NCBI RefSeq assembly: GCF_907163135.1
Contig: NZ_CAJQUA010000001.1
Coordinates: forward strand, 1,007,001 to 1,071,000
DNA: 64,000 nucleotides
Reading direction: 5' to 3'
Source: Brachymonas denitrificans
Lineage (GTDB): Bacteria > Pseudomonadota > Gammaproteobacteria > Burkholderiales > Burkholderiaceae_C
The notes under the pieces were generated by a model. That model saw only the letters and a list, made by a program, of their open reading frames with translations, was not told the DNA's origin and made no database searches. Shown piece after piece: positions 1-64,000 of this stretch. Position 1 is the stretch's first letter, and each line of letters starts with the position of its first letter. The position numbers and the translations under genes are program-made.

Positions 1-309
1 CGCTGCAGCCGGGGCTGCCGGAGCAGCGGCCGCAGGGGCTGCAGCCGCCGGAGCGGCGCCCGCCACGCCTTCGGTATCGATGCGGGCGATCAGCTGTTCG
101 GCAGTGACCGTGGCACCGTCCTGCTCGATGATCTCGGCCAGCACACCGCCAGCGGGCGCAGGCACCTCGAGCACGACCTTGTCGGTCTCGATCTCGATCA
201 GGATTTCATCAACGGCGACGGCCTCGCCGGGTTTTTTCTTCCACTGCAGCATCGTTGCCTCGGCAACGGATTCGGACAGCTGCGGAACTTTGACATCTAC
301 GATAGCCAT
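1..309 (-). CDS. odhB: 2-oxoglutarate dehydrogenase E2 (dihydrolipoyl succinyltransferase), N-terminal part, cut by left edge
   Basis: E2 transfers the succinyl group to CoA in the 2-oxoglutarate dehydrogenase complex of the TCA cycle (cytoplasm). Only the first 103 residues lie in the window: a lipoyl domain starting MAIVDVKVPQLSES with the lipoylation motif ETDKVVLEV (Lys44), then an Ala/Pro-rich linker running off the edge. VPQLSESV and TDKVVLEV are typical of succinyl- rather than acetyl-transferases. The ATG has an AAGAGAAAG purine stretch upstream. The gene lies 51 bases after odhA on the same strand, so the two are almost certainly cotranscribed; odhL (E3) would be expected beyond the edge. 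Partial only because of the window boundary. Confidence 0.93.
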   Translation of the reverse strand, partial: MAIVDVKVPQLSESVAEATMLQWKKKPGEAVAVDEILIEIETDKVVLEVPAPAGGVLAEIIEQDGATVTAEQLIARIDTEGVAGAAPAAAAPAAAAPAAPAAA

Positions 310-360
310 GATTTTGTTCTTTCTCTTGAATCTTTGAAGTAATTACCAGCGGCGGGCCCA

Positions 361-3234
361 TCAGCGGGTCAGCACGAAGCCTTTCAGGCGGGCGAAGGCA
401 CCTTCGACCAGCGATTTCTGCTGGTCCTGGTGCAGGTGCGCATAACCCACTGCCGGGGAGGCAGAGGCAGCACGACCGGAGTAGCCCAGCTTCTGGCCGG
501 GAGCCATGTTCTCGAAAATCGAGTGCTGCACGAAGAACCAGGCACCCTGGTTCTGCGGCTCGTCCTGGCACCACACCACTTCCTGGCAGTTGGGGTACTT
601 CTTGAGTTCTGTCGAGAAAGCCTTGTGCGGGAACGGATAGAGCTGTTCCACACGCAGGATGGCGACGTCGTTGTCCTTGCGCTCTTCACGCTTCTTGACC
701 AGGTCGTAGTACACCTTGCCGGAGCACACCAGCACGCGCTTGACCTTGTCGGCCTTGTTCTGCACGTCGGCGTTCTGCTCGGGGATGACGGTCTGGAAGC
801 CGCCCTTGGTGAACTCGGACAACGGAGAAGTGGCATCCTTGTTGCGCAGCAGCGACTTGGGCGTCATGATGATCAGCGGCTTGCGCAGATTGCGCACCAT
901 CTGGCGACGCAGCACGTGGAAGATCTGGCTGGCCGTGGTCGGCTGCACGATCTGCATGTTGGCGTCTGCGGCCAGCTGCATGAAGCGTTCCAGACGGGCC
1001 GAGCTGTGCTCGGGACCCTGGCCTTCGTAGCCGTGCGGCAGCATCAGCGTGATGCCGTTGATGCGGCCCCACTTCACTTCACCGGAAGCGATGAACTGGT
1101 CGATCACCACCTGGGCACCGTTGGCGAAGTCGCCGAACTGGGCTTCCCAGATCACCAGCGACTGCGGGTCGTTGGAAGCGTAGCCGTATTCGAAGCCCAG
1201 CACCGCCTCTTCGGACAGGATGGAGTCGATCACGACGAACGGAGCCTGGTTCTCGGAAATGTTCTGCAGCGGGATGTAGATGCCCTCGTCGAACTTCTCG
1301 CGCTTCTGGTCGTGCAGCACGGCGTGGCGGTGCGTGAAGGTACCGCGGCCGCAGTCCTCGCCCGACAGGCGCACCGGGAAGCCGCTGGCGCACAGGGAGG
1401 CAAAAGCCATGTGCTCGCCCATGCCCCAGTCCACCGGGATGTCGCCACGGCCCATGGCCGCGCGGTCATCCAGCACCTTCTTGACCAGCTGGTGCACGTT
1501 GAAGTTTTCCGGCACCGTGGTGATGCGCTCGGCCAGACGCTTCCATTCCGTGACGGGAATGGCGGTGTCGCCGGCATCGGTCCATTTCTTGTCCAGATAC
1601 GGCGTCCAGTCCACTGCGTACTTGCTCTTGAAGTGGCTGAGCACCGGGTCGACCGTGTGGCGGCCTTCGTCCATGGCAGCGCGGTAGGCCTTGACCATGT
1701 CGTCGCCCAGCGTCTCGCCCATGCCCTGCGCAGCCAGCTTGTCGGCGTACAGCTTGCGCGTACCGGGGTGCTTGGCAATCTTGGTGTACATCAGCGGCTG
1801 GGTGAGCATGGGGGTGTCCTGCTCGTTGTGGCCCAGTTTGCGGTAGCAGACGATGTCCAGCACCACGTCCTTGCGGAACTCGCTGCGGTACTCCATGGCC
1901 CACTGCATGCACAGCGCCACGGCTTCCGGATCGTCGCCGTTCACGTGCAGCACCGGAATGTCCATCATCTTGACCACGTCGGTGCAGTACAGCGTCGAGC
2001 GGCTGTCGCGCGGATCGGAAGTGGTGAAACCAATCTGGTTGTTGATGACGATATGCACGGTACCACCGGTGTGGTAGCCACGCGTTTCGGCCAGTGCCAG
2101 CGTTTCCATGACCACGCCCTGGCCGGCAAAGGCCGCATCGCCGTGCACCAGCACCGGCAGCACCTGCTTGCCCTGGGGATCCTTGCGGCGGTCCATGCGG
2201 GCGCGTACGGAGCCTTCCACCACGGGGTTGACGATTTCGAGGTGGGACGGGTTGAACGCCAGGCTCAGGTGCACCGGACCACCTTCGGTGGACACGTCGG
2301 AGCTGAAACCCTGGTGGTATTTCACGTCGCCGCTGGGCAGGTCTTCGGGAGCCGTGTGGTCGAATTCTGCGAACAGGTCGCGCGGCATCTTGCCCAGGGT
2401 GTTGACCAGCACGTTAAGGCGGCCGCGGTGGGCCATGCCGATCACGATTTCCTGCACGCCCTTGGCGCCGGCCTGGTTGATCAGTTCGTCCATGGCCACG
2501 ATGAAGCTCTCGCCGCCTTCCAGCGAGAAGCGCTTCTGGCCCACGTACTTGGTGTGCAGGAAGCGCTCGAGGCCTTCGGCTGCGGTCAGGCGCTCGAGGA
2601 TGCGCTTCTTCTTCTCGGTGTTGAACTGCGGCTTGCCGCGGGAGGATTCGAGCTTCTGCTGCCACCAGCGCTTCTGGTTGAAATCGCTGGTGTGCATGAA
2701 TTCGGCGCCGATGGTGCCGCAGTAGGTTTCACGCAGGGCGTTCAGCAGGTCGCGCAGGGCCATGCGCTCCTTGCCGAAGAAGGTATTGCTGGTGTTGAAC
2801 ACCGTTTCCAGGTCGGAATCGGAGAAATCGTAGAACGCCAGGTCCAGTTCGGGGATGTTGGGACGCTCGCTGCGCTTGAGCGGATCCAGATCGGCCCAGC
2901 GGGTGCCGGAGTTGCGATAGGCTGCAATCAACTGCTGCGCGGCGGTGCGCTTGCGGCCCAGTTCCACGTCAGGGTTGGCAAACACCACCTGGGTGCCACC
3001 CTGCTTGGCGCGCTCGGCAAACGCATTGATGACCGGCATGTGCGGAATGTCGCGGCTGTTGGTTCCGTCGACCGCAGGCAGGTGCTGCAGGTTATCGAAA
3101 TACTCGCGCCAGCTGTCCGGCACGCTGCCGGGATTGGCCAGGTAGTTTTCGTACATTTCCTCCACGTACGGGGCGTTGCCGCCAAACAGGTACGTGTTGG
3201 ACTGATAGGCTTTGAATACCGATGAATCGCTCAT
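361..3234 (-). CDS. odhA: 2-oxoglutarate dehydrogenase E1 component
   Basis: Thiamine-diphosphate E1 decarboxylates 2-oxoglutarate and passes the succinyl group to the lipoyl arm of E2. The 957 residues match the family's usual length (930-960). Visible family features are the N-terminal segment with SNTYLFGGNAPYVEEMYENY, the central IVIGMAHRGRLNVLVNTLGK block, the ThDP/Mg region around VHGDAAFAGQGVVMETL followed by IVINNQIGFTT, and the C-terminal LLPHGYEGQGPEHSSARLER segment. The start is supported by a GGAGG ribosome site 10 bases upstream, which abuts a hairpin (see the leader entry). First gene of the odhA-odhB unit. A 260-base gap separates it from prpE, so it probably has its own promoter. 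Confidence 0.97.
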   Translation of the reverse strand: MSDSSVFKAYQSNTYLFGGNAPYVEEMYENYLANPGSVPDSWREYFDNLQHLPAVDGTNSRDIPHMPVINAFAERAKQGGTQVVFANPDVELGRKRTAAQQLIAAYRNSGTRWADLDPLKRSERPNIPELDLAFYDFSDSDLETVFNTSNTFFGKERMALRDLLNALRETYCGTIGAEFMHTSDFNQKRWWQQKLESSRGKPQFNTEKKKRILERLTAAEGLERFLHTKYVGQKRFSLEGGESFIVAMDELINQAGAKGVQEIVIGMAHRGRLNVLVNTLGKMPRDLFAEFDHTAPEDLPSGDVKYHQGFSSDVSTEGGPVHLSLAFNPSHLEIVNPVVEGSVRARMDRRKDPQGKQVLPVLVHGDAAFAGQGVVMETLALAETRGYHTGGTVHIVINNQIGFTTSDPRDSRSTLYCTDVVKMMDIPVLHVNGDDPEAVALCMQWAMEYRSEFRKDVVLDIVCYRKLGHNEQDTPMLTQPLMYTKIAKHPGTRKLYADKLAAQGMGETLGDDMVKAYRAAMDEGRHTVDPVLSHFKSKYAVDWTPYLDKKWTDAGDTAIPVTEWKRLAERITTVPENFNVHQLVKKVLDDRAAMGRGDIPVDWGMGEHMAFASLCASGFPVRLSGEDCGRGTFTHRHAVLHDQKREKFDEGIYIPLQNISENQAPFVVIDSILSEEAVLGFEYGYASNDPQSLVIWEAQFGDFANGAQVVIDQFIASGEVKWGRINGITLMLPHGYEGQGPEHSSARLERFMQLAADANMQIVQPTTASQIFHVLRRQMVRNLRKPLIIMTPKSLLRNKDATSPLSEFTKGGFQTVIPEQNADVQNKADKVKRVLVCSGKVYYDLVKKREERKDNDVAILRVEQLYPFPHKAFSTELKKYPNCQEVVWCQDEPQNQGAWFFVQHSIFENMAPGQKLGYSGRAASASPAVGYAHLHQDQQKSLVEGAFARLKGFVLTR

Positions 3235-3239
3235 CTTGC

Positions 3240-3285
3240 GCTTACCTCCGTGCCCCTGCAGGGCACATTAGCTGGTTGGGAAAAC
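3240..3285 (-). promoter_or_regulatory. odhA 5' leader hairpin next to the ribosome site; candidate sucA RNA motif
   Basis: Reading the minus strand, a 6-bp stem (GTGCCC/GGGCAC, plus-strand 3250-3266) is followed directly by the GGAGG Shine-Dalgarno (3245-3249), 10 bases before the odhA ATG. A conserved RNA called the sucA motif is known in Burkholderiales leaders of sucA/odhA and includes sequence resembling the ribosome site; position and layout agree. I recall the motif only in outline and could not align it, so the identity is inference. Its ligand, if any, is unknown to me. Confidence 0.5.
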
Positions 3286-3458
3286 CTTCCGCGACACGGC
3301 TGAACCGGTTGGCGGATGCGACAGTGACTGGGAAGGATGTGCGGAACGCGTACGCGTTGCGCCGAACTGGGGAGTGCAACCTCACGAGTCAGGCGAGTAT
3401 TGTGCCACCGTTTGACTGACCACGCGCTTACTTTGCGCATGATCCGACGCTGGCCGCA

Positions 3459-3482
3459 AGGCAGGCTGTTGCCAGCCTGCCT
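3459..3482. repeat. inverted repeat downstream of prpE
   Basis: AGGCAGGCT (3459-3467) is the exact reverse complement of AGCCTGCCT (3474-3482), with a 6-base loop. It begins 13 bases past the prpE stop codon. No T-run follows on the minus strand, so it may be a 3'-end stabiliser or weak terminator. Confidence 0.4.
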
Positions 3483-3494
3483 GCCTTTCTGGGG

Positions 3495-5429
3495 TCAGAC
3501 CATGCTCTTGATGGCCATCAGCGAAGACGGGTCGTCAATCGTGGTCAGGTCTCCCGGGTCGCGGCCTTCGGCCACGGCCTGCAGCGCGCGGCGCAGCAGC
3601 TTGCCGCTGCGCGTCTTGGGCAGGGCCGTCACGATCATGACGCGTGCCGGACGCGCCACCGCACCCAGGTCGCCATCGACCTGGCGCATGATTTCCTGCT
3701 CCATTTTCTTGACGCCTTCGGGCGTGTCCAGACCTTCGGAAGACTTGGCCGTGACGAAGGCGAGAGCCACCTGGCCCTTGACGTCGTCGGCCACCCCCAC
3801 CACGGCCGCTTCGGCCACGTTGGGGTGAGCGGCAATGCTCTCCTCGATCTCGCGCGTGCCCAGACGGTGGCCGGCAACGTTGATCACGTCGTCGGTGCGG
3901 CCCAGGATGAAGTAGTAGCCATCGGCATCACGGCGCGCCCAGTCATAGGTGCTGTACACCCAGCGGCCTTCGCCCGTGGCGGCGTCTTCCATCTTGTTCC
4001 AGTAGGTGCTGACGAAACGCTTGTCGTCGCCCCACACGGTTTGCAGGCAGCCGGGAGGCAGCGGGCCCTCGACCACCAGCACGCCCTTGGCATCATCGCC
4101 CTCGACGGCCAGGCCGGTTGCCTCATCCACCAGGCGCACGTTGTAGCCATAGGTGGGAAAGCCCGGGCTGCCGAAGCGCGGCTGGTTTTTCTCGACGCCG
4201 TCAATGCCGTTGGAGATGCCCAGAATAGGCCAGCCGGTTTCGGTCTGCCAGTAGTTGTCGATGATCGGCTTGCCATTCAGGCCATCGGAAATCCACTTGG
4301 CCGTGGGCTCATCCAGCGGCTCACCGGCCAGGAACAGGGCCTTGAGGCTGGAGAGATCGTGCTTGGTGAGGTGCGCGGGGTCCTGCTTCTTGAGCACGCG
4401 GATGGCCGTAGGCGCGCTGAACATGACGCTGACCTTGTACTTGTCGACCAGGCGCCACCAGATGCCGCCGTCGGGCTGGTGATCAAAGCCCTGCGTGGGC
4501 AGGCCTTCGTACATGATGGTGGCCATGCCGCCCAGCAGCGGGCCATAGATGATGTAGCTGTGACCCACCACCCAGCCGATGTCGCTGGTGGAGAAGAAGG
4601 TTTCGCCGGGCTGGCCGCCGTAGATGTAGGGAATGCTGGTTGCCAGCGCCACGGCGTAGCCGCCCGTGTCCCGCTGCACGCCCTTGGGCTTGCCGGTGGT
4701 GCCGCTGGTGTACAGGGTGTAGCTCGGAGCGGTGGAGTCGAGCCAGACGCAAGGCACCTGTGCGTCCATGTGTCTGGCACGCAGATCACCCCACAATACG
4801 TCGCGGCCTTCGACCAGATTCATGGGGGTCAGGCCACGATCGACGAGCAGCACGGCGGCCGGCTTGTGCTGCGCCAGGTTGATGGCTTCGTCCAGCAGAG
4901 GCTTGTAGGGCACGGGCTTGGCGCCGCGGGAACCCCCGTCTGCACTCACGATGACCTTGGGCTGCGCATCGTCGATGCGGGTGGACAGGGAGCCGGAAGC
5001 AAAGCCTCCGAACACGACCGAGTGAATGGCGCCGATACGGGTGCAGGCCAGCATGGCAAAGCAGGCCTCGGCGATCATCGGCATGTAGATCAGCACGCGA
5101 TCGCCCTGCTGCACGCCCAGATCCAGCAGCGTGGCGGCCATGCGCTCGACTTCACGCTGCAGCTCGGAGAAGCTATAGGTCTTTTCGGTATTGGTTTCGG
5201 TGGAAACCGCGATCAGGGCGGCATCGTTGGGGCGCTTGGCAGCGTGGCGATCCACCGCGTTGTGGCAGATGTTGGTCTTGCCGCCGACGAACCAGCGGGC
5301 AAACGGCGGGTTGCTGTAGTCGCAGATCTGCTGGGGCGGGGTTTCCCAGTCAATGCGCTTGGCCTGCTCTGCCCAGAAGGCGTCGCGGTTGTCCAGAGAC
5401 TGTTGATGGAAGTCTGCGTAACTCTGCAT
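3495..5429 (-). CDS. prpE: propionyl-CoA synthetase (propionate-CoA ligase)
   Basis: ANL-superfamily adenylate-forming enzyme that activates propionate with ATP and CoA in the cytoplasm. 644 residues (PrpE about 630; acetyl-CoA synthetase about 650). PrpE is favoured over Acs by NYWQTETGWPI and the C-terminal EGRDPGDLTTIDDPSSL block. Other marks are the TSGTTGKPKGVQRDTGG phosphate loop, YSTYDWARRDADGYYF, and RSGK with the acetylatable catalytic Lys610. The frame is open further upstream, but the ATG at 5429 has an AAGGAG ribosome site and gives the right family N-terminus. It is not in a prpBCD cluster here; it stands alone upstream of odhA, in line with propionate feeding succinyl-CoA/TCA metabolism. 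Confidence 0.92.
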   Translation of the reverse strand: MQSYADFHQQSLDNRDAFWAEQAKRIDWETPPQQICDYSNPPFARWFVGGKTNICHNAVDRHAAKRPNDAALIAVSTETNTEKTYSFSELQREVERMAATLLDLGVQQGDRVLIYMPMIAEACFAMLACTRIGAIHSVVFGGFASGSLSTRIDDAQPKVIVSADGGSRGAKPVPYKPLLDEAINLAQHKPAAVLLVDRGLTPMNLVEGRDVLWGDLRARHMDAQVPCVWLDSTAPSYTLYTSGTTGKPKGVQRDTGGYAVALATSIPYIYGGQPGETFFSTSDIGWVVGHSYIIYGPLLGGMATIMYEGLPTQGFDHQPDGGIWWRLVDKYKVSVMFSAPTAIRVLKKQDPAHLTKHDLSSLKALFLAGEPLDEPTAKWISDGLNGKPIIDNYWQTETGWPILGISNGIDGVEKNQPRFGSPGFPTYGYNVRLVDEATGLAVEGDDAKGVLVVEGPLPPGCLQTVWGDDKRFVSTYWNKMEDAATGEGRWVYSTYDWARRDADGYYFILGRTDDVINVAGHRLGTREIEESIAAHPNVAEAAVVGVADDVKGQVALAFVTAKSSEGLDTPEGVKKMEQEIMRQVDGDLGAVARPARVMIVTALPKTRSGKLLRRALQAVAEGRDPGDLTTIDDPSSLMAIKSMV

Positions 5430-5572
5430 GAGGGCTCCTTGTGTCCGTATTTTTATCTGCAGCATTATGTGACATCTTTTCTTGCGCGCGGCTGACACTC
5501 CAGAGGAGAAATGCTGCTTTCGTGGGCGCGCAAAAGCAGAAACCGGGTTAGTCCTTAGACCCGGCCGAATGC

Positions 5573-6175
5573 TTACTTGATGAGGGCCAGCACATCGCGG
5601 AATTGCGGATGCTCGGCAGTGCGCATCCATTCGAAGGCCACCATCTCGGTGGTCACCAGTTCGGCGCCGGCGGTGGCCAGGCGATCGAAGCCGGCATCGC
5701 GGTTGCGCTCGGTGCGGGAACTGCAGGCGTCGGTCACGACCCAGACGTCGAACTCGTCCTCCAGCAGGCCCAGGGCGGTCTGCATCAGGCAGACATGTGC
5801 CTCGCAGCCGGCGATCACGATGGTGTTGCGCTCGGCCGGCTTGTCGATGTTCTTCTGCAGGTGGCGCGGCAGGCTGCGTGCATTGCCCGAAACCGGCCGT
5901 GCCGGCGGACGCAGTGCGTCGGACAGGCCATCCTCGCAGGCATTGAAGTACATCTTGGACAGGGTCTTGTCGCACAGCTCGCGCACCTCGGGCGCATTCG
6001 GGCCCAGGCGCGAGGGGTTCTCTTCGGTGCCCCAGACGGGGACTTGCAGCATGCGGGCGATCTTGCCGAGGCGGACGGCGTTGCGCACCACCATGTCGCC
6101 TTCGTGGATGAAAGGCATGAGGCGTTCCTGGTAATCGACCAGGACGAGCTGGGATTCTTCGACGTTGAGCAGCAT
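5573..6175 (-). CDS. isochorismatase-family cysteine hydrolase (YcaC-like)
   Basis: Cysteine hydrolase of the isochorismatase/nicotinamidase superfamily; substrate not predictable. 200 residues. The expected catalytic triad is visible: Asp14 in LVLVDYQERL, Lys74 in LSKMYFNAC, and Cys129 in AGCEAHVCLMQTALGL. The family's cis-peptide region is the GCEAHVC segment. The start at 6175 is chosen because AAGGA lies 8 bases upstream; an ATG 39 bases further out lacks a ribosome site. No signal peptide. It precedes prpE on the same strand with a 143-base gap, so cotranscription is uncertain. Many such proteins are annotated only as hydrolases, and I would not assign isochorismatase activity. Confidence 0.85.
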   Translation of the reverse strand: MLLNVEESQLVLVDYQERLMPFIHEGDMVVRNAVRLGKIARMLQVPVWGTEENPSRLGPNAPEVRELCDKTLSKMYFNACEDGLSDALRPPARPVSGNARSLPRHLQKNIDKPAERNTIVIAGCEAHVCLMQTALGLLEDEFDVWVVTDACSSRTERNRDAGFDRLATAGAELVTTEMVAFEWMRTAEHPQFRDVLALIK

Positions 6176-6447
6176 GGGCGTGTCCTTCTGTTCTGGTTCA
6201 TTCGGGGTATCCATGGGATTATGGGCTGCTTTTCCCCTGCCCGTCCCGATGCGGCCTAGCGGATATCCCCTACGCACTTTGAGCGCAGGCATATATCACA
6301 AATCCTGACAAGGGATTGACGAAAAAGGGTACTGTCAGGCTTGTTTCAGGAAAAAATGGTCTTTTGATACAAAAAAGCGGGTAAAAGTCGGTTATCTCTG
6401 TGTATCCGTGTCGGATTTCACCTACATGTCCGATAAACTACGCTCCC

Positions 6448-7029
6448 ATGAAGAAATTGCCTGTCCTCCTGTTCGTGGGTCTGTTCGCTTCCGTGGCCCA
6501 TGCTTCCCCCTCCGATGAACTTGACAGCTTCCTCCAGGAACGCAGGATCAGCTCCCAGATCCAGAACGTAGGACAGAACGTACGCAATACCGCGTCCGAC
6601 CTGGTCAGCACGGCCATGGGCTTCATCGGTGTGCCGTACCGATATGGCGGCACCTCGGCCGAATCCGGCTTCGACTGCAGCGGCTTTGTTCGCGCCACCT
6701 ATGAAAAGACGCTGGGTCAGGTGCTGCCCCGTCGTGCTGCCGATCAGGCCGCGGCCACCCAGAGCATCTCCCGCTCCGAGCTGCGTCCGGGTGACCTGGT
6801 GTTCTTCAATACCATGCGTCGCGCCTTCAGCCATGTGGGCATCTACGTGGGCGACGGCAAGTTCATCCACGCGCCCCGCTCCGGCGCCCGCGTACGCGTG
6901 GAAAGCATGGATGGCAGCTATTGGTCTTCCCGCTTCAACGGCGCCCGTCGCGTTCCGGGCAGCGAAGGCGTGGCCGGCACCATCACCACGAAGACGGCAT
7001 TCGATATTGCCTCGCAGATGGGCAACTGA
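6448..7029 (+). CDS. secreted NlpC/P60 peptidoglycan endopeptidase
   Basis: Probable murein peptidase cleaving stem peptides in the periplasm. 193 residues: signal peptide MKKLPVLLFVGLFASVAHA, a short charged linker (20-50), then one NlpC/P60 domain (about 50-160). The catalytic triad is visible as Cys77 (GFDCSGFVRATYE), His129 (AFSHVGIYVGDG) and His141 (FIHAPRSGARVRV). No lipobox and no SH3 domain, so it is the short soluble Spr/YafL-like type. An in-frame ATG 48 bases upstream would spoil the signal peptide, so this start is preferred. Single-gene unit, divergent from the isochorismatase gene and followed by a hairpin. Confidence 0.92.
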   Translation: MKKLPVLLFVGLFASVAHASPSDELDSFLQERRISSQIQNVGQNVRNTASDLVSTAMGFIGVPYRYGGTSAESGFDCSGFVRATYEKTLGQVLPRRAADQAAATQSISRSELRPGDLVFFNTMRRAFSHVGIYVGDGKFIHAPRSGARVRVESMDGSYWSSRFNGARRVPGSEGVAGTITTKTAFDIASQMGN

Positions 7030-7059
7030 TCGCCCGGCGGCTTCACAGTTTCTTCACAC

Positions 7060-7084
7060 GAAAGCGACCCTGGTGGTCGCTTTC
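7060..7084 (+). terminator. probable terminator of the NlpC/P60 gene
   Basis: GAAAGCGACC (7060-7069) pairs with GGTCGCTTTC (7075-7084): a 10-bp stem 30 bases after the stop codon, followed by CTGTTTCTGG, a poor T-tract. Either a weak intrinsic terminator or a 3' stabiliser. Confidence 0.55.
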
Positions 7085-7108
7085 CTGTTTCTGGAGCGGC
7101 AGGACATG

Positions 7109-7142
7109 AAAAACGCCGGCAGCCCTGGGGCGACCGGCGTTT
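7109..7142 (-). terminator. intrinsic terminator of the aceE-aceF-lpdA operon
   Basis: On the minus strand a 9-bp stem (AAACGCCGG/CCGGCGTTT; plus-strand arms 7111-7119 and 7134-7142) ends in five Ts (plus-strand A-run 7109-7113). It lies 22 bases beyond the lpdA stop. Confidence 0.75.
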
Positions 7143-7164
7143 CTTCTGTCAGGTCTTTCCGTAC

Positions 7165-9027
7165 TTACTTGCGCCTCTGCGGCGGCAAGTCGGTACAGCT
7201 GCCATGCGCGGCTTCCGCTGCCATGCCGATGCTTTCGCCCAGCGTGGGATGCGGATGGATGGTCTTGCCAATGTCGACCGCATCGGCCCCCATCTCGATC
7301 GCCAGTGCGATTTCGCCTATCATGTCGCCCGCATGCGTGCCGACGATACCGCCACCGACGATGCGGTGCGTTTCCTCGTCGAACAGCAGCTTGGTGAAGC
7401 CTTCGTCGCGGCCATTGGCGATAGCGCGGCCGGAGGCCGACCACGGGAACAGGCCCTTGCTGACCTTGATGCCCTGTGCCTTGGCCTGCTCCTCGGTGAG
7501 GCCGACCCAGGCCACTTCGGGATCGGTGTAGGCCACGCTGGGAATCACGCGGGCATCGAAGGCGGCGGCTGCCAGATCCTTGTCACCCTTGAGTTCCCCT
7601 GCAATGACTTCGGCTGCCACATGGGCTTCATGCACCGCCTTGTGCGCCAGCATGGGCTGGCCGACGATGTCGCCGATGGCGAAGATATGCGGCACGTTGG
7701 TGCGCATCTGCACGTCGACCGAGATGAAGCCGCGGTCGCTGACGGACACGCCCGCCTTGTCGGCAGCGATCTTCTTGCCGTTGGGACTGCGGCCCACGGC
7801 CTGCAGCACCAAATCGTAGGTTTGCGGAGCCGGAGCCTGGCCGCCCTCTTCCGCTGGTGCAAACGTCACCTCGATGCCCGCTTCGGTCGCCTTGGCAGCC
7901 ACCGTCCTGGTCTTGAGCATGATGTTGTCGAAACGGTGGGCGTTCATCTTCTGCCAGACCTTGACCAGATCGCGGTCGGCGCCCTGCATCAGGCCGTCCA
8001 GCATCTCGACCACGTCCAGACGCGCGCCCAGCGTGCTGTACACCGTACCCATTTCCAGGCCGATGATGCCGCCGCCGAGGATCAGCATGCGCTTGGGCAC
8101 TTCCTTGAGCGCCAGCGCACCGGTGCTGTCGACCACGCGCGGATCTTCGGGCATGAAGGGCAGGCGCACGGCCTGGCTGCCAGCGGCAATGATGCACTTC
8201 TGGAAGCCGATGGTGGTGATCTTGCCCGTCTTTTCCTGGCTGGTGCCGGTGGTTTCCTCGACCTGCACATGGTTGGGGCTGACGAAGGCGCCGTAGCCGC
8301 GTACCACGGTGACCTTGCGCATCTTGGCCATGGCGGCGAGGCCGCCAGTGAGCTTGCCGATGACTTTTTCCTTGTGGCCACGCAGCTTGTCGATGTTGAC
8401 GACCGGTTTGCCGAATTCCACGCCGAGGTCGGCCATGTGGCTGACTTCGTCCATGACGGCTGCCACGTGCAGCAGTGCCTTGGACGGGATGCAGCCCACG
8501 TTCAGGCAGACGCCGCCCAGGGTGGCATAGCGCTCGACAAGCACCACATTCAGGCCCAGATCGGCGGCGCGGAAAGCGGCGCTGTAGCCACCGGGGCCGC
8601 CGCCCAGCACCAGCACGTCGCATTGCTGGTCGACCTGGCCGGTGTAGCTGGAAGCTGCGGGCGCTGGCGCAGATGCGTCTGGCGTGGACGCGGCAGCAGA
8701 GCCGGCGGCCCCGCCTGCCTGGGCAGGGACGGCACTGGCCGTGGCTGCCGCTGTCTGTCCAGCCGCCGGAGCAGCGGCCGCACCCTGCTCCTGCACCTCC
8801 AGCGTCAGCAGCACGGAGCCTTCGCTGACCTTGTCGCCCAGTTGCACCGCCAGTGACTTGACCACGCCGGCATGGCTGGACGGGATTTCCATCGAGGCCT
8901 TGTCGCTTTCGACAGTGACCAGGCTCTGCTCCACCTTGATGGTGTCGCCGGGCTTGACCAACACCTCGATCACGGCCACTTCGGCGAAATCGCCGATATC
9001 GGGAACCTTGACTTGCACTTCGCTCAT
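7165..9027 (-). CDS. lpdA: dihydrolipoamide dehydrogenase (E3) with N-terminal lipoyl domain
   Basis: FAD flavoprotein that reoxidises the dihydrolipoyl arm of pyruvate dehydrogenase with NAD+. 620 residues: an N-terminal lipoyl domain (1-78, Lys43 in ESDKASME), an Ala/Pro/Gly-rich flexible linker (about 80-125), then the E3 core with the FAD fingerprint GGGPGGYSAAFRAADLG, the redox disulfide GGVCLNVGCIPSK, the NAD fold GGGIIGLEMGTVY, and the C-terminal HPHPTLGES (active base probably His593, Glu598). A lipoyl domain on E3 is common in betaproteobacteria and marks the PDH-dedicated E3. TAAGGAG precedes the ATG, which lies 10 bases after the aceF stop: last gene of the aceE-aceF-lpdA operon. 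Confidence 0.97.
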   Translation of the reverse strand: MSEVQVKVPDIGDFAEVAVIEVLVKPGDTIKVEQSLVTVESDKASMEIPSSHAGVVKSLAVQLGDKVSEGSVLLTLEVQEQGAAAAPAAGQTAAATASAVPAQAGGAAGSAAASTPDASAPAPAASSYTGQVDQQCDVLVLGGGPGGYSAAFRAADLGLNVVLVERYATLGGVCLNVGCIPSKALLHVAAVMDEVSHMADLGVEFGKPVVNIDKLRGHKEKVIGKLTGGLAAMAKMRKVTVVRGYGAFVSPNHVQVEETTGTSQEKTGKITTIGFQKCIIAAGSQAVRLPFMPEDPRVVDSTGALALKEVPKRMLILGGGIIGLEMGTVYSTLGARLDVVEMLDGLMQGADRDLVKVWQKMNAHRFDNIMLKTRTVAAKATEAGIEVTFAPAEEGGQAPAPQTYDLVLQAVGRSPNGKKIAADKAGVSVSDRGFISVDVQMRTNVPHIFAIGDIVGQPMLAHKAVHEAHVAAEVIAGELKGDKDLAAAAFDARVIPSVAYTDPEVAWVGLTEEQAKAQGIKVSKGLFPWSASGRAIANGRDEGFTKLLFDEETHRIVGGGIVGTHAGDMIGEIALAIEMGADAVDIGKTIHPHPTLGESIGMAAEAAHGSCTDLPPQRRK

Positions 9028-9037
9028 CTTCAGCTCC

Positions 9038-10798
9038 TTAGAGTGCCACGCGGCGGAAATCAGCCAGCAGCTGCGCCAGGTAGACGTTGAAACGGGTAGC
9101 CAGTGCACCGTCGATGACGCGATGGTCGGCCGTGAGCGAGAGCGGCAGCGTCAGGCGCGGCACGAACTGCTTGCCGTCCCACACCGGTTTCATGGCGCTC
9201 TTGTTGACGCCCAGAATCGCCACCTCGGGAGCATTGACGATGGGCGCAAAGTAGGTGCCTCCAATGCCGCCCAGGCTGGAGATAGTGAAGCAGGCACCCT
9301 GCATGTCGGCCGGGCCCAGCTTGCCGTCGCGCGCCTTCTTCGCCAGTTCGCCGGATTCCTGGGCAATCTCGAACACAGACTTCCGGTCGGCGTTCTTGAT
9401 GACCGGTACCACCAGACCATTCGGGGTATCGGCGGCAAAGGCGATGTTGAAGTACTTCTTCAGCACCAGGTTGTCGCCATCCAGCGAGCTGTTGAACTCG
9501 GGGAACTTCTGCAGCGCCTTGACGCAGGCCTTGATCAGGAAGGCGAGCATGGTGACCTTGATGCCGGCCTTCTCGTTCTCTTTGTTGAGCTGGACGCGGA
9601 AGGCTTCCAGTTCGGTGATATCGGCATCCTCGTGGTAAGTAACCGCGGGGATCATCACCCAGTTGCGCGACAGGTTCTGTGCGGAAATCTTCTTGATGCG
9701 CGACAGCGGCTGCGTTTCGATTTCGCCGAACTTGGCGAAATCGACCTTGGGCCAGGGCAGCAGGTTGAGTTCGCCGCCACCGGTCACGCCGCCGCCGGCC
9801 GGAGCCTTGGCCGCCTGCGCCTGCGTCTGCAGCGCACCGGACATGACGGCCTTGGTGAAGGACTGGACGTCTTCCTGCGTGATGCGGCCCTTGGGACCAG
9901 TGCCCTTGACCTCGGCAATCGGCACGCCCAGCAGGCGCGCGAACTTGCGTACGGAGGGCGATGCATGTGGCAGCTTGCCGCTTGCGGGTGCTGCAGCAGG
10001 GTTATGTGCTGCGGCCGGGGCGGCTGCCTTGGGGGCTGCGTCCTGCGTTGCTGTCTGCACCGAGGGCGCTGCTGCCTGTGCAGGAGCGGCTGCGGCTTGC
10101 ATCGGGGCTGCAGCACTCTCTGAATGTGCAGCGGCCGGAGCCGGCGCGGATGCGCCAGCGGCAGCCCCCAGAATCACGATCAGGTCGCCCTGGTTGATCT
10201 TGTCGCCCAGGTTGACCTTGACTTCCTTGACGGTACCAGCGTGGCTGGACGGGATCTCCATCGATGCCTTGTCGCTCTCCACGGTGAGCAGGCTCTGCTC
10301 GACCTTGACGGTATCGCCGGGCTTGACGAACAGCTCAATGACGGCGACATCCTTGAAATCACCAATATCGGGCACGCGCACTTCGACGCTGCCGCCCGGG
10401 GCGGCATGCGCCTGCTGTTGCAGCACGCCGGCGCCGGCCGTGTCGGCGGCGCGTGCTGCGGCAGATGCTTCGCTCGCCCCCGGAACCACTTCGCTGCCCC
10501 CCACCGGCGGCTCGGCATTGGCCGGGGAAGGCGCGGCCGCCCCCTGCCCTGCGTCTGCATCGGAGGCTTCCAGCAGCAGCACCACGGAGCCTTCGCGCAC
10601 CTTGTCGCCCAGGCTGACCTTGACTTCCTTCACCACACCAGCATGGCTGGAGGGAATTTCCATGGAGGCCTTGTCGCTCTCCACCGTGATCAGGCTCTGC
10701 TCCACCTTGACGGTGTCACCGGCCTTGACCAGCACCTCGATCACTGCCACATCGGAAAAATCACCGATATCCGGCACCTTGACTTCGATCGTTGCCAT
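9038..10798 (-). CDS. aceF: pyruvate dehydrogenase E2 (dihydrolipoyl acetyltransferase)
   Basis: Core of the pyruvate dehydrogenase complex; transfers the acetyl group to CoA. 586 residues: lipoyl domain 1 (1-78, Lys43), Ala/Pro linker, lipoyl domain 2 (137-212, Lys177), a second Ala-rich linker, a peripheral-subunit-binding domain with HASPSVRKFARLLGV (about 290-325), then the catalytic acyltransferase domain ending with ADHRVIDGA (His559, Asp563). The reading frame runs open far upstream through aceE in another frame, but the ATG at 10798, with a GGAGAC ribosome site, begins the first lipoyl domain exactly. Lies 23 bases after aceE. Both lipoyl domains are nearly identical to that on lpdA. 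Confidence 0.97.
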   Translation of the reverse strand: MATIEVKVPDIGDFSDVAVIEVLVKAGDTVKVEQSLITVESDKASMEIPSSHAGVVKEVKVSLGDKVREGSVVLLLEASDADAGQGAAAPSPANAEPPVGGSEVVPGASEASAAARAADTAGAGVLQQQAHAAPGGSVEVRVPDIGDFKDVAVIELFVKPGDTVKVEQSLLTVESDKASMEIPSSHAGTVKEVKVNLGDKINQGDLIVILGAAAGASAPAPAAAHSESAAAPMQAAAAPAQAAAPSVQTATQDAAPKAAAPAAAHNPAAAPASGKLPHASPSVRKFARLLGVPIAEVKGTGPKGRITQEDVQSFTKAVMSGALQTQAQAAKAPAGGGVTGGGELNLLPWPKVDFAKFGEIETQPLSRIKKISAQNLSRNWVMIPAVTYHEDADITELEAFRVQLNKENEKAGIKVTMLAFLIKACVKALQKFPEFNSSLDGDNLVLKKYFNIAFAADTPNGLVVPVIKNADRKSVFEIAQESGELAKKARDGKLGPADMQGACFTISSLGGIGGTYFAPIVNAPEVAILGVNKSAMKPVWDGKQFVPRLTLPLSLTADHRVIDGALATRFNVYLAQLLADFRRVAL

Positions 10799-10821
10799 AG
10801 TCTGTCTCCTTTCGCGCCGGA

Positions 10822-13530
10822 TCAGGCGTACAGCGGGTTGATCTTGTCGGCGTCGATGCCGTATTTGGCGATGGCTTCTGCCACCTTGGCCACCGGCAGC
10901 TTGCCCTCGTCGGCCAGCGAGCGGAGCGCGGCCAGCACGATGTAGTGGCGGTCGATCTCGAAGTGCTCGCGCAGGCGGTAGCGGAAATCGCTGCGGCCGA
11001 AGCCGTCTGTGCCCAGCACGCGGTAGCTGCGACCGGCCGGGATGAACGGACGGATCTGCTCGGCGTAGGCCTTGATGTAGTCGGTGGAGGCAATCACCGG
11101 GCCGGTGCTGCCTTCCAGTTGCTGCTGCACAAAGGACTTGCGCGGCGTCTCCAGCGGGTGCAGCAGGTTCCAGCGCTCGGCGTCTTGGCCGTCGCGACCC
11201 AGCTCGTTGAAGCTCGGGCAGCTCCAGACGTCTGCGGCAATGCCCCAGTCCTGCGCCAGCAGGGCCTGCGCTGCGATGCTCTCGCGCAGAATGGAGCCGG
11301 AGCCCAGCAGCTGCACGCGCTGCTGCACGCCTTCGGCGCCGGGCTTGCACAGGTACATGCCCTTGATGATCTGCTCTTCCGTACCGGGCGTCAGGCCAGG
11401 CATGGCGTAGTTCTCGTTCAGCAGCGTGAGGTAGAAGAACACGTTGTCCTGCTTCTCGACCATGCGCTTGAGGCCGTGGTGCAGGATGATGGCCACTTCA
11501 TGCGCGAAGGTCGGGTCGTAAGTGACGCAGTTCGGGATGGTGCCGGCCAGGATGTGGCTGTGGCCGTCCTCGTGCTGCAGGCCTTCGCCGTTGAGCGTGG
11601 TACGGCCGGAGGTGCCACCCAGCAGGAAACCGCGCGCCTGCATGTCGCCAGCCGCCCAGGCCAGATCGCCCACGCGCTGGAAGCCGAACATGGAGTAATA
11701 GACGTAGAACGGGATCATGATCCGGTTCGACGTGGAGTAGCTGGTGGCAGCGGCAATCCAGCTGGACATGCCGCCGGCTTCGTTGATGCCTTCCTGCAGG
11801 ATCTGGCCGTCGGTCTGCTCCTTGTAGTACATCACCTGGTCGCGGTCGACCGGGGTGTAGTTCTGGCCAGCGGGGTTGTAGATGCCGATCTGGCGGAACA
11901 GGCCTTCCATGCCGAAGGTACGGGCCTCGTCCACCAGGATGGGCACCACGCGCGGGCCCAGGGCCTGGTCGCGCAGCAGCTGCGTCAGGAAGCGCACATA
12001 GGCCTGCGTGGTGCTGATCTCACGGCCTTCGGCAGTGGGCTCGAGCACGGCCTTGAAGGTTTCCAGCGAAGGCACGGTGAAGCTCTCGTCGCTCTTCGCG
12101 CGGCGGTGCGGCAGATAGCCCCCCAGTTCCTTGCGGCGGGCGTGCAGGTACTGCATCTCGGGCGTGTCATCCGCCGGCTTGTAATACGGAATGCTGGGCA
12201 GCTCGCTGTCCGGGATCGGGATGTTGAAGCGGTCGCGGATGTAGCGGATATCGTCATCGCTCAGCTTCTTGGTCTGGTGCACGGTGTTCTTGCCTTCACC
12301 GGCCTTGCCCATGCCGAAGCCCTTGATGGTCTTGACCAGCAGCACGGTGGGCTGGCCCTTGTGCTCGTTGGCAGCATGGAACGCGGCATAGACCTTCTGC
12401 GGATCATGGCCACCACGGCGCAGTTCCCAGATCTCGTCGTCGCTCATGTGCTCGACCAGCTTGGCCGTTTCGGGGTAGCGGCCGAAGAAGTGCTTGCGCA
12501 CGTAGGCGCCGTCGTTGGCCTTGAAGGACTGGTAGTCGCCGTCCAGCACCTCCATCATCAGCTGGCGCAGCTTGCCGTCCTTGTCGCGGGCCAGCAGCGG
12601 ATCCCAGTTGCTGCCCCACAGCAGCTTGATCACGTTCCAGCCGGAACCACGGAATTCGCCTTCCAGTTCCTGCACGATCTTGCCGTTGCCGCGCACCGGA
12701 CCGTCCAGGCGCTGCAGGTTGCAGTTGATCACGAAAATCAGGTTGTCCAGCTTCTCGCGCGAGGCCAGGCTGATGGCGCCCAGGCTTTCCACCTCGTCCA
12801 TCTCGCCGTCGCCCAGAAACACCCAGACCTTGCGGTTTTCGGTATTGGCAATGCCGCGGGCGTGCAGGTACTTCAGGAAGCGCGCCTGGTAGATGGCCAT
12901 CAGCGGGCCCAGACCCATGGACACCGTGGGGAACTGCCAGAAGTCGGGCATCAGCTTGGGGTGCGGGTAGCTGGACAGGCCCTTGCCGCCGACTTCCTGA
13001 CGGAAGTTGTCGAGTTGCTCTTCGGTCAGACGGCCTTCCAGGTAGGCGCGGGCATAGATGCCGGGCGCGCTGTGACCCTGGATGTAGAGGCAGTCGCCGC
13101 CGTGGTTTTCGCTTTCGGCGTGCCAGAAGTGGTTGAAGCCGGCCCCCAGCATGCTGGCCAGCGAGGCGAAGGAGCCGATGTGGCCACCCAGATCGCCGCC
13201 GTCAGCGGGGTTGAGGCGGTTGGCGCGCACCACCATGGCCATGGCGTTCCAGCGCATGAAGGAACGCAGGCGCTTTTCGATGGTGACGTTGCCGGGGTTG
13301 CGGGCTTCCTGCTCGGGCTCCAGCGTGTTGACATAGGCCGTATGGGCGGAAAACGGCATGTCCATGCTGTGCTGGCGGGCCGTTTCCAGCAGGTGCTCCA
13401 GCAGGAAATGGGCGCGTTCCCTGCCCTCGTTGGCGATCACCGCAGCCAGGGCGTCTACCCATTCCCGGGTTTCTTCCCTGTCGGTATCCGGAATGATGTG
13501 ACCGTCCACCGGCATCTGTGCGTCTGGCAT
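10822..13530 (-). CDS. aceE: pyruvate dehydrogenase E1 component, homodimeric type
   Basis: ThDP-dependent decarboxylation of pyruvate and reductive acetylation of E2. 902 residues (family about 885-900). Family segments seen: RWNAMAMVVRANR near the N-terminus, GGHIGSFASLASMLGAGFNHF, the ThDP motif VFLGDGEMDEVESLGAISLASREKL with the following NLIFVINCNLQRLDGPVRGN, IKGFGMGKAGEGKNTVHQ, and the C-terminal FGRSDFRYRLREHFEIDRHY. CAGGAGACAACC precedes the ATG, giving a good ribosome site. First gene of aceE-aceF-lpdA; promoter and a palindrome lie in the 218-base gap to the divergent kinase gene. Confidence 0.98.
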   Translation of the reverse strand: MPDAQMPVDGHIIPDTDREETREWVDALAAVIANEGRERAHFLLEHLLETARQHSMDMPFSAHTAYVNTLEPEQEARNPGNVTIEKRLRSFMRWNAMAMVVRANRLNPADGGDLGGHIGSFASLASMLGAGFNHFWHAESENHGGDCLYIQGHSAPGIYARAYLEGRLTEEQLDNFRQEVGGKGLSSYPHPKLMPDFWQFPTVSMGLGPLMAIYQARFLKYLHARGIANTENRKVWVFLGDGEMDEVESLGAISLASREKLDNLIFVINCNLQRLDGPVRGNGKIVQELEGEFRGSGWNVIKLLWGSNWDPLLARDKDGKLRQLMMEVLDGDYQSFKANDGAYVRKHFFGRYPETAKLVEHMSDDEIWELRRGGHDPQKVYAAFHAANEHKGQPTVLLVKTIKGFGMGKAGEGKNTVHQTKKLSDDDIRYIRDRFNIPIPDSELPSIPYYKPADDTPEMQYLHARRKELGGYLPHRRAKSDESFTVPSLETFKAVLEPTAEGREISTTQAYVRFLTQLLRDQALGPRVVPILVDEARTFGMEGLFRQIGIYNPAGQNYTPVDRDQVMYYKEQTDGQILQEGINEAGGMSSWIAAATSYSTSNRIMIPFYVYYSMFGFQRVGDLAWAAGDMQARGFLLGGTSGRTTLNGEGLQHEDGHSHILAGTIPNCVTYDPTFAHEVAIILHHGLKRMVEKQDNVFFYLTLLNENYAMPGLTPGTEEQIIKGMYLCKPGAEGVQQRVQLLGSGSILRESIAAQALLAQDWGIAADVWSCPSFNELGRDGQDAERWNLLHPLETPRKSFVQQQLEGSTGPVIASTDYIKAYAEQIRPFIPAGRSYRVLGTDGFGRSDFRYRLREHFEIDRHYIVLAALRSLADEGKLPVAKVAEAIAKYGIDADKINPLYA

Positions 13531-13563
13531 GGTTGTCTCCTGTGTTTGTGGTTCTCAAGGGAT

Positions 13564-13579
13564 TGTGCATAAATGCACA
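13564..13579. promoter_or_regulatory. 16-base palindrome before aceE, candidate operator
   Basis: TGTGCAT-AA-ATGCACA is a perfect inverted repeat 34-49 bases upstream of the aceE ATG. It would sit in the aceE leader or near the start of transcription. Symmetry and size suit a dimeric GntR- or LacI-type repressor, but it does not match the E. coli PdhR box (ATTGG..CCAAT). Identity of the binder is unknown. Confidence 0.45.
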
Positions 13580-13631
13580 GGCAGTATCTCACAAGGAAAC
13601 CCCTATTTCAAAATATGATGATTGTTTTTAT

Positions 13632-13637
13632 ATTATA
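13632..13637 (-). promoter_or_regulatory. possible -10 element for aceE
   Basis: A perfect TATAAT on the minus strand in a very A/T-rich stretch (about 13600-13660) of the aceE/kinase divergent gap. No convincing -35 at standard spacing. A leader of about 95 bases would follow, containing the 13564 palindrome. Confidence 0.35.
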
Positions 13638-13748
13638 AAAATATGACCAATCGATCACATTCTGTAAGGCCCATACAAAGCTGGGCTGGCATGATGGGCG
13701 GCTGAGTTCTCTTCAAACCGTCGTCGCACAAGGTCAATCATCGTTTTC

Positions 13749-16265
13749 ATGGGCAACAGCACCAGATCCCGGCGGGGCAAGCCCCTGACTTCGCTGCAGT
13801 GGTGGCGCGACCTTCCCGCGCACCGGCAGGACCGTTTCATGGGCCTGTTTCCGGTGCTGGCGGTGCTGCTGTTCGTGATGGCGGTGGTGGCCGCCATCAG
13901 CTATCTGCGCATGGAAGAGATGCAGGCCGAGCAGCAATCGGTGCAACGCGATGGCGAGCATTCGCGCCAGCGCGTCAACTTGCGCCTGTCCGAGCGCCAG
14001 GAGCAATTGCAGAAGTTCGGGCGCGAACTGGATCCCGCCCGGGTTTCAACCGGGATGTTCACCCAGCAGGTAAGCCGTATGGCGCTCGACAACCCCGAGG
14101 TGCTGGACATGACCTGGCTGGACGCCGACGGCAACACGCGCGCCTCGCGGGAAATGCATGATTCCGGGGCCTACACCCTGGCCCGTCCGGGCGCCACCCT
14201 GCCTCTGCCCCAGGAGCGCAGCCTGCTCGAGGCCGTGCGCGAAGCACGGCAGGCGCGCTATGTGCTCATCACACGCCACGAAGGCGAGGACGCATTCCTC
14301 GCTTTCATGCTGCCACTGGGGCAGCGCGACGCACCGAATGGCTATCTGTACGCGCGCTACAACCTGTCATCGCTGCTGTATTACGCCATCCCTTCGGACG
14401 TGTTCGCCCAGTACGCCGTCTCGCTGATGGATGCGCACAAGCGCGTGGTAGCCGGCCAGAACGTCGATCCCGATGAAAAAGTGGCCTGGTGGCAGCTCTG
14501 GTCTTCCATGCACAACAGCGTGTACAACGCCCCGCTGGCAACAGTGGATAACGTGCTGACCCTGCATTTGCGCGCCTACCGTGCCAGCAGCAGCATGACC
14601 AACCGCGGCCTGTTCCTGCTGGTGCTGGCCCTGAGTGCACTCACTGCCTGGATGCTGATCGCCAACTGGCGTCACCTGCGCCGTCGCCAGCGTTCGCAGC
14701 AGGAACTGCTGTCCGAAACCAGCTTTCGCCGCGCCATGGAAAACTCGCTGGTCATCGGCATGCGCGCACTGGATCTGGACGGACGCATCAGCTACGTGAA
14801 CGCGGCCTTCTGCCAGATGACCGGCTGGAGCGCGGAAGAACTGATCGGGCAGCGCCCGCCCTACTCCTTCTGGCATGAGGATGACCATACACGCCACCAC
14901 CGCATCCTGAGCAAGACCCTGCAGGACCAGATCCCGCAGGGCGGCTACATCATGCGTGTGCAGCGCAAGAACGGCACCACCTTCGAGGCGCGCATCTACA
15001 TGTCGCCGCTGATCGGCGTGGATGGCCGGCAGACGGGCTGGATGTCGTCCATGACGGACATCACCGAACCGAACCGCATCAAACGCCAGCTCACGAACGC
15101 CTACGAACGCTTCACCCGCGTGCTGGATGCGCTGGACGTGAGCATTTCCGTTGCGCCGCTCGGCAGCAACGAACTGCTGTTTGCCAACCAGGCCTACCGC
15201 CATTGGTTCAGCGACGACAACGCGGCAGGCCACATGCGCATGCTGACCAAGGCTGGCAGCCCCGGTGGCGACGCGACCGGCACCCCCCGCAGCGGCGAAG
15301 ACCCGCTCGCCGGACTGCCGACCGCCGCGCTGCACGATGCCAGCAACAACACGGAAATCTACCTGTCGCAGCTCGACAAGTGGATCGAGGTGCGTTCGCG
15401 CTATCTGGAATGGGTGGACGGCCGGCTGGCACAGCTGGTGGTCGCCACCGACATCACCGCTCGCCGCCAGGCCGAGGAGCAAAGTGCCCAGCACGAGGCG
15501 CGCGCCCAGGCCGCGAGCCGTCTGGTCACCATGGGGGAAATGGCCTCCAGCGTGGCGCACGAGCTCAACCAGCCGCTCACCGCCATCAACAACTACTGCA
15601 ACGGCATGATCAGCCGCCTGCGCAACGGACAGATCGACCAGGAGGCACTGCTGGGCGCACTGGACAAGACCTCGCGCCAGGCCCAGCGCGCCGGACAGAT
15701 CATCCAGCGCATCCGCACCTTCGTGAAGCGCAGCACACCCAACTATTCGGATGCCGACGTCGAGACCATGGTGGTCGAGGCCGTGGAACTGGCCGAAATC
15801 GAGATGCGCCGCCGCAATGTGCGCCTGCAGTACAGCGTGGAGCGCGGCCTGCCCATCCTGCGCGTGGACAAAATCCTGGTGGAACAGGTGCTGATCAACC
15901 TGCTCAAGAACGCTGCCGAGGCCATCGACCAGGCAGGCATGCTGGCCGACCGCCGCCACGTACGCCTGGAGGTTTGCAGCACCGTGCGCGAAGACCGCCC
16001 GGTGGTGGAATTCAGCATCCAGGACCAGGGCACCGGCTTGTCGCAGGAAACGCTGGACCACCTGTTCGAGGCGTTCTACACCACCAAGGCCGAGGGCATG
16101 GGCATCGGCCTGAACCTGTGCCGCAGCATTGTTGAATCGCACCAGGGCCGATTGATGGCCGAGAACATCTACAATGACAATATGGTGACTGGGTGCCGAT
16201 TCACTTTCTGGCTGCCCATCCCCACCACCCCTGTTCCCAGCGACTCACAGACGATCACATCATGA
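13749..16265 (+). CDS. membrane PAS-domain sensor histidine kinase
   Basis: Two-component kinase; signal unknown. 838 residues. Transmembrane helix 1 (about 32-53, GLFPVLAVLLFVMAVVAAIS), a periplasmic sensor region of about 230 residues, helix 2 (about 287-307), a PAS domain (about 325-445, GRISYVNAAFCQMTGWSAEE), a weaker second PAS (about 455-580), the H-box SSVAHELNQPLTAINNYC with phosphoacceptor His604, and a GHKL ATPase with NLLKNAAEAID and GMGIGLNLCRSIVE. HELNQPL is the FixL/DctB-type box. The stop overlaps the regulator start (ATGA). Divergent from aceE, 218 bases apart, which suggests a link to pyruvate metabolism but does not prove it. Confidence 0.93.
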   Translation: MGNSTRSRRGKPLTSLQWWRDLPAHRQDRFMGLFPVLAVLLFVMAVVAAISYLRMEEMQAEQQSVQRDGEHSRQRVNLRLSERQEQLQKFGRELDPARVSTGMFTQQVSRMALDNPEVLDMTWLDADGNTRASREMHDSGAYTLARPGATLPLPQERSLLEAVREARQARYVLITRHEGEDAFLAFMLPLGQRDAPNGYLYARYNLSSLLYYAIPSDVFAQYAVSLMDAHKRVVAGQNVDPDEKVAWWQLWSSMHNSVYNAPLATVDNVLTLHLRAYRASSSMTNRGLFLLVLALSALTAWMLIANWRHLRRRQRSQQELLSETSFRRAMENSLVIGMRALDLDGRISYVNAAFCQMTGWSAEELIGQRPPYSFWHEDDHTRHHRILSKTLQDQIPQGGYIMRVQRKNGTTFEARIYMSPLIGVDGRQTGWMSSMTDITEPNRIKRQLTNAYERFTRVLDALDVSISVAPLGSNELLFANQAYRHWFSDDNAAGHMRMLTKAGSPGGDATGTPRSGEDPLAGLPTAALHDASNNTEIYLSQLDKWIEVRSRYLEWVDGRLAQLVVATDITARRQAEEQSAQHEARAQAASRLVTMGEMASSVAHELNQPLTAINNYCNGMISRLRNGQIDQEALLGALDKTSRQAQRAGQIIQRIRTFVKRSTPNYSDADVETMVVEAVELAEIEMRRRNVRLQYSVERGLPILRVDKILVEQVLINLLKNAAEAIDQAGMLADRRHVRLEVCSTVREDRPVVEFSIQDQGTGLSQETLDHLFEAFYTTKAEGMGIGLNLCRSIVESHQGRLMAENIYNDNMVTGCRFTFWLPIPTTPVPSDSQTITS

Positions 16266-16888
16266 GCTTGATTCCAGAAAAAGGCACCATTTACGTCGTG
16301 GATGATGACGAGGCCGTACGCGACTCGCTGCAGTGGCTGCTTGAGGGCAAGGGCTACCGCGTGCGCTGCTTCGACTCCGCCGAGACCTTTCTCAGCCGCT
16401 ACGACCCGCGCGAGGTCGCCTGCATGTTCGTGGATATCCGCATGGATGGCATGAGCGGCCTGGATCTGCAGGATCGCCTGATCGAGCGCAAATCGCCGCT
16501 GCCCATCGTGTTCATCACTGGCCATGGCGACGTGCCCATGGCGGTCGAGACCATGAAAAAAGGCGCGCTCGACTTCATTCAGAAGCCTTTCCGCGAGGAA
16601 GACCTGGAAGCCCTGGTCGAGAAGATGCTGGATCGTGCGCGCGCCGCATTTGCCGAACACCAGCAGGCCAGCACACGCGAATCGCTGCTGGGCAAGCTCA
16701 CCAACCGCGAAGCCCAGGTGCTGGAGCGCATCGTGGCCGGCCGCCTGAACAAGCAGATTGCCGATGACCTGAACATCAGCATCAAGACGGTGGAGGCGCA
16801 CCGCGCCAATATCATGGAAAAACTAAACGCCAATACGGTGGCCGACCTGCTCAAGGTGGCACTGGGTTCCAACGCCCCCAAGTCCTGA
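16262..16888 (+). CDS. FixJ/LuxR-type response regulator
   Basis: Cognate regulator of the preceding kinase. 208 residues: receiver domain (about 8-125) with acidic pocket [10 protein letters not shown] (Asp14-16), phosphoacceptor Asp58 in [12 protein letters not shown], conserved T in [14 protein letters not shown] and Lys in DFIQKPF, then a LuxR-type helix-turn-helix (about 140-200) with [20 protein letters not shown] and [16 protein letters not shown]. The ATG overlaps the kinase stop by 4 bases, so the two are translationally coupled. A strong terminator follows directly, closing the two-gene operon. It resembles FixJ, TtrR and DctR, and the regulon is unknown. A short frame open upstream lacks a start that would avoid deep overlap. 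Confidence 0.93.
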
Positions 16889-16909
16889 GCACGCCCCACC
16901 CTGCACCAG

Positions 16910-16938
16910 CATTCCCGCCCGAGCGGGAATGTTTTTTT
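16910..16938 (+). terminator. intrinsic terminator of the kinase-regulator operon
   Basis: CATTCCCGC (16910-16918), 4-base loop, GCGGGAATG (16923-16931), then seven Ts (16932-16938). Textbook rho-independent terminator 22 bases after the regulator stop. Confidence 0.93.
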
Positions 16939-16965
16939 GATCAATCCATTTTTCCAGGATCTCCC

Positions 16966-17823
16966 ATGACAGCCCAACTCATCAACGGTAACGAACTCTC
17001 CCGGAAACTGCGCGGCGAAGTGGCCGAGCGCGCCGCTGCGCTCAAGGCCAGGGGCATCACGCCCGGCTTGGCCGTGGTGCTGGTGGGCGACAATCCGGCC
17101 AGCCAGGTCTACGTGCGCAACAAGGTCAAGGCCTGCGAAGACAACGGCCTGCACTCCGTGCTCGAAAAATACGACGCCTCAATGACCGAAGCCGAGCTGC
17201 TGGCCCGCGTGGACGCCCTGAACAACGACCCGTCCATCCACGGCATTCTGGTGCAACTGCCGCTGCCTGCACACATCGATGCCCAGAAAGTGATCGAGGC
17301 CATCAGCCCGGCCAAGGACGTGGACGGCTTCCATATCGCCAGCGCAGGCGCCCTGATGACCGGCATGCCCGGCTTCTGGCCCTGCACGCCCTACGGCTGC
17401 ATGAAGATGCTGGAAAGCATCGGCTACGACCTGAAAGGCAAGCACGCCGTGGTGATCGGCCGCAGCAACATCGTGGGCAAGCCGATGGCACTGATGCTGC
17501 TGGCCAAGGATGCCACCGTCACCATCTGCCACAGCCGCACCGCCGACCTGAAGGCGCAGACCCTGCAGGCCGATGTGATCGTCGCCGCCGTGGGCAAGCG
17601 CAACGTGCTGACGGCCGACATGGTCAAGCCCGGTGCCGTGGTGCTGGACGTGGGCATGAACCGCAACGACGAAGGCAAGCTCTGCGGCGACGTCGACTTT
17701 GAGGGCGTGAAGGACGTGGCCGGCTACATCACGCCGGTGCCGGGCGGAGTCGGCCCGATGACCATCACCATGCTGCTGGTCAACACCATCGAGGCGGCCG
17801 AGCGCGAGGCGGCTGCGCGCTGA
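16966..17823 (+). CDS. folD: methylenetetrahydrofolate dehydrogenase/cyclohydrolase
   Basis: Bifunctional cytoplasmic enzyme converting 5,10-methylene-THF to 10-formyl-THF with NADP, supplying one-carbon units for purines and fMet. 285 residues, normal length. Signatures: [20 protein letters not shown] with catalytic Lys in the [10 protein letters not shown] segment, [17 protein letters not shown], the NADP-binding [18 protein letters not shown], and the C-terminal [18 protein letters not shown]. Starts 27 bases after the upstream terminator; probably its own promoter or one inside the regulator gene. The next gene prlC follows after 59 bases on the same strand. Confidence 0.97.
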
Positions 17824-17882
17824 ATCAGCGCTCATGAACGCGGGCGGCTCTCTACCCTTGAAGGGCCGGCGTTCAGCCTTAC

Positions 17883-19964
17883 ATGGGCAGGATGACTGCA
17901 TCCACTCCTGCCTCTCCCAGCCCTTCCTCCAACCCCCTGCTCGACTTCGGCGCCCTGCCGCTGTTCGACCAGATCCGGCCTGAAAACGTCGCGCCCGCCA
18001 TCACCCAACTGCTGGCGGATGCCGATCAGGCACTGAGCACCGTCACGGCGCCGGAGTTTCCCGCCAACTGGCAGCAACTGGCTGCCACGCTGGACGTTGC
18101 CACCGAAAAACTGGGGCGTGCCTGGGGTGCGGTCGGCCATCTCAAGAGCGTATGCGATACCCCCGAACTGCGTGCTGCCTACAACGCCATGCTGCCGGCC
18201 GTGTCCGATTTCTGGACGCGCCTGGGTGCCGATGAACGCCTCTACGCCAAATACAAGGCGATTGACGCCAGCAGCCTGAACGCCGAACAGCAGCAAGCCC
18301 TGAAGAACGCCTTGCGCGGTTTCGTTCTGAGCGGTGCCGAACTGCAGGGCGCCGCCCGCGAGCGCTACGCCGCCATCCAGGAACGCATGGCCGAGCTGAC
18401 GCAGAAGTTCAGCGAAAACGCCCTCGATGCGACCGACACCTGGGCCTATTACGCTAGGCTGGAAGAGCTGCGGGGTGTGCCGCAGGATGTGATCGACGCA
18501 GCACGCGCAGCCGCCGAAACCGACGGCAAGCAGGGCTACAAGCTGACCCTCAAGATCCCGAGCTACCTGCCCGTGATGCAGTTTGCCGACAGCAGCGCCC
18601 TGCGCCAGAAGCTCTATCGCGCCTACAACACGCGCGCCTCGGAGCAGGCCGAAGGCGATGCCGTGAAGTACGACAACAGCGCCGTCATGGCCGAGATTCT
18701 GGCCCTGCGCCAGGAAGAAGCCGCGCTGCTGGGCTTCACCAGCTTTGCCGAGGTCTCGCTGGTGCCCAAGATGGCCGACCGGCCGGACGAAGTCATCGGC
18801 TTCCTGCGCGATCTGGCCTCCAAGGCCCGCCCCTATGCCGAAAAGGACGTCGCCGACCTGCGCGAGTTTGCCGCCACGGAACTTAAGCTGCACGATCCCC
18901 AGCCCTGGGACTGGCCCTACATCAGCGAAAAGCTCAAGGAAGCGCGCTATGCCTTCAGCGAGCAGGAAGTGAAGCAGTACTTTCCGGCACCCAAGGTGCT
19001 GGCCGGCCTGTTCAAGATCGTCGAAAACCTGTTCGACGTCAGCATCCGGCGCGACCATGCGCCGGTCTGGCACGACAGCGTGGAGTTCTACCGTCTGGAA
19101 CGCAACGGTGTGCTGGTGGGCCAGTTCTACCTCGATCCGCCCGCACGCCAGGGCAAGCGCGGCGGCGCCTGGATGGACGACGTGCGCGCCCGCTGGGTGC
19201 GCCCGGACGACGGCAGCCTGCAGACCCCGGTCGCCCATCTGGTCTGCAACTTTGCCGAAGGCGTGGGCGGCAAGCCGCCGCTGCTGACACACGATGACGT
19301 GATCACGCTGTTCCACGAAACCGGCCACGGCCTGCACCACATGCTGACGCAGGTGAACGAGCACGATGTTTCCGGCATCAGCGGCGTGGAATGGGATGCT
19401 GTGGAACTGCCCAGCCAGTTCATGGAAAACTTCTGCTGGGAATGGAGCGTGCTGCGCGACATGACGGCCCATGTGGATACCGGCGAGCCGCTGCCGCGCG
19501 AACTGTACGAGCGCATGCTGGCCGCACGCAACTTCCAGAGCGGCATGCAAACGCTGCGTCAGGTGGAATTCGCCCTGTTCGACATGCTGCTGCACAGCCA
19601 GAATCCGGCGCCGACCGACGTGATGCCGCTGCTGCACGCCGTGCGCCAGGAAGTAGCCGTGATCCTGCCGCCCGAGTGGAACCGCATGGCGCACACTTTC
19701 AGCCATATCTTTGCCGGCGGCTACTCGGCGGGATACTACAGCTACAAGTGGGCCGAGGTGCTGAGCGCCGATGCCTACGCCGCCTTCGAGGAAACCGCCG
19801 CCTTCGACGGCACACCCGACCCGGCCACGGCCCGCCGCTTCCGCGAGGAAATCCTGGAGCGCGGCGGCAGCCGTCCGGCCATGGAGTCCTTCAAGGCCTT
19901 CCGCGGCCGCACGCCCAGCATCGAGGCGCTGCTGCGGCATCAGGGCATGGCCGAGCCGGCCTGA
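17883..19964 (+). CDS. prlC: oligopeptidase A (M3 zinc metallopeptidase)
   Basis: Cytoplasmic thimet-type peptidase degrading short peptides, including cleaved signal peptides. 693 residues (E. coli PrlC 680). The zinc motif LFHETGHGLHHML gives His478, Glu479 and His482, with the downstream third ligand in the SQFMENFCWEWSVL segment. The usual C-terminal GYYSYKWAEVLSADAY is present. Start is ambiguous between 17883 and 17892; neither has a clean ribosome site, and the family N-terminus (NPLLDFGALPLFDQIRPE) begins about 17 residues in, so both are acceptable. No signal peptide. 59 bases after folD. Confidence 0.95.
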   Translation: MGRMTASTPASPSPSSNPLLDFGALPLFDQIRPENVAPAITQLLADADQALSTVTAPEFPANWQQLAATLDVATEKLGRAWGAVGHLKSVCDTPELRAAYNAMLPAVSDFWTRLGADERLYAKYKAIDASSLNAEQQQALKNALRGFVLSGAELQGAARERYAAIQERMAELTQKFSENALDATDTWAYYARLEELRGVPQDVIDAARAAAETDGKQGYKLTLKIPSYLPVMQFADSSALRQKLYRAYNTRASEQAEGDAVKYDNSAVMAEILALRQEEAALLGFTSFAEVSLVPKMADRPDEVIGFLRDLASKARPYAEKDVADLREFAATELKLHDPQPWDWPYISEKLKEARYAFSEQEVKQYFPAPKVLAGLFKIVENLFDVSIRRDHAPVWHDSVEFYRLERNGVLVGQFYLDPPARQGKRGGAWMDDVRARWVRPDDGSLQTPVAHLVCNFAEGVGGKPPLLTHDDVITLFHETGHGLHHMLTQVNEHDVSGISGVEWDAVELPSQFMENFCWEWSVLRDMTAHVDTGEPLPRELYERMLAARNFQSGMQTLRQVEFALFDMLLHSQNPAPTDVMPLLHAVRQEVAVILPPEWNRMAHTFSHIFAGGYSAGYYSYKWAEVLSADAYAAFEETAAFDGTPDPATARRFREEILERGGSRPAMESFKAFRGRTPSIEALLRHQGMAEPA

Positions 19965-20042
19965 GCGGTTTCGTCAGCCTGGCGTGACCCAGGGCATTGA
20001 CTGAATCTCACCCCGGTCGCCGTAATACATCATGCAATCCCG

Positions 20043-20070
20043 AGCGCGCGTGGAGGCTTCCACGCGCGCT
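20043..20070 (+). terminator. GC-rich hairpin after prlC, possible transcript end
   Basis: A perfect 12-bp stem, AGCGCGCGTGGA (20043-20054) with TCCACGCGCGCT (20059-20070), loop GGCT, 79 bases after the prlC stop. No T-run follows (TCAGCGTATC), so it could be a terminator needing Rho, a 3' stabiliser, or a protein site. Confidence 0.45.
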
Positions 20071-20223
20071 TCAGCGTATCGTCACGGCAACATTTTGGCT
20101 TGACGCATCCGTAACAATGGTGCGCTGCATCAATTCGTGGCCCAAAAGTGTCCATGGATGCTTTCGACGTCTGTAAAATTCACCTGCAAAGTGTGATGCG
20201 GACGAAGTTCTGACGGCCTTTGT

Positions 20224-20241
20224 GGCAGGTTAATACCTGCC
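20224..20241. promoter_or_regulatory. inverted repeat upstream of gdhA, candidate operator
   Basis: GGCAGGT-TAAT-ACCTGCC, perfect 7-bp arms around TAAT, 95-112 bases before the gdhA ATG. Form fits a homodimeric repressor site or a small leader hairpin; no known match. Confidence 0.35.
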
Positions 20242-20335
20242 CTGATCCGGAAAGAGCGCAGGATTGTGTCGTGTGTGTGCGGGACGGTGCGCCTCTCCGG
20301 GGGTTTATATCTCCTCACGATACGGGCACGACAAG

Positions 20336-21688
20336 ATGCTACAAAACACCTCCCTCGACTCTTTCCTGGCCACGCTGATCAAGCGCGACCCCAATCAACC
20401 CGAATTCCTGCAGGCGGTCAAGGAAGTGTTGTCGAGCCTGTGGCCGTTCGTGCAGCAGAATCCGCGCTACGCCCAGCAAGCCCTGCTCGAGCGTCTGTGC
20501 GAACCCGAGCGCGTGATCCAGTTCCGCGTGAGCTGGCAGGATGACAAGGGCCAGACCCACGTCAACCGCGCTTTCCGCATCCAGCACAGCAATGCCATCG
20601 GCCCGTTCAAGGGCGGCATGCGCTTTCACCCCTCCGTCAACCTGTCCATCCTGAAGTTCCTGGCTTTCGAGCAGACCTTCAAGAACGCACTGACCACGCT
20701 GCCCATGGGCGGCGGCAAGGGCGGCTCCGATTTCGACCCCAAGGGCAAGAGCGACAACGAAGTGATGCGCTTCTGCCAGGCCTTGATGACCGAGCTGTAC
20801 CGCCACATCGGCCCCGACACCGACGTGCCTGCTGGCGACATCGGCGTGGGCGCGCGTGAAGTGGGCTTCATGAACGGCATGATGAAGAAGCTGTCGAACA
20901 ACACCGGCACCGTCTTCACCGGCCGCGGCCTGACCTACGGCGGCAGCCTGATCCGCCCCGAAGCCACCGGCTACGGCACCGTGTACTTTGCCCAGGCCAT
21001 GCTGCAGCATGCCGGCAACTCCATGGAAGGCAAAACCGTCTCCGTGTCCGGCTCCGGCAACGTGGCCCAGTACGCCATCGAGAAGGCCATGGAATTCGGC
21101 GCCAAGGTGGTGACCGCTTCCGACTCCAATGGTACCGTGTATGACGCCAACGGCTTCACGAAGGAGAAGCTGCTGGCCCTGATGGACCTGAAGAACGAGA
21201 AGCGCGGCCGCATGAGCGAGTTTGCCGAGCAGTTCGGCCTGCAGTACGAAGAAGGCAAAACCCCGTGGCACATCCCGGTGGACATTGCCCTGCCCTGCGC
21301 CACCCAGAACGAACTCAACGAGGAAGACGCCAAGACCCTGGTGAAGAACGGCGTGATCTGCGTGGCCGAAGGTGCCAACATGCCCAGCACGCTGGAAGCC
21401 GTGGAAGTGTTCCTGGCCAACGAAAAAGTGCTGTACGCACCTGGCAAGGCCAGCAACGCCGGCGGTGTGGCCGTGTCCGGCCTGGAAATGGCCCAGGGCG
21501 CCCAGCGCCTGTACTGGAGCAGCCAGGAAGTCGACGCCAAGCTGCTGAACATCATGACCGACATCCACAGCAACTGCGTGGCTTACGGCAGCAAGGACGG
21601 CAAGGGCCGCGTCAACTACGTGGACGGTGCCAACATCGCCGGCTTCGTCAAAGTGGCCGATGCCATGCTGGCCCAAGGCGTTTGCTGA
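20336..21688 (+). CDS. gdhA: NADP-specific glutamate dehydrogenase
   Basis: Assimilates ammonium by reductive amination of 2-oxoglutarate in the cytoplasm. 450 residues, matching E. coli GdhA (447). Substrate and catalytic residues sit in IGPFKGGMRFHPSVN and PMGGGKGGSDFDPKGKS, with Lys128 equivalent to the E. coli catalytic Lys128; VPAGDIGVGAREVGFM and the Rossmann SVSGSGNVAQYAIEKAME follow. The chosen ATG gives the family N-terminus MLQNTSLDSFLATL; its ribosome site is poor, and the frame stays open for 24 more codons upstream without a better start. Monocistronic, ended by a strong bidirectional terminator. Confidence 0.96.
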   Translation: MLQNTSLDSFLATLIKRDPNQPEFLQAVKEVLSSLWPFVQQNPRYAQQALLERLCEPERVIQFRVSWQDDKGQTHVNRAFRIQHSNAIGPFKGGMRFHPSVNLSILKFLAFEQTFKNALTTLPMGGGKGGSDFDPKGKSDNEVMRFCQALMTELYRHIGPDTDVPAGDIGVGAREVGFMNGMMKKLSNNTGTVFTGRGLTYGGSLIRPEATGYGTVYFAQAMLQHAGNSMEGKTVSVSGSGNVAQYAIEKAMEFGAKVVTASDSNGTVYDANGFTKEKLLALMDLKNEKRGRMSEFAEQFGLQYEEGKTPWHIPVDIALPCATQNELNEEDAKTLVKNGVICVAEGANMPSTLEAVEVFLANEKVLYAPGKASNAGGVAVSGLEMAQGAQRLYWSSQEVDAKLLNIMTDIHSNCVAYGSKDGKGRVNYVDGANIAGFVKVADAMLAQGVC

Positions 21689-21734
21689 TTGCCTGATGCG
21701 GCTGCTGCCCTCCTTCACGGAGGGCTGACAAAAG

Positions 21735-21770
21735 AAAAAACCCGGAAGGTTTGCACCGACCGGGTTTTTT
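21735..21770. terminator. bidirectional terminator between gdhA and rpiA
   Basis: AAAAAACCCGG (21735-21745) pairs with CCGGGTTTTTT (21760-21770). On either strand the stem ends in a T-run, so it serves both convergent genes, gdhA (stop 21688) and rpiA (stop 21789). Confidence 0.93.
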
Positions 21771-21788
21771 CATGGGTTAATCGGGCGA

Positions 21789-22460
21789 TCAGTAGAGCAG
21801 TGTCTCGACGCCCTGCTCCGTGCCCAGAAGGCACACATGCGCCTTCTGGTGCGCAAACACGCCCACGGTGACCACCCCTGGCCACTGGTTGACCAGATTC
21901 TCGAAGGCAAGCGGATCGGTGATGCGCAGGCCGTGCACATCGAGGATATGCTGGCCGTTGTCAGTCACCAGCGGCACGCCGTCCTTGAGGCGGACGCTGG
22001 CCTGTCCGCCCATTTCCTCGAACTGGCGCATGATCCGGCCGGCGGCCATGGGGATGATCTCGACCGGCAGCGGGAAAGCGCCGAGCGCCTCCACGCGCTT
22101 GCTGGCATCGACAATACAGACGAAACGGCGGCTTTGCGCGGCAACGATCTTCTCGCGCGTCAGCGCCGCGCCGCCGCCCTTGATCATGTAGCCGTGGCCG
22201 TCAATCTCGTCAGCGCCGTCGATATACACATCCAGCCATTCCACCTCTTCCGCAGGGAACACCGGAATGCCCAGCGCCTGCAGACGCTCGGTGGAAGCCA
22301 CCGAACTGCTCACCGCGCCCTGGATCTGGTCCTTCATGGTGCCCAGCGCATCAATGAACTTGTTGACGGTGGAACCCGTCCCCACGCCGACGATGGTGCC
22401 GGGGGTGACGTAGTTGAGGGCGGCCTGGCCGACCAGGGTTTTGAGTTCGTCTTGGGTCAT
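21789..22460 (-). CDS. rpiA: ribose-5-phosphate isomerase A
   Basis: Interconverts ribose-5-phosphate and ribulose-5-phosphate in the pentose phosphate pathway. 223 residues (family about 220). Conserved phosphate loop [15 protein letters not shown] near residues 26-40, catalytic [20 protein letters not shown] and ALTREKIVA with the active-site acids and lysine, and the C-terminal [15 protein letters not shown]. The ATG at 22460 gives the correct family start ([18 protein letters not shown]); longer in-frame codons upstream run into the pyrD control region. Divergent from pyrD with 85 bases between them. Confidence 0.96.
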
Positions 22461-22545
22461 GGGCTGCTTTTCCTGCAAAGGATTTGGGACAATACGCATA
22501 TTGTGCCCGCTGCAGCAGGCACACCAACAACTAGAACACAGCAAT

Positions 22546-23610
22546 ATGTCCCTGATCCCCTACTCCCTGTCCCGCTCCGTGCTGTTCCGCCTGGATGCGG
22601 AAACCGCCCACGAAACCACCATCGACATGCTGGCAAAGACCCAGCACTCCTCGCTGCTGCGCCGCGCCTATACGCAGCCCTTCGTGGACGATCCGGTGAT
22701 GCTGTGCGGGCTGCGTTTTCCCAACCGCGTGGGCCTGGCCGCCGGTCTGGACAAGAACGCGCGCTGCATTGCGGCCTGGGAGGCGATGGGGTTTGGCTCG
22801 ATCGAGGTGGGCACCGTCACGCCCAAGGGCCAGCCGGGCAACCCCAAGCCACGTATTTTCCGGCTGCCCAAGGCCAACGCGTTGATCAACCGGCTGGGCT
22901 TCAACAACGAGGGGCTGGAGGCCTTTGTGCGCAATGTGCAGCGCACACGGCCAGCCAATAGCCGCAGCCTGCTGGGCCTGAACATCGGCAAGAACGCGAG
23001 CACGCCGATCGAGCAGGCGGCGGACGACTACCTCATCTGCCTGGATGGCGTCTATCCCTGGGCCGATTACGTGACGGTGAACATCAGCAGCCCCAACACC
23101 AAGAACCTGCGTGCGCTGCAGAGCGACGAGGCGCTGGATGCCCTGCTGGACACCCTGATGCAGCGCCGCGCCGCGCTGGCGCAACAGCATGGCAAGGACA
23201 AGCCGCTGTTCATCAAGATCGCCCCGGATCTGGAGCAGGACCAGATCGAGTTGATTGCCACCACGCTGCGCCGCTATGGCTGCAATGCCGATGGCAGCCA
23301 TGCCGGCAAGCTGGGCGTGATTGCCACCAACACCACCATCGGGCGCGAGGCTGTGCAGGGCCTGCCCCACGCGGAGGAAACCGGCGGCCTGAGCGGCGCA
23401 CCCGTGCTGGAAAAGAGCAACCACGTCATCCGCGAGCTGCGTGCGAAGCTGGGCAAGGACTTCCCGATCATCGGCGTGGGCGGTGTGCTGAGCGGCGAGG
23501 ATGCGCGCAGCAAGCTGGCTGCAGGAGCGGATCTGGTGCAGATCTACACCGGCCTGATCTATCGCGGGCCGGCGCTGGTGCATGAGGTGGCGAAAGCGTT
23601 GAAGCGTTAA
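22546..23610 (+). CDS. pyrD: dihydroorotate dehydrogenase, quinone-dependent (class 2)
   Basis: Inner-membrane-associated flavoenzyme of pyrimidine synthesis passing electrons from dihydroorotate to quinone. 354 residues. Class 2 is shown by the N-terminal amphipathic segment ([20 protein letters not shown]), the [11 protein letters not shown] loop, [14 protein letters not shown] with the catalytic serine, and the FMN phosphate site at [19 protein letters not shown] and [13 protein letters not shown]. The start at 22546 is used because the family N-terminus begins there; the longer open frame crosses the rpiA start. Divergent from rpiA. Confidence 0.97.
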
Positions 23611-23639
23611 AGCGCGGGCGCCCCCGGCCGGTCAGCGGC

Positions 23640-24245
23640 TCAGTCCTGCCGCTGCTTCAGGATATAGCGATCCGCCAGCACGCCGGTGATCAGGCTGCCG
23701 TCCTTGTTCAGCAGGCGGGCCGAGCCGCCCAGCACCTGGTAGCGGCGGTTCTGGGCATTCTGGTCCAGCTGCACCACGGTGTGATCGGCATTCCAACTGA
23801 AGGCTCCCCGCATGATGCTGGGCAGGCTGTTGCTGCCTTCGCGTTTCATGCTGAGGATATAGGTGTGGTTCTCGTACAGCGACAGTAGCGTGCGGATGCC
23901 CTCGCAATCGCCACAGGGCAGCATGCCGTCGTAGTGGCCGACCCAGGACAGGTCCTGCGCCTGGGCCTCCGGCTCGGATGCGACCGGAACGCGCGGCAAA
24001 GAAGCATCCTGCACCGGCGTGACGACGACGCCGGCATCTTCCAGCTGGTCCTGCACGGAGGGCGGCGGCGGAACGGGCGCTGGGATGCGGGATGGAGCAG
24101 TACTGCGGGTTTCAATGGGCGCGGAGCGGCGGCCATCGACCGGCGGCCAGCCCGGATTGTCGAGCGACACGGTGGCGCAGCCGGCCAGCCAGGCGGCTCC
24201 GGCCAGTGTCAGGGTCATTTGCAAGGTGCGGGACAGGGCTCGCAT
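23640..24245 (-). CDS. NlpE-like outer-membrane lipoprotein
   Basis: 201 residues. Lipoprotein signal with lipobox WLAGC (Cys23), a Pro-rich low-complexity stretch (about 35-70), then an NlpE N-terminal-type domain (about 100-200) with GHYDGMLPCGDCEGIRTLLSL: the CGDC pair matches the CxxC of NlpE copper-resistance/surface-sensing lipoproteins, followed by the ENHTYIL strand. NlpE of E. coli signals to Cpx; no Cpx genes are here, so the role is open. Convergent with pyrD (29-base gap). It lies downstream of the UvrD-like helicase on the same strand, 79 bases upstream of that gene's stop. Family assignment good, function inferred. Confidence 0.8.
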   Translation of the reverse strand: MRALSRTLQMTLTLAGAAWLAGCATVSLDNPGWPPVDGRRSAPIETRSTAPSRIPAPVPPPPSVQDQLEDAGVVVTPVQDASLPRVPVASEPEAQAQDLSWVGHYDGMLPCGDCEGIRTLLSLYENHTYILSMKREGSNSLPSIMRGAFSWNADHTVVQLDQNAQNRRYQVLGGSARLLNKDGSLITGVLADRYILKQRQD

Positions 24246-24324
24246 GGGGAATCTCTCCTGGTCAGTCTGATTCGTGCATCGGCCCTATTGTGCATCGCGC
24301 GGACGGGCCGGTGCCGGAACGGGT

Positions 24325-26733
24325 TCAGTCGATCGGCGTGAGCTTGGCGACGCTCAAGGCCAGCCACTTCACGCCGTGGCGGCTGAAGTTGATCTGCGCC
24401 TTGGCATCGGCGCCGCTGCCTTCCAGCATCTGCACCGTGCCTTCGCCGAACTTGGTGTGGAACACGCGCATGCCTTTCTTCAGGCCATGCGCCGGTTCGG
24501 TCTTGCGCACCACTTCGGCTGCGCCCTGCCCCACGGCCTGGCGCACGTCGCGGTTCCAGCTATCGCCCTGGCTGCCGCCCCAGCGGCCTTCGTAGCCCGG
24601 CATGGCATCGGCAAAGCCGGCGCGCTTGGGGGTGATCCACTTGAGGCATTCCTCGGGCAGTTCGTCGAAGAAGCGGCTGCGGATGTTGTAGCGCGTCTGG
24701 CCGTGCAGCAGGCGCGTCTGCGCGTGGCTCAGGTAGAGGCGCTGGCGTGCGCGGGTGATGGCCACATACATCAGGCGGCGCTCTTCTTCCAGACCGTCGT
24801 AGTCGTTGAGGGAGTTCTCGTGCGGGAACAAACCCTCTTCCAGGCCGCTGATGAACACGTTGTTGAATTCCAGGCCCTTTGCGGCGTGCACGGTCATCAG
24901 CTGCACGGCGTCCTGGCCAGCCTGAGCCTGGTTGTCTCCGGCCTCCAGAGCCGCATGGGTGAGGAAGGCGGCCAGCGGAGACAGGGTTTCGCCATCGGGC
25001 AGCACGTCGGCCGCACTGGCCGTGATCGCCGCATCCTGCGCGGCGGCCTCGCTCTCGCCGGGCCAGGCGGGTGCTGCGCTGGTATCGAGCTGGTGCATGC
25101 CGGCGCTTTCCTTGCCAAAGCCTTCCAAACTGACAAAGCTTTCGGCGGCGTTGACCAGTTCCTGCAGGTTTTCCACCCGGTCGGCGCCGTCGCGCTCGTT
25201 GCGGTAATGCTCCAGCAGACCGCTGTTTTCCAGCACCAGCTCGACGATTTCCTTCAGCGTGATCTGGTCTGCCTGCTCGCGCATGGCATCGATTTTGGCC
25301 ACGAACGAGGCCAGATTGGCCCCGGCCTTGCCGGGCACCTGCTGCACCGCATCCACCAGCGCGGTATTGCCGCCGCGGGCGGCATCCTGCAACTGCTCCA
25401 GCGTGCGTGCCCCGATGCCGCGCGGCGGAAAGTTCACCACGCGCAGGAAGGAAGTGTCATCGCGCGAATTGTCCAGCAGGCGCAGGTAGGCCAGCGCGTG
25501 CTTGATCTCAGCTCGCTCGAAAAAGCGCAGGCCGCCATACACGCGGTAGGGAATCGCATGGTTGAACAGCGTCGATTCGATCACCCGGCTCTGCGCGTTG
25601 CTGCGGTAGAGAATGGCGACTTCCTTGCGCGCACTGCCGTCGCGCACCAGTTGCTTGATCTCGTCGACGATCCACTGTGCCTCGGCCAGATCGCCAGGCA
25701 GCTCCACCACGCGGACCGGCTCGCCGCAGCCCTGGTCGGTACGCAGGTTCTTGCCCAGGCGGCGCGTGTTATGACTGATCAGTGCGTTCGCACTGTCCAG
25801 AATGTTGCTGTAGCTGCGGTAGTTCTGTTCCAGCTTGATCTGGTGCTGCACTTTCAGTTCGGTGACGAAATCGTTCATGTTGCCCACGCGCGCACCGCGG
25901 AAGGCGTAGATGCTCTGGTCATCGTCGCCCACCGCGAAGATGGCATTGCGCGGCACCGGACTGCCCGCCTCGGGCACGAACTGCTTGAGCCAGAGGTACT
26001 GCAGGCGGTTGGTATCCTGGAACTCGTCCACGAGAATGTGGCGGAAGCGGCGCTGGTAATGCTGGCGCACCAGCGGATAGTCACGGAGGATTTCGTAGCT
26101 GCGCAGCATCAGTTCGCCAAAGTCCACCACGCCTTCGCGCTGGCACTGCTCCTCGTAGAGCTGATAGATCTCTACCTTCTTGCGGCTTTCGGCATCACGC
26201 ACCGGCACGTCGCCCGGGCGCATGCCCTCTTCCTTGCAGCCGCCGATGAACCACTGCATCTGCTTGGCGGGGAATTGGTCATCATTGATGTTGAACTGCT
26301 TGTACAGGCGCTTGATGGCCGAGAGCTGGTCCTGCGTGTCCAGGATCTGGAAGCCCTGCGGCAGGTTCGCCACCTTGTAGTGCACACGCAGAAAGCGGTT
26401 GCACAGACCGTGGAAGGTGCCGATCCACATGCCGCGCACGTTGATGGGCAGCATGGCCGACAGGCGCGCCGCCATCTCTTTGGCCGCCTTGTTGGTAAAC
26501 GTCACGGCCATGATGCCGCCGGGCGATACGCGCTGCTGCTGCAATAGCCATGCAATGCGTGTGGTCAGCACGCGCGTCTTGCCGGAGCCGGCACCGGCCA
26601 GAATCAGGGCATGCTCGTCGGGGAGCGTGACGGCCCGCATCTGCTCGTCGTTCAGGCCGCGCAGCAGGGCATCGCCGGCGCCTGCCATGGGGGCGGCGGG
26701 CGCAAAGAAATCATCGTCGAATAGGGAAGACAT
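24325..26733 (-). CDS. uvrD: UvrD/PcrA-type superfamily 1 DNA helicase
   Basis: ATP-dependent 3'-5' helicase for excision and mismatch repair. 802 residues (UvrD about 720; many betaproteobacterial forms are longer). Motifs: Q motif LNDEQMRAVTLPDEHALILA, Walker A LAGAGSGKTRVLTTR (46-53), motif Ia VTFTNKAAKEM, Walker B ILVDEFQDTN, motif III VGDDDQSIYAFRGA, motif IV QNYRS, motif V VQLMTVHAAKGLEFN, and motif VI YVAITRARQRLYL. The C-terminal GEGTVQMLEGSGADAKAQI segment is the UvrD/PcrA RNA-polymerase-interaction-type Tudor domain. The ATG at 26733 gives MSSLFDDDFFAP; a TACAAT hexamer lies only 7 bases upstream, so the transcript may be nearly leaderless. Confidence 0.93.
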   Translation of the reverse strand: MSSLFDDDFFAPAAPMAGAGDALLRGLNDEQMRAVTLPDEHALILAGAGSGKTRVLTTRIAWLLQQQRVSPGGIMAVTFTNKAAKEMAARLSAMLPINVRGMWIGTFHGLCNRFLRVHYKVANLPQGFQILDTQDQLSAIKRLYKQFNINDDQFPAKQMQWFIGGCKEEGMRPGDVPVRDAESRKKVEIYQLYEEQCQREGVVDFGELMLRSYEILRDYPLVRQHYQRRFRHILVDEFQDTNRLQYLWLKQFVPEAGSPVPRNAIFAVGDDDQSIYAFRGARVGNMNDFVTELKVQHQIKLEQNYRSYSNILDSANALISHNTRRLGKNLRTDQGCGEPVRVVELPGDLAEAQWIVDEIKQLVRDGSARKEVAILYRSNAQSRVIESTLFNHAIPYRVYGGLRFFERAEIKHALAYLRLLDNSRDDTSFLRVVNFPPRGIGARTLEQLQDAARGGNTALVDAVQQVPGKAGANLASFVAKIDAMREQADQITLKEIVELVLENSGLLEHYRNERDGADRVENLQELVNAAESFVSLEGFGKESAGMHQLDTSAAPAWPGESEAAAQDAAITASAADVLPDGETLSPLAAFLTHAALEAGDNQAQAGQDAVQLMTVHAAKGLEFNNVFISGLEEGLFPHENSLNDYDGLEEERRLMYVAITRARQRLYLSHAQTRLLHGQTRYNIRSRFFDELPEECLKWITPKRAGFADAMPGYEGRWGGSQGDSWNRDVRQAVGQGAAEVVRKTEPAHGLKKGMRVFHTKFGEGTVQMLEGSGADAKAQINFSRHGVKWLALSVAKLTPID

Positions 26734-26795
26734 GGTGCTATTGTAGAAAGCTGAGCGCCCCATGCACGATGTGCCGATCAAGGCTAGAATCAACT

Positions 26796-26826
26796 ACCGG
26801 GCCCAAGTATTTGCGCCCGGTTTTTT
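26796..26826 (+). terminator. terminator-like hairpin in the guaC leader, possible attenuator
   Basis: ACCGGGC (26796-26802) pairs with GCCCGGT (26815-26821), running into six Ts (26821-26826). No plus-strand gene ends here: it is 94 bases upstream of the guaC ATG, in the divergent gap with uvrD. ACCGGG recurs at 26847-26852 and could pair instead with CCCGGT (26816-26821). That is compatible with conditional termination of guaC, unproven. Confidence 0.6.
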
Positions 26827-26919
26827 GTGCCTGCTTCACAGGCATGACCGGGGACCGCGGTGCAATCCAAGTGCCTTTCTTTTTGTCTGTTTCGTCGCAA
26901 GCAAAGGACTTGGAATTCC

Positions 26920-27897
26920 ATGGAAATCTTCGACTACGACCACGTACTCCTGCTGCCGCGCAAATGCCGCGTCGAAAGCCGCAGTCAGTGCGACACCAGC
27001 GTGCAGTTCGGCCCGCGCAGCTTCAAGCTCCCCGCCGTGCCCGCCAACATGAAAACCGTGGTGGACGAGCCGCTGTGCATCTGGCTGGCACAGAATGGCT
27101 ATTTCTACGTGATGCACCGTTTCGACCTGGATTCGGTCGCCTTCGTGCGCCGCATGCACGAACTGGGGCTGTATGCCAGCATCTCGCTGGGCATCAAGGA
27201 GGAGGACCGCGCCACCGTCGACACCTTGGCTCGGGAGGGTCTGGTGCCCGAATACATCACCATCGACATCGCCCACGGCCATGCCGATTCGGTCAAGCAC
27301 ATGATCGGCCACATCAAGGACAGGCTGCCGCAGAGTTTCGTGATTGCCGGCAACGTCGGTACGCCCGAGGCGGTGATCGATATGGAGAACTGGGGCGCTG
27401 ACGCCACCAAGGTCGGCATCGGTCCGGGCAAGGTGTGCATCACCAAGCTCAAGACCGGCTTCGGTACCGGCGGGTGGCAGCTCAGCGCGGTGAAATGGTG
27501 CGCACGCGTGGCTACCAAGCCGCTGATTGCCGATGGCGGCATTCGCAGCCATGGCGATATTGCCAAATCCATCCGCTTCGGCGCCACCATGGTGATGGTC
27601 GGTTCGCTGTTTGCCGGCCATGAGGAATCCCCCGGCCGCACGGTGGAAGTGGACGGCGAGCTGTTCAAGGAATACTACGGCTCGGCCAGCGATTTCAACA
27701 AGGGCGAATATCGCCATGTGGAGGGCAAGCGCATTCTGGAGCCCATCACGGGCAAGCTGGCCGACACCCTGCTGGAAATGCAGCAGGATCTGCAAAGCTC
27801 CATCAGCTATTCGGGCGGACGTGCCTTGATGGATATCCGCAAGGTAAATTACGTCATACTGGGCGGCGACAATAATGCCGAACACCTGCTGATGTAA
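26920..27897 (+). CDS. guaC: GMP reductase
   Basis: NADPH-dependent deamination of GMP to IMP, linking guanine and adenine nucleotide pools. 325 residues, the size of the Bacillus/Staphylococcus-type GMP reductase (326), without the CBS domains of IMP dehydrogenase. [32 protein letters not shown], the catalytic loop [17 protein letters not shown] with Cys173, [20 protein letters not shown], and [10 protein letters not shown] with the FLAP-type tail. AAGGA lies 12 bases before the ATG; longer in-frame starts lie inside the leader hairpin region. The stop TAA is 3 bases before the patatin gene, so they form an operon. Confidence 0.93.
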
Positions 27898-27900
27898 TTG

Positions 27901-29307
27901 ATGCACCGCTCCTTCAAACTGCTTGCCGCCCTGCTGCTGGTCCTGCTGCTGCAGGCCTGCGCCTCCGTCCAGTACCAGCCGCTGGCAACCATCGACCGCA
28001 TAGCCCCTCAGGAAGGCTACCGCCTGCGCCAGGCCATTACGCGCCAGCAGTTGCCGGGCAATGCGGACGACATCTTCATGGTGGTGATGTTCTCCGGGGG
28101 GGGTTCGCGCGCGGCGGCGCTGGGCTATGGCGTGCTGGACGAACTCCGCAGGCAGCAGTTCGAATGGAATGGCAAGACGCACCGGCTGTTCGACCAGGTG
28201 GATCTGACCTTCGGGGTTTCCGGCGGATCCATCCTGTCTGCCTACTACGCGCTGCATGGCGAAGACATGTTCGGCGATTTCGAGCGGGATTTTCTCAAGC
28301 AGAACCTGCAGGGCAATATCGCGCGCAAGGCTTTCACCATTACCAATTGGTCGCGCCTGACCTCGCCCCAGTTCGGGCGCGGTGACCTGCTGGAGGAACA
28401 GCTGAACCTGGCCCTGTTCCGTCACGCCACTTTTGGCGATCTGGCGCACAGGCGCAAAGGCCCGTTCACCGTTATCGGCAGTACCGACATGGCCTCGGGC
28501 ACGCGGCTGGATTTCACGCAGGAGGCCTTCGATCCGCTCTGCCTGGATCTCTCTGCCCTGCCGCTGGCGCGGGCCGTGGCGGCCTCCAGCGCTGTACCGC
28601 TGGTATTTTCGCCCCTCACGCTCAACAACAACGGCGGGCATTGCGGCTACGCCGTGCCTGGCGAGATGGAGCAGGCCGTGTTCTACGCCGACCCGAACGC
28701 CCTGCAAACCACCACCCGCCGCGAACTGCTCGACAATGTGCTGAGCTACGGCAACCGCGAGAAACGTCCCTATATCCACCTCCTCGATGGCGGCCTGGTG
28801 GACAACCTCGGCATGCGCAGCCTGCTGGACATGACGCAGCTCTACAGCAACAAGCAGCTGTATGACCAGTTCACGGTGCACAATACACGCAAGATCGTGG
28901 TCATCAACGTCAATGCGCAGAACCGCATGGACACCACCATCGACCGTAGTGCCGACGTGCCGCGCCTGCGCGAGGTGGTACAGGCCCTGATCAACATCCC
29001 GATCGACCGCAACTCACAGGAAAGCGTGCGCCAGTTCCGCCGCCTGGCCGACAACTGGCGCAAGGACGAGGAACGGCGCGTGCAGCTGCAAGGCGGCGAG
29101 CCGATCGAGTTGTACTTCATCAGCCTCACACTGAAGGATCTGGCCGACTCCGCATTGCGCGAGGAAATGCTGAATGTGCCAACCTCGCTCTACCTGCCGG
29201 GGCCGACCGTGGAAAAGCTCAAGCGCGCGGGGGCAGACCTGCTGAACCAGTCCGAGGAGTTCGGACAATTGCGCAAGGCGCTGGGCTTGCGACGCGACGA
29301 GCGCTGA
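27901..29307 (+). CDS. patatin-like phospholipase lipoprotein
   Basis: Probable envelope-located acyl hydrolase. 468 residues. Lipobox LLLQAC with Cys20, then a patatin domain: oxyanion loop FSGGGSRAAALGYG (about 65-77), nucleophile elbow GVSGGS with Ser107, and the dyad aspartate Asp296 in LLDGGLVDNLG. The C-terminal 130 residues carry no motif I recognise. A TTG three bases earlier is possible, but the ATG is preferred. Only 3 bases separate it from the guaC stop and the ribosome site is weak, so translational coupling is likely. A functional link between GMP reductase and a phospholipase is not obvious. Patatin lipoproteins of this type are common in betaproteobacteria and their substrates are unknown. 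Confidence 0.88.
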   Translation: MHRSFKLLAALLLVLLLQACASVQYQPLATIDRIAPQEGYRLRQAITRQQLPGNADDIFMVVMFSGGGSRAAALGYGVLDELRRQQFEWNGKTHRLFDQVDLTFGVSGGSILSAYYALHGEDMFGDFERDFLKQNLQGNIARKAFTITNWSRLTSPQFGRGDLLEEQLNLALFRHATFGDLAHRRKGPFTVIGSTDMASGTRLDFTQEAFDPLCLDLSALPLARAVAASSAVPLVFSPLTLNNNGGHCGYAVPGEMEQAVFYADPNALQTTTRRELLDNVLSYGNREKRPYIHLLDGGLVDNLGMRSLLDMTQLYSNKQLYDQFTVHNTRKIVVINVNAQNRMDTTIDRSADVPRLREVVQALINIPIDRNSQESVRQFRRLADNWRKDEERRVQLQGGEPIELYFISLTLKDLADSALREEMLNVPTSLYLPGPTVEKLKRAGADLLNQSEEFGQLRKALGLRRDER

Positions 29308-29373
29308 CGCGTACGGATCCAGCCGCTATCATTGCCGCATTCGCCGCCCTGCGGCGCCCCGCTTCTCCTGTTC

Positions 29374-30267
29374 ATGACTGATTCCCCTTCCGATCATCCT
29401 GTGCTGGCCCTGCTTGGCACGGGTGCCATGGGCTTTCCCATGGCCCGCCGCCTGTGCCAGGCCGGCTTTGCCGTCCACGTCTGGAACCGCACGGCCAGCA
29501 AGGCCAACGGCCTGACCGAATATGGCGCCATCGTCCACCCCACCGCTGCCGAAGCCGCCGCGCGGGCTCATATCCTCATCAGCATGCTGGAAAACGGCCA
29601 GGTCGTGCGCGAAGTGCTATTCAACCAGGGCGTGGCCGATGCCATGCGTCCCGGCGCCCTGTGGATCGACATGGCCAGCATCGCCCCCACGGAAGCGAGG
29701 GAACATGCACAGCAGTTGGCAGTCCTTGGCTTACGTGCACTGGACGCGCCAGTGTCAGGAGGCACGATTGGAGCCGAACAGGGCACGCTGTCCATCATGG
29801 CAGGAGGGTCTGCAGCTGATTTTGCCGAAGCCCAAATCGTGTTCGCCCCCCTCGGCCGATCCACGCACGTAGGCCCGGCTGGCAGCGGCCAGCTTGCGAA
29901 AGTGGCCAACCAGATGATCGTCGGCACCACCATCGGCGCCGTTGCCGAGGCCCTCATCCTGTGCGCCAAGGGCGGCGCCGACATGGGCAAGGTGCGCGAG
30001 GCCCTGATGGGCGGTTTTGCCGACAGCCGCATCCTGACCCTGCACGGCGAGCGCATGGTGCAGCGCGATTTCGCCAAACGCGCCCGCATGGATGTGCAAC
30101 TCAAGGACATGCGCAACGCCATGAGCACGGCAGCAGAGCTGGACTGCACGCTGCCCATCGCGTCGCTGGTGGAGCAACTGTATGGCGAAGCCATTGCCCA
30201 CGGGCTGGCCGAACTCGACCATTCCGGCCTGTTCGTGGAACTGGCGCATCGCAATGGGGTGGAATGA
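29374..30267 (+). CDS. beta-hydroxyacid dehydrogenase (3-hydroxyisobutyrate dehydrogenase family)
   Basis: NAD(P)-dependent oxidoreductase of the 3-hydroxyisobutyrate/tartronate-semialdehyde/glyoxylate-succinate-semialdehyde reductase family. 297 residues: Rossmann LALLGTGAMGFPMARRLC (about 11-28), substrate loop DAPVSGGTIGAEQGTL with Ser128, catalytic GSGQLAKVANQMIVG with Lys176 and Asn179, and an all-helical C-terminal dimer domain. The substrate cannot be fixed from sequence. The start at 29374 omits an upstream in-frame ATG that would add 14 non-homologous residues. The chorismatase gene begins 4 bases after its stop, so both share an operon. Confidence 0.87.
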   Translation: MTDSPSDHPVLALLGTGAMGFPMARRLCQAGFAVHVWNRTASKANGLTEYGAIVHPTAAEAAARAHILISMLENGQVVREVLFNQGVADAMRPGALWIDMASIAPTEAREHAQQLAVLGLRALDAPVSGGTIGAEQGTLSIMAGGSAADFAEAQIVFAPLGRSTHVGPAGSGQLAKVANQMIVGTTIGAVAEALILCAKGGADMGKVREALMGGFADSRILTLHGERMVQRDFAKRARMDVQLKDMRNAMSTAAELDCTLPIASLVEQLYGEAIAHGLAELDHSGLFVELAHRNGVE

Positions 30268-30271
30268 ATCA

Positions 30272-31324
30272 ATGACCGATCTGCGCCATCAACCTTTGTT
30301 GCTAACGTGCCGTCTTGCGGCATATCGCGCCATGCCGCTTGGCACACCTTCCGTGGATAGATCGGGAACATATTCAACCAATTCCGTATTTGTTCCTGAT
30401 CAGGGCTTTATTCTCGGTAACGGAGTCTATGGAAATAACCCAGAATCAAACTCACCCAGCCGATTTTCCATTCCGATGGCTGCCGAACCGGACGGCTGCG
30501 AATGGCATGAAACCTGGCTGAGCCAGACACCCGTCCACCCCCTGCAGTACGGAAATTACGCCTGCCGCCACAACACCGAAGTGCTGTGGGGCTGCACCTC
30601 CATCGTCATGCCCGAACAGGGTGCATGTGCGCCTGCAGTCGCGGCCGCCTACATGGAGCTGTTCCGGCTGCTGCAGGACAGCGGCTTCCCGCACCTCTGG
30701 CGTATATGGAACTACATTCCGCGCATCAACCAGCCCAACAGCGAGGGGCTGGAGGTGTACCGCGATTTCAACTCCGGCCGGGCGCAGGCCTTCGCCGCTG
30801 CCTACGACCAGGATCTGGTCCAGATGCCCTGGGCCACGCGCCATATGCCGGCAGCAACGGGCATCGGCTGCGACGGAGACAGCATCCGCATGTATTTCCT
30901 CGCAGGCCGCAACCCCGGCACGCATGTCGAGAATCCGCGCCAGGTTGCCGCCTACCGCTACCCGTCCGATCACGGCCCGCGGCCGCCCTGCTTTGCCCGC
31001 GCCAGCACTGCGCGGCTGCCGGGCGGTCGGCCCTTCTTCGTCTCGGGCACCGCCAGCATCATCGGTCACCAGACCGTGCATATCGGCGACATTGCGGCGC
31101 AAACTCGCACCGCCATCGATAACATCGCCCTCGTGGCGCGCAATGCCGGCTCCAGTCTGGAGCAGCTGACGCTGTACAAGGTCTACGTGCGTCATGCGCG
31201 TGACCTGGAACAGGTCCGCCGGATCTGCATCGAGCGACTGCCCCCACAGGCGCAGGTGGCCTATTTCGTGGCCGACATCTGCCGCTCCAACCTGCTGATG
31301 GAAATCGAGGCCATGCAGAACTGA
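30272..31324 (+). CDS. chorismatase-family enzyme (XanB2/FkbO/Hyg5-like)
   Basis: Family members hydrolyse or eliminate pyruvate from chorismate, giving 3- and/or 4-hydroxybenzoate (XanB2, Hyg5) or a dihydroxycyclohexadiene acid (FkbO). 350 residues, family size. Visible family segments are LWGCTSIVMPE, FPHLWRIWNYIPRINQ, MPAATGIGCDGDSIRMYFLA, FVSGTASIIGHQTVHIGDIA (YjgF-like C-terminal half), and the end NLLMEIEAM with the acidic residue expected to act in catalysis. It begins 4 bases after the dehydrogenase stop. There are no aryl-polyene, polyketide or ubiquinone genes in the window, so 4-hydroxybenzoate supply for ubiquinone is a reasonable but unproved role. The product type cannot be told from the sequence alone. 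Confidence 0.8.
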   Translation: MTDLRHQPLLLTCRLAAYRAMPLGTPSVDRSGTYSTNSVFVPDQGFILGNGVYGNNPESNSPSRFSIPMAAEPDGCEWHETWLSQTPVHPLQYGNYACRHNTEVLWGCTSIVMPEQGACAPAVAAAYMELFRLLQDSGFPHLWRIWNYIPRINQPNSEGLEVYRDFNSGRAQAFAAAYDQDLVQMPWATRHMPAATGIGCDGDSIRMYFLAGRNPGTHVENPRQVAAYRYPSDHGPRPPCFARASTARLPGGRPFFVSGTASIIGHQTVHIGDIAAQTRTAIDNIALVARNAGSSLEQLTLYKVYVRHARDLEQVRRICIERLPPQAQVAYFVADICRSNLLMEIEAMQN

Positions 31325-31360
31325 GCTGCACCGGGCTCTGCCGCTTCGACCACACCATGA

Positions 31361-31396
31361 AAAACACCCCAAAGTTGGTGTCCAACTTTTGGGGTG
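31361..31396 (-). terminator. intrinsic terminator of rhlE
   Basis: A long stem (CACCCCAAAGTTGG, 31365-31378, with 31382-31396, one bulged T) preceded on the plus strand by AAAA (31361-31364), so on the minus strand the hairpin ends in a T-run. It lies between the convergent chorismatase gene and rhlE. For the plus strand no T-run follows, though it could still stop or stabilise the chorismatase transcript. Confidence 0.8.
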
Positions 31397-31497
31397 CAGT
31401 TCAATCAGCAGGACTTCGTTTTTGGCCGGGTTGGCAACTGCGGCGGCCAACCCGTGATCGATTGCCTGGGCCACGAACCTGCGCGACCCGACACCTG

Positions 31498-33312
31498 TCA
31501 GCGGCCGCGCTTGCCCGAATGGTGGCCAGCTGCCATGGCACCGCCGCGCATGCCACCGCCTTCACGACGCGGGCCGTTGCCGCCGAAGGATGGACGGCCG
31601 CTGCCGCCAAACTCCTGGCGCTCCGGACGGCGACCGGCATGGTGTGCCGCCTCGCGTTGCGGACGGCCCCAGCTGCCACCACCCTCGGCACCGGCGCGAG
31701 GCTTGCGCGGAGCCGGCGCTTCGCCAAAGCCGCCGAAACCGGCCACACGACCCTGGCTGAAGCCCTTGCGCGGACCGTTGCCACCAAAACCACCTTTGCC
31801 GCGGCCGCCACGGCCTTCACCGCCAAAACCGGCGCGGCCCTTGCCCTTGGGCGGATGGCGCGTCGGCGTGCGCTGCTCGGGCTCCAGACCCGGCACCACG
31901 GCCGTCATGAACGGCTGCTTCGTATAGTCCTCGATGTCCCACACGCGGTTGCGGTCGCGGAACTCGGCAAAGGTCACGGCGATGCCGCTGCGGCCGGCAC
32001 GGCCGGTGCGGCCGATGCGGTGCGTGTAATCCTCTGCCTTCATCGGCAGGCCGAAGTTGAACACGTGCGAAATGCTGGGCACATCGATACCGCGCGCCGC
32101 CACATCGGTAGCCACCAGGAATTGCACCTTGCCCTGGCGCAGCGCCATCAGGCGGCGGTTGCGCAGGCCTTGGCTCAGGGCCCCATGCAGCGCCACGGCA
32201 ACAAAGCCGGCCTGCTGCAGGTCTTCGGCCAGGCCGTCGCACTCGATCTGCGTGCTGGCGAACACGATGGCCTGCTCAATGGAAGGATCACGCAGCCAGT
32301 GGTCCAGCATGGCGCGCTTGTGCGCGAAGTTGTCGGCCCAGTAAAGCTTCTGCTCGATCGAGGCGTGCTTCTCCTGCGGGGAATCGATCTGCACCTTCTG
32401 CGGGCTACGCATCACGCGCGCAGCCAGTTGCTGGATGCGCGGCGCGAACGTGGCGCTGAACATCATGGTCTGGCGGCGGTCGGCCGTCAGCTGGTGAATC
32501 TCGGCCAGGTCTTCCTGGAAGCCCAGATCCAGCATGCGATCGGCCTCGTCCACCACCAGAAACTGCACCTTGTCCAGCTTGATCTGCATGGAGCGCTGCA
32601 GGTCCAGCAGACGGCCGGGCGTGGCCACCACCAGATCGGCGTTCTGCAGACGCGCCACCTGCACGGCGTAGGGCATGCCGCCCACCACGTGCGCAATGCG
32701 CAGGCCCTTGCAATGCTTGACCAGGTCGATAGCATCATGCGCCACCTGTTGCGCCAGCTCGCGCGTGGGGCACAGCACCAGCGCGCCCGGCGTGGCCGCC
32801 TTGAAATGGCGGCGGTCGGTCGGGTTCTTGCGGCGCGGCCTCTTCGGCGGCTCTTCGCCGTTGGCGATGGCCTCGTCGATCTTGCGCTGCCACTCGGCCT
32901 TCTCGGCGGCGATGGCTGCCTGTTGCTGCTCCAGCAGCGTGTGCAGCACGGGCAGCAGGAACGCCGCCGTCTTGCCGGAACCGGTCTGGCTGGACACCAT
33001 CAGGTCCACATAGTTGTGGCCCTCGGCATCCTGCTCGGCCAAGGCCAGCGGGATGGCGGTGTTCTGCACCACGGTCGGCTGGGTGTAGCCCAGGTCCAGA
33101 CAAGCCTGTACCAGCGGCTCGGCCAGGCCCAGCTTGACGAAGCCATTGTCGCCGTCGGCTACCGGCGCCAGGGCGTCAGCCGCCAGCGGCGCATGCAGAT
33201 GCGGATCCGGAATGGAATTGTTGGTCTCGGAAATGGCCTGCAGCGCGGCATCGGCCATGGAAGATTCGGACTGCGCCAATGCGGCAGCCCCAGTGGTCTG
33301 GTTTTGAGTCAT
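31498..33312 (-). CDS. rhlE: DEAD-box ATP-dependent RNA helicase (RhlE type)
   Basis: RNA helicase for ribosome maturation and RNA turnover. 604 residues. Q motif GYTQPTVVQNTAIPLAL, motif I SSQTGSGKTAAF (about residue 110), PTRELAQQV, TPGRLLDL, DEAD box FLVVDEADRMLDLGF, SAT in MMFSATFAP, ATDVAARGIDVP, and HRIGRTGRAGRSG. About 50 lysine- and arginine-rich residues (about 122-172) are inserted between motifs I and Ia. The C-terminal 120 residues are Gly/Arg/Pro-rich, a basic RNA-binding tail. ATG at 33312 is used; a GTG five codons upstream is possible. Predicted promoter and a hairpin-bearing leader of about 180 bases lie upstream. Confidence 0.92.
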   Translation of the reverse strand: MTQNQTTGAAALAQSESSMADAALQAISETNNSIPDPHLHAPLAADALAPVADGDNGFVKLGLAEPLVQACLDLGYTQPTVVQNTAIPLALAEQDAEGHNYVDLMVSSQTGSGKTAAFLLPVLHTLLEQQQAAIAAEKAEWQRKIDEAIANGEEPPKRPRRKNPTDRRHFKAATPGALVLCPTRELAQQVAHDAIDLVKHCKGLRIAHVVGGMPYAVQVARLQNADLVVATPGRLLDLQRSMQIKLDKVQFLVVDEADRMLDLGFQEDLAEIHQLTADRRQTMMFSATFAPRIQQLAARVMRSPQKVQIDSPQEKHASIEQKLYWADNFAHKRAMLDHWLRDPSIEQAIVFASTQIECDGLAEDLQQAGFVAVALHGALSQGLRNRRLMALRQGKVQFLVATDVAARGIDVPSISHVFNFGLPMKAEDYTHRIGRTGRAGRSGIAVTFAEFRDRNRVWDIEDYTKQPFMTAVVPGLEPEQRTPTRHPPKGKGRAGFGGEGRGGRGKGGFGGNGPRKGFSQGRVAGFGGFGEAPAPRKPRAGAEGGGSWGRPQREAAHHAGRRPERQEFGGSGRPSFGGNGPRREGGGMRGGAMAAGHHSGKRGR

Positions 33313-33325
33313 TTTTTTTACTCGC

Positions 33326-33360
33326 ACGCACGCAAAAAACCCGTTGCGGGCTGCGTGTGT
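33326..33360 (-). promoter_or_regulatory. structured rhlE leader with terminator-like element
   Basis: On the minus strand CCCG-CAA-CGGG (plus 33340-33350) is followed by six Ts (33334-33339), all enclosed by a longer near-perfect stem (33326-33334 with 33352-33360). The outer stem would trap the T-run. It lies 14 bases before the rhlE ATG, so it could act on termination or on ribosome access. Confidence 0.4.
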
Positions 33361-33501
33361 CAGGGTTGAAAAAGTGCATCAACCGTCTGACAGCATTCAC
33401 CACGAAAGATGTGGGAGAAGGCCAAGTGGCCTGAGGTGCTAGATGGGAGATGTACTGCGAATGGCGCGGGCATTTTGCACCGTGCTCGCCAAAGAGATGG
33501 G

Positions 33502-33530
33502 ATTATCGTTCAGATTGGTGTTTTCACCAA
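33502..33530 (-). promoter_or_regulatory. predicted rhlE promoter
   Basis: Minus strand: TTGGTG (33530-33525), 17-base spacer, GATAAT (33507-33502), a good sigma-70 match. Predicted start near 33495, leaving a leader of about 180 bases. The -35 lies in a palindrome, TTGGTG-TTTT-CACCAA (33515-33530), which could be an operator. Confidence 0.6.
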
Positions 33531-33573
33531 GTATTTTTCTCGACGTTGTTTGTTGGCACATCGGACGCTTGCG

Positions 33574-33600
33574 TTGTGCGCAAAGTGACAGGCCTATAAT
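33574..33600 (+). promoter_or_regulatory. predicted promoter of the PagL-like gene
   Basis: Perfect TATAAT at 33595-33600, 26 bases before the ATG; the best -35 is TTGTGC at 33574-33579 with a short 15-base spacer. Confidence 0.5.
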
Positions 33601-33626
33601 TCTTGCCACATGGAAAGGAATCCCGT

Positions 33627-34193
33627 ATGCACGCAACGTTCAGGTTTACGCGATCCAAAAACATTTTTTTCTGTACGCTGTTCCTGCTGGGCGCATCCGG
33701 GATGGCCTCTCAGGCCCATGCCTTGGATGCTGGCCTGGTCGCCGGCTCCGCAGTAGATGACGATGTGGCCAAGGTCGGGCTGGTGCTGGGCTGGGACCAC
33801 TCCGCCGAACCGCTCTGGCAAGGCCGCAACTGGCATCTCGACCTGCGCCACGAAGTGACCGCCTCGCAGTGGCTGGTCAAGCAGCACAAAGATGTGTTCG
33901 AGGTCGGCTATTCGCCAGTGCTGCGCCTGTACCGCAACACGCCGCCAGAGCAGGGGCGCTTCTTCGCCGAAACCTCCATCGGCCTGCGCCTGCTGTCGCG
34001 CACGCAGGTAACGGCCGACAAGACGGTATCCACGGCATTCCAGTTTTCGGACATGATCGGCGTGGGCTATCAGTGGGGGCAGAACGCACGGCACACCGTC
34101 GGATTACGCTATCAGCATATTTCGAACGCCAGCATCAAAAAGCCTAATCCAGGCGTGAATTTTGGCGTGCTGTATTACCAGCAGAGTTTTTGA
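33627..34193 (+). CDS. PagL-like lipid A 3-O-deacylase/acyloxyacyl hydrolase family outer-membrane protein
   Basis: 188 residues: signal peptide (1 to about 32, ending SQAHA), then an eight-stranded outer-membrane barrel ending in Phe (YYQQSF). The family block GLRYQHISNASIKKPNPGVN is present, with catalytic His164 and Ser166. In Pseudomonas PagL the third residue, Glu, lies 14 residues after the His; here that position is Asn178. PagL removes the 3-O acyl chain of lipid A in the outer membrane. Activity here is therefore uncertain. AAGGA lies 8 bases before the chosen ATG; an ATG 24 bases upstream is less likely. Single gene, followed after 105 bases by the EF-G-like gene. Confidence 0.82.
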   Translation: MHATFRFTRSKNIFFCTLFLLGASGMASQAHALDAGLVAGSAVDDDVAKVGLVLGWDHSAEPLWQGRNWHLDLRHEVTASQWLVKQHKDVFEVGYSPVLRLYRNTPPEQGRFFAETSIGLRLLSRTQVTADKTVSTAFQFSDMIGVGYQWGQNARHTVGLRYQHISNASIKKPNPGVNFGVLYYQQSF

Positions 34194-34298
34194 GGTGACT
34201 CGCCGTGCAGGAGTCACTCTGCATCAACAAATCCTGTGCCTTCTCCTCGGGAAGGCGCTGCGCCGGTGCTATGCTGCAATTATAAGGAGCAAAGCACT

Positions 34299-36362
34299 AT
34301 GACGACACTTTCCAGTAACGCATTTTCCATCGCCCCTGACAACATCCGCACCCTGGCGCTGACCGGTGCTGTGGGCAGTGGCAAGACCACGCTCGCCGAA
34401 GCCCTGCTGGTGCAAGCCGGCGCCATCGCCTCCGCCGGCAACGTGGAGCGCGGCAGCACCGTCAGCGACCATGACTCGCTGGAAATCAAGGCGCAGCATT
34501 CGCTGCAGTCGTCCCTGATGCACATGCAATGCGGCGACACCCGCATCCACATGATCGACACCCCCGGCCTGCCCGACTTTGCCGGCCAGATCCTGCCCGC
34601 ACTCGAGGCGGTGGAAACCGCCGCCATCGTGATCGACGCCGCCAAGGGCATCGAGCCGATGACGCAGCGCCTGATGCAGTACGCCGCCGGCTGCAAGCTC
34701 GACCGCATCATCATCGTCAACAAGATCGACGCCCCCGATGCCGACCTGCCCGCCCTGCTGCAGCAGATCCAGCAGACTTTCGGCAAGGAGTGCCTGCCGC
34801 TGAACCTGCCCGACGCCGGTGCCAGCAAGGTAGTGGACTGCTTCTTCAACCGCGAAGGCCACAGCGACTTTGGTGCGGTGGCCGATGCCCACCAGAACCT
34901 GGTGGAACAGGTGGTGGAAGTGGATGGCGACTTCGTCGAACGCTACCTGAACGAAGGTGATGTGGACGCCTCCGAACTGCATGCTCCGCTGGAACAGGCC
35001 ATGCGCGAAGGCCACCTGATTCCGGTGTGCTTCGTCTCCGCCCGCACCGGAGCCGGCGTGGCCGAACTGCTGGACATCATCGTGAAGATGCTGCCCAACC
35101 CCTCCGAAGGCAACCCGCCCGATTTCCTGCGCGGCGAAGGCGACGATGCCGTGCCCGAGCACGCCACGCCCGACCCGGCCGCCCATGTGCTGGCCCAGGT
35201 GTTCAAGATCAGCATCGACCCCTACGTGGGCAAGCTCGCCATGCTGCGCGTGCACCAGGGCACCATCCGCCGCGACAGCCAGCTGTTCATCGGTGATGGC
35301 CGCAAGCCGTTCAAGGTGGGACACCTGTTCCTGGTGCAGGGCAAGGAGCATATTGAGGTGCCCCAGGCCGGCCCCGGCGACCTGTGCGCCATCGGCAAGG
35401 TAGACGAACTGCACTACGATGCGGTGCTGCATGATGCCGCCGAAGACGCGCATTTGCGCCTTGCCCCGCTGCCCTTCCCGGTGCCGGTGTATGGCGTGGC
35501 CATTTCGCCCAAGCGCCGTGGCGACGAGCAGCGCATGTGGGAAATCATGGGCAAGCTGGTGGCCGAAGACCCGTGTCTGCGCATCGAGCATGTGGCTACC
35601 ACCAACGAGACCATCATCTACGGCCTGAGCGAATTGCACATGCGCGTCATGTTCGACCGCATGCGCGAGGTGTACAAGTTCGAGGTCGATACCAAGCCGC
35701 CGCGCATCGCCTACCGCGAAACCATTACCCAGGGCGCGCAGGCCCAGTACCGCCACAAGAAGCAGACCGGCGGCGCCGGCCAGTTCGGCGAGGTGCATCT
35801 GCGCATCGAACCGCTGCCGCGTGGCGCCGGCTTCGAGTTTGCCGACGAAGTCAAGGGCGGTGCGATTCCCTACCAGTTCATTCCCGCCGTGGAAAAAGGC
35901 GTGCGCGAAGCGCTGGCAACCGGCGCCATTGCCGGCTACCCGGTGGTCGACGTGCGCGTGGTGGTGCATGATGGCAAGCACCACCCGGTGGACAGCAAGG
36001 AAATCGCCTTCGTCACGGCCGGCCGCAAGGCCTTCCTGGAAGCCATGCGCGCCGCCCGCGCCGTGGTGCTAGAGCCGATCGCGAAGATGCAGGTCACTGC
36101 GCCTGAAAGCGCCGTGGGCGCCATCACGGGCGACCTGTCGACGCGCCGGGGCATGGTGACCGGCACCGACGGTGCCAATCTGGGCAATATGGTGGTGCAG
36201 GCACAGGTGCCGCTGGCCGAGATTGCCGGCTACCAGGCACGCCTGCATGCCATGACGGCCGGTCAGGGCACCTACTCGGTCTCGCTGTCGCACTACGAGA
36301 TCGTGCCGCCGAACGTGCAGCAGCAACTGGTGTCCGAGTACAAGGTGCAGGACGAGGACTGA
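34299..36362 (+). CDS. EF-G-like translation GTPase (paralogue, FusA2 type)
   Basis: 687 residues, all five EF-G domains. G1 GAVGSGKTT (23-31), G3 DTPG (87-90), G4 NKID (141-144), then domains II-V (IDPYVGKLAMLRVHQG, ELHMRVMFDRMREVYKFEVD, RGAGFEFADEVKGGAIPYQF, TGDLSTRRGMVTGTDG). Housekeeping EF-G normally begins near AHIDAGKTT in G1; the divergence here and the absence of rpsL-rpsG-tuf neighbours mark it as the EF-G-like paralogue found in many bacteria. Function not established: it may act in ribosome rescue, recycling or stress. TAAGGAG lies 12 bases before the ATG. No tetracycline-resistance context; TetM-like ribosome protection is possible only by distant homology. Confidence 0.88.
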   Translation: MTTLSSNAFSIAPDNIRTLALTGAVGSGKTTLAEALLVQAGAIASAGNVERGSTVSDHDSLEIKAQHSLQSSLMHMQCGDTRIHMIDTPGLPDFAGQILPALEAVETAAIVIDAAKGIEPMTQRLMQYAAGCKLDRIIIVNKIDAPDADLPALLQQIQQTFGKECLPLNLPDAGASKVVDCFFNREGHSDFGAVADAHQNLVEQVVEVDGDFVERYLNEGDVDASELHAPLEQAMREGHLIPVCFVSARTGAGVAELLDIIVKMLPNPSEGNPPDFLRGEGDDAVPEHATPDPAAHVLAQVFKISIDPYVGKLAMLRVHQGTIRRDSQLFIGDGRKPFKVGHLFLVQGKEHIEVPQAGPGDLCAIGKVDELHYDAVLHDAAEDAHLRLAPLPFPVPVYGVAISPKRRGDEQRMWEIMGKLVAEDPCLRIEHVATTNETIIYGLSELHMRVMFDRMREVYKFEVDTKPPRIAYRETITQGAQAQYRHKKQTGGAGQFGEVHLRIEPLPRGAGFEFADEVKGGAIPYQFIPAVEKGVREALATGAIAGYPVVDVRVVVHDGKHHPVDSKEIAFVTAGRKAFLEAMRAARAVVLEPIAKMQVTAPESAVGAITGDLSTRRGMVTGTDGANLGNMVVQAQVPLAEIAGYQARLHAMTAGQGTYSVSLSHYEIVPPNVQQQLVSEYKVQDED

Positions 36363-36375
36363 GGGTTCGCACCAG

Positions 36376-36402
36376 TCAGGCGCCAGCTTTTCTGGCGCCT
36401 GA
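36376..36402 (+). terminator. hairpin after the EF-G-like gene
   Basis: Perfect 11-bp stem TCAGGCGCCAG (36376-36386) and CTGGCGCCTGA (36392-36402), 14 bases after the stop. Only TGG follows, so there is no T-run on the plus strand. Probable transcript end. Confidence 0.6.
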
Positions 36403-36513
36403 TGGATGAACTTGAGCGGTTAGCCTTGCTGTGACAGGCCGCTTCGTTGCGGGCTGCGCATCAAGCAGCAATCCTTTGGACCAATGGAGCGCGCAGCAGG
36501 CCTGCGCTTCGGC

Positions 36514-39105
36514 TTATCCGCGCTTGCCACGCCCGACAGGACTGCCGCGCTTGGCGTCGAGGCGCGTACGCGCATCCGGCGTGCGTGCGGTCTGGCCAGC
36601 CCGACCCTGCCGAGCGGGCGCCTTCGCTCCCAGTTCGCGTGGCGGCAGGCCCGTATGCTGGGTCAGCAGCGTTCCCTTGGCAGGCTTGCCGGCAACGCTG
36701 GCGCGCTTGGGCGTCGTGGCGCCCCCGGCCGGAGTGGCCACAGTCGCCCTTTTTCCGGGCATTGTCCCCGTCGTCGAGTTGGTGCGTCGCGGGCTTTGGT
36801 AGCCCCCGTCTCCCAGCGGCTGCCAGGTCGGAATCAGATGCTGCTTGCCATTGCCGATCAGGTCGGCACGCCCCATGCTCTTGAGCGCCTCGCGCAGCAA
36901 GGGCCAGTTGTTCGGATCGTGATAGCGCAGAAAGGCCTTGTGCAAGCGGCGGCGACGCTCGCCCTTCACCACATCCACCTCCTCGGCCCGGTCGGCATTC
37001 GGGCCATCCGGGCGGTGAATGCCCTTGAGCGGGTTCAAGCGCGAATGGTACATGGCCGTGGCAGTGGCCATCGGGCTCGGGTAAAAGGTCTGCACCTGAT
37101 CGGCACGGAAGCCGTTGCGCTTGAGCCAGAGCGCAAGATTCATCATGTCCTCGTCGCTGGTGCCCGGATGCGCAGCAATGAAATACGGAATCAGGAACTG
37201 TTCCTTGTGCGCTTCCTTGCTGTACTTCTCGAACATCTGCTTGAAGCGGTCATAAGTGCCGATGCCCGGCTTCATCATCTTGGACAGCGGCCCCTGCTCG
37301 GTATGCTCGGGCGCAATCTTGAGGTAGCCCCCCACGTGGTGCTGCACCAGTTCCTTCACGTACTCCGGCGACTTCACCGCCAGGTCGTAACGCAGCCCGG
37401 AACCGATCAGCACCTTCTTGATGCCCGGCAGCTTGCGCGCGCGCTTGTAGATCGCGATCAGTGGATCGTGGTTGGTGGTCAGGTTCTGGCAGATGCCGGG
37501 GTAGACGCAGCTCGGCTTGCGGCAGGCGGCCTCGATTTCCTTGCTCTTGCAGCCTAGGCGGTACATGTTCGCCGTGGGACCGCCCAGATCACTCACCACG
37601 CCGGTGAAGCCCTGCACCTTGTCGCGCATCTCCTCCACCTCGCGAATGATGGAGTCTTCGCTGCGGCTCTGGATGATACGGCCTTCGTGCTCGGTAATCG
37701 AGCAGAAGGTACAGCCGCCGAAGCAGCCACGCATGATGTTGACCGAGAAGCGGATCATCTCCCAGGCCGGGATCTTGGTGGCGCCGTCGTGGCGGCCGTT
37801 TTCATCGGCATAGACCGGATGCGGGCTGCGCGCGTACGGCAGATCGAACACCCAGTCCATCTCTTCGGTGGTGAGCGGGATGGGCGGCGGGTTGAGCCAG
37901 ACGTCGCGTGCGGTGTGGCCTTCGCCGTGCGCCTGCACCAGCGCGCGGGCGTTGCCGGGGTTGGTTTCCAGGTGCAGCACACGGTTGGCGTGCGCGTACA
38001 GAACCGGATCGGCCTTGACCTGTTCGTAGCTCGGCAGACGGATCACGCTGCGCTCGCGCGGAGGCGGGGCTACGCGATGCGGTTGATCTGCTCCTGATGG
38101 TGTGGCGCTGGAAGCAACCGCGCCTGGCTGCAGTTGCACCGCAGGACGATACGCATTCTGGTCTGCAGCTGTCTGCATGGGCATGGGTTCTGCCGACGGA
38201 GCATCCGCGTTCAGGCCTTTGGCATTCTTGCGGCGCACGACGCGCACCACCTGCTCGCCTGCCTGCTGCGACGAAGCGCAAGCCTGCTCCTGCGCACGCT
38301 CGCCCGTGGTCTGGTAGGGATGCACATGCGCATCCACCCTGCCCGGCTGGTCCACCTCGGTGGAATCGATTTCCTGCCAGCCTTCCGGGCTGCTGCGCAT
38401 CACGAAAGCCGTGCCGCGCACGTCGGTAATGCTCTCCACCGGCTCGCGTTGCGCCAGGCGATGCGCCACTTCCACCAGCGCGCGCTCGGCATTGCCGTAC
38501 AGCAGCAGATCGCACTTGCTGTCCACCACCATGCTGCGGCGGACCTTGTCGCTCCAGTAGTCGTAATGCGCGATGCGGCGCAGGCTGCCTTCGATGCCGC
38601 CCAGCACGATGGGCACGTCCTTGTACGCTTCGCGGCAGCGCTGGCTGTAGACGATGGCCGCGCGATCCGGGCGCTTTCCCGCGGCTCCGCCTGGCGTGTA
38701 GGCATCGTCGCTGCGAATCTTGCGATCAGCCGTGTAGCGGTTGATCATGCTGTCCATGTTGCCGGCCGTCACGCCCCAGAACAGGTTGGGCTTGCCCAGC
38801 GCCTTGAACGGCTCGGCACTCTGCCAGTCCGGCTGCGCGATGATGCCGACGCGAAAGCCCTGCGCCTCCAGCACACGGCCGATCACGGCCATGCCGAAAC
38901 TCGGATGGTCGACATAGGCGTCGCCAGTCACCAGGACGATGTCGCAACTGTCCCAGCCCAGCTGCTCCATCTCGGCACGGCTCATGGGCAGGAAAGGAGC
39001 GGTGCCGAAACGCCTGGCCCAGAAGGGCTTGTAGCTGGTGAGGGGTTTGGCTGACGAACGGGAAGAAGAGGCGCGCGAAATACTGCGGGCGCTGGTAGCA
39101 ATCAT
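36514..39105 (-). CDS. ygiQ: YgiQ family radical SAM protein
   Basis: Radical SAM enzyme of unknown reaction. 863 residues, longer than E. coli YgiQ (about 740). The N-terminal block [20 protein letters not shown] and [20 protein letters not shown] is preserved; the iron-sulfur cluster site is [19 protein letters not shown] (CxxxCxxC). Two regions explain the extra length: a low-complexity Gln/Ala/Pro-rich insert at about residues 265-345 and a basic Thr/Pro/Lys-rich tail of about 90 residues. The start at 39105 lacks a good ribosome site but is the most upstream ATG before the conserved block. First gene on the minus strand after a 122-base gap. Confidence 0.9.
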
Positions 39106-39227
39106 GCGCGCATTCTAGTTTGTGGCGGGTTTTGGCGCCAGCTGCAGCAGGCAACGCCCTTGCGCGGGCACGGCCATGCGCAGCGGTTTTGCTACACCAC
39201 CCGTACTCCTCACGGCCCCTGCAGCCC

Positions 39228-39572
39228 CTAGCGCGGATTCTCGAAAAACACCATGTTGGTGTAATCGCTGATCTCGAAATACACCTTGCGTTCGTTCGGG
39301 TCGGCCACGAAATTCAGGTTTTCATCCAGCACACCGTAACCGAAGCGGTAGTTACGCGCGCGGCTATCATCCGTGCCCATGGCGGTGCTCATCTTGTCGA
39401 TCTTGAGAAAGCGGCGCACCAGCTTGTCTCCCGCGTAGATCTCGAGCACGCCATTGGTGCCCGTCCAGTTCTGGATGTCGCGGCTGATCTTGTTCTGCTG
39501 TTCCTGCGTGCATCCGCCAGCCAGGGCCAGCGCAGCCACGCACGTCGCCAGGCACACCTGTCGCAATGTCAT
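39228..39572 (-). CDS. small lipoprotein of unknown function
   Basis: 114 residues with a signal peptide and lipobox LAGGC (Cys21). The mature part has about 90 residues, mixed alpha/beta by appearance, including GVLEIYAGDKLVRRFLKIDK and YGVLDENLNFVADPNERKVY. I do not recognise the family. The ATG overlaps the sirtuin stop by 4 bases (ATGA), so it is translationally coupled to a cytoplasmic deacylase gene, an odd pairing. Followed by 122 bases before ygiQ. Real gene on the strength of the signal peptide, coupling and codon use. Confidence 0.78.
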   Translation of the reverse strand: MTLRQVCLATCVAALALAGGCTQEQQNKISRDIQNWTGTNGVLEIYAGDKLVRRFLKIDKMSTAMGTDDSRARNYRFGYGVLDENLNFVADPNERKVYFEISDYTNMVFFENPR

Positions 39573-40363
39573 ACGCCCTCCTCTGCTGTCACGCCCATCC
39601 GTGTCTCACCCAGCAGCAACTCAGGCAGGCATTCGGCTGCCTTGCAGCGGATCCCGCAGTCTGCCAGGTCATCCAGCTCGGTCGGGCCGGTGTTGATGAT
39701 GACCACGCGCGCACCGGCGCGGCGCGCCACATCGGCCAGGCCGGCCGCCGGATACACCAGACCCGAGGTGCCGATTACCAGCATCAGGTCGCAATTGCCC
39801 GCCGCCTCGTCGGCACGGAACAGCGAAATCTCGGGCAGCGCCTCGCCAAACCAGACGACGGCCGGACGCAACTGGTTGCCGCACACATCGCATTTGGGCG
39901 GGCGCCCTTCCGTGGCGGTGGCCGGCTCGCAATCGCGCTCGGAGAAACGCTCTCGCGGACAGGGACGCAGCCAGCGGTCCTGCCGGATATTGCCATGCAG
40001 GGCCAGCACATCCTCGCTGCCCGCCTGCTGGTGCAGGCCGTCAACGTTCTGGGTAACCAGCGTCAGCCGGCCGGGATGCTGCCTGCCAAACTCGGCCAGC
40101 GCATGGTGCGCCGCGTTCGGGCTCACGTTGGCGACCAGCTCGCGACGCCAGGCATACCAATCCCAGACGCGCTGTGGATCGTGGCGGAAGGCCGCCTCCG
40201 TCGCCAGATCCTCGGGCTTGTAGCGCGCCCACAGACCGGTCTGCGCATCACGAAAAGTCGGCACGCCGGATTCGGCGCTGATGCCGGCGCCAGTCAACGC
40301 CACGACGCGCTGGGCCGACTGGATCCAGCCGCGCACCTTCTGCATTTTTTCCTGCAAGGGCAT
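39569..40363 (-). CDS. cobB: NAD-dependent protein deacylase (Sir2 family)
   Basis: Sirtuin removing acyl groups from lysines, with NAD+ as co-substrate. 264 residues. NAD site ALTGAGISAESGVPTFR (about 23-39), TQNVDGLHQQAG, catalytic His in VLALHGNI, four zinc cysteines (two in RPCPRERFSERDC, two in KCDVCG), then VVWFGEALPE and VIGTSGLVYPAAGL. The Ala-Ser-type phosphate loop is complete, so it should be active. In E. coli CobB keeps acetyl-CoA synthetase active; a similar link to PrpE (Lys610) is plausible here. ATGA-coupled to the small lipoprotein gene and 29 bases after the rlmB stop. Confidence 0.93.
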   Translation of the reverse strand: MPLQEKMQKVRGWIQSAQRVVALTGAGISAESGVPTFRDAQTGLWARYKPEDLATEAAFRHDPQRVWDWYAWRRELVANVSPNAAHHALAEFGRQHPGRLTLVTQNVDGLHQQAGSEDVLALHGNIRQDRWLRPCPRERFSERDCEPATATEGRPPKCDVCGNQLRPAVVWFGEALPEISLFRADEAAGNCDLMLVIGTSGLVYPAAGLADVARRAGARVVIINTGPTELDDLADCGIRCKAAECLPELLLGETRMGVTAEEGV

Positions 40364-40392
40364 GGGGCTCTCCTTTTACTACTCCGGGTGGC

Positions 40393-41136
40393 TCAGGGCA
40401 ACGAACGCTGGCGCAGGGCTTCGTACAGACAGACGCCGCTGGCCACCGACACGTTCAGGCTCTCCACTGCGCCCTGCATGGGGATGCTGACCAGTTCATC
40501 ACAGGTCTTGCGCGTGAGCTGGCGCATGCCGGGGCCTTCGGCACCCAGCACCAGGGCCGTGGGCGTGCGCATATCGACCTGGTACAGCATCTTGTCAGCA
40601 TCGCCGCTGGTGCCGATGATCCAGATATTGCGCTCCTTGAGCTCGTTGAGCGTGCGCGCCAGGTTGGTCACCATGAAATACGGCACCGTATCCGCCGCCC
40701 CGCTGGCCACCTTGGCCACCGTGGCATTGATGCCGGCGGCATGGTCCTTGGGCGCAATCACTGCATGCGCACCGGCGCCATCGGCCACGCGCAGGCAGGC
40801 GCCCAGGTTGTGCGGATCGGTCACGCCGTCGAGCACCAACAACAGCGGCGGTTCGTCGAGGCTGTCGAGCAGGTCGTCCAGCGACTGCTTGAGCTGGATC
40901 TCGCTCACGCGCGCCACCACGCCCTGATGACCGTGGCTGCCGCTCAGGCGCGACAGGCGCAGGCCATCGGCCTCCACCAGCTGCACCCTGGCCTCCTTGG
41001 CACGCTCGATGAACTGGCGCATGCGCGCATCGCGCCGGCTGGGGTCTACAAACACCTCCAGCACCGACTCGGGCGCCATCTTCAGGCGCACGCCGACGGC
41101 GTGGAAGCCGAAAACAATCTTGTGGGATGAGGACAT
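40393..41136 (-). CDS. rlmB: 23S rRNA (guanosine-2'-O-) methyltransferase
   Basis: SPOUT-fold (TrmH family) methyltransferase modifying G2251 of 23S rRNA. 247 residues. N-terminal substrate-binding L30e-like domain (1 to about 80, starting [15 protein letters not shown]), then the knotted domain with [40 protein letters not shown] and [28 protein letters not shown], the three family motifs including the AdoMet-binding loop. The ATG at 41136 gives the family start; the frame is open beyond but enters the ompA terminator. Normal length (243-250). Confidence 0.95.
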
Positions 41137-41162
41137 GCTGGAATTATCGCCGCTGGGGCAAT

Positions 41163-41197
41163 AAAAAACCGCATGCGATCCAAGGATCTGCATGCGG
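41163..41197 (-). terminator. intrinsic terminator after the OmpA-like lipoprotein
   Basis: CCGCATGC (41169-41176) pairs with GCATGCGG (41190-41197), with an inner GATCC/GGATC stem; on the minus strand six Ts follow (plus-strand A-run 41163-41168). It ends the adhesin/OmpA transcript before rlmB. Confidence 0.85.
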
Positions 41198-41209
41198 AAT
41201 GAACCGCTC

Positions 41210-41230
41210 CAGGGTGGTTCCCCCACCCTG
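41210..41230 (-). repeat. second hairpin behind the OmpA-like gene
   Basis: CAGGGTGG (41210-41217) and CCACCCTG (41223-41230) form an 8-bp stem 21 bases after the stop codon on the minus strand, just before the main terminator. Likely a 3' stabiliser. Confidence 0.4.
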
Positions 41231-41251
41231 ACGGGAGCTCAAACGCGGTGC

Positions 41252-42061
41252 TTATTGCTGGATGCCGGACACTTCCACGTCGACGCGACGGTTGGGTGCC
41301 AGGCAGGCAATCAGCTCGGTGCGGTTGCGCTGCGAGCATTGCACCACCGGCTGGCTTTCGCCCATGCCGGCGGCACGCATATTGCCGGCCGGCAGGCCCT
41401 GTGCGATCAGGTACTCACGCACAGTGTTCGCACGCAGTTGCGACAGGCGCTGGTTGTAGGCATCGCTGCCCAGGCGGTCCGTGTGACCGACGATGTTCAT
41501 GCGGGCATCCTGCCCCAGTTCCTTCAACTGCCCAGCCAATTTGTCCAGTTCGGCACGGCCTTCGGGACGCATGTCGGCAAGGCTGTAGCGATCAAACGCA
41601 AACAGGGCATCGGCCTTCAGGCTGATCACGCGGGGAGCAACCGGAACGCCACCGATAAAGCGTGCGCACTCGGAGGGCTTCCAGTGGAAGGACTGGCCCT
41701 TCATGTTGCCATCGAAGATGACCTTGTACTGGCACACCGTCACCGGGCCGTTGACCGACTCGCGGAACTTCATGACGTAGTCCCACTCGCGGGCGCCCTT
41801 CATCTCGCGGAAATGCGGGCGACCGATCAGGTAGTACAGGTCATCCTTGGTAACGCCGGGGCCGATCTTGCGCATGTTCTCCACGTTGGGGAAGATGCCT
41901 TCCGGCACGCCGGAAGTCTTGTCCAGATCAGGGAAGACCACTTCCTGCGCCTGGCCCTGGTCGTTCACTCCCTTGCTCACCGTGGAGGTGCAGCCCACCA
42001 GACCCAGTGCAGCCAGTGCCATGCCAGTGGCAACCCATTTGATGCTTGTGTGCTTTTTCAT
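41252..42061 (-). CDS. OmpA-family lipoprotein, TpgA-like partner of the trimeric autotransporter
   Basis: 269 residues. Lipobox GLVGC (Cys24), a SmpA/OmlA (BamE-like) fold (about 60-130, KIGPGVTKDDLYYLIGRPHF), then a C-terminal OmpA peptidoglycan-binding domain (about 150-265) with NIVGHTDRLGSDAYNQRLSQ and the usual Asp/Arg diaminopimelate pair (MGESQPVVQC, NRRVDVEV). The same architecture, encoded directly downstream of a trimeric autotransporter, is known for TpgA with AtaA in Acinetobacter, where it tethers the adhesin to peptidoglycan. The chosen ATG has AAGGGA 8 bases upstream; a start 15 bases earlier is less likely. Lies 78 bases after the adhesin gene. Confidence 0.85.
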   Translation of the reverse strand: MKKHTSIKWVATGMALAALGLVGCTSTVSKGVNDQGQAQEVVFPDLDKTSGVPEGIFPNVENMRKIGPGVTKDDLYYLIGRPHFREMKGAREWDYVMKFRESVNGPVTVCQYKVIFDGNMKGQSFHWKPSECARFIGGVPVAPRVISLKADALFAFDRYSLADMRPEGRAELDKLAGQLKELGQDARMNIVGHTDRLGSDAYNQRLSQLRANTVREYLIAQGLPAGNMRAAGMGESQPVVQCSQRNRTELIACLAPNRRVDVEVSGIQQ

Positions 42062-42139
42062 CACAAATCCCTTCAATGTGTTGATTCAAAGAATATCCGG
42101 CATCCTGCCCCGGCACAGGCCGGGACAGGAATCAGGCAA

Positions 42140-43252
42140 TTACCACTGGTATCCGGCACCCACGGTGGCGCCGACATGGCCCTTGTTGTTGCTGTTGACG
42201 CTGCCCTTGAGCACCCATTTGCCGTTGTCGGTAATGGTGGACACACCCAGCGCGAAACCGGTGGCGCCACGGTAGGTGGCACCACTCATGGCTACCATGC
42301 TCTTGCCGGGCAGGTAGGCCTGGGGCAGACCCGCTGCGGCCATGGCACTGGCGGTACCTGCGCGTGCTTCCTTGTCGAGGGTGTCATAGCGCTGGTTCAG
42401 GTTGTTGATGGCCTGGTTGGTCTGGTACAGCTGCGAGCCGTTGATGGCTTCCTTGCTGGTGGGAGACACCTCTCCGGGCGCAACACCGGTAATCTTGCCG
42501 CTGCCTCCATCGTTGATGGTGACCTCACCAAATTTGGGCGAATCCGCCATTTGAAGATTGATCGTTCCGGTCCGGGGATCGGTCACCGTCTTCAGGTTGG
42601 CGCCACTGTAAGTACCCGCAGTGGTAGCCTCTCCCTTGATCGTCAATGTCTGGCCGAGGTTACGGTGCACCGTGTCTCCGTCATTGCCGGCAAAGTCCAT
42701 GCCCTTCTTAGTCAAGTCATTCGTGTAGTCTTTCAGTTGCCCCAGATTGACCGCATCACTATCTTTGACACCATCCGCCAGATTGGTAATCTTGTCACCG
42801 TTCATATTGATGCCATCCCCATTAAGGATGGGGCCATTTGTGATGGTCAGGCTGTCAGCAACCAGGTCCTTTTTGGTGCCGATAGTCACCGTAGTCGTCT
42901 TTCCATCGGTGCTCGTAGTCTGGGTAATTTCCATGTTGGTGCCGGCAGTCAGATTAACCGTGTCATTCGGCATGATGGTGGACGGCCCAGTGGTAGTCTC
43001 ACCGGTCGTCGTTGTCAAATTCCAGCCGGTGCTGGTGCCATCGCCCAGCAGGGCATTAACGCAGGCTTGTTGTTCCGCAGCCGTCGCGCCTTTTATTACG
43101 CTGATTTTCAGCGACGCGTTGCCGTCCCAGGTAAATGTACATTCATCAGCAGCCATCGCTCCCGTAGGCCCGGCCAACAGCATGACGCCACAGACGATCG
43201 GAGCAATGCGCAGTACGTTTCGAGATTTCTTTGCGATAGAACGGGTTTTCAT
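42140..43252 (-). CDS. short trimeric autotransporter adhesin (YadA/Hia type Vc)
   Basis: 370 residues, small for the family (often over 1000). Signal peptide 1 to about 34 (CGVMLLAGPTGAMA), an N-terminal passenger with two cysteines (Cys38, Cys64), Thr/Gly-rich strands (about 75-150), a neck with DSDAVNLGQLK, another head-type stretch, a short stalk SKEAINGSQLYQTNQAINNL, a coiled coil, and a C-terminal YadA anchor of about 75 residues ending GAGYQW. GGAGG lies 6 bases before the ATG. The passenger half is visibly lower in GC than its neighbours, which suggests transfer or relaxed drift. Frame intact; no sign that this is a broken long gene. Confidence 0.88.
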   Translation of the reverse strand: MKTRSIAKKSRNVLRIAPIVCGVMLLAGPTGAMAADECTFTWDGNASLKISVIKGATAAEQQACVNALLGDGTSTGWNLTTTTGETTTGPSTIMPNDTVNLTAGTNMEITQTTSTDGKTTTVTIGTKKDLVADSLTITNGPILNGDGINMNGDKITNLADGVKDSDAVNLGQLKDYTNDLTKKGMDFAGNDGDTVHRNLGQTLTIKGEATTAGTYSGANLKTVTDPRTGTINLQMADSPKFGEVTINDGGSGKITGVAPGEVSPTSKEAINGSQLYQTNQAINNLNQRYDTLDKEARAGTASAMAAAGLPQAYLPGKSMVAMSGATYRGATGFALGVSTITDNGKWVLKGSVNSNNKGHVGATVGAGYQW

Positions 43253-43335
43253 GATCTCCTCCTTAACAAATTCAAACCGAAGGACATATGCGCGCCAAGG
43301 CTGCTTGCCGAGCACTAACATACATTTACAATTCC

Positions 43336-43344
43336 ATCATAACA
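43336..43344 (-). promoter_or_regulatory. possible extended -10 promoter for the adhesin operon
   Basis: Minus strand TGT-TATGAT (43344-43336): a -10-like hexamer with a TGn extension and no clear -35, about 84 bases before the ATG. Confidence 0.35.
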
Positions 43345-43399
43345 GTTCTCGTTGCGACGAAACCAGTTGTATCTGCCACGTGTGCAAGATATCTATTGC

Positions 43400-43415
43400 A
43401 TACGCGCTCGCGTAT
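43400..43415. promoter_or_regulatory. palindrome upstream of the adhesin gene
   Basis: ATACGCG-CT-CGCGTAT, perfect 7-bp arms with 2-base spacer, roughly 55 bases upstream of the putative adhesin -10 and 36 bases after the ybbA stop. No T-run, so an operator is more likely than a terminator. Confidence 0.4.
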
Positions 43416-43450
43416 ATGTACTGATAGCTGCGTACCGGCGCCGCATCAGG

Positions 43451-44143
43451 TCAATCCTCGCAATCCCCCACGTTACCCTCATGAATCCGCAGGCGCCTGC
43501 CACAACGGCTTGCCAGCGCCTCGTCGTGCGTCACCAGCACCAGCGTGGCCCCCTGCTCCACATTCAGTTCAAGCAGCAATTCCAGAATCCTTTCCCCCGT
43601 TGCGCCATCCAGACTTCCGGTAGGCTCATCCGCCAGCAGAATTTGCGGACGCTGTACAAACGCCCGGGCCAGCGCCACACGCTGCTGCTCTCCTCCCGAC
43701 AACACCCGCGGATAGCTTTGCACCCGTGCAGCCAGCCCGACACGGTCCAGCATGGCAAGCGCCCTTTCCCTGGCATCCCGTTTTCCTGCAAGCTCCAGGG
43801 GGAGCATGGTATTTTCCAGCGCTGTCAGGTTGGGCATCAACTGGAAATTCTGAAAGACAAACCCCATGGTCTGCGCCCGCAGGGCTGCGCGTCCGTCCTC
43901 GTCCAGCGCAAACATGTCCTTTCCGCCCAGAAAAACCGTACCCGAACTTGGCGTATCCAGACCAGCCATGATGGCCAGCAGGCTGCTCTTGCCCGATCCG
44001 GATGCGCCGACAATCGCCGTCACGCTTCCACGCTCCAGTTCAAAACTGATGTTGCGCAGAATGTGCAGCGTGCCATCGGCTTGCGTCACACTCTTGGACA
44101 CATCTCTCACACTGAGAATACTATTGCCGGGAGATTGTTTCAT
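43451..44143 (-). CDS. ybbA: ABC transporter ATPase, YbbA/LolD type
   Basis: 230 residues. Walker A VGASGSGKSSLLAIMAGLD (about 50-58), Q-loop MGFVFQNFQLMP, signature LSGGEQQRVALARA, Walker B ILLADEPTGSLDG, and His switch LVTHD. YbbA ATPases pair with the large YbbP permease and sit beside tesA in many proteobacteria; tesA is divergent here as expected. However, no permease follows: the next minus-strand gene is the adhesin after 198 bases. It may use a permease encoded elsewhere. The ATG at 44143 or a GTG four codons upstream are both possible; neither has a good ribosome site. Confidence 0.88.
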   Translation of the reverse strand: MKQSPGNSILSVRDVSKSVTQADGTLHILRNISFELERGSVTAIVGASGSGKSSLLAIMAGLDTPSSGTVFLGGKDMFALDEDGRAALRAQTMGFVFQNFQLMPNLTALENTMLPLELAGKRDARERALAMLDRVGLAARVQSYPRVLSGGEQQRVALARAFVQRPQILLADEPTGSLDGATGERILELLLELNVEQGATLVLVTHDEALASRCGRRLRIHEGNVGDCED

Positions 44144-44256
44144 GACAATTTTCACTTGTATTTGCTGATATTGCGTCCATGGTAACCCTGTACCTGCCTG
44201 TGCCGTGGCTGCACAACCGCAAGGGAACTCGAAAACCTGTCGCTACTCCAAGAATC

Positions 44257-44919
44257 ATGTCGCAATCTACCTCCCCCCGCCTTTCGCGCCGCAATGGTCT
44301 GCTCATTTCACTTGCCGTGCTGGCAAGCGCGTTGAGCGCACCGGCCCATGCCTCCAGTCAGGCAACGGTCCTTGTCGTTGGCGACTCCATCAGCGCCGAA
44401 TACGGCCTGCCCCGCGGCACCGGTTGGGTCGCCCTGTTGCAGAATCAGCTCGACGCAGGCAGGATTCCGGCCCGCCTCGTCAATGCCAGCATCAGCGGCG
44501 ACACCACCGCAGGCGGCCGCGCGCGCCTGCCGCAACTGCTCAAGACGCATCAACCCAAGGTGCTTTTGCTAGAGCTGGGTGCCAACGATGCCCTGCGCGG
44601 CCTGCCGCTGGCGCAAACCCAGGCCAATCTGACGGCCATGACGCAACTGGCACAGCAATCCGGCGCCAAGGTACTGCTGCTGGGCATGCAGGTGCCGCCC
44701 AACTACGGCGCCAGCTACACGCGCCAGTTCGCCCAGGTATTTGCCGACGTGGGCAAGGCGCAGAAGGCAGCCGTGCTGCCGTTCCTGCTCAAGGGCGTGG
44801 CCGATGCGCCCGATGCACTGCAATACTTCCAGTCCGACCGCATTCACCCGAATGCGAAGGCACAAGCCCGAATTGCCGGCAATGTGCTGCCCGAGCTGAA
44901 GAAACTGCTGCTGAAGTAA
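44257..44919 (+). CDS. tesA: acyl-CoA thioesterase I/lysophospholipase (SGNH hydrolase)
   Basis: Periplasmic multifunctional esterase. 220 residues: signal peptide (1 to about 32, twin-Arg near RRNGLLISLAVLASAL but no full Tat motif), block I VVGDSISAEYGL with nucleophile Ser44, block II Gly in ASISGDTTAGG, block III Asn in LELGANDALRGLP, and block V DRIHPNAKAQ with the catalytic Asp/His. Divergent from ybbA, the usual arrangement. An in-frame ATG 78 bases upstream would bury the signal peptide, so this start is preferred. Followed by 114 bases before the convergent PLP-enzyme gene. Confidence 0.93.
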   Translation: MSQSTSPRLSRRNGLLISLAVLASALSAPAHASSQATVLVVGDSISAEYGLPRGTGWVALLQNQLDAGRIPARLVNASISGDTTAGGRARLPQLLKTHQPKVLLLELGANDALRGLPLAQTQANLTAMTQLAQQSGAKVLLLGMQVPPNYGASYTRQFAQVFADVGKAQKAAVLPFLLKGVADAPDALQYFQSDRIHPNAKAQARIAGNVLPELKKLLLK

Positions 44920-45033
44920 GCTGGCACGCAATCTGCCCTGCGCAGGGCCGCGTCGCCCCCCTCGATCTCCTTGCAACGCCGGTCCGCTCCGGACAATGGC
45001 TTCGGTCCCGGGGGGCCGCTAGAACCTGTTGCC

Positions 45034-46257
45034 TCAGACCGGCAAGGTCAGCAGCGCCTGTGCCAGATCCGCCTCCAGGTCGCGCGGGTCTTCCAGCCCG
45101 ATGCACAGGCGCACCAGCGTGCCGCGCGCAATATGCTCCGGCCAGGCATCACGCATGGTTTCCAGTTCGTACGGCATCACCAGGCTGACCGGTCCGCCCC
45201 AGCTGTAGCCGATGCGGAACAGGCGCAGGCTGTCGCAGAAGGCATCGATTTCGTCCTGGGTATAGTGCGGCTCGAACACCACGCTCACCAGCCCGGCGGC
45301 CGCGCCATGCGGCTGCTCGGGCGTGACGCACAACGCTTTCCAGTAGTCGTGTCCGGGCGCATCAGGCAGGCTGGGGTGCAATACCTGCGCAAACTGCGGC
45401 TGCCCGGTACACCATTGCGCCACGTGACGCGCCGAGCGGTCGGCCGCCTGGTAGCGCAAGGCCATGCTCGGCAGGCTGCGCAGCACCGCTTCCACGTCGT
45501 TCATGCCCACGCCAAAGCCGAGACGCATATGGCTGAGCAGGATGCGCTTGTGCAGCGCCGGGTCGCGCGTGATCACGCTGCCCATCAATACGTCGCCGCC
45601 GCCGCTGGGATACTTGGTCAGCGCGTGAATGCTGATGTCCACACCGATTGCCTCCTCATCGCCACTGCGCAGCAGATCGAAAGGCTGGAAGGCCAGGCCG
45701 GCGCCCCAGGTGTTGTCCAGCGCAGTCAGCACGCCCAGTTCACGGCAGGTGCGCACCTGCGCCAGCAGATCGGGAAACTCCAACGTAACCGAGCCGGCCG
45801 CTTCCAGCCACACCAGACGCGTGTTGGGGCCGATCTTGTCCGCCAGATCGTTCACGTCCATGGGGTCGTAGGTGCGGTAGGCAATGCCCCAGTGGTCCAG
45901 CTCGCCGTCGGCCAGCGTTCTGCTGGGTCCATAGGCATTGTCCGGCAGCAGCACTTCGTCCCCGCTGTGCAGCAGGGCCATGTTCACGCAGGCGATGGCT
46001 GCCAGCCCGCTGGGCACCAGCACCGCGTGGCGCCCGCCTTCCAGCGCACACAGACGCTCTTCCAGCGTGTAGCTGGTGGGCGTGCCATGCAAGCCATAGG
46101 TGTAGCCGCTCTTGTCGAGCCAGGTGCGCTCGCGCATGGCGGCCACGTTCGGAAAGAACACCGTGGAGGCCTTGCAGACCGGCGGTTGCGGCGCCTCGAA
46201 TTCTGCAGGAGGCTGGTAGTCGTGATGGATGAGGTCAGTGCTGGCGTGGCGTTTCAT
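45034..46257 (-). CDS. metC: cystathionine beta-lyase family PLP enzyme
   Basis: Cys/Met-metabolism PLP-dependent enzyme, fold type I. 407 residues. Substrate-side N-terminus PPVCKASTVFFPNVAAM, YTYGLHGTPTSYTLEERLCA, ring-stacking segment VLVPSGLAAIACVNMALL, TALDNTWGAGLAFQP with the PLP-binding Asp, SIHALTKYPSGGGD with the PLP-lysine Lys215, and VRLCIGLEDPRDLEADL at the C-terminus. YSWGGPVSLVMPY favours beta-lyase (MetC) over gamma-synthase or gamma-lyase, but this is a close call by eye. Alone on the minus strand, 87 bases after the DUF2062 gene stop. Confidence 0.88.
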   Translation of the reverse strand: MKRHASTDLIHHDYQPPAEFEAPQPPVCKASTVFFPNVAAMRERTWLDKSGYTYGLHGTPTSYTLEERLCALEGGRHAVLVPSGLAAIACVNMALLHSGDEVLLPDNAYGPSRTLADGELDHWGIAYRTYDPMDVNDLADKIGPNTRLVWLEAAGSVTLEFPDLLAQVRTCRELGVLTALDNTWGAGLAFQPFDLLRSGDEEAIGVDISIHALTKYPSGGGDVLMGSVITRDPALHKRILLSHMRLGFGVGMNDVEAVLRSLPSMALRYQAADRSARHVAQWCTGQPQFAQVLHPSLPDAPGHDYWKALCVTPEQPHGAAAGLVSVVFEPHYTQDEIDAFCDSLRLFRIGYSWGGPVSLVMPYELETMRDAWPEHIARGTLVRLCIGLEDPRDLEADLAQALLTLPV

Positions 46258-46344
46258 GCCGGCATGATAGCGCGCAACTGGTGTCAGCCGCCGAGACCTC
46301 TGTCACGCTACAGCAACTCCCTAGAGCGTCAGGCATGCAACTGG

Positions 46345-46899
46345 CTATTCCTTGCCGGAGCGCATCTTGTACCACTGATGCGCAGACCAGATCAGGCTGA
46401 TCAGCACATAGGCGAGCAGCCCGCCGCTGACGGCAAGTATCGCCAGGCCGACCATCAGCGGCTTGCCCATCATCTTGATGCCTTGCCAGAAGCCGACCTT
46501 CTCGGAGCCGTGGATAGTCTGGTGCAACTCGGTGGCCTTTTGTTCGGCTTCGCTGTCTTTTTCCGAAGCGCTCTTGGGGGCAGTGGGCTCCAGCACCATG
46601 TTGCCCAGGCGATAGGCCAGGTAATACACCGGCGCAAAGGTGACCGGGTTGCTCACCAGCGTGCTGGCTGCTGCTGCCGGCAGGTTGGCACGCAGCACGA
46701 TGGCCGCCACCGCCGAGGCCGGAATCTGTGCCACCGGCACCAGCATGCCGAAGAAGATGCCGATGGAAACGCCCAGCGCCACACCATGACGCGACCAGAC
46801 CCACAAGGCAGGCTGCCCCAGCCAGGGAGCCAGCCAGGCCAGCCAGCGGCTGCGCTCCAGCGTTTCCTGATCGGGGATCCAGCGGCGGAAGAAGCTCAT
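46345..46899 (-). CDS. DUF2062 inner-membrane protein
   Basis: 184 residues. An N-terminal amphipathic segment, then helices about 39-60 (ALGVSIGIFFGMLVPVAQIP), 63-100 with the family block PAAAASTLVSNPVTFAPVYY, a charged loop (105-135) and a C-terminal pair (about 145-170). The NPVTFAPVYYLAYRLG motif is diagnostic of DUF2062. Function unknown. Lies 23 bases after the phosphoribosyltransferase stop, so probably in its transcript. The chosen ATG fits the family N-terminus MSFFRRWIPDQETLER; the frame is open upstream into the previous gene. Confidence 0.88.
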   Translation of the reverse strand: MSFFRRWIPDQETLERSRWLAWLAPWLGQPALWVWSRHGVALGVSIGIFFGMLVPVAQIPASAVAAIVLRANLPAAAASTLVSNPVTFAPVYYLAYRLGNMVLEPTAPKSASEKDSEAEQKATELHQTIHGSEKVGFWQGIKMMGKPLMVGLAILAVSGGLLAYVLISLIWSAHQWYKMRSGKE

Positions 46900-46922
46900 G
46901 GTCGCGTCGTTTTCACTGCAGG

Positions 46923-47447
46923 CTATGAGGCCAGCCTGGAGGCCAGCACATGGGGCCGGATCGAGTCGTAGTTCTCGAACGGCTGGTGGATCCACGGGCT
47001 GGTGGGCAGGTGTTCGACGGAGTAATCGGGCTGGTAGGCCGAAACGCCCTTGGTCCACAGCACGGCAGAGCGCAGCTCGACGATTGCGGGGTATTTCTCG
47101 CGCAGGTTCTGCACCACGGCCTGCAGCGTCACGCCGCTGTCGGCCAGGTCATCCACCAGCAGCACGCGCCCGGCAATCTGGCCGCGCGGGGTGGTAATGT
47201 AGTGGGCAATGTCCAGCGTGCCCTGGGTCTTGCCGTCGTTCTCGCGGTAGGAACTGGTGGACATGATGGCCAGCGGCACTTCGAAGATACGGCTCAGCAC
47301 ATCACCCGGGCGCATGCCGCCACGCGCCAGGCACAGGATGGTATCGAACTCCCAGCCCGATTCGTGCACCATCAGCGCCAGGCGCTCGATCAGGCGGTGG
47401 TATTCGTCGTTGGTGATATACAGATGCTTGCCGTCTTCCGTCAACAT
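46923..47447 (-). CDS. purine phosphoribosyltransferase (hypoxanthine/xanthine type)
   Basis: Type I PRTase salvaging a purine base with PRPP. 174 residues. PRPP loop VLLVDDLADSGVTLQ (about 100-114), N-terminal LYITNDEYHRLIERLAL, ILCLARGGMRPGDVLSRI. Base specificity (hypoxanthine, guanine or xanthine) cannot be read reliably. GGGAGG lies upstream of the ATG at 47447. It follows purA by 52 bases on the same strand, so adenylosuccinate synthesis and base salvage share an operon. The longer open frame upstream runs through the purA-PRT gap and lacks a ribosome site. Confidence 0.87.
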   Translation of the reverse strand: MLTEDGKHLYITNDEYHRLIERLALMVHESGWEFDTILCLARGGMRPGDVLSRIFEVPLAIMSTSSYRENDGKTQGTLDIAHYITTPRGQIAGRVLLVDDLADSGVTLQAVVQNLREKYPAIVELRSAVLWTKGVSAYQPDYSVEHLPTSPWIHQPFENYDSIRPHVLASRLAS

Positions 47448-47499
47448 GGCCGGACCTCCCAGTGAAGAACCGGCCTTGTGGGCCGGTGTGTTTTTGTTA

Positions 47500-48921
<1,422 letters not shown>

Positions 48922-48940
48922 TCAAAACAAAGGGTTATGG

Positions 48941-48961
48941 GGATCGCGCGAACAGCGATCC
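48941..48961 (-). repeat. hairpin between hisZ and purA
   Basis: GGATCGC (48941-48947) and GCGATCC (48955-48961), a 7-bp stem with a 7-base loop, placed 2 bases beyond the hisZ stop. No T-run. It may set relative expression or stability inside the operon. Confidence 0.4.
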
Positions 48962-48963
48962 GC

Positions 48964-50142
48964 TCAGGCGGCGGACATGGGCTGCACCACCCATTGTCCG
49001 CCTTGCTCGACCAGCGTACGGTCGCAGCAGGCAGTGTCTTCCTCGACGCCCTGCCCCGGGAAAGTGACGATCACGGTTTCACCTGCGGCACGCAGCGCGC
49101 GCACGGTCTGGCGCCAGTCCAGCGCCTCGCGCCACTCGGCGCGGATGGCGGCCGGGCGTGCCGGTGGCGTGGACATGCGCGCCAGCGCCTTTACGTCCAG
49201 GCTGAAACCGACCGCCGGACGATTGCGGCCGAACACGGCGCCCACCTCGTCATAACGGCCGCCCCGCACCAGCGCTTCGCTGCAACCTCGCAGGTAGAGC
49301 GCGAACCGCGGGCCGCTGTAGTAGGCATAGCCGGCGGCATCCGCCAGGTCGATCAGCAGGGTGATATCCGGATGGGTGCGCTGGATATGCTCGCACAGCC
49401 ATTCGAGCTGGTCCAGCGCTTCGCCGATCTGCGGCAATGCCGGCAGGGCCTTGCGCGCCTTGCCGATCACGGACACATCGCCGTACAGGCCGAGCAAGGC
49501 ATGCAGCTGCTGGCGCACCGCGGACGGCAGCGCCTGGGCCGCCAGCTCCAGCGCATCGGCGTTCTTGGAAATCAGGGCATTCTGCAGGCGGTCGATGTCG
49601 ACCACCACTTCCGGGGCCTGCTGCAGCAGGGCCGGCACGATGCGCGCATCGGTCAGGTCAGCCACCAGGCCGCGCTCGGTGGGCGTGTGCACGCTCTTGA
49701 GCGAATCGAGCGCCAGGGACAGGATTTCAAGCTCGGCCCCGGAGCCACTGCAGCCGTAGATTTCCGCGCCGAACTGGAGCGGCTCGCGGCTGGCATGGGG
49801 TTGTTCGGGGCGGGTATGCAGCACCGGGCCGCAATAACACAGGCGGGCCACACCTTCGCGGTTGAGCAGGTGCGCATCGATGCGGGCGACCTGCTGCGTG
49901 GTGTCGGCACGGACGCCGAGCGTGCGGCCGGACAGTAGATCGACCATCTTGAAGGTCTGCAGATCCAGCGCCTCGCCGGTGCCGGACAGCAGGGAATCGA
50001 TATGCTCGACCAGCGGCGGCACCACCAGCTCGTAGCCATAGCTGCGCGCAGTGTCCAGCAGGGTACGCCGGTAGTCTTCAATCAGTCGTGCCTGCGCAGG
50101 CAGCACATCAGCGATATGGTCGGGAAGTACCCAGGCGGACAT
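48964..50142 (-). CDS. hisZ: ATP phosphoribosyltransferase regulatory subunit
   Basis: HisRS-like subunit activating the short-form HisG in histidine synthesis. 392 residues. It has the class II aminoacyl-tRNA-synthetase-like body (DHIADVLPAQARLIEDYRRT, YELVVPPLVEHIDSLL, FKMVDLLSGRTLGVRADTT, PEQPHASREPLQFGAEIYG) but lacks the tRNA-binding C-terminal domain and full catalytic motifs, which is how HisZ differs from HisS. The ATG at 50142 gives MSAWVLPDHIADVLP, the family N-terminus. In the conserved hfq cluster, 81 bases after the DUF2065 gene. hisG is not in the window. Confidence 0.95.
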   Translation of the reverse strand: MSAWVLPDHIADVLPAQARLIEDYRRTLLDTARSYGYELVVPPLVEHIDSLLSGTGEALDLQTFKMVDLLSGRTLGVRADTTQQVARIDAHLLNREGVARLCYCGPVLHTRPEQPHASREPLQFGAEIYGCSGSGAELEILSLALDSLKSVHTPTERGLVADLTDARIVPALLQQAPEVVVDIDRLQNALISKNADALELAAQALPSAVRQQLHALLGLYGDVSVIGKARKALPALPQIGEALDQLEWLCEHIQRTHPDITLLIDLADAAGYAYYSGPRFALYLRGCSEALVRGGRYDEVGAVFGRNRPAVGFSLDVKALARMSTPPARPAAIRAEWREALDWRQTVRALRAAGETVIVTFPGQGVEEDTACCDRTLVEQGGQWVVQPMSAA

Positions 50143-50223
50143 TGGAAATATCAGGTCTGTTAAAAAACCGGATTTTACAAGCAATCCATCAGGTTGACAC
50201 AAACCGTCACCCGATGCCCGAGT

Positions 50224-50415
50224 TCAGTTGCTGATGATCCAGTACAGCAGCAGCCCGCCGACCACACTCAGGAAGCCGAACAGGCGGATGCGCTGGTCCG
50301 GCAGGCGCGTGAGTTCGCTGAACACTTCGCGCCAGCGTGCCGGCATCAGCAGCGGGAACAGGCCTTCGAACATCAGCATGAAGGCCAATGCCAGCCACAG
50401 CACATCGTCCTGCAT
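50224..50415 (-). CDS. DUF2065 small membrane protein (YjeT-like)
   Basis: 63 residues with two hydrophobic helices (about 5-24, LWLALAFMLMFEGLFPLL, and 43-60, LFGFLSVVGGLLLYWI) joined by a basic loop ending RLFG. It matches the DUF2065/YjeT family encoded behind hflC in many proteobacteria. Function unknown; it may assist the HflKC assembly. It begins 9 bases after hflC, so same transcript. Confidence 0.87.
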   Translation of the reverse strand: MQDDVLWLALAFMLMFEGLFPLLMPARWREVFSELTRLPDQRIRLFGFLSVVGGLLLYWIISN

Positions 50416-50424
50416 GTGGCCTGA

Positions 50425-51327
50425 TCAGTTGCCGCCGCCCACAGAGGCGCCACCCTGGCGCAGCGACTTGAAGAAGTCATTGCTGGCCGGGTCGACCACC
50501 ATCACGTCGTTCTTGTTCTCGAAGCTCTTGCGATAGGCTTCCAGGCCGCGGTAGAAGTTGGCGAACTGCGGGCTCTTGCCGAAGGACTCGCCGTAGACGC
50601 GGGTAGCCTCTGCATCGCCCTCGCCTTTCACGCGCTGGGCGTCACGGTAGGCTTCGGCCACGGTGATGTCGCGCTGGCGGTCGGCATCGGCACGGATTTT
50701 TTCGCCTTCGGCGGTACCGGTGGAACGCAGCTCGTTGGCCACGCGCTCACGCTCGGCCTGCATGCGTCGATAGACGGATTCAGTAATCGCCTCGGCATAG
50801 TCGGCACGGGTGATGCGCACGTCGACGATTTCCACGCCCCAGGTCTTGCCGCCGGTCGTTACGGCCTGCACCACTTCGGCCTTGACGTTCTGCATCAGGG
50901 CCTCGCGCTTGCCGGAGAGCAGCTCGCGCACGGTGTACTTGTTGATTTCTTCCTGGAAGGCGTTGCGCACCACGCGCAGCAACTGGTTGGCGCCCGCGGT
51001 TTCGTCCGTGCCCACGTTGCGGATGTAGGCCTGGGGATCGGAAATGCGCCAGCGCACGTACCAGTCGATCACCACGCGCTGCTTCTCGGCCGTCAGCATG
51101 GTCTCGTTGTCCTGGCTGTCGAGCATGAGCAGGCGCTTGTCGACGAAGCGCACGTTCTGGAACGGCGGCGGCATCTTCACGTAGAGGCCGGGTTCGGTGA
51201 CCACGCGCTTGATCTGGCCCAGGGCATAGACCACGCCGAACTGGCGCTGGTCGACCACGAACAGGACGGAGCTGGCGGCCAACAGGGCAATCACGAGGGC
51301 CAGGCCGGCAGTAATGAGTTTATTCAT
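50425..51327 (-). CDS. hflC: FtsH protease modulator HflC
   Basis: Inner-membrane SPFH-domain protein that forms the HflKC cage around FtsH and limits its degradation of membrane proteins. 300 residues: N-terminal anchor (about 6-26, TAGLALVIALLAASSVLFVV), band-7/SPFH domain (about 27-200, VDQRQFGVVYALGQIKRV), and a long helical segment with the ERERVANELRSTGTAEGEKI coiled-coil repeat. Follows hflK by 45 bases in the usual hfq-hflX-hflK-hflC order. Confidence 0.96.
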   Translation of the reverse strand: MNKLITAGLALVIALLAASSVLFVVDQRQFGVVYALGQIKRVVTEPGLYVKMPPPFQNVRFVDKRLLMLDSQDNETMLTAEKQRVVIDWYVRWRISDPQAYIRNVGTDETAGANQLLRVVRNAFQEEINKYTVRELLSGKREALMQNVKAEVVQAVTTGGKTWGVEIVDVRITRADYAEAITESVYRRMQAERERVANELRSTGTAEGEKIRADADRQRDITVAEAYRDAQRVKGEGDAEATRVYGESFGKSPQFANFYRGLEAYRKSFENKNDVMVVDPASNDFFKSLRQGGASVGGGN

Positions 51328-51372
51328 CGGACAGTGTCTCTTTCAGCGGAATGCGGTTGTCGAGGCCATGGC

Positions 51373-52809
51373 TCAGCGTTCGCGCGAGCGGTCGGAGTCG
51401 CGCGCGCGGGCGTCGGCTGCGGGCGCTGCGGCAGGGGCCGGAGCCGGCGTTTCAGCCGCCGGGGCTGCGGGCTTGGGCGCCGGCGTGGAGCCGGATGCCG
51501 CGGCCTGGTTCTGCAGGATCTTGTCCAGCGGCAGATAGAGCATGCTGCCTTGCTTGGCATCCACCAGGATCTTGGTGACCTTGCTGTAGACGTCCTTCAT
51601 GGTGTCGTTGTACATGCGGTCGCGCGTGGCCTGCGGCGCCTTCTGGTATTCGGGCAGGATGGCGGAGAAGCGCGAGGCATCACCCTCGGCCTGTGCCACC
51701 ACCTGGGCCTTGTAACCCTCGGCCTCGGCCTTCAGGCGCGAAGCAGTACCGACGGCCAGCGGAATCACGCGGTTGGCATAGGCCTGCGCCTCGTTCTTGG
51801 CGCGTTCGCGCTCCTGGCCGGCTTTCAGCACGTCGTCAAACGCGGCCTGCACCTGTTCGGGCGGACGCACACCGCCCTGCTGCAGGTTCACGCCGACCAC
51901 GTCCACGCCCAGCTTGTAGCGGTCGAGGATGACCTGCATCAGCTTGCGCACGCGCGGGGCGATCTGGTCGCGCTCTTCGGCCAGGGCGGCGTCCATGCGC
52001 ATGCTGCCGATCACTTCGCGGATGGCGGTTTCGGCGGCCTGCACCACGGCCTGGTCGGGGTTGCGGCTGGCAAACAGATAGTCGCGCGCATTGCTCAGGC
52101 GGTATTGCACGGCGAACTTCACCTCGACGATGTTCTCGTCGGCGGTAAGCATGGCAGAGTCGCGCAGGCCGGTGCTCTTGATCACGGCATCGCCGCCGAT
52201 GTCGACGGAGCGGATCTGCGTGACGTTGACGGTTTCGTGGCGCTCGATGGGATACGGCAGGATCCAGTTGATGCCGGCGCCCACGGTGGACTGGTACTTG
52301 CCGAAGCGCGTGACCACGGCCTGCTGCCCTTCCTGCACGATGAAGAAGCCGCTCAGCAGCCAGATTACCAGCGCCGCGCCGGCAATCATGCCGATGCCGA
52401 TGCCGGCGCCCTTGCCGCTTGGAGGCTGGCCACCGGCAAACGGGTTCCAGCGCGGATCGCCACCGCCACCGCCACCGCCGCCGCTACCACCCTGGCCGCC
52501 ACGGCCGCCGAACAGGTTGCCCAGCTTGCGGTTCAGGTCCTGCCACAACTCGTCCAGATCGGGCGGGCCCTGCTCGGGGCGCTTGCCGGGATGCTGCTGC
52601 GGGCGGTCGTCGTCCTGCTGGTTGCGCGGTTCGTGCGCGGCAGCCGGGCGGTCGTCCGCATCATCCTCGTTGCGCCCCCAGCGGGGATCGTTCAGGTTGA
52701 ACATGCGCTGGAATGCGGGCGGCAGGGCCAGCGCCAGACGGCGCAGCCCGGAAGCGCCAGGTTTGGCGCGACCAGAGGAAGAGTAAGTGGTCTCGTTCAT
52801 TGAATCCAT
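51373..52809 (-). CDS. hflK: FtsH protease modulator HflK
   Basis: Partner of HflC in the inner-membrane FtsH-HflKC complex. 478 residues: a Pro/Gln/Asp-rich cytoplasmic N-terminus with a poly-Gly run (about 100-117), transmembrane helix (about 134-155, GIGMIAGAALVIWLLSGFFI), SPFH domain (VQEGQQAVVTRFGKYQ onward), helical segment, and an Ala/Pro-rich C-terminus. Starts at 52809 (MDSMNE) and 52800 (MNETTY) are both possible; neither has a clear ribosome site. The 169-base gap after hflX is unusually long for this operon and holds a possible promoter. Confidence 0.95.
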   Translation of the reverse strand: MDSMNETTYSSSGRAKPGASGLRRLALALPPAFQRMFNLNDPRWGRNEDDADDRPAAAHEPRNQQDDDRPQQHPGKRPEQGPPDLDELWQDLNRKLGNLFGGRGGQGGSGGGGGGGGDPRWNPFAGGQPPSGKGAGIGIGMIAGAALVIWLLSGFFIVQEGQQAVVTRFGKYQSTVGAGINWILPYPIERHETVNVTQIRSVDIGGDAVIKSTGLRDSAMLTADENIVEVKFAVQYRLSNARDYLFASRNPDQAVVQAAETAIREVIGSMRMDAALAEERDQIAPRVRKLMQVILDRYKLGVDVVGVNLQQGGVRPPEQVQAAFDDVLKAGQERERAKNEAQAYANRVIPLAVGTASRLKAEAEGYKAQVVAQAEGDASRFSAILPEYQKAPQATRDRMYNDTMKDVYSKVTKILVDAKQGSMLYLPLDKILQNQAAASGSTPAPKPAAPAAETPAPAPAAAPAADARARDSDRSRER

Positions 52810-52940
52810 GGTGTCTGGGGCGACTTCTCAGGAGCTGGCAGGCAGGTGCGCATGTTTCGCGCGAAGCAGGACGCTCCAGCACGGCCGGTGCCATGCACCG
52901 GTATGCGAAGGGATATGGGGCCGATCCGCCGGAACTAAAG

Positions 52941-52949
52941 ACTATACCA
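52941..52949 (-). promoter_or_regulatory. possible internal promoter for hflK-hflC
   Basis: Minus strand TGG-TATAGT (52949-52941): an extended -10 with no good -35, in the 169-base hflX-hflK gap, about 132 bases before the hflK start. Confidence 0.35.
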
Positions 52950-52978
52950 GCAGGGAAAAGACAAATTCTGCGCAGGGA

Positions 52979-54199
52979 TCAGGGCGCCGGAGGATTCGCG
53001 CGGCCATCGCCATCGCCATCGCCATCGCCATCGCCATCGCCATCGCCATCGCCATCGCCATCGCCCTGCCCCGGCCAGGCCTGTTCCCATTTGGCCTGGG
53101 CCGCCTCGGCCATCCGGTCGCGCAGCGCATCCAGCCCGACGCCCTTCCAGGCGCTGAGGTACAGGCGCGGCACCTGCACGCCGTCGATGGCATAGGTGTC
53201 TGCCAGCAATACCGGCGCACGGTCGGCCGTGAGGGCATCGAGCTTGTTGAACACCAGCAGCTGCGGGATCTTGTCGGCGCCGATTTCGGCCAGCACGCGC
53301 TGCACCTCGTTGATCTGTTCCACCCATTCCGGGCTGGAGGCATCCACCACATGCAGCAGCAGGTCGGCATCGACGGCTTCCTGCAGCGTGGCCTCGAAGG
53401 CCTCGACCAGGCCGTGCGGCAGATCGCGAATGAAGCCCACCGTGTCGGACAGCGAGATGCTGCGGCCGATCTGCGGCAGGAACAGCTGGCGCGTGGTGGT
53501 GTCGAGCGTGGCAAACAGCTGGTCGGCCGCATAACTGCGCGCCTTGACCAGGGCATTGAACAGCGTCGACTTGCCCGCGTTGGTGTAGCCGACCAGCGAG
53601 ACGGCAAAGGTGTCGGTGCGCTGGCGCTGGCGGCGCTGCGTGGCACGCTGGCGCTTGACCTTTTCGAGCCGCTCCTTGATGCGCTTGATCGATTCGGAGA
53701 TCATGCGGCGGTCCAGCTCGATCTGGGTTTCGCCAGGGCCGCCGCGTGTGCCGGTGCCGCCCTGCTGGCGCTCCAGGTGGCTCCAGCGACGCACGAGGCG
53801 CGTGCTCAGGTATTGCAGCCGCGCCAGTTCGACCTGCAGCTTGCCCTCGTGGCTGCGCGCACGCTGCGCGAAGATTTCGAGGATGAGCATGGTTCGGTCG
53901 TTGACCGGCATGCCGAGCGCGCGCTCGAGGTTGCGCTGCTGCGCGGGGCTGAGCGCCTGGTCGAACAGGATTTCGGAGGCGCCGGTCTGCTCGGCGAGCA
54001 GCTTGATCTCGTCGGCCTTGCCGCTGCCCACGAACAGGGCTGGATCGGGCGCGCGGCGCTTGCAGGTGACCCGCGCGACCGGTTCGAGGCCGGCAGTCTG
54101 GGCCAGCAGGCCGAGTTCTTCGAGTTCCGCATCGAAATGCGGAAGGCCAAAATCCACCCCCACCAGAACGGCGAGAGGGGCGGCATTCTTGTCTTGCAT
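52979..54199 (-). CDS. hflX: ribosome-associated GTPase HflX
   Basis: GTPase that splits stalled or hibernating ribosomes. 406 residues: N-terminal HflX domain (1 to about 185, VGVDFGLPHFDAELEELGLL, LFVGSGKADEIK, FDQALSPAQQRNLERAL), glycine-rich GGTGTRGGPGETQIE loop, then the G domain with G1 VGYTNAGKSTLFNAL, G3 DTVGFIRDLP and G4 NKLD. The C-terminus ends in ten Asp-Gly dipeptides encoded by a GATGGC array (see repeat entry). ATG at 54199 starts the conserved N-terminus. Lies 63 bases after hfq, as usual. Confidence 0.96.
   Translation of the reverse strand: MQDKNAAPLAVLVGVDFGLPHFDAELEELGLLAQTAGLEPVARVTCKRRAPDPALFVGSGKADEIKLLAEQTGASEILFDQALSPAQQRNLERALGMPVNDRTMLILEIFAQRARSHEGKLQVELARLQYLSTRLVRRWSHLERQQGGTGTRGGPGETQIELDRRMISESIKRIKERLEKVKRQRATQRRQRQRTDTFAVSLVGYTNAGKSTLFNALVKARSYAADQLFATLDTTTRQLFLPQIGRSISLSDTVGFIRDLPHGLVEAFEATLQEAVDADLLLHVVDASSPEWVEQINEVQRVLAEIGADKIPQLLVFNKLDALTADRAPVLLADTYAIDGVQVPRLYLSAWKGVGLDALRDRMAEAAQAKWEQAWPGQGDGDGDGDGDGDGDGDGDGDGRANPPAP
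53003..53062. repeat. hexanucleotide tandem repeat (GCCATC)x10 inside hflX
   Basis: Ten perfect, uninterrupted copies of GCCATC on the plus strand (GATGGC on the coding strand), encoding ten Asp-Gly dipeptides near the HflX C-terminus. Because the unit is two codons, copy-number change would lengthen or shorten the acidic tail without a frameshift. Confidence 0.97.
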
Positions 54200-54262
54200 C
54201 AGGGAATCAGGGCACCAGGAGGAAGGTGGAGCCCGCCGCGCGAACGCGGCCGGGGCTGAAAA

Positions 54263-54523
54263 TCACGCAGCAGCGGAACCGGCAGATTCGCTGGCCTCGG
54301 GCGCGACGGAAAAATTGACCGCGCGACCCGGAACGATGGTGGAAATGGCGTGCTTGTAGACCATTTGCGTGACCGTGTTGCGCAGCAACACGACATACTG
54401 GTCGAAGGACTCGATCTGACCTTGCAGCTTGATGCCGTTGACCAGGTAGATGGACACCGGCACGTGCTCGCGACGCAGGGTATTCAAAAAGGGATCCTGC
54501 AGCAATTGACCTTTATTACTCAC
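54263..54523 (-). CDS. hfq: RNA chaperone Hfq
   Basis: Hexameric Sm-like protein pairing small RNAs with mRNAs. 86 residues, nearly identical to E. coli Hfq over the core: [56 protein letters not shown] with the proximal Lys57-His58. The C-terminal tail is short and Ala/Ser-rich. The start codon is GTG at 54523, with GGAG 8 bases upstream; no ATG gives the full core. First gene of hfq-hflX-hflK-hflC-DUF2065-hisZ-purA. Divergent from hemH, 201 bases apart. Confidence 0.97.
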
Positions 54524-54724
54524 GATATTCTCCGTGTTTGTTTATTGTGGAAAGAGGCACACGATAACATAGCTGGGGACAATTGCCTGCGCTGCAAGCA
54601 GATAGTCCCACTTTTTGTGCAACAGGCTGCGAATGCGGCGTGTCGGTGGGTGATTTGCCCGTCTGCGACAATAGGCCTCTTCTGCCGGCGCCGTCCGGCC
54701 TCCATTCTTATCGCCTCCCTCTGC

Positions 54725-55834
54725 ATGACTTTTCGCGCTGAACCTGCCTACCAACACGGCCGCAAGGCCGGAACGGCCATTGTGCTCTGCAACCTGGGCA
54801 CGCCCGATGCCCCCACGCCCGCGGCAGTGCGCCGCTATCTGGCCGAATTCCTCGGCGATCCGCGCGTGGTGGAAATCCCTGCCGCGATCTGGAAGCCCAT
54901 TCTGCACGGGGTGATCCTGCGCACCCGCCCGGCCGTTTCTGCAAAGAAATACGAATCGGTGTGGATGCCGGAGGGTTCTCCATTGCTGGTCTGGACACAG
55001 CGGCAAGCGCAGCTGCTGCAGGAATGGCTGCAGGCACGCAACCACGCGGTGACGGTGCGCGCAGCCATGCGCTACGGGCAGCCCGGGCTCGATGCCACGC
55101 TGGATGCGCTCAAGGCCGAAGGGGTGCAGCGCATCCTCGTGCTGCCGGCCTACCCGCAGTATTCGGGCACGACCACGGCCAGCGTGCTGGACAAGGTATT
55201 CCAGTGGAGCGCACAGGCACGCTCGGTGCCGGAGTGGCGCTTCGTCAACCGCTACCACGACCATCCCCTGTATATCCAGGCGCTTGCCAACAGCGTGCGC
55301 CGGCATTGGGAAGCGAACGGCCAGGGCGAGCGCCTGGTGCTGAGTTTTCATGGCGTGCCCGAACGCACCCACGTGCTCGGCGATCCCTACCACTGCGAGT
55401 GCCGCAAGACGGCGCGGCTGCTGCAGGAAGCGCTCGGCCTGCCGTCCGAACGCGTGCTGATGACGTTCCAGTCGCGCTTCGGCAAAGCCAGGTGGCTGGA
55501 GCCCTATACCGAACCTTCCTTGATTGCGCTGGCACAGCAAGGCGTGCGCCATATCGACGTGATGTGCCCCGGATTTACTGCCGATTGTCTGGAAACGCTG
55601 GAAGAGATCAACATGGAAGTACGCCATGCCTTTACCGGGGCGGGTGGCGAGCGCTTTGGCTACATCCCCTGCCTGAATGCCGATGCCGACTGGATAGAGG
55701 CGCTGGGCGCGATCAGCGTGCAGCATCTGGCAGGCTGGGAGACGCTGCAGGGCAACGCACTTGCAAGGGAGCAGGAGCGTGACGCCCTGGCCGCTTCCGC
55801 CGCCAGGGCGCGGGCTCTGGGTGCCGCGCAGTGA
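54725..55834 (+). CDS. hemH: ferrochelatase
   Basis: Inserts Fe2+ into protoporphyrin IX, last step of heme synthesis. 369 residues. GTAIVLCNLGTPDAPTPAAV at the N-terminus, YESVWMPEGSPLLVWTQRQA, LVLSFHGVPERTHVLGD with iron-ligand His209, and VMCPGFTADCLETLEEINME with the catalytic glutamate. ATG at 54725 begins the family N-terminus; the frame is open far upstream into hfq. The stop overlaps the following GTG start (GTGA), so it is coupled to the YdcF-like gene. Confidence 0.96.
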   Translation: MTFRAEPAYQHGRKAGTAIVLCNLGTPDAPTPAAVRRYLAEFLGDPRVVEIPAAIWKPILHGVILRTRPAVSAKKYESVWMPEGSPLLVWTQRQAQLLQEWLQARNHAVTVRAAMRYGQPGLDATLDALKAEGVQRILVLPAYPQYSGTTTASVLDKVFQWSAQARSVPEWRFVNRYHDHPLYIQALANSVRRHWEANGQGERLVLSFHGVPERTHVLGDPYHCECRKTARLLQEALGLPSERVLMTFQSRFGKARWLEPYTEPSLIALAQQGVRHIDVMCPGFTADCLETLEEINMEVRHAFTGAGGERFGYIPCLNADADWIEALGAISVQHLAGWETLQGNALAREQERDALAASAARARALGAAQ

Positions 55835-56694
55835 GTGATGCAGGCGCTTCGCTGCTGCCGGGCTTCCAGCTGCCGGACGCAGGCGCCTTGCTGCTCTCGC
55901 TGGGCGCCTGGAAGCCGGTGCTGACAGCGCTTGTCCTGCCTCCCACACTGCCCCTGCTGGTGCTGCTCGCGGGCTTCTGGCTGCTGTGGCGTGCACGGCC
56001 TCTGGTGTACTGGCCAGGGCGTCTGCTGGTGTTCACCGGATTTGCCGCGCTGTGGCTGCTGTCGTGCCAGAGCGTGGCGGTGTGGCTGGACCGCACCCTG
56101 CTGCCGCAATATCCGGCGCAAACCGCGGCGCACTTGCAGCAGCGGCAGATACAGGCCGTGGTGGTACTCGGAGGCGGCATATCGGTGGATACTCCCGAAC
56201 ATGCCGGTCCGCAACTCAACGCCATGAGCATGGAGCGCCTGCGCTACGGCGCGCTGCTGGCACGTGCGCTGAAGCTGCCACTGGGCTACGCAGGCGGTGT
56301 GGGCTGGGGCAATGCCGACAAGACGAGCGCAGGTACGCTCACGGCGCCCCTGGCAGAAGCAACGCTGGCCGAACAGGCTGCGCCGCAGACCTATGGCATT
56401 TCGGTGGCGTTTGCCGACGCCCGTTCGCGCGACACGCGGGAGAATGGCGAGAACATGGCGCAACTGCTGCGCGAGCGCGGCATCACCCGGATCGCCCTGG
56501 TCACCCACGCATGGCATATGCCGCGCAGCATGGCGGCCTTTGCGGGCAAGGGGCTGGACGTGGTGCCGGCTCCGATGGGGTTTACCGGCCCGTATGAGCG
56601 CCCGCTGCTGGATGCTCTGCCCAGCGGCCATGGCCTGGCAGCGAGCCGGCGCGTGCTCCGGGAGTGGCTGGGGCTCCGGCTGGGAGCACATTGA
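55831..56694 (+). CDS. YdcF/ElyC/SanA-family (DUF218) membrane protein
   Basis: 287 residues. Two N-terminal transmembrane helices (about 31-50, and 58-85 with LLVFTGFAALWLLSCQSVAV), then a periplasmic DUF218 domain starting AVVVLGGGISVD with ENGENMAQLL and ITRIALVTHAWHMPRSMAAF. DUF218 members ElyC and SanA act in envelope/lipid-carrier homeostasis. Starts with GTG overlapping the hemH stop, translationally coupled; the nearby ATG is out of frame. Function beyond family level is unknown. Confidence 0.85.
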   Translation: MSDAGASLLPGFQLPDAGALLLSLGAWKPVLTALVLPPTLPLLVLLAGFWLLWRARPLVYWPGRLLVFTGFAALWLLSCQSVAVWLDRTLLPQYPAQTAAHLQQRQIQAVVVLGGGISVDTPEHAGPQLNAMSMERLRYGALLARALKLPLGYAGGVGWGNADKTSAGTLTAPLAEATLAEQAAPQTYGISVAFADARSRDTRENGENMAQLLRERGITRIALVTHAWHMPRSMAAFAGKGLDVVPAPMGFTGPYERPLLDALPSGHGLAASRRVLREWLGLRLGAH

Positions 56695-56750
56695 GCCGGC
56701 GCGTCAGCGCCGTTCAGCACCCTTCATGCGCGCGGCTGACCGGGCCGTGC

Positions 56751-57479
56751 TCAGCTCCCACATCCGCTGACGCCACCAGCCAGGCCGGCTTGCCCCAGCA
56801 GCTGGCGGCGGATGCGTGATCCCCAATCCTGCATGAGTTGCTGCTGGGCCGCCACTGCATCCTGCACGGTGTTGCCGGACAACGGGCGCTGCCAGCTTGC
56901 ACGGCAAACGACAGGTGCACCCGACATTCCGGCAGGCAGGCGCTGCAGGCTCCAGGTGGCGTCCAGCCGCGCGTACTGGCCCAGAGCCAGATCCATGCGG
57001 TCCACACCCAGATGCAGCGCGTATTGGGGGATGGCGCTGCCCTGTGCATAGCCGGCCGCTGGCGCCTGGGCGATGCGGCCATCGGCCAGGACGGCTCCCA
57101 TTACGGCCGTCCTAACTTCTTCGCCGAACTGGCTGCGCCAGAGATCGGTCGGCAGGGGAATCACCTGCTGGGCACCGCTCAGCACCACCACTTCGGGCTT
57201 GTCCAGGGCATCCGGAACACGCACCGGGCCCGGAATCACCAGCACACTGGCGGCGCGCACGGCAGGGGTCATGGTCGCCTCCGCGGGCGATTGCAGGGTG
57301 TAGAAACTGGGCTCCTTGCCACCGGCACAGGCCACCAGCGCCAGCACGGCCATGCAGGCCACCACTGCCAGCAGCGGAGAGCGCGTCAGACCTTGCGCGG
57401 CCGCCCCCTGAACGCAGCGGCGCCCGGCACATGCAGCCCTTGTGCCCACTTGCTGTTCTGCGGTTTCGTGTATTCGCAT
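56751..57479 (-). CDS. pqiC: PqiC-type outer-membrane lipoprotein (intermembrane transport)
   Basis: 242 residues: a long N-region, lipobox ALVAC (Cys51), and an ABC-type transport auxiliary (DUF330) domain with SFYTLQSP and ASVLVIPGPVRVPDALDKPE. In E. coli PqiC docks the PqiB tube at the outer membrane. The signal peptide has an unusually long, basic n-region (about 33 residues). AAGGAG lies 6 bases before the ATG at 57479, so I keep that start; an internal start near residue 43 would leave too short a signal. Follows pqiB by 9 bases, so the same operon. Confidence 0.87.
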   Translation of the reverse strand: MRIHETAEQQVGTRAACAGRRCVQGAAAQGLTRSPLLAVVACMAVLALVACAGGKEPSFYTLQSPAEATMTPAVRAASVLVIPGPVRVPDALDKPEVVVLSGAQQVIPLPTDLWRSQFGEEVRTAVMGAVLADGRIAQAPAAGYAQGSAIPQYALHLGVDRMDLALGQYARLDATWSLQRLPAGMSGAPVVCRASWQRPLSGNTVQDAVAAQQQLMQDWGSRIRRQLLGQAGLAGGVSGCGS

Positions 57480-57488
57480 GGCGACTCC

Positions 57489-59363
57489 TTACTCGCCGCC
57501 TTGCGGGGCATTGTTCATCGGAACAGGCGCCGGCGCAGGAGCCGAGCCGCTGCGTCCACGCAGCAGCGCGTCCGGATGGGTCTTGAGATAGTCGGTCAGG
57601 CTGCGCAGTGATTGTGCGGCCTTGCGCACCTCGAGCAGTGCTTCGTTGGCCTGATCCGGAACGCCGCCTGGGCCCATGGCGGGTTGCACGGCAACCATGG
57701 TGGATTCGGCCGACTTGAGCGCCTTCTGCGCATTGAGCAACATCACTCGCGCCTCGGGCGTGAGGTTGTTGAGCGAGCGGTTGGCCGTATCGAGCGCACG
57801 GCTGGCCGACTTGAGGCTGTTCTGCAGATCGCTGCCGATCTCGTCGAACTTGACCTTTTCCAGACGGTTGGCGATGTTGGAGAGTTGCGTCTGCAATTGC
57901 TCCATGTTTGCGCCCTGCACCGTCGGGAATGGCACCGGCAGCACGTCATAGCGGCCGGCGAACACAGGCGCTTTGGGCACGCGCTCGATATTCACATAGA
58001 GCTGGCCGGTCAGCAGGTTGCCGGTCTTGAGCTTGGCACGATAGCCGTGCTCCACCAGATAGCGGATGAAGGCACGGTCCTGGGACCTGGCATCCTGGCT
58101 TTTCGCACCCGCCTCCTCGATCAGGCGCAGGAAGGCATCGCCCATCTGGCGCGGGTACAGCAGCGCATCGACCCAGACGAAGAAATTCTTGCGCTCCTGA
58201 TCGAAGTCCAGACTGGTTTCGAGCACTTCGCCGATGGGCTTGCCGCCCAACTCGACCGGAGCGCCAATGGTCAGGCCGCGCACCGACTGGTCATAGCGCA
58301 TGCGCACCACCACCGGGGCTTCGGCACGGCTGGTCATGGCAATCTTGGGATTGTCATACAGCTGGAAGCGCGTGCCTTCCGGCGCGGTGTCGGCCTGCGC
58401 CCGGGCAGCCTGTTCGGCAGCGACCGGCACCGCGGGCTCGGGCGGCTCGCCAAACGCCACACCGCCTGCCACGATGGCGGCCAGCGATTCCGTATTGACC
58501 TTGACGCCATCTGAGCCAACCGAGAAGTCGATCCCCGAGGCATTCCAGAAACGCGTGCGCGGCGTCACGTAGGCATCGTAGGGCTGATCGATGAAAATTT
58601 CGACCCCGAGACCCTTGCCATCCTTTGCCAGGGCGTAGGACGTGACACGGCCGACCTGCACACGGCGGTAGAACACGGGCGAACCGATGCCCAGGGAGCC
58701 CAAGGTGTTGGTCATCAGGTAGTAGCGCTTGCCCTTGCTGTCACGCGTGACGGCGGGGGGCTGCTCCAGCCCGGTGAATTCGGTCTGTCTGGGATTGGCA
58801 TAGTCGCCTGCGTCCGTCCCAATATAGGAGCCGGACAGCAAGGTGCTCAGCCCGGTCACGCCGCCCAGGCCCAGTTGCGGGCGCACCACCCAGAAGCGCG
58901 TTCCGGAGTTGGCCACCTTGGCCGCCGTGCCTTCCAGCTGCACCTGCACCACCACGCCATCGCCCCGCTCCGCCAAGGAAATGGCGCGCACGGTGCCGAT
59001 CACTACCTCCTTGTAGCGCACCTGGCTCTTGCCGGCCACCAGCCCTTCGGCCGTCTGGAAGTGGATGGAAATGACCGGCCCGGTCTGCAACCAGTTGTGC
59101 ACGGCCATCGACAGTGCGATCAGCACGGCAACGAGCGGCAGCAGCCAGATCAGCGAGAAACGCGGACGACGCGTCTGGGCGCGGATGACGGGTTGCGGCG
59201 GCAGCACCGTGTCGTGCTCGCCATTGCGCTGTCCGTCGATGCTGCAGCTGGCGGCATCCGTGCCCTGCTGTGCTGCCTGCGGGCCTGGCACGGTCCGGGC
59301 CGGCGCTGCACTGGCTGGCTGCGGTGCATCGTTCGGGGTGGAAGAATCTTGACGTGGGTCCAT
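57489..59363 (-). CDS. pqiB: PqiB-type MCE protein
   Basis: 624 residues. A low-complexity cytoplasmic N-terminus, one transmembrane helix (about 72-93, FSLIWLLPLVAVLIALSMAV), then three tandem MCE domains beginning near residue 100 (FQTAEGLVAGKSQVRYKEVV, YLMTNTLGSLGIGSPVFYRR, VRMRYDQSVRGLTIGAPVEL), and a C-terminal coiled coil. In E. coli PqiB hexamers form a hollow needle bridging the periplasm for lipid movement. Gene order pqiA-pqiB-pqiC is intact with gaps of 32 and 9 bases. Confidence 0.93.
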   Translation of the reverse strand: MDPRQDSSTPNDAPQPASAAPARTVPGPQAAQQGTDAASCSIDGQRNGEHDTVLPPQPVIRAQTRRPRFSLIWLLPLVAVLIALSMAVHNWLQTGPVISIHFQTAEGLVAGKSQVRYKEVVIGTVRAISLAERGDGVVVQVQLEGTAAKVANSGTRFWVVRPQLGLGGVTGLSTLLSGSYIGTDAGDYANPRQTEFTGLEQPPAVTRDSKGKRYYLMTNTLGSLGIGSPVFYRRVQVGRVTSYALAKDGKGLGVEIFIDQPYDAYVTPRTRFWNASGIDFSVGSDGVKVNTESLAAIVAGGVAFGEPPEPAVPVAAEQAARAQADTAPEGTRFQLYDNPKIAMTSRAEAPVVVRMRYDQSVRGLTIGAPVELGGKPIGEVLETSLDFDQERKNFFVWVDALLYPRQMGDAFLRLIEEAGAKSQDARSQDRAFIRYLVEHGYRAKLKTGNLLTGQLYVNIERVPKAPVFAGRYDVLPVPFPTVQGANMEQLQTQLSNIANRLEKVKFDEIGSDLQNSLKSASRALDTANRSLNNLTPEARVMLLNAQKALKSAESTMVAVQPAMGPGGVPDQANEALLEVRKAAQSLRSLTDYLKTHPDALLRGRSGSAPAPAPVPMNNAPQGGE

Positions 59364-59395
59364 GTCGGCAGATCAGCGGGCTCGAAGCGCAGGCT

Positions 59396-60787
59396 TCATG
59401 CCCTTTCATGCATATCCGAAGCCGGATGCGAACGGTCCATTGTGCCGCGAGAGTCGCCGTTCTGCGCGTCGGCGCAGGCCTCGTCGTAGGCATCCCACAA
59501 CAGGCGCGGATCGAAATGCTGGGCTGCGAGCATGGTGAACACCACCATGGTGCCGAAAGACCAGGCCGCGGCACCGATCCTGACTTCCATCAGTCCGTCG
59601 AAGTGCACCAGTGCGGCCAGCAGCACCACGACGAACACGTCCAGCATCGACCATTGCCCGATCAGCTCCATGGCACGAAACAGCACGGCATTCTGCGACA
59701 CATTGCCCAACCACTTGAACTGGATGGAGAGCAGCAGCCAGCCAAGCACCAGGAACTTGATCACCGGCACCGCCAGGCTCGCCACGAACACCACGATGGC
59801 AATGCCCCAGGATCCGGAGCGATAGAGGTCGACCACGCCGGAGAGGATGGTGTGCTCGGTAGGCGGCTCGTTAAGCGTGCCGGTGGCCATGATGGGCAGC
59901 AGGTTGGCCGGGATGTAGAACACCAGGGCAGTGAGCAGCAAGGCCCAGCAACGCGCCAGACTGTGCTTCTTGCGGTGGCGCAGCGTGGCGCCGCAACGCA
60001 TGCAGGCGGGCATCTTGCCCTGCTCCTGCAGATCCTCCTGCGGGGCGCTGTGCACCATGCCGCAACTGTGGCAGATCAGGTACCTGCGATGCCAGCGCGG
60101 ATCGCTGGTGTCCAGATCGAGCGGGAGATGGCTTTGCGGCACCAGGCCGTTTTCTTCTGCCATGCGCCACAGGGTATGTGCATCCACGCGTGCCAGCACG
60201 GCCAGCAGCACGACCAGCACGGACATCGACACCAAGCCCAAGCCGATATCCAGAGAACCGATCGTGGTCAGCTTGATCAGCGCCACCAGCACCCCGAGCA
60301 GGAACACCGCCAGCATGTTCCAGTTGCGTGCCACCTCCACCGCACGCAGCGCCCAAACCAGCACGCGCGGGTAGGCGCGCGCGCTGATGCACCAGAGTGC
60401 ACTGGTAATTACTGCCAGTTCCGACACCGGCAGCAATACGGCCGTGAGGAAGGTCATCCAGCCCACCACCATGTTGCCGCTTTCCCAGGCGAACAGGATG
60501 CTCTCCCAGATCGAGGTGGACTGCAGATTGCCGCGCACGTCGAGCGTGACCAGCGGATAGGCCAGAACGTGCACCAGCATGATCCAGGCGGTGAGGCACA
60601 CGGCGAGCAACTGGCGCGGGCTCCAGCCGTGGAAACGCTCCAGTTCGTGTCCGCAACGGCCGCAGCAGGCGGTTTCGCCCTTCTGCAGCGCGCTCAGGCC
60701 CACCACGCTATCGCATTGCGAACACACCTCCAGCCGCGTGATGTCGTCGGCGAGCGGGGGCATGGCGGCGGAGGGTTGAACAGGCAT
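59396..60787 (-). CDS. pqiA: PqiA-type inner-membrane protein (two PqiA domains)
   Basis: 463 residues, longer than E. coli PqiA (417). Each half has a zinc-ribbon-like motif followed by a membrane domain: CSQCDSVVG and CCGRCGHELERFHGW in the first half, CHSCGMVHSA and CMRCGATLRHRKKHS in the second. Hydrophobic helices include LLAVCLTAWIMLVHVLAYPL and VVVLLAALVHFDGLMEV. The membrane partner of PqiB in the Pqi lipid-transport system. First gene of pqiABC; divergent from ribE, with only 64 bases between the starts. Confidence 0.92.
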   Translation of the reverse strand: MPVQPSAAMPPLADDITRLEVCSQCDSVVGLSALQKGETACCGRCGHELERFHGWSPRQLLAVCLTAWIMLVHVLAYPLVTLDVRGNLQSTSIWESILFAWESGNMVVGWMTFLTAVLLPVSELAVITSALWCISARAYPRVLVWALRAVEVARNWNMLAVFLLGVLVALIKLTTIGSLDIGLGLVSMSVLVVLLAVLARVDAHTLWRMAEENGLVPQSHLPLDLDTSDPRWHRRYLICHSCGMVHSAPQEDLQEQGKMPACMRCGATLRHRKKHSLARCWALLLTALVFYIPANLLPIMATGTLNEPPTEHTILSGVVDLYRSGSWGIAIVVFVASLAVPVIKFLVLGWLLLSIQFKWLGNVSQNAVLFRAMELIGQWSMLDVFVVVLLAALVHFDGLMEVRIGAAAWSFGTMVVFTMLAAQHFDPRLLWDAYDEACADAQNGDSRGTMDRSHPASDMHERA

Positions 60788-60851
60788 GGTTCCGTTAAAT
60801 GGGGGCGCCCGGCATACAATGAAAGCCCTCTTTCATCGGACAGCGAGCACC

Positions 60852-61487
60852 ATGTTTACAGGCATTATTACCGGAGTTGGAAAAATCGTGGATGTGCAGA
60901 ATCTGGGCGCAAGCAGCGCCCACGGCAAGCGCCTGGCCATCGATACGCCTGCCGGCTATCTGGACGACGTGGCGCTGGGCGACAGCATTGCGCTCAACGG
61001 CGCCTGCATGACGGTGGTGGCATTCGACGCGGCGGCCAACCGCTTCAGCATCGACATCTCGGCGGAATCGCTGGACAAGACGGCCGGACTGTCCGTGACA
61101 GGGCCGGTCAATCTGGAAAAGGCACTGCGCTCGCATGACCGCCTGGGCGGACATATCGTGAGCGGCCATGTGGACGGCATTGGCGAAGTGGCCAGTTTCG
61201 AGCCGGTGGGCGAAAGCATGGAACTGCGCATCCGCGTACCGGCTGCGCTGGCGCGCTTCCTGGCCTACAAGGGTTCGATTACCGTCAATGGCGTGAGCCT
61301 GACCGTGAACCGTGTGGAGGACATGCCGGTGGATACGGACGGCTTTGGTTGCGAGATCAGCATCAACCTGATTCCGCATACGGTGCAGAACACGGCGCTG
61401 CATGTGCTGAAAGCCGGCAGCCGGGTGAATCTGGAAATTGACCTGATTGCGCGCTATGTGGAGCGGATGCTGACGGCGGGCAAGTAA
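60852..61487 (+). CDS. ribE: riboflavin synthase, alpha subunit
   Basis: Dismutates two 6,7-dimethyl-8-ribityllumazines to riboflavin. 211 residues, two homologous lumazine-binding domains: the start MFTGIITGVGKIVDV, ALNGACMTVVAF, GGHIVSGHVDGIGEV, and the second-domain ITVNGVSLTVNRVED. Symbol ribE is used as in betaproteobacteria; ribC in some naming. No FMN riboswitch is visible in the 64 bases upstream. Monocistronic, with a terminator 28 bases after the stop. Confidence 0.96.
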   Translation: MFTGIITGVGKIVDVQNLGASSAHGKRLAIDTPAGYLDDVALGDSIALNGACMTVVAFDAAANRFSIDISAESLDKTAGLSVTGPVNLEKALRSHDRLGGHIVSGHVDGIGEVASFEPVGESMELRIRVPAALARFLAYKGSITVNGVSLTVNRVEDMPVDTDGFGCEISINLIPHTVQNTALHVLKAGSRVNLEIDLIARYVERMLTAGK

Positions 61488-61515
61488 GCAGGCGGTTCAG
61501 CCCTGCATGAACGCA

Positions 61516-61540
61516 AGAGCCGGCCCTGCCCGGCTCTTTG
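61516..61540 (+). terminator. intrinsic terminator of ribE
   Basis: AGAGCCGG (61516-61523) with CCGGCTCT (61530-61537), loop of 6, then TTG and CTTTG: a fair but imperfect T-run. Confidence 0.7.
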
Positions 61541-61571
61541 CTTTGTGCGGCCCGCGGATGCCTGGCTGCCC

Positions 61572-62504
61572 TTACTGGTGGCCCCACACCAGCAAGCGAT
61601 CACGGCCCTCGGCGGCCATCTCCACCTTGGCGCCCACAGGCAGCAGCACCTTGGTCGGCACATGGCCATGCGGCAGGCCGGTAAAGACAGGAGTTTTGGT
61701 GCGCGTGCGCAGCCACTGCACCACGGCCTTCATGCCGAAGCCCTTGTCATGCGGAATCAGCTTGTAATCGCTGAACTGGCCCAGCACGATGGCCTGCTGC
61801 CTGTCCAGCACACCGGCCAGCAGCAGTTGCGTGAGCATGCGCTCGACGCGGTAGGGATGCTCGGCCACATCCTCCAGAAACAGCACGCCCTGTTCCACCT
61901 GCGGGAAATAAGGCGTGCCCAGCAGGCTGGTCAGCACGCACAGATTGCCGCCCCACAGCGTGGCGTTGTCGATTGGCTCGGGCAGGGTCACCAGTTCGGC
62001 ATCCGGCTCTTCGCGCTTCGTCACGTACCATCCTGCGCCTTCGCTGCTGCCGTCCAGCATCTCCTCGAAACAGGCCTGCGTGATTTCGTCCGGCTCTTCG
62101 GTCTTGCCCCAGTCGTCGATCAGCAGATTGCCGGCCCAGGTGACGGCCTCGTTGCCGACTTGCGCCAGCAGCGCCAGTTGCAGCGCCGTGAAATCGCTCA
62201 GACCGACGAAGCGGGTCCCCTTGTCAATGGCCTTGGCTAGCTGCTGGTAGGGAATGTCGGGCAGGATGCGCGTGAGGCCATAGCCGCCGCGCGTGGTCAG
62301 CGCCACATCGGCGCCACTGGCGGCAGCCCGGCCAATGGCAGCGAGGCGCGTGGCATCGTCGCCGGCGAAGCGCTGGAAGCTGGTGAGCGCATCAGGATCC
62401 ACCTCCACCTCGTGCCCCAGCGCCTGCAGGCGCCTGATGCCACGGCGGAATGCCGTCTTGTCGCGCACTGCGCCGGAGGGGGAATAGATGTAGATGTGGG
62501 CCAT
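61572..62504 (-). CDS. ldcA: murein LD-carboxypeptidase (peptidase S66)
   Basis: Cytoplasmic serine peptidase trimming the terminal D-Ala from recycled murein tetrapeptides. 310 residues. N-terminus AHIYIYSPSGAVRD, TTRGGYGLTRILPDI, nucleophile Ser103 in GLSDFTALQLAL, catalytic Glu in VLFLEDVAEHPYRVERM, and His in GHVPTKVLLPVGA, so the family Ser-His-Glu triad appears complete. No signal peptide, as expected. The start lies 2 bases after the TadA-fusion stop, so it is cotranscribed. A longer open frame upstream overlaps that gene and is rejected. Confidence 0.93.
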   Translation of the reverse strand: MAHIYIYSPSGAVRDKTAFRRGIRRLQALGHEVEVDPDALTSFQRFAGDDATRLAAIGRAAASGADVALTTRGGYGLTRILPDIPYQQLAKAIDKGTRFVGLSDFTALQLALLAQVGNEAVTWAGNLLIDDWGKTEEPDEITQACFEEMLDGSSEGAGWYVTKREEPDAELVTLPEPIDNATLWGGNLCVLTSLLGTPYFPQVEQGVLFLEDVAEHPYRVERMLTQLLLAGVLDRQQAIVLGQFSDYKLIPHDKGFGMKAVVQWLRTRTKTPVFTGLPHGHVPTKVLLPVGAKVEMAAEGRDRLLVWGHQ

Positions 62505-62506
62505 GG

Positions 62507-63901
62507 TCAGGATGCGGACCGGGCAGCGCGGTGCTGCTCCAGCCATTGAAGGATCTGGGGAGTATTGTGCCGCAGGGCGGCGCGGATGCGAGCGCCGGGT
62601 TGCGGGAGCTTGACCGGGGCCGGCTCCAGCGGCTGCACGGGAAGGCGTCGGCCGTGGTGCTGCCACCAATCGAAATCATCCGCGCTCGGAGGCTGGCCAG
62701 CAAACAGCTGCCAGCGCAGCGCGCCACGGTGGCCCGGGTCGGGATAGCATGCTTGACACAGAACTTCCAGCGCAGGCTGATCGTCGAGCGCCCAGTGCTG
62801 CGGCAGATCGAAGCGCGGGCTGCGTTGGCAGCGCAGGCGCCAGTCCTGGGCGGCTGCCCGACCCGTCGTGTGGTCAGAAGAAGCCAGGATTGGGTCGTCT
62901 GGCCACGCAATGGGTGCCTCCCCCGATTCGAGTGCCAGGACACGGCTGGGGGGAAGATCCCCGGGTACAAGCAAGGCGGCCTGATCAAGAGTGACCAGCA
63001 ACCAGCCTGTCGGCAAATTCTGGTGCTCCAGCCACGTCTGCAGCATCGCCTGATGCCACGGCAGACTATGCAAGGCCGGTTGGCGTGGCTTGTCACTGAG
63101 GCCATGGCCGGGCAGATCAGGAGCCAGCGTGCGCCAACCGGCGTGGGCCAGTTCATCACTGAGCTCCTGCCAGAGTCCGGCGTGGCCGGCGTAGCCATGC
63201 AGCACCACCACAGTGGGTGCAGCAGGATCGCCCTGCTCCAGGTGATGCACGCGCCAGGCAGCAGTTGTCGGGGTACCGGGGTCTGGTACCAGCGTCCATC
63301 GCGACCCGGGCTGCAGAACGCCCTCTTCTTTCAGCGACTTGGCCGATGGGCGAAGCGCATCTTCCCGCAGCGGCGCACTGGCTGCGTGCTGACGCTGCTG
63401 CGCCTGCTGCTGGCGGCGCGCGCGGAAAAAGCCGGTGAGCAGATCGGCGCATTGCTGCCTGAGTTGCAAGCCGCCCTCAGTGTCTGACAGCAAGCTGGCC
63501 GTGGTCTGATGATTGATGCCAGATGGAGCGAACAGGTCAAGCACAGACCCTGCAGCGCCCGTACGCGGATCAGGCACGGCGTAGATGACATGCTCCAGAC
63601 GCGCGTGCAGCATGGCCCCACTGCACATGGCACAAGGCTCGAGCGTCACGTAGAGGGTGCAGCCGTCGAGCCGGTAGTTGCCCAGTGTGCGCGCTGCTTC
63701 ACGCAGTGCCTGGATCTCGGCGTGGGCAGACGGATCATGATCGGCAATGCAACGGTTGTGTCCCTTGCCCAGAATGATTTCTCCGTCAGGAGCAACGACG
63801 ACAGCACCTACGGGGATTTCGCCTTCGGCAGCGGCCTGGCGTGCCTGGGCCAGCGCCTCTTGCATGTGGCTCAGGGTCAAGGAAGTTTGCCTGCTGGACA
63901 T
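62507..63901 (-). CDS. tadA: tRNA adenosine(34) deaminase TadA fused to an alpha/beta-hydrolase domain
   Basis: 464 residues, about three times TadA alone (about 165). Residues 1 to about 160 are TadA: His60 and Glu62 in HAEIQAL, zinc Cys90 and Cys93 in PCAMCSGAM, DLFAPSGINHQTTA. A Gln-rich linker (about 160-175) leads to an alpha/beta-hydrolase-like region (about 225-460): VVVLHGYAGHAGLWQEL, LAPDLPGHGLSDKP. At the nucleophile elbow the usual Gly-x-Ser-x-Gly is replaced by TLDQA (Asp306), so it may be inactive or use Asp. Frame is continuous, without a stop or second start. It should make inosine at wobble position 34 of tRNA-Arg. Confidence 0.9.
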   Translation of the reverse strand: MSSRQTSLTLSHMQEALAQARQAAAEGEIPVGAVVVAPDGEIILGKGHNRCIADHDPSAHAEIQALREAARTLGNYRLDGCTLYVTLEPCAMCSGAMLHARLEHVIYAVPDPRTGAAGSVLDLFAPSGINHQTTASLLSDTEGGLQLRQQCADLLTGFFRARRQQQAQQRQHAASAPLREDALRPSAKSLKEEGVLQPGSRWTLVPDPGTPTTAAWRVHHLEQGDPAAPTVVVLHGYAGHAGLWQELSDELAHAGWRTLAPDLPGHGLSDKPRQPALHSLPWHQAMLQTWLEHQNLPTGWLLVTLDQAALLVPGDLPPSRVLALESGEAPIAWPDDPILASSDHTTGRAAAQDWRLRCQRSPRFDLPQHWALDDQPALEVLCQACYPDPGHRGALRWQLFAGQPPSADDFDWWQHHGRRLPVQPLEPAPVKLPQPGARIRAALRHNTPQILQWLEQHRAARSAS

Positions 63902-63929
63902 GGCATGACTCTATCGCAACTTGGTTCAC

Positions 63930-64000
63930 TCAACCGACTGCCAACGCGCCAAATTCGCCCTCGCGGCCAAAGACTGCGTCAACCATGCTGTGAGAGGATT
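63930..64000 (-). CDS. possible C-terminal fragment of an unidentified gene at the right edge
   Basis: On the minus strand the frame reads SSHSMVDAVFGREGEFGALAVG before a TGA at 63930-63932, 28 bases before the tadA-fusion start. Composition and codon use look coding, and the spacing suits an upstream operon partner, but 22 residues are too few to identify a family. Could also be non-coding. Confidence 0.3.
   Translation of the reverse strand, partial: SSHSMVDAVFGREGEFGALAVG

Follow-up and report, generated by a model that had tools for sequence, protein, structure and literature searches.

The 64,000-nucleotide window of Brachymonas DNA analysed here carries an ordinary, small example of the known AtaA-TpgA two-gene arrangement, in which the gene of a type Vc trimeric autotransporter adhesin is followed on the same strand, after a gap of exactly 78 bases, by that of a lipoprotein with a BamE-like and an OmpA domain (Table 1). 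The two proteins are homologous to one chain each of the AtaA-TpgA complex, the structure of which is solved (PDB 9VNJ), and it is highly probable that the locus provides a small surface adhesin together with its periplasmic clamp, expressed from one two-gene transcript. The host genome (Comamonadaceae; 2.75 Mb in two contigs) holds a single paired adhesin-tpgA copy, and none of the six neighbouring genes checked encodes a regulator. Both reading frames are intact and have good ribosome sites, with a strong Shine-Dalgarno motif, AAGGAGG, 5′ of the adhesin ATG, and GAAGGG 5′ of tpgA. The first-pass annotation had described a complete adhesin of 370 residues, with signal peptide and YadA anchor, a 78-base spacing and a downstream lipoprotein with SmpA/OmlA and OmpA domains; the coordinates are right, the spacing is exact in the sequence, and the translations and Pfam domain matches (far beyond chance) bear out the rest.

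Table 1. Features of the adhesin-tpgA locus and its flanks (window positions)
Feature	Position	Strand	Details
rlmB-like SpoU methylase gene, beyond the lipoprotein gene	ends 40393	minus	
Intrinsic terminator after tpgA	41163..41197	minus	CCGCATGC..GCATGCGG then TTTTTT; folding and sequence
TpgA-like lipoprotein gene	41252..42061	minus	269 aa; BamE and OmpA domains (Pfam); NF047726 (TpgA) 1.3e-41
OmpA peptidoglycan-binding domain with D195, R210	41258..41635	minus	Pfam, PDB and fold matches
BamE-like (TpgA-N) domain	41654..41956	minus	9VNJ_B match; K72-D73 aligned to TpgA K64-D65
Intercistronic hairpin	42103..42130	minus	12-bp stem, TCCTGTCCCGGC CTGT GCCGGGGCAGGA, no T tract; folding
Adhesin gene, type Vc trimeric autotransporter	42140..43252	minus	370 aa, 38.1 kDa precursor; YadA_stalk, YadA_anchor and Hia/AtaA anchor matches
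YadA membrane anchor, residues 310-370, with K317 and D342	42143..42325	minus	Pfam; aligned to AtaA K3576, D3601
Second neck, residues 244-290	42383..42523	minus	3WPA, 2YNZ matches; second YadA_stalk stretch
Head-like part (Trp-ring/GIN type), ends in first neck, residues 75-192	42677..43030	minus	3D9X match; YadA_stalk 154-192
N-terminal 40 residues of mature adhesin	43031-43150	minus	two cysteines, C38 and C64
Signal peptide, residues 1-34	43151..43252	minus	plain, without ESPR extension; cleavage after AMA inferred
ABC-transporter ATPase gene, upstream of adhesin	43451-44155	minus	

The adhesin combines a signal peptide, a passenger of neck and stalk segments, and a C-terminal anchor that lies above the Pfam cut-off (YadA_anchor, 1.2e-14, 54.5 bits against 22.7) and reaches the last of the 370 residues, a Trp. 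As Pfam gives two YadA_stalk stretches (1.5e-19), one at about residues 154-192 and one ahead of the final coil, the protein has two necks and not the one originally counted. Residues 74-202 match the crystal structure of the BadA head (3D9X, E=2.4e-7), residues 244-285 the AtaA stalk (3WPA), residues 228-292 SadA (2YNZ), and residues 247-370 Hia (1.7e-29); a single-chain AlphaFold model of the adhesin is of too low confidence (pLDDT 37) to be informative. No convincing relatives of its first 75 residues were found among the loci surveyed, and a search with the N-terminal head gave two weak Comamonadaceae matches (3e-6 and 5e-6), one of them a non-adhesin and the other within a 1,666-aa adhesin frame. 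The two cysteines of this region might form a disulphide cap. A comparison of signal peptides finds the ESPR extension in most giant adhesins and not in this one. At 38.1 kDa the protein is small but not exceptional, since the known short adhesins DsrA (30 kDa), NadA (about 43 kDa) and YadA (47 kDa), which share its size class and trimeric anchor, bracket it (PMC7247748).

In the lipoprotein, Pfam detects BamE (7.2e-13) and OmpA (5.2e-20) domains behind a lipobox, LVGC24, that predicts lipidation at Cys24. The residue at +2 is Thr and not Asp, as suits outer-membrane sorting of lipoproteins. The N-terminal domain is far closer to TpgA-N (9VNJ_B, E=3.5e-11) than to the best BamE (0.007), and both sequence and fold relate the C-terminal domain to OmpA domains. 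Residues D195 and R210 of the latter show the same 15-residue spacing as D271 and R286 of Acinetobacter baumannii OmpA, which bind DAP (PMC6572160); the Acinetobacter OmpA fragment in this alignment was an approximate query, making it a rough check, and the point is carried by the PDB matches. From these residues and matches, the domain may be expected to bind peptidoglycan. The best NCBIfam model is TpgA (NF047726), but because the score of 142.6 bits falls below the equivalog cut-off of 350 bits, we use the name ‘TpgA-like’ and not that of an NCBI equivalog. The protein otherwise resembles TpgA in being nearer to TpgA-N than to BamE, in an OmpA domain with the Asp/Arg pair, in the position of its gene directly 3′ of an adhesin gene, and in its charge pairs. 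BamE of the BAM complex shares the domain family of its N-terminus, whereas the Brachymonas lipoprotein is much closer to TpgA-N in sequence, has the additional OmpA domain and is linked to an adhesin gene. The SadA-SadB pair of Enterobacteria is likewise an adhesin and lipoprotein operon, although SadB, a trimeric lipoprotein of the inner membrane, does not resemble TpgA (PMC8151025); identity with SadB was rejected, the Brachymonas lipoprotein being a BamE and OmpA protein.

In Acinetobacter, the AtaA and TpgA genes share a transcript, and TpgA binds both AtaA and peptidoglycan (PMC8151025). The complex contains the salt bridges K3576-D65 and D3601-K64 (PMC13082670), from which report the interface residues were taken. 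All four are present in the alignment with the Brachymonas proteins, as K317 and D342 of the adhesin and K72 and D73 of the lipoprotein, and the spacing of K317 and D342 is 25 residues, as in AtaA. The locus thus has in common with AtaA-TpgA of Acinetobacter sp. Tol 5 (9VNJ) the gene order, the type Vc anchor, the BamE-like and OmpA lipoprotein and the four salt-bridge residues; in contrast, AtaA has 3,630 aa and a length of about 260 nm, whereas the Brachymonas adhesin has 370 aa, another head and no ESPR signal, and its lipoprotein scores under the NCBI TpgA cut-off. The charges recur at loci collected by a TpgA-N profile search of genomes from the Comamonadaceae (251), the Burkholderiales (399) and the class (370), the neighbourhoods of which were then read. 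Of 31 anchors that have a partner, 28 carry K/R at the first position and all 31 an acidic residue at the second; among 47 partner sequences, K/R stands at the place of the TpgA Lys in 46 and D at that of the TpgA Asp in 36. Within the Comamonadaceae, both charges are found in 8 of the 9 anchors that have a TpgA gene no more than 1.5 kb away (‘paired’) and in 3 of 15 unpaired ones, a contrast for which the Fisher test (p=0.002) overstates independence, as the paired anchors may be, and probably are, one mutually related group. On the adhesin side the contact residues are not exclusive, since the Hia anchor carries both; the acidic one is absent in the alignment from YadA, for which no periplasmic partner is reported (PMC13082670), and a second, unpaired adhesin of the same genome has VNER in place of the acidic turn. 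This second short adhesin (about 350 aa; contig C1, about 2,398,700-2,399,765, at 2.40 Mb; L139:616-1677) has a stalk of NAGEVNTDKV-like repeats and no TpgA gene near it, and just a fragment of it is seen in the relative G002 (L156). Homology to both 9VNJ chains, the retained salt-bridge residues, adjacency without an intervening terminator and the recurrence of the pairing elsewhere together argue strongly that adhesin and lipoprotein are partners in a unit of the AtaA-TpgA type, as had been proposed at first pass.

Folding of the gap revealed no terminator between the adhesin gene and tpgA, and a single transcript of both genes would end at the terminator 3′ of tpgA. The latter was found by folding and missed by a pattern scan, which returned no terminators at all; a sigma-70 scan gave one weak site, on the plus strand and no better than chance. 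The GC-rich hairpin in the 78-nt gap (z = -3.82) has counterparts of unrelated sequence at other adhesin-tpgA gaps, with a mean z of -3.8 in 15 gaps versus -1.2 in 37 control gaps (Mann-Whitney p=6e-4), the controls being same-strand gaps from the same loci with crudely called genes. None of the recurring hairpins is followed by a terminator T tract; hairpins of this kind lie in the window at 42103-42130 and, in several genera, at L065, L028, L080, L083, L085, L088, L099, L103 and L105. We treat the recurrence as a lead only, because several of the hairpins belong to the DUS-like repeats of Neisseria type, gene calling for the controls is crude, and hairpins also follow the stop codon of some unpaired adhesin genes. 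The hairpin could reduce read-through into tpgA, a point against the favoured reading, and a role as a dosage or mRNA-stability element is possible.

AtaA-TpgA has been explained as the reinforcement of a giant fibre under pull. In the survey, the adjacent, same-strand order of adhesin and tpgA recurs in Comamonadaceae, other Burkholderiales and other Gammaproteobacteria, and the upstream adhesins read completely include short ones of 370 (Brachymonas), 406, 419, 445, 475, 489, 497 and 514 (in tandem), 536 and 544 aa as well as long ones of 879, 990, 1046, 1366, 1399, 1493, 1733, 1746, 3059 and 3455 aa and one of more than 5,244 aa. A TpgA-type partner is thus often found with a short adhesin. 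The partnered adhesins range from 370 to more than 5,000 aa, with about half of the completely read ones below 550 aa, and the Brachymonas adhesin, the smallest complete one seen, is yet no outlier. The tandem adhesins (L081:4040-7998) have odd, non-repetitive heads and are followed by one full TpgA. At roughly half of the TpgA-N loci the BamE-like domain occurs alone, without OmpA, and such lipoproteins adjoin adhesins or stand alone (L034:14009-14422, L033:1249-1662, L077-L080, L087-L097). An association of short adhesins with OmpA-less TpgA was considered, but the hand count, 6 of 9 loci with short adhesins and 5 of 12 with long ones, is too small to claim it.

The frequency of OmpA-less loci, among them those of two Brachymonas relatives (G003 and G007), bears on a second reading, which we consider a real though lesser possibility: the lipoprotein might act chiefly in assembling the adhesin anchor or plugging its barrel, and not as a tether, with the OmpA domain an optional addition. 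Consistent with this, the survey sample shows no clear relation between adhesin length and the presence of OmpA, and in simulations TpgA-N alone strengthens the anchor (PMC13082670); against it, the OmpA domain is intact at the present locus with its peptidoglycan-binding pair kept, and TpgA of Acinetobacter binds peptidoglycan (PMC8151025). We suggest, very tentatively, that the core job of TpgA might be that of a clamp and barrel assembly aid at any adhesin length, with tethering optional and the adhesin:TpgA dosage set by a re-evolving stem-loop without a T tract.

The history of the locus in Brachymonas raises the question of whether the adhesin is what remains of a longer one and the pair is being lost, as it is in neighbouring species. 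In G003 the adhesin at the same site measures at least 1,181 aa and is accompanied by rlmB and a lipoprotein that has TpgA-N but no OmpA domain. Brachymonas chironomi DSM 19884 (G001), the closest named relative found, has one contig in which an IS3 element follows the ATPase gene and another in which IS3 is followed by a 5′-truncated, 229-aa adhesin C-terminus, tpgA and rlmB (L028:1-1218, L129:1-350), the two contigs presumably joining through one IS3 copy. G008 retains a deletion scar between ATPase and rlmB (L128:3200-3640), in which an ESPR start, MNKA*KSVWNEALGAWVAV, with a stop codon, is fused to the OmpA tail of tpgA. In G002, the nearest relative by rlmB (98% identical), the pair is absent and the ATPase and rlmB genes lie about 110 bases apart with nothing of it between. 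A terminator-like element similar to that of tpgA lies 5′ of rlmB in both G002 and G008. Since the relatives show a long adhesin, an IS3 truncation, a scar or an empty site, the ancestor probably had the pair here, with repeated loss or breakage since. The first-pass annotation had named, as what would count against its view, a long adhesin at this locus in relatives with the present gene a recent deletion; the long adhesin is indeed found, in G003, whereas the deletion is not borne out, in that the signal peptide is not of the ESPR type of the G008 scar and the N-terminus has no close relative in the survey. Nor would the 370-aa allele arise if a long adhesin of the ESPR type simply lost an internal in-frame segment, because the ESPR would have stayed. 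As the gene is moreover intact, from a ribosome site and signal peptide of its own through head and two necks to the anchor, and as non-ESPR short adhesins with TpgA are common in other genomes, we regard a remnant as unlikely.

It had also been argued that the adhesin is too short to reach far and hence may serve signalling, stability or short-range contact, and its small passenger and the single paired copy in the genome would suit a short, non-adhesive protein for signalling or outer-membrane stability, but we think this very improbable given known adhesins equally short or shorter (PMC7247748; DsrA, NadA and YadA are of like size), the many short TpgA-paired adhesins (406-544 aa) and the lack of regulators among the six neighbouring genes.

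On the reading favoured here, of a small adhesin with a periplasmic clamp, the former would be exported by Sec, trimerise and insert its C-terminal beta-barrel into the outer membrane, at the inner face of which the lipoprotein would be kept by its lipid at Cys24. Its BamE-like domain would dock on the periplasmic turns of the barrel via K317-D73 and D342-K72, and its OmpA domain would hold peptidoglycan via D195 and R210, the outcome being a short adhesive stub anchored in membrane and wall. The AtaA-TpgA kind of unit is known, and the small Brachymonas example is new. The contrast in contact residues between paired and unpaired anchors gives a rule by which a TpgA-type partner may be predicted from the adhesin sequence, and a 370-aa adhesin that has kept a full partner and the contact residues is a small and handy system in which to ask whether the clamp is there to bear load, to aid assembly or for both.
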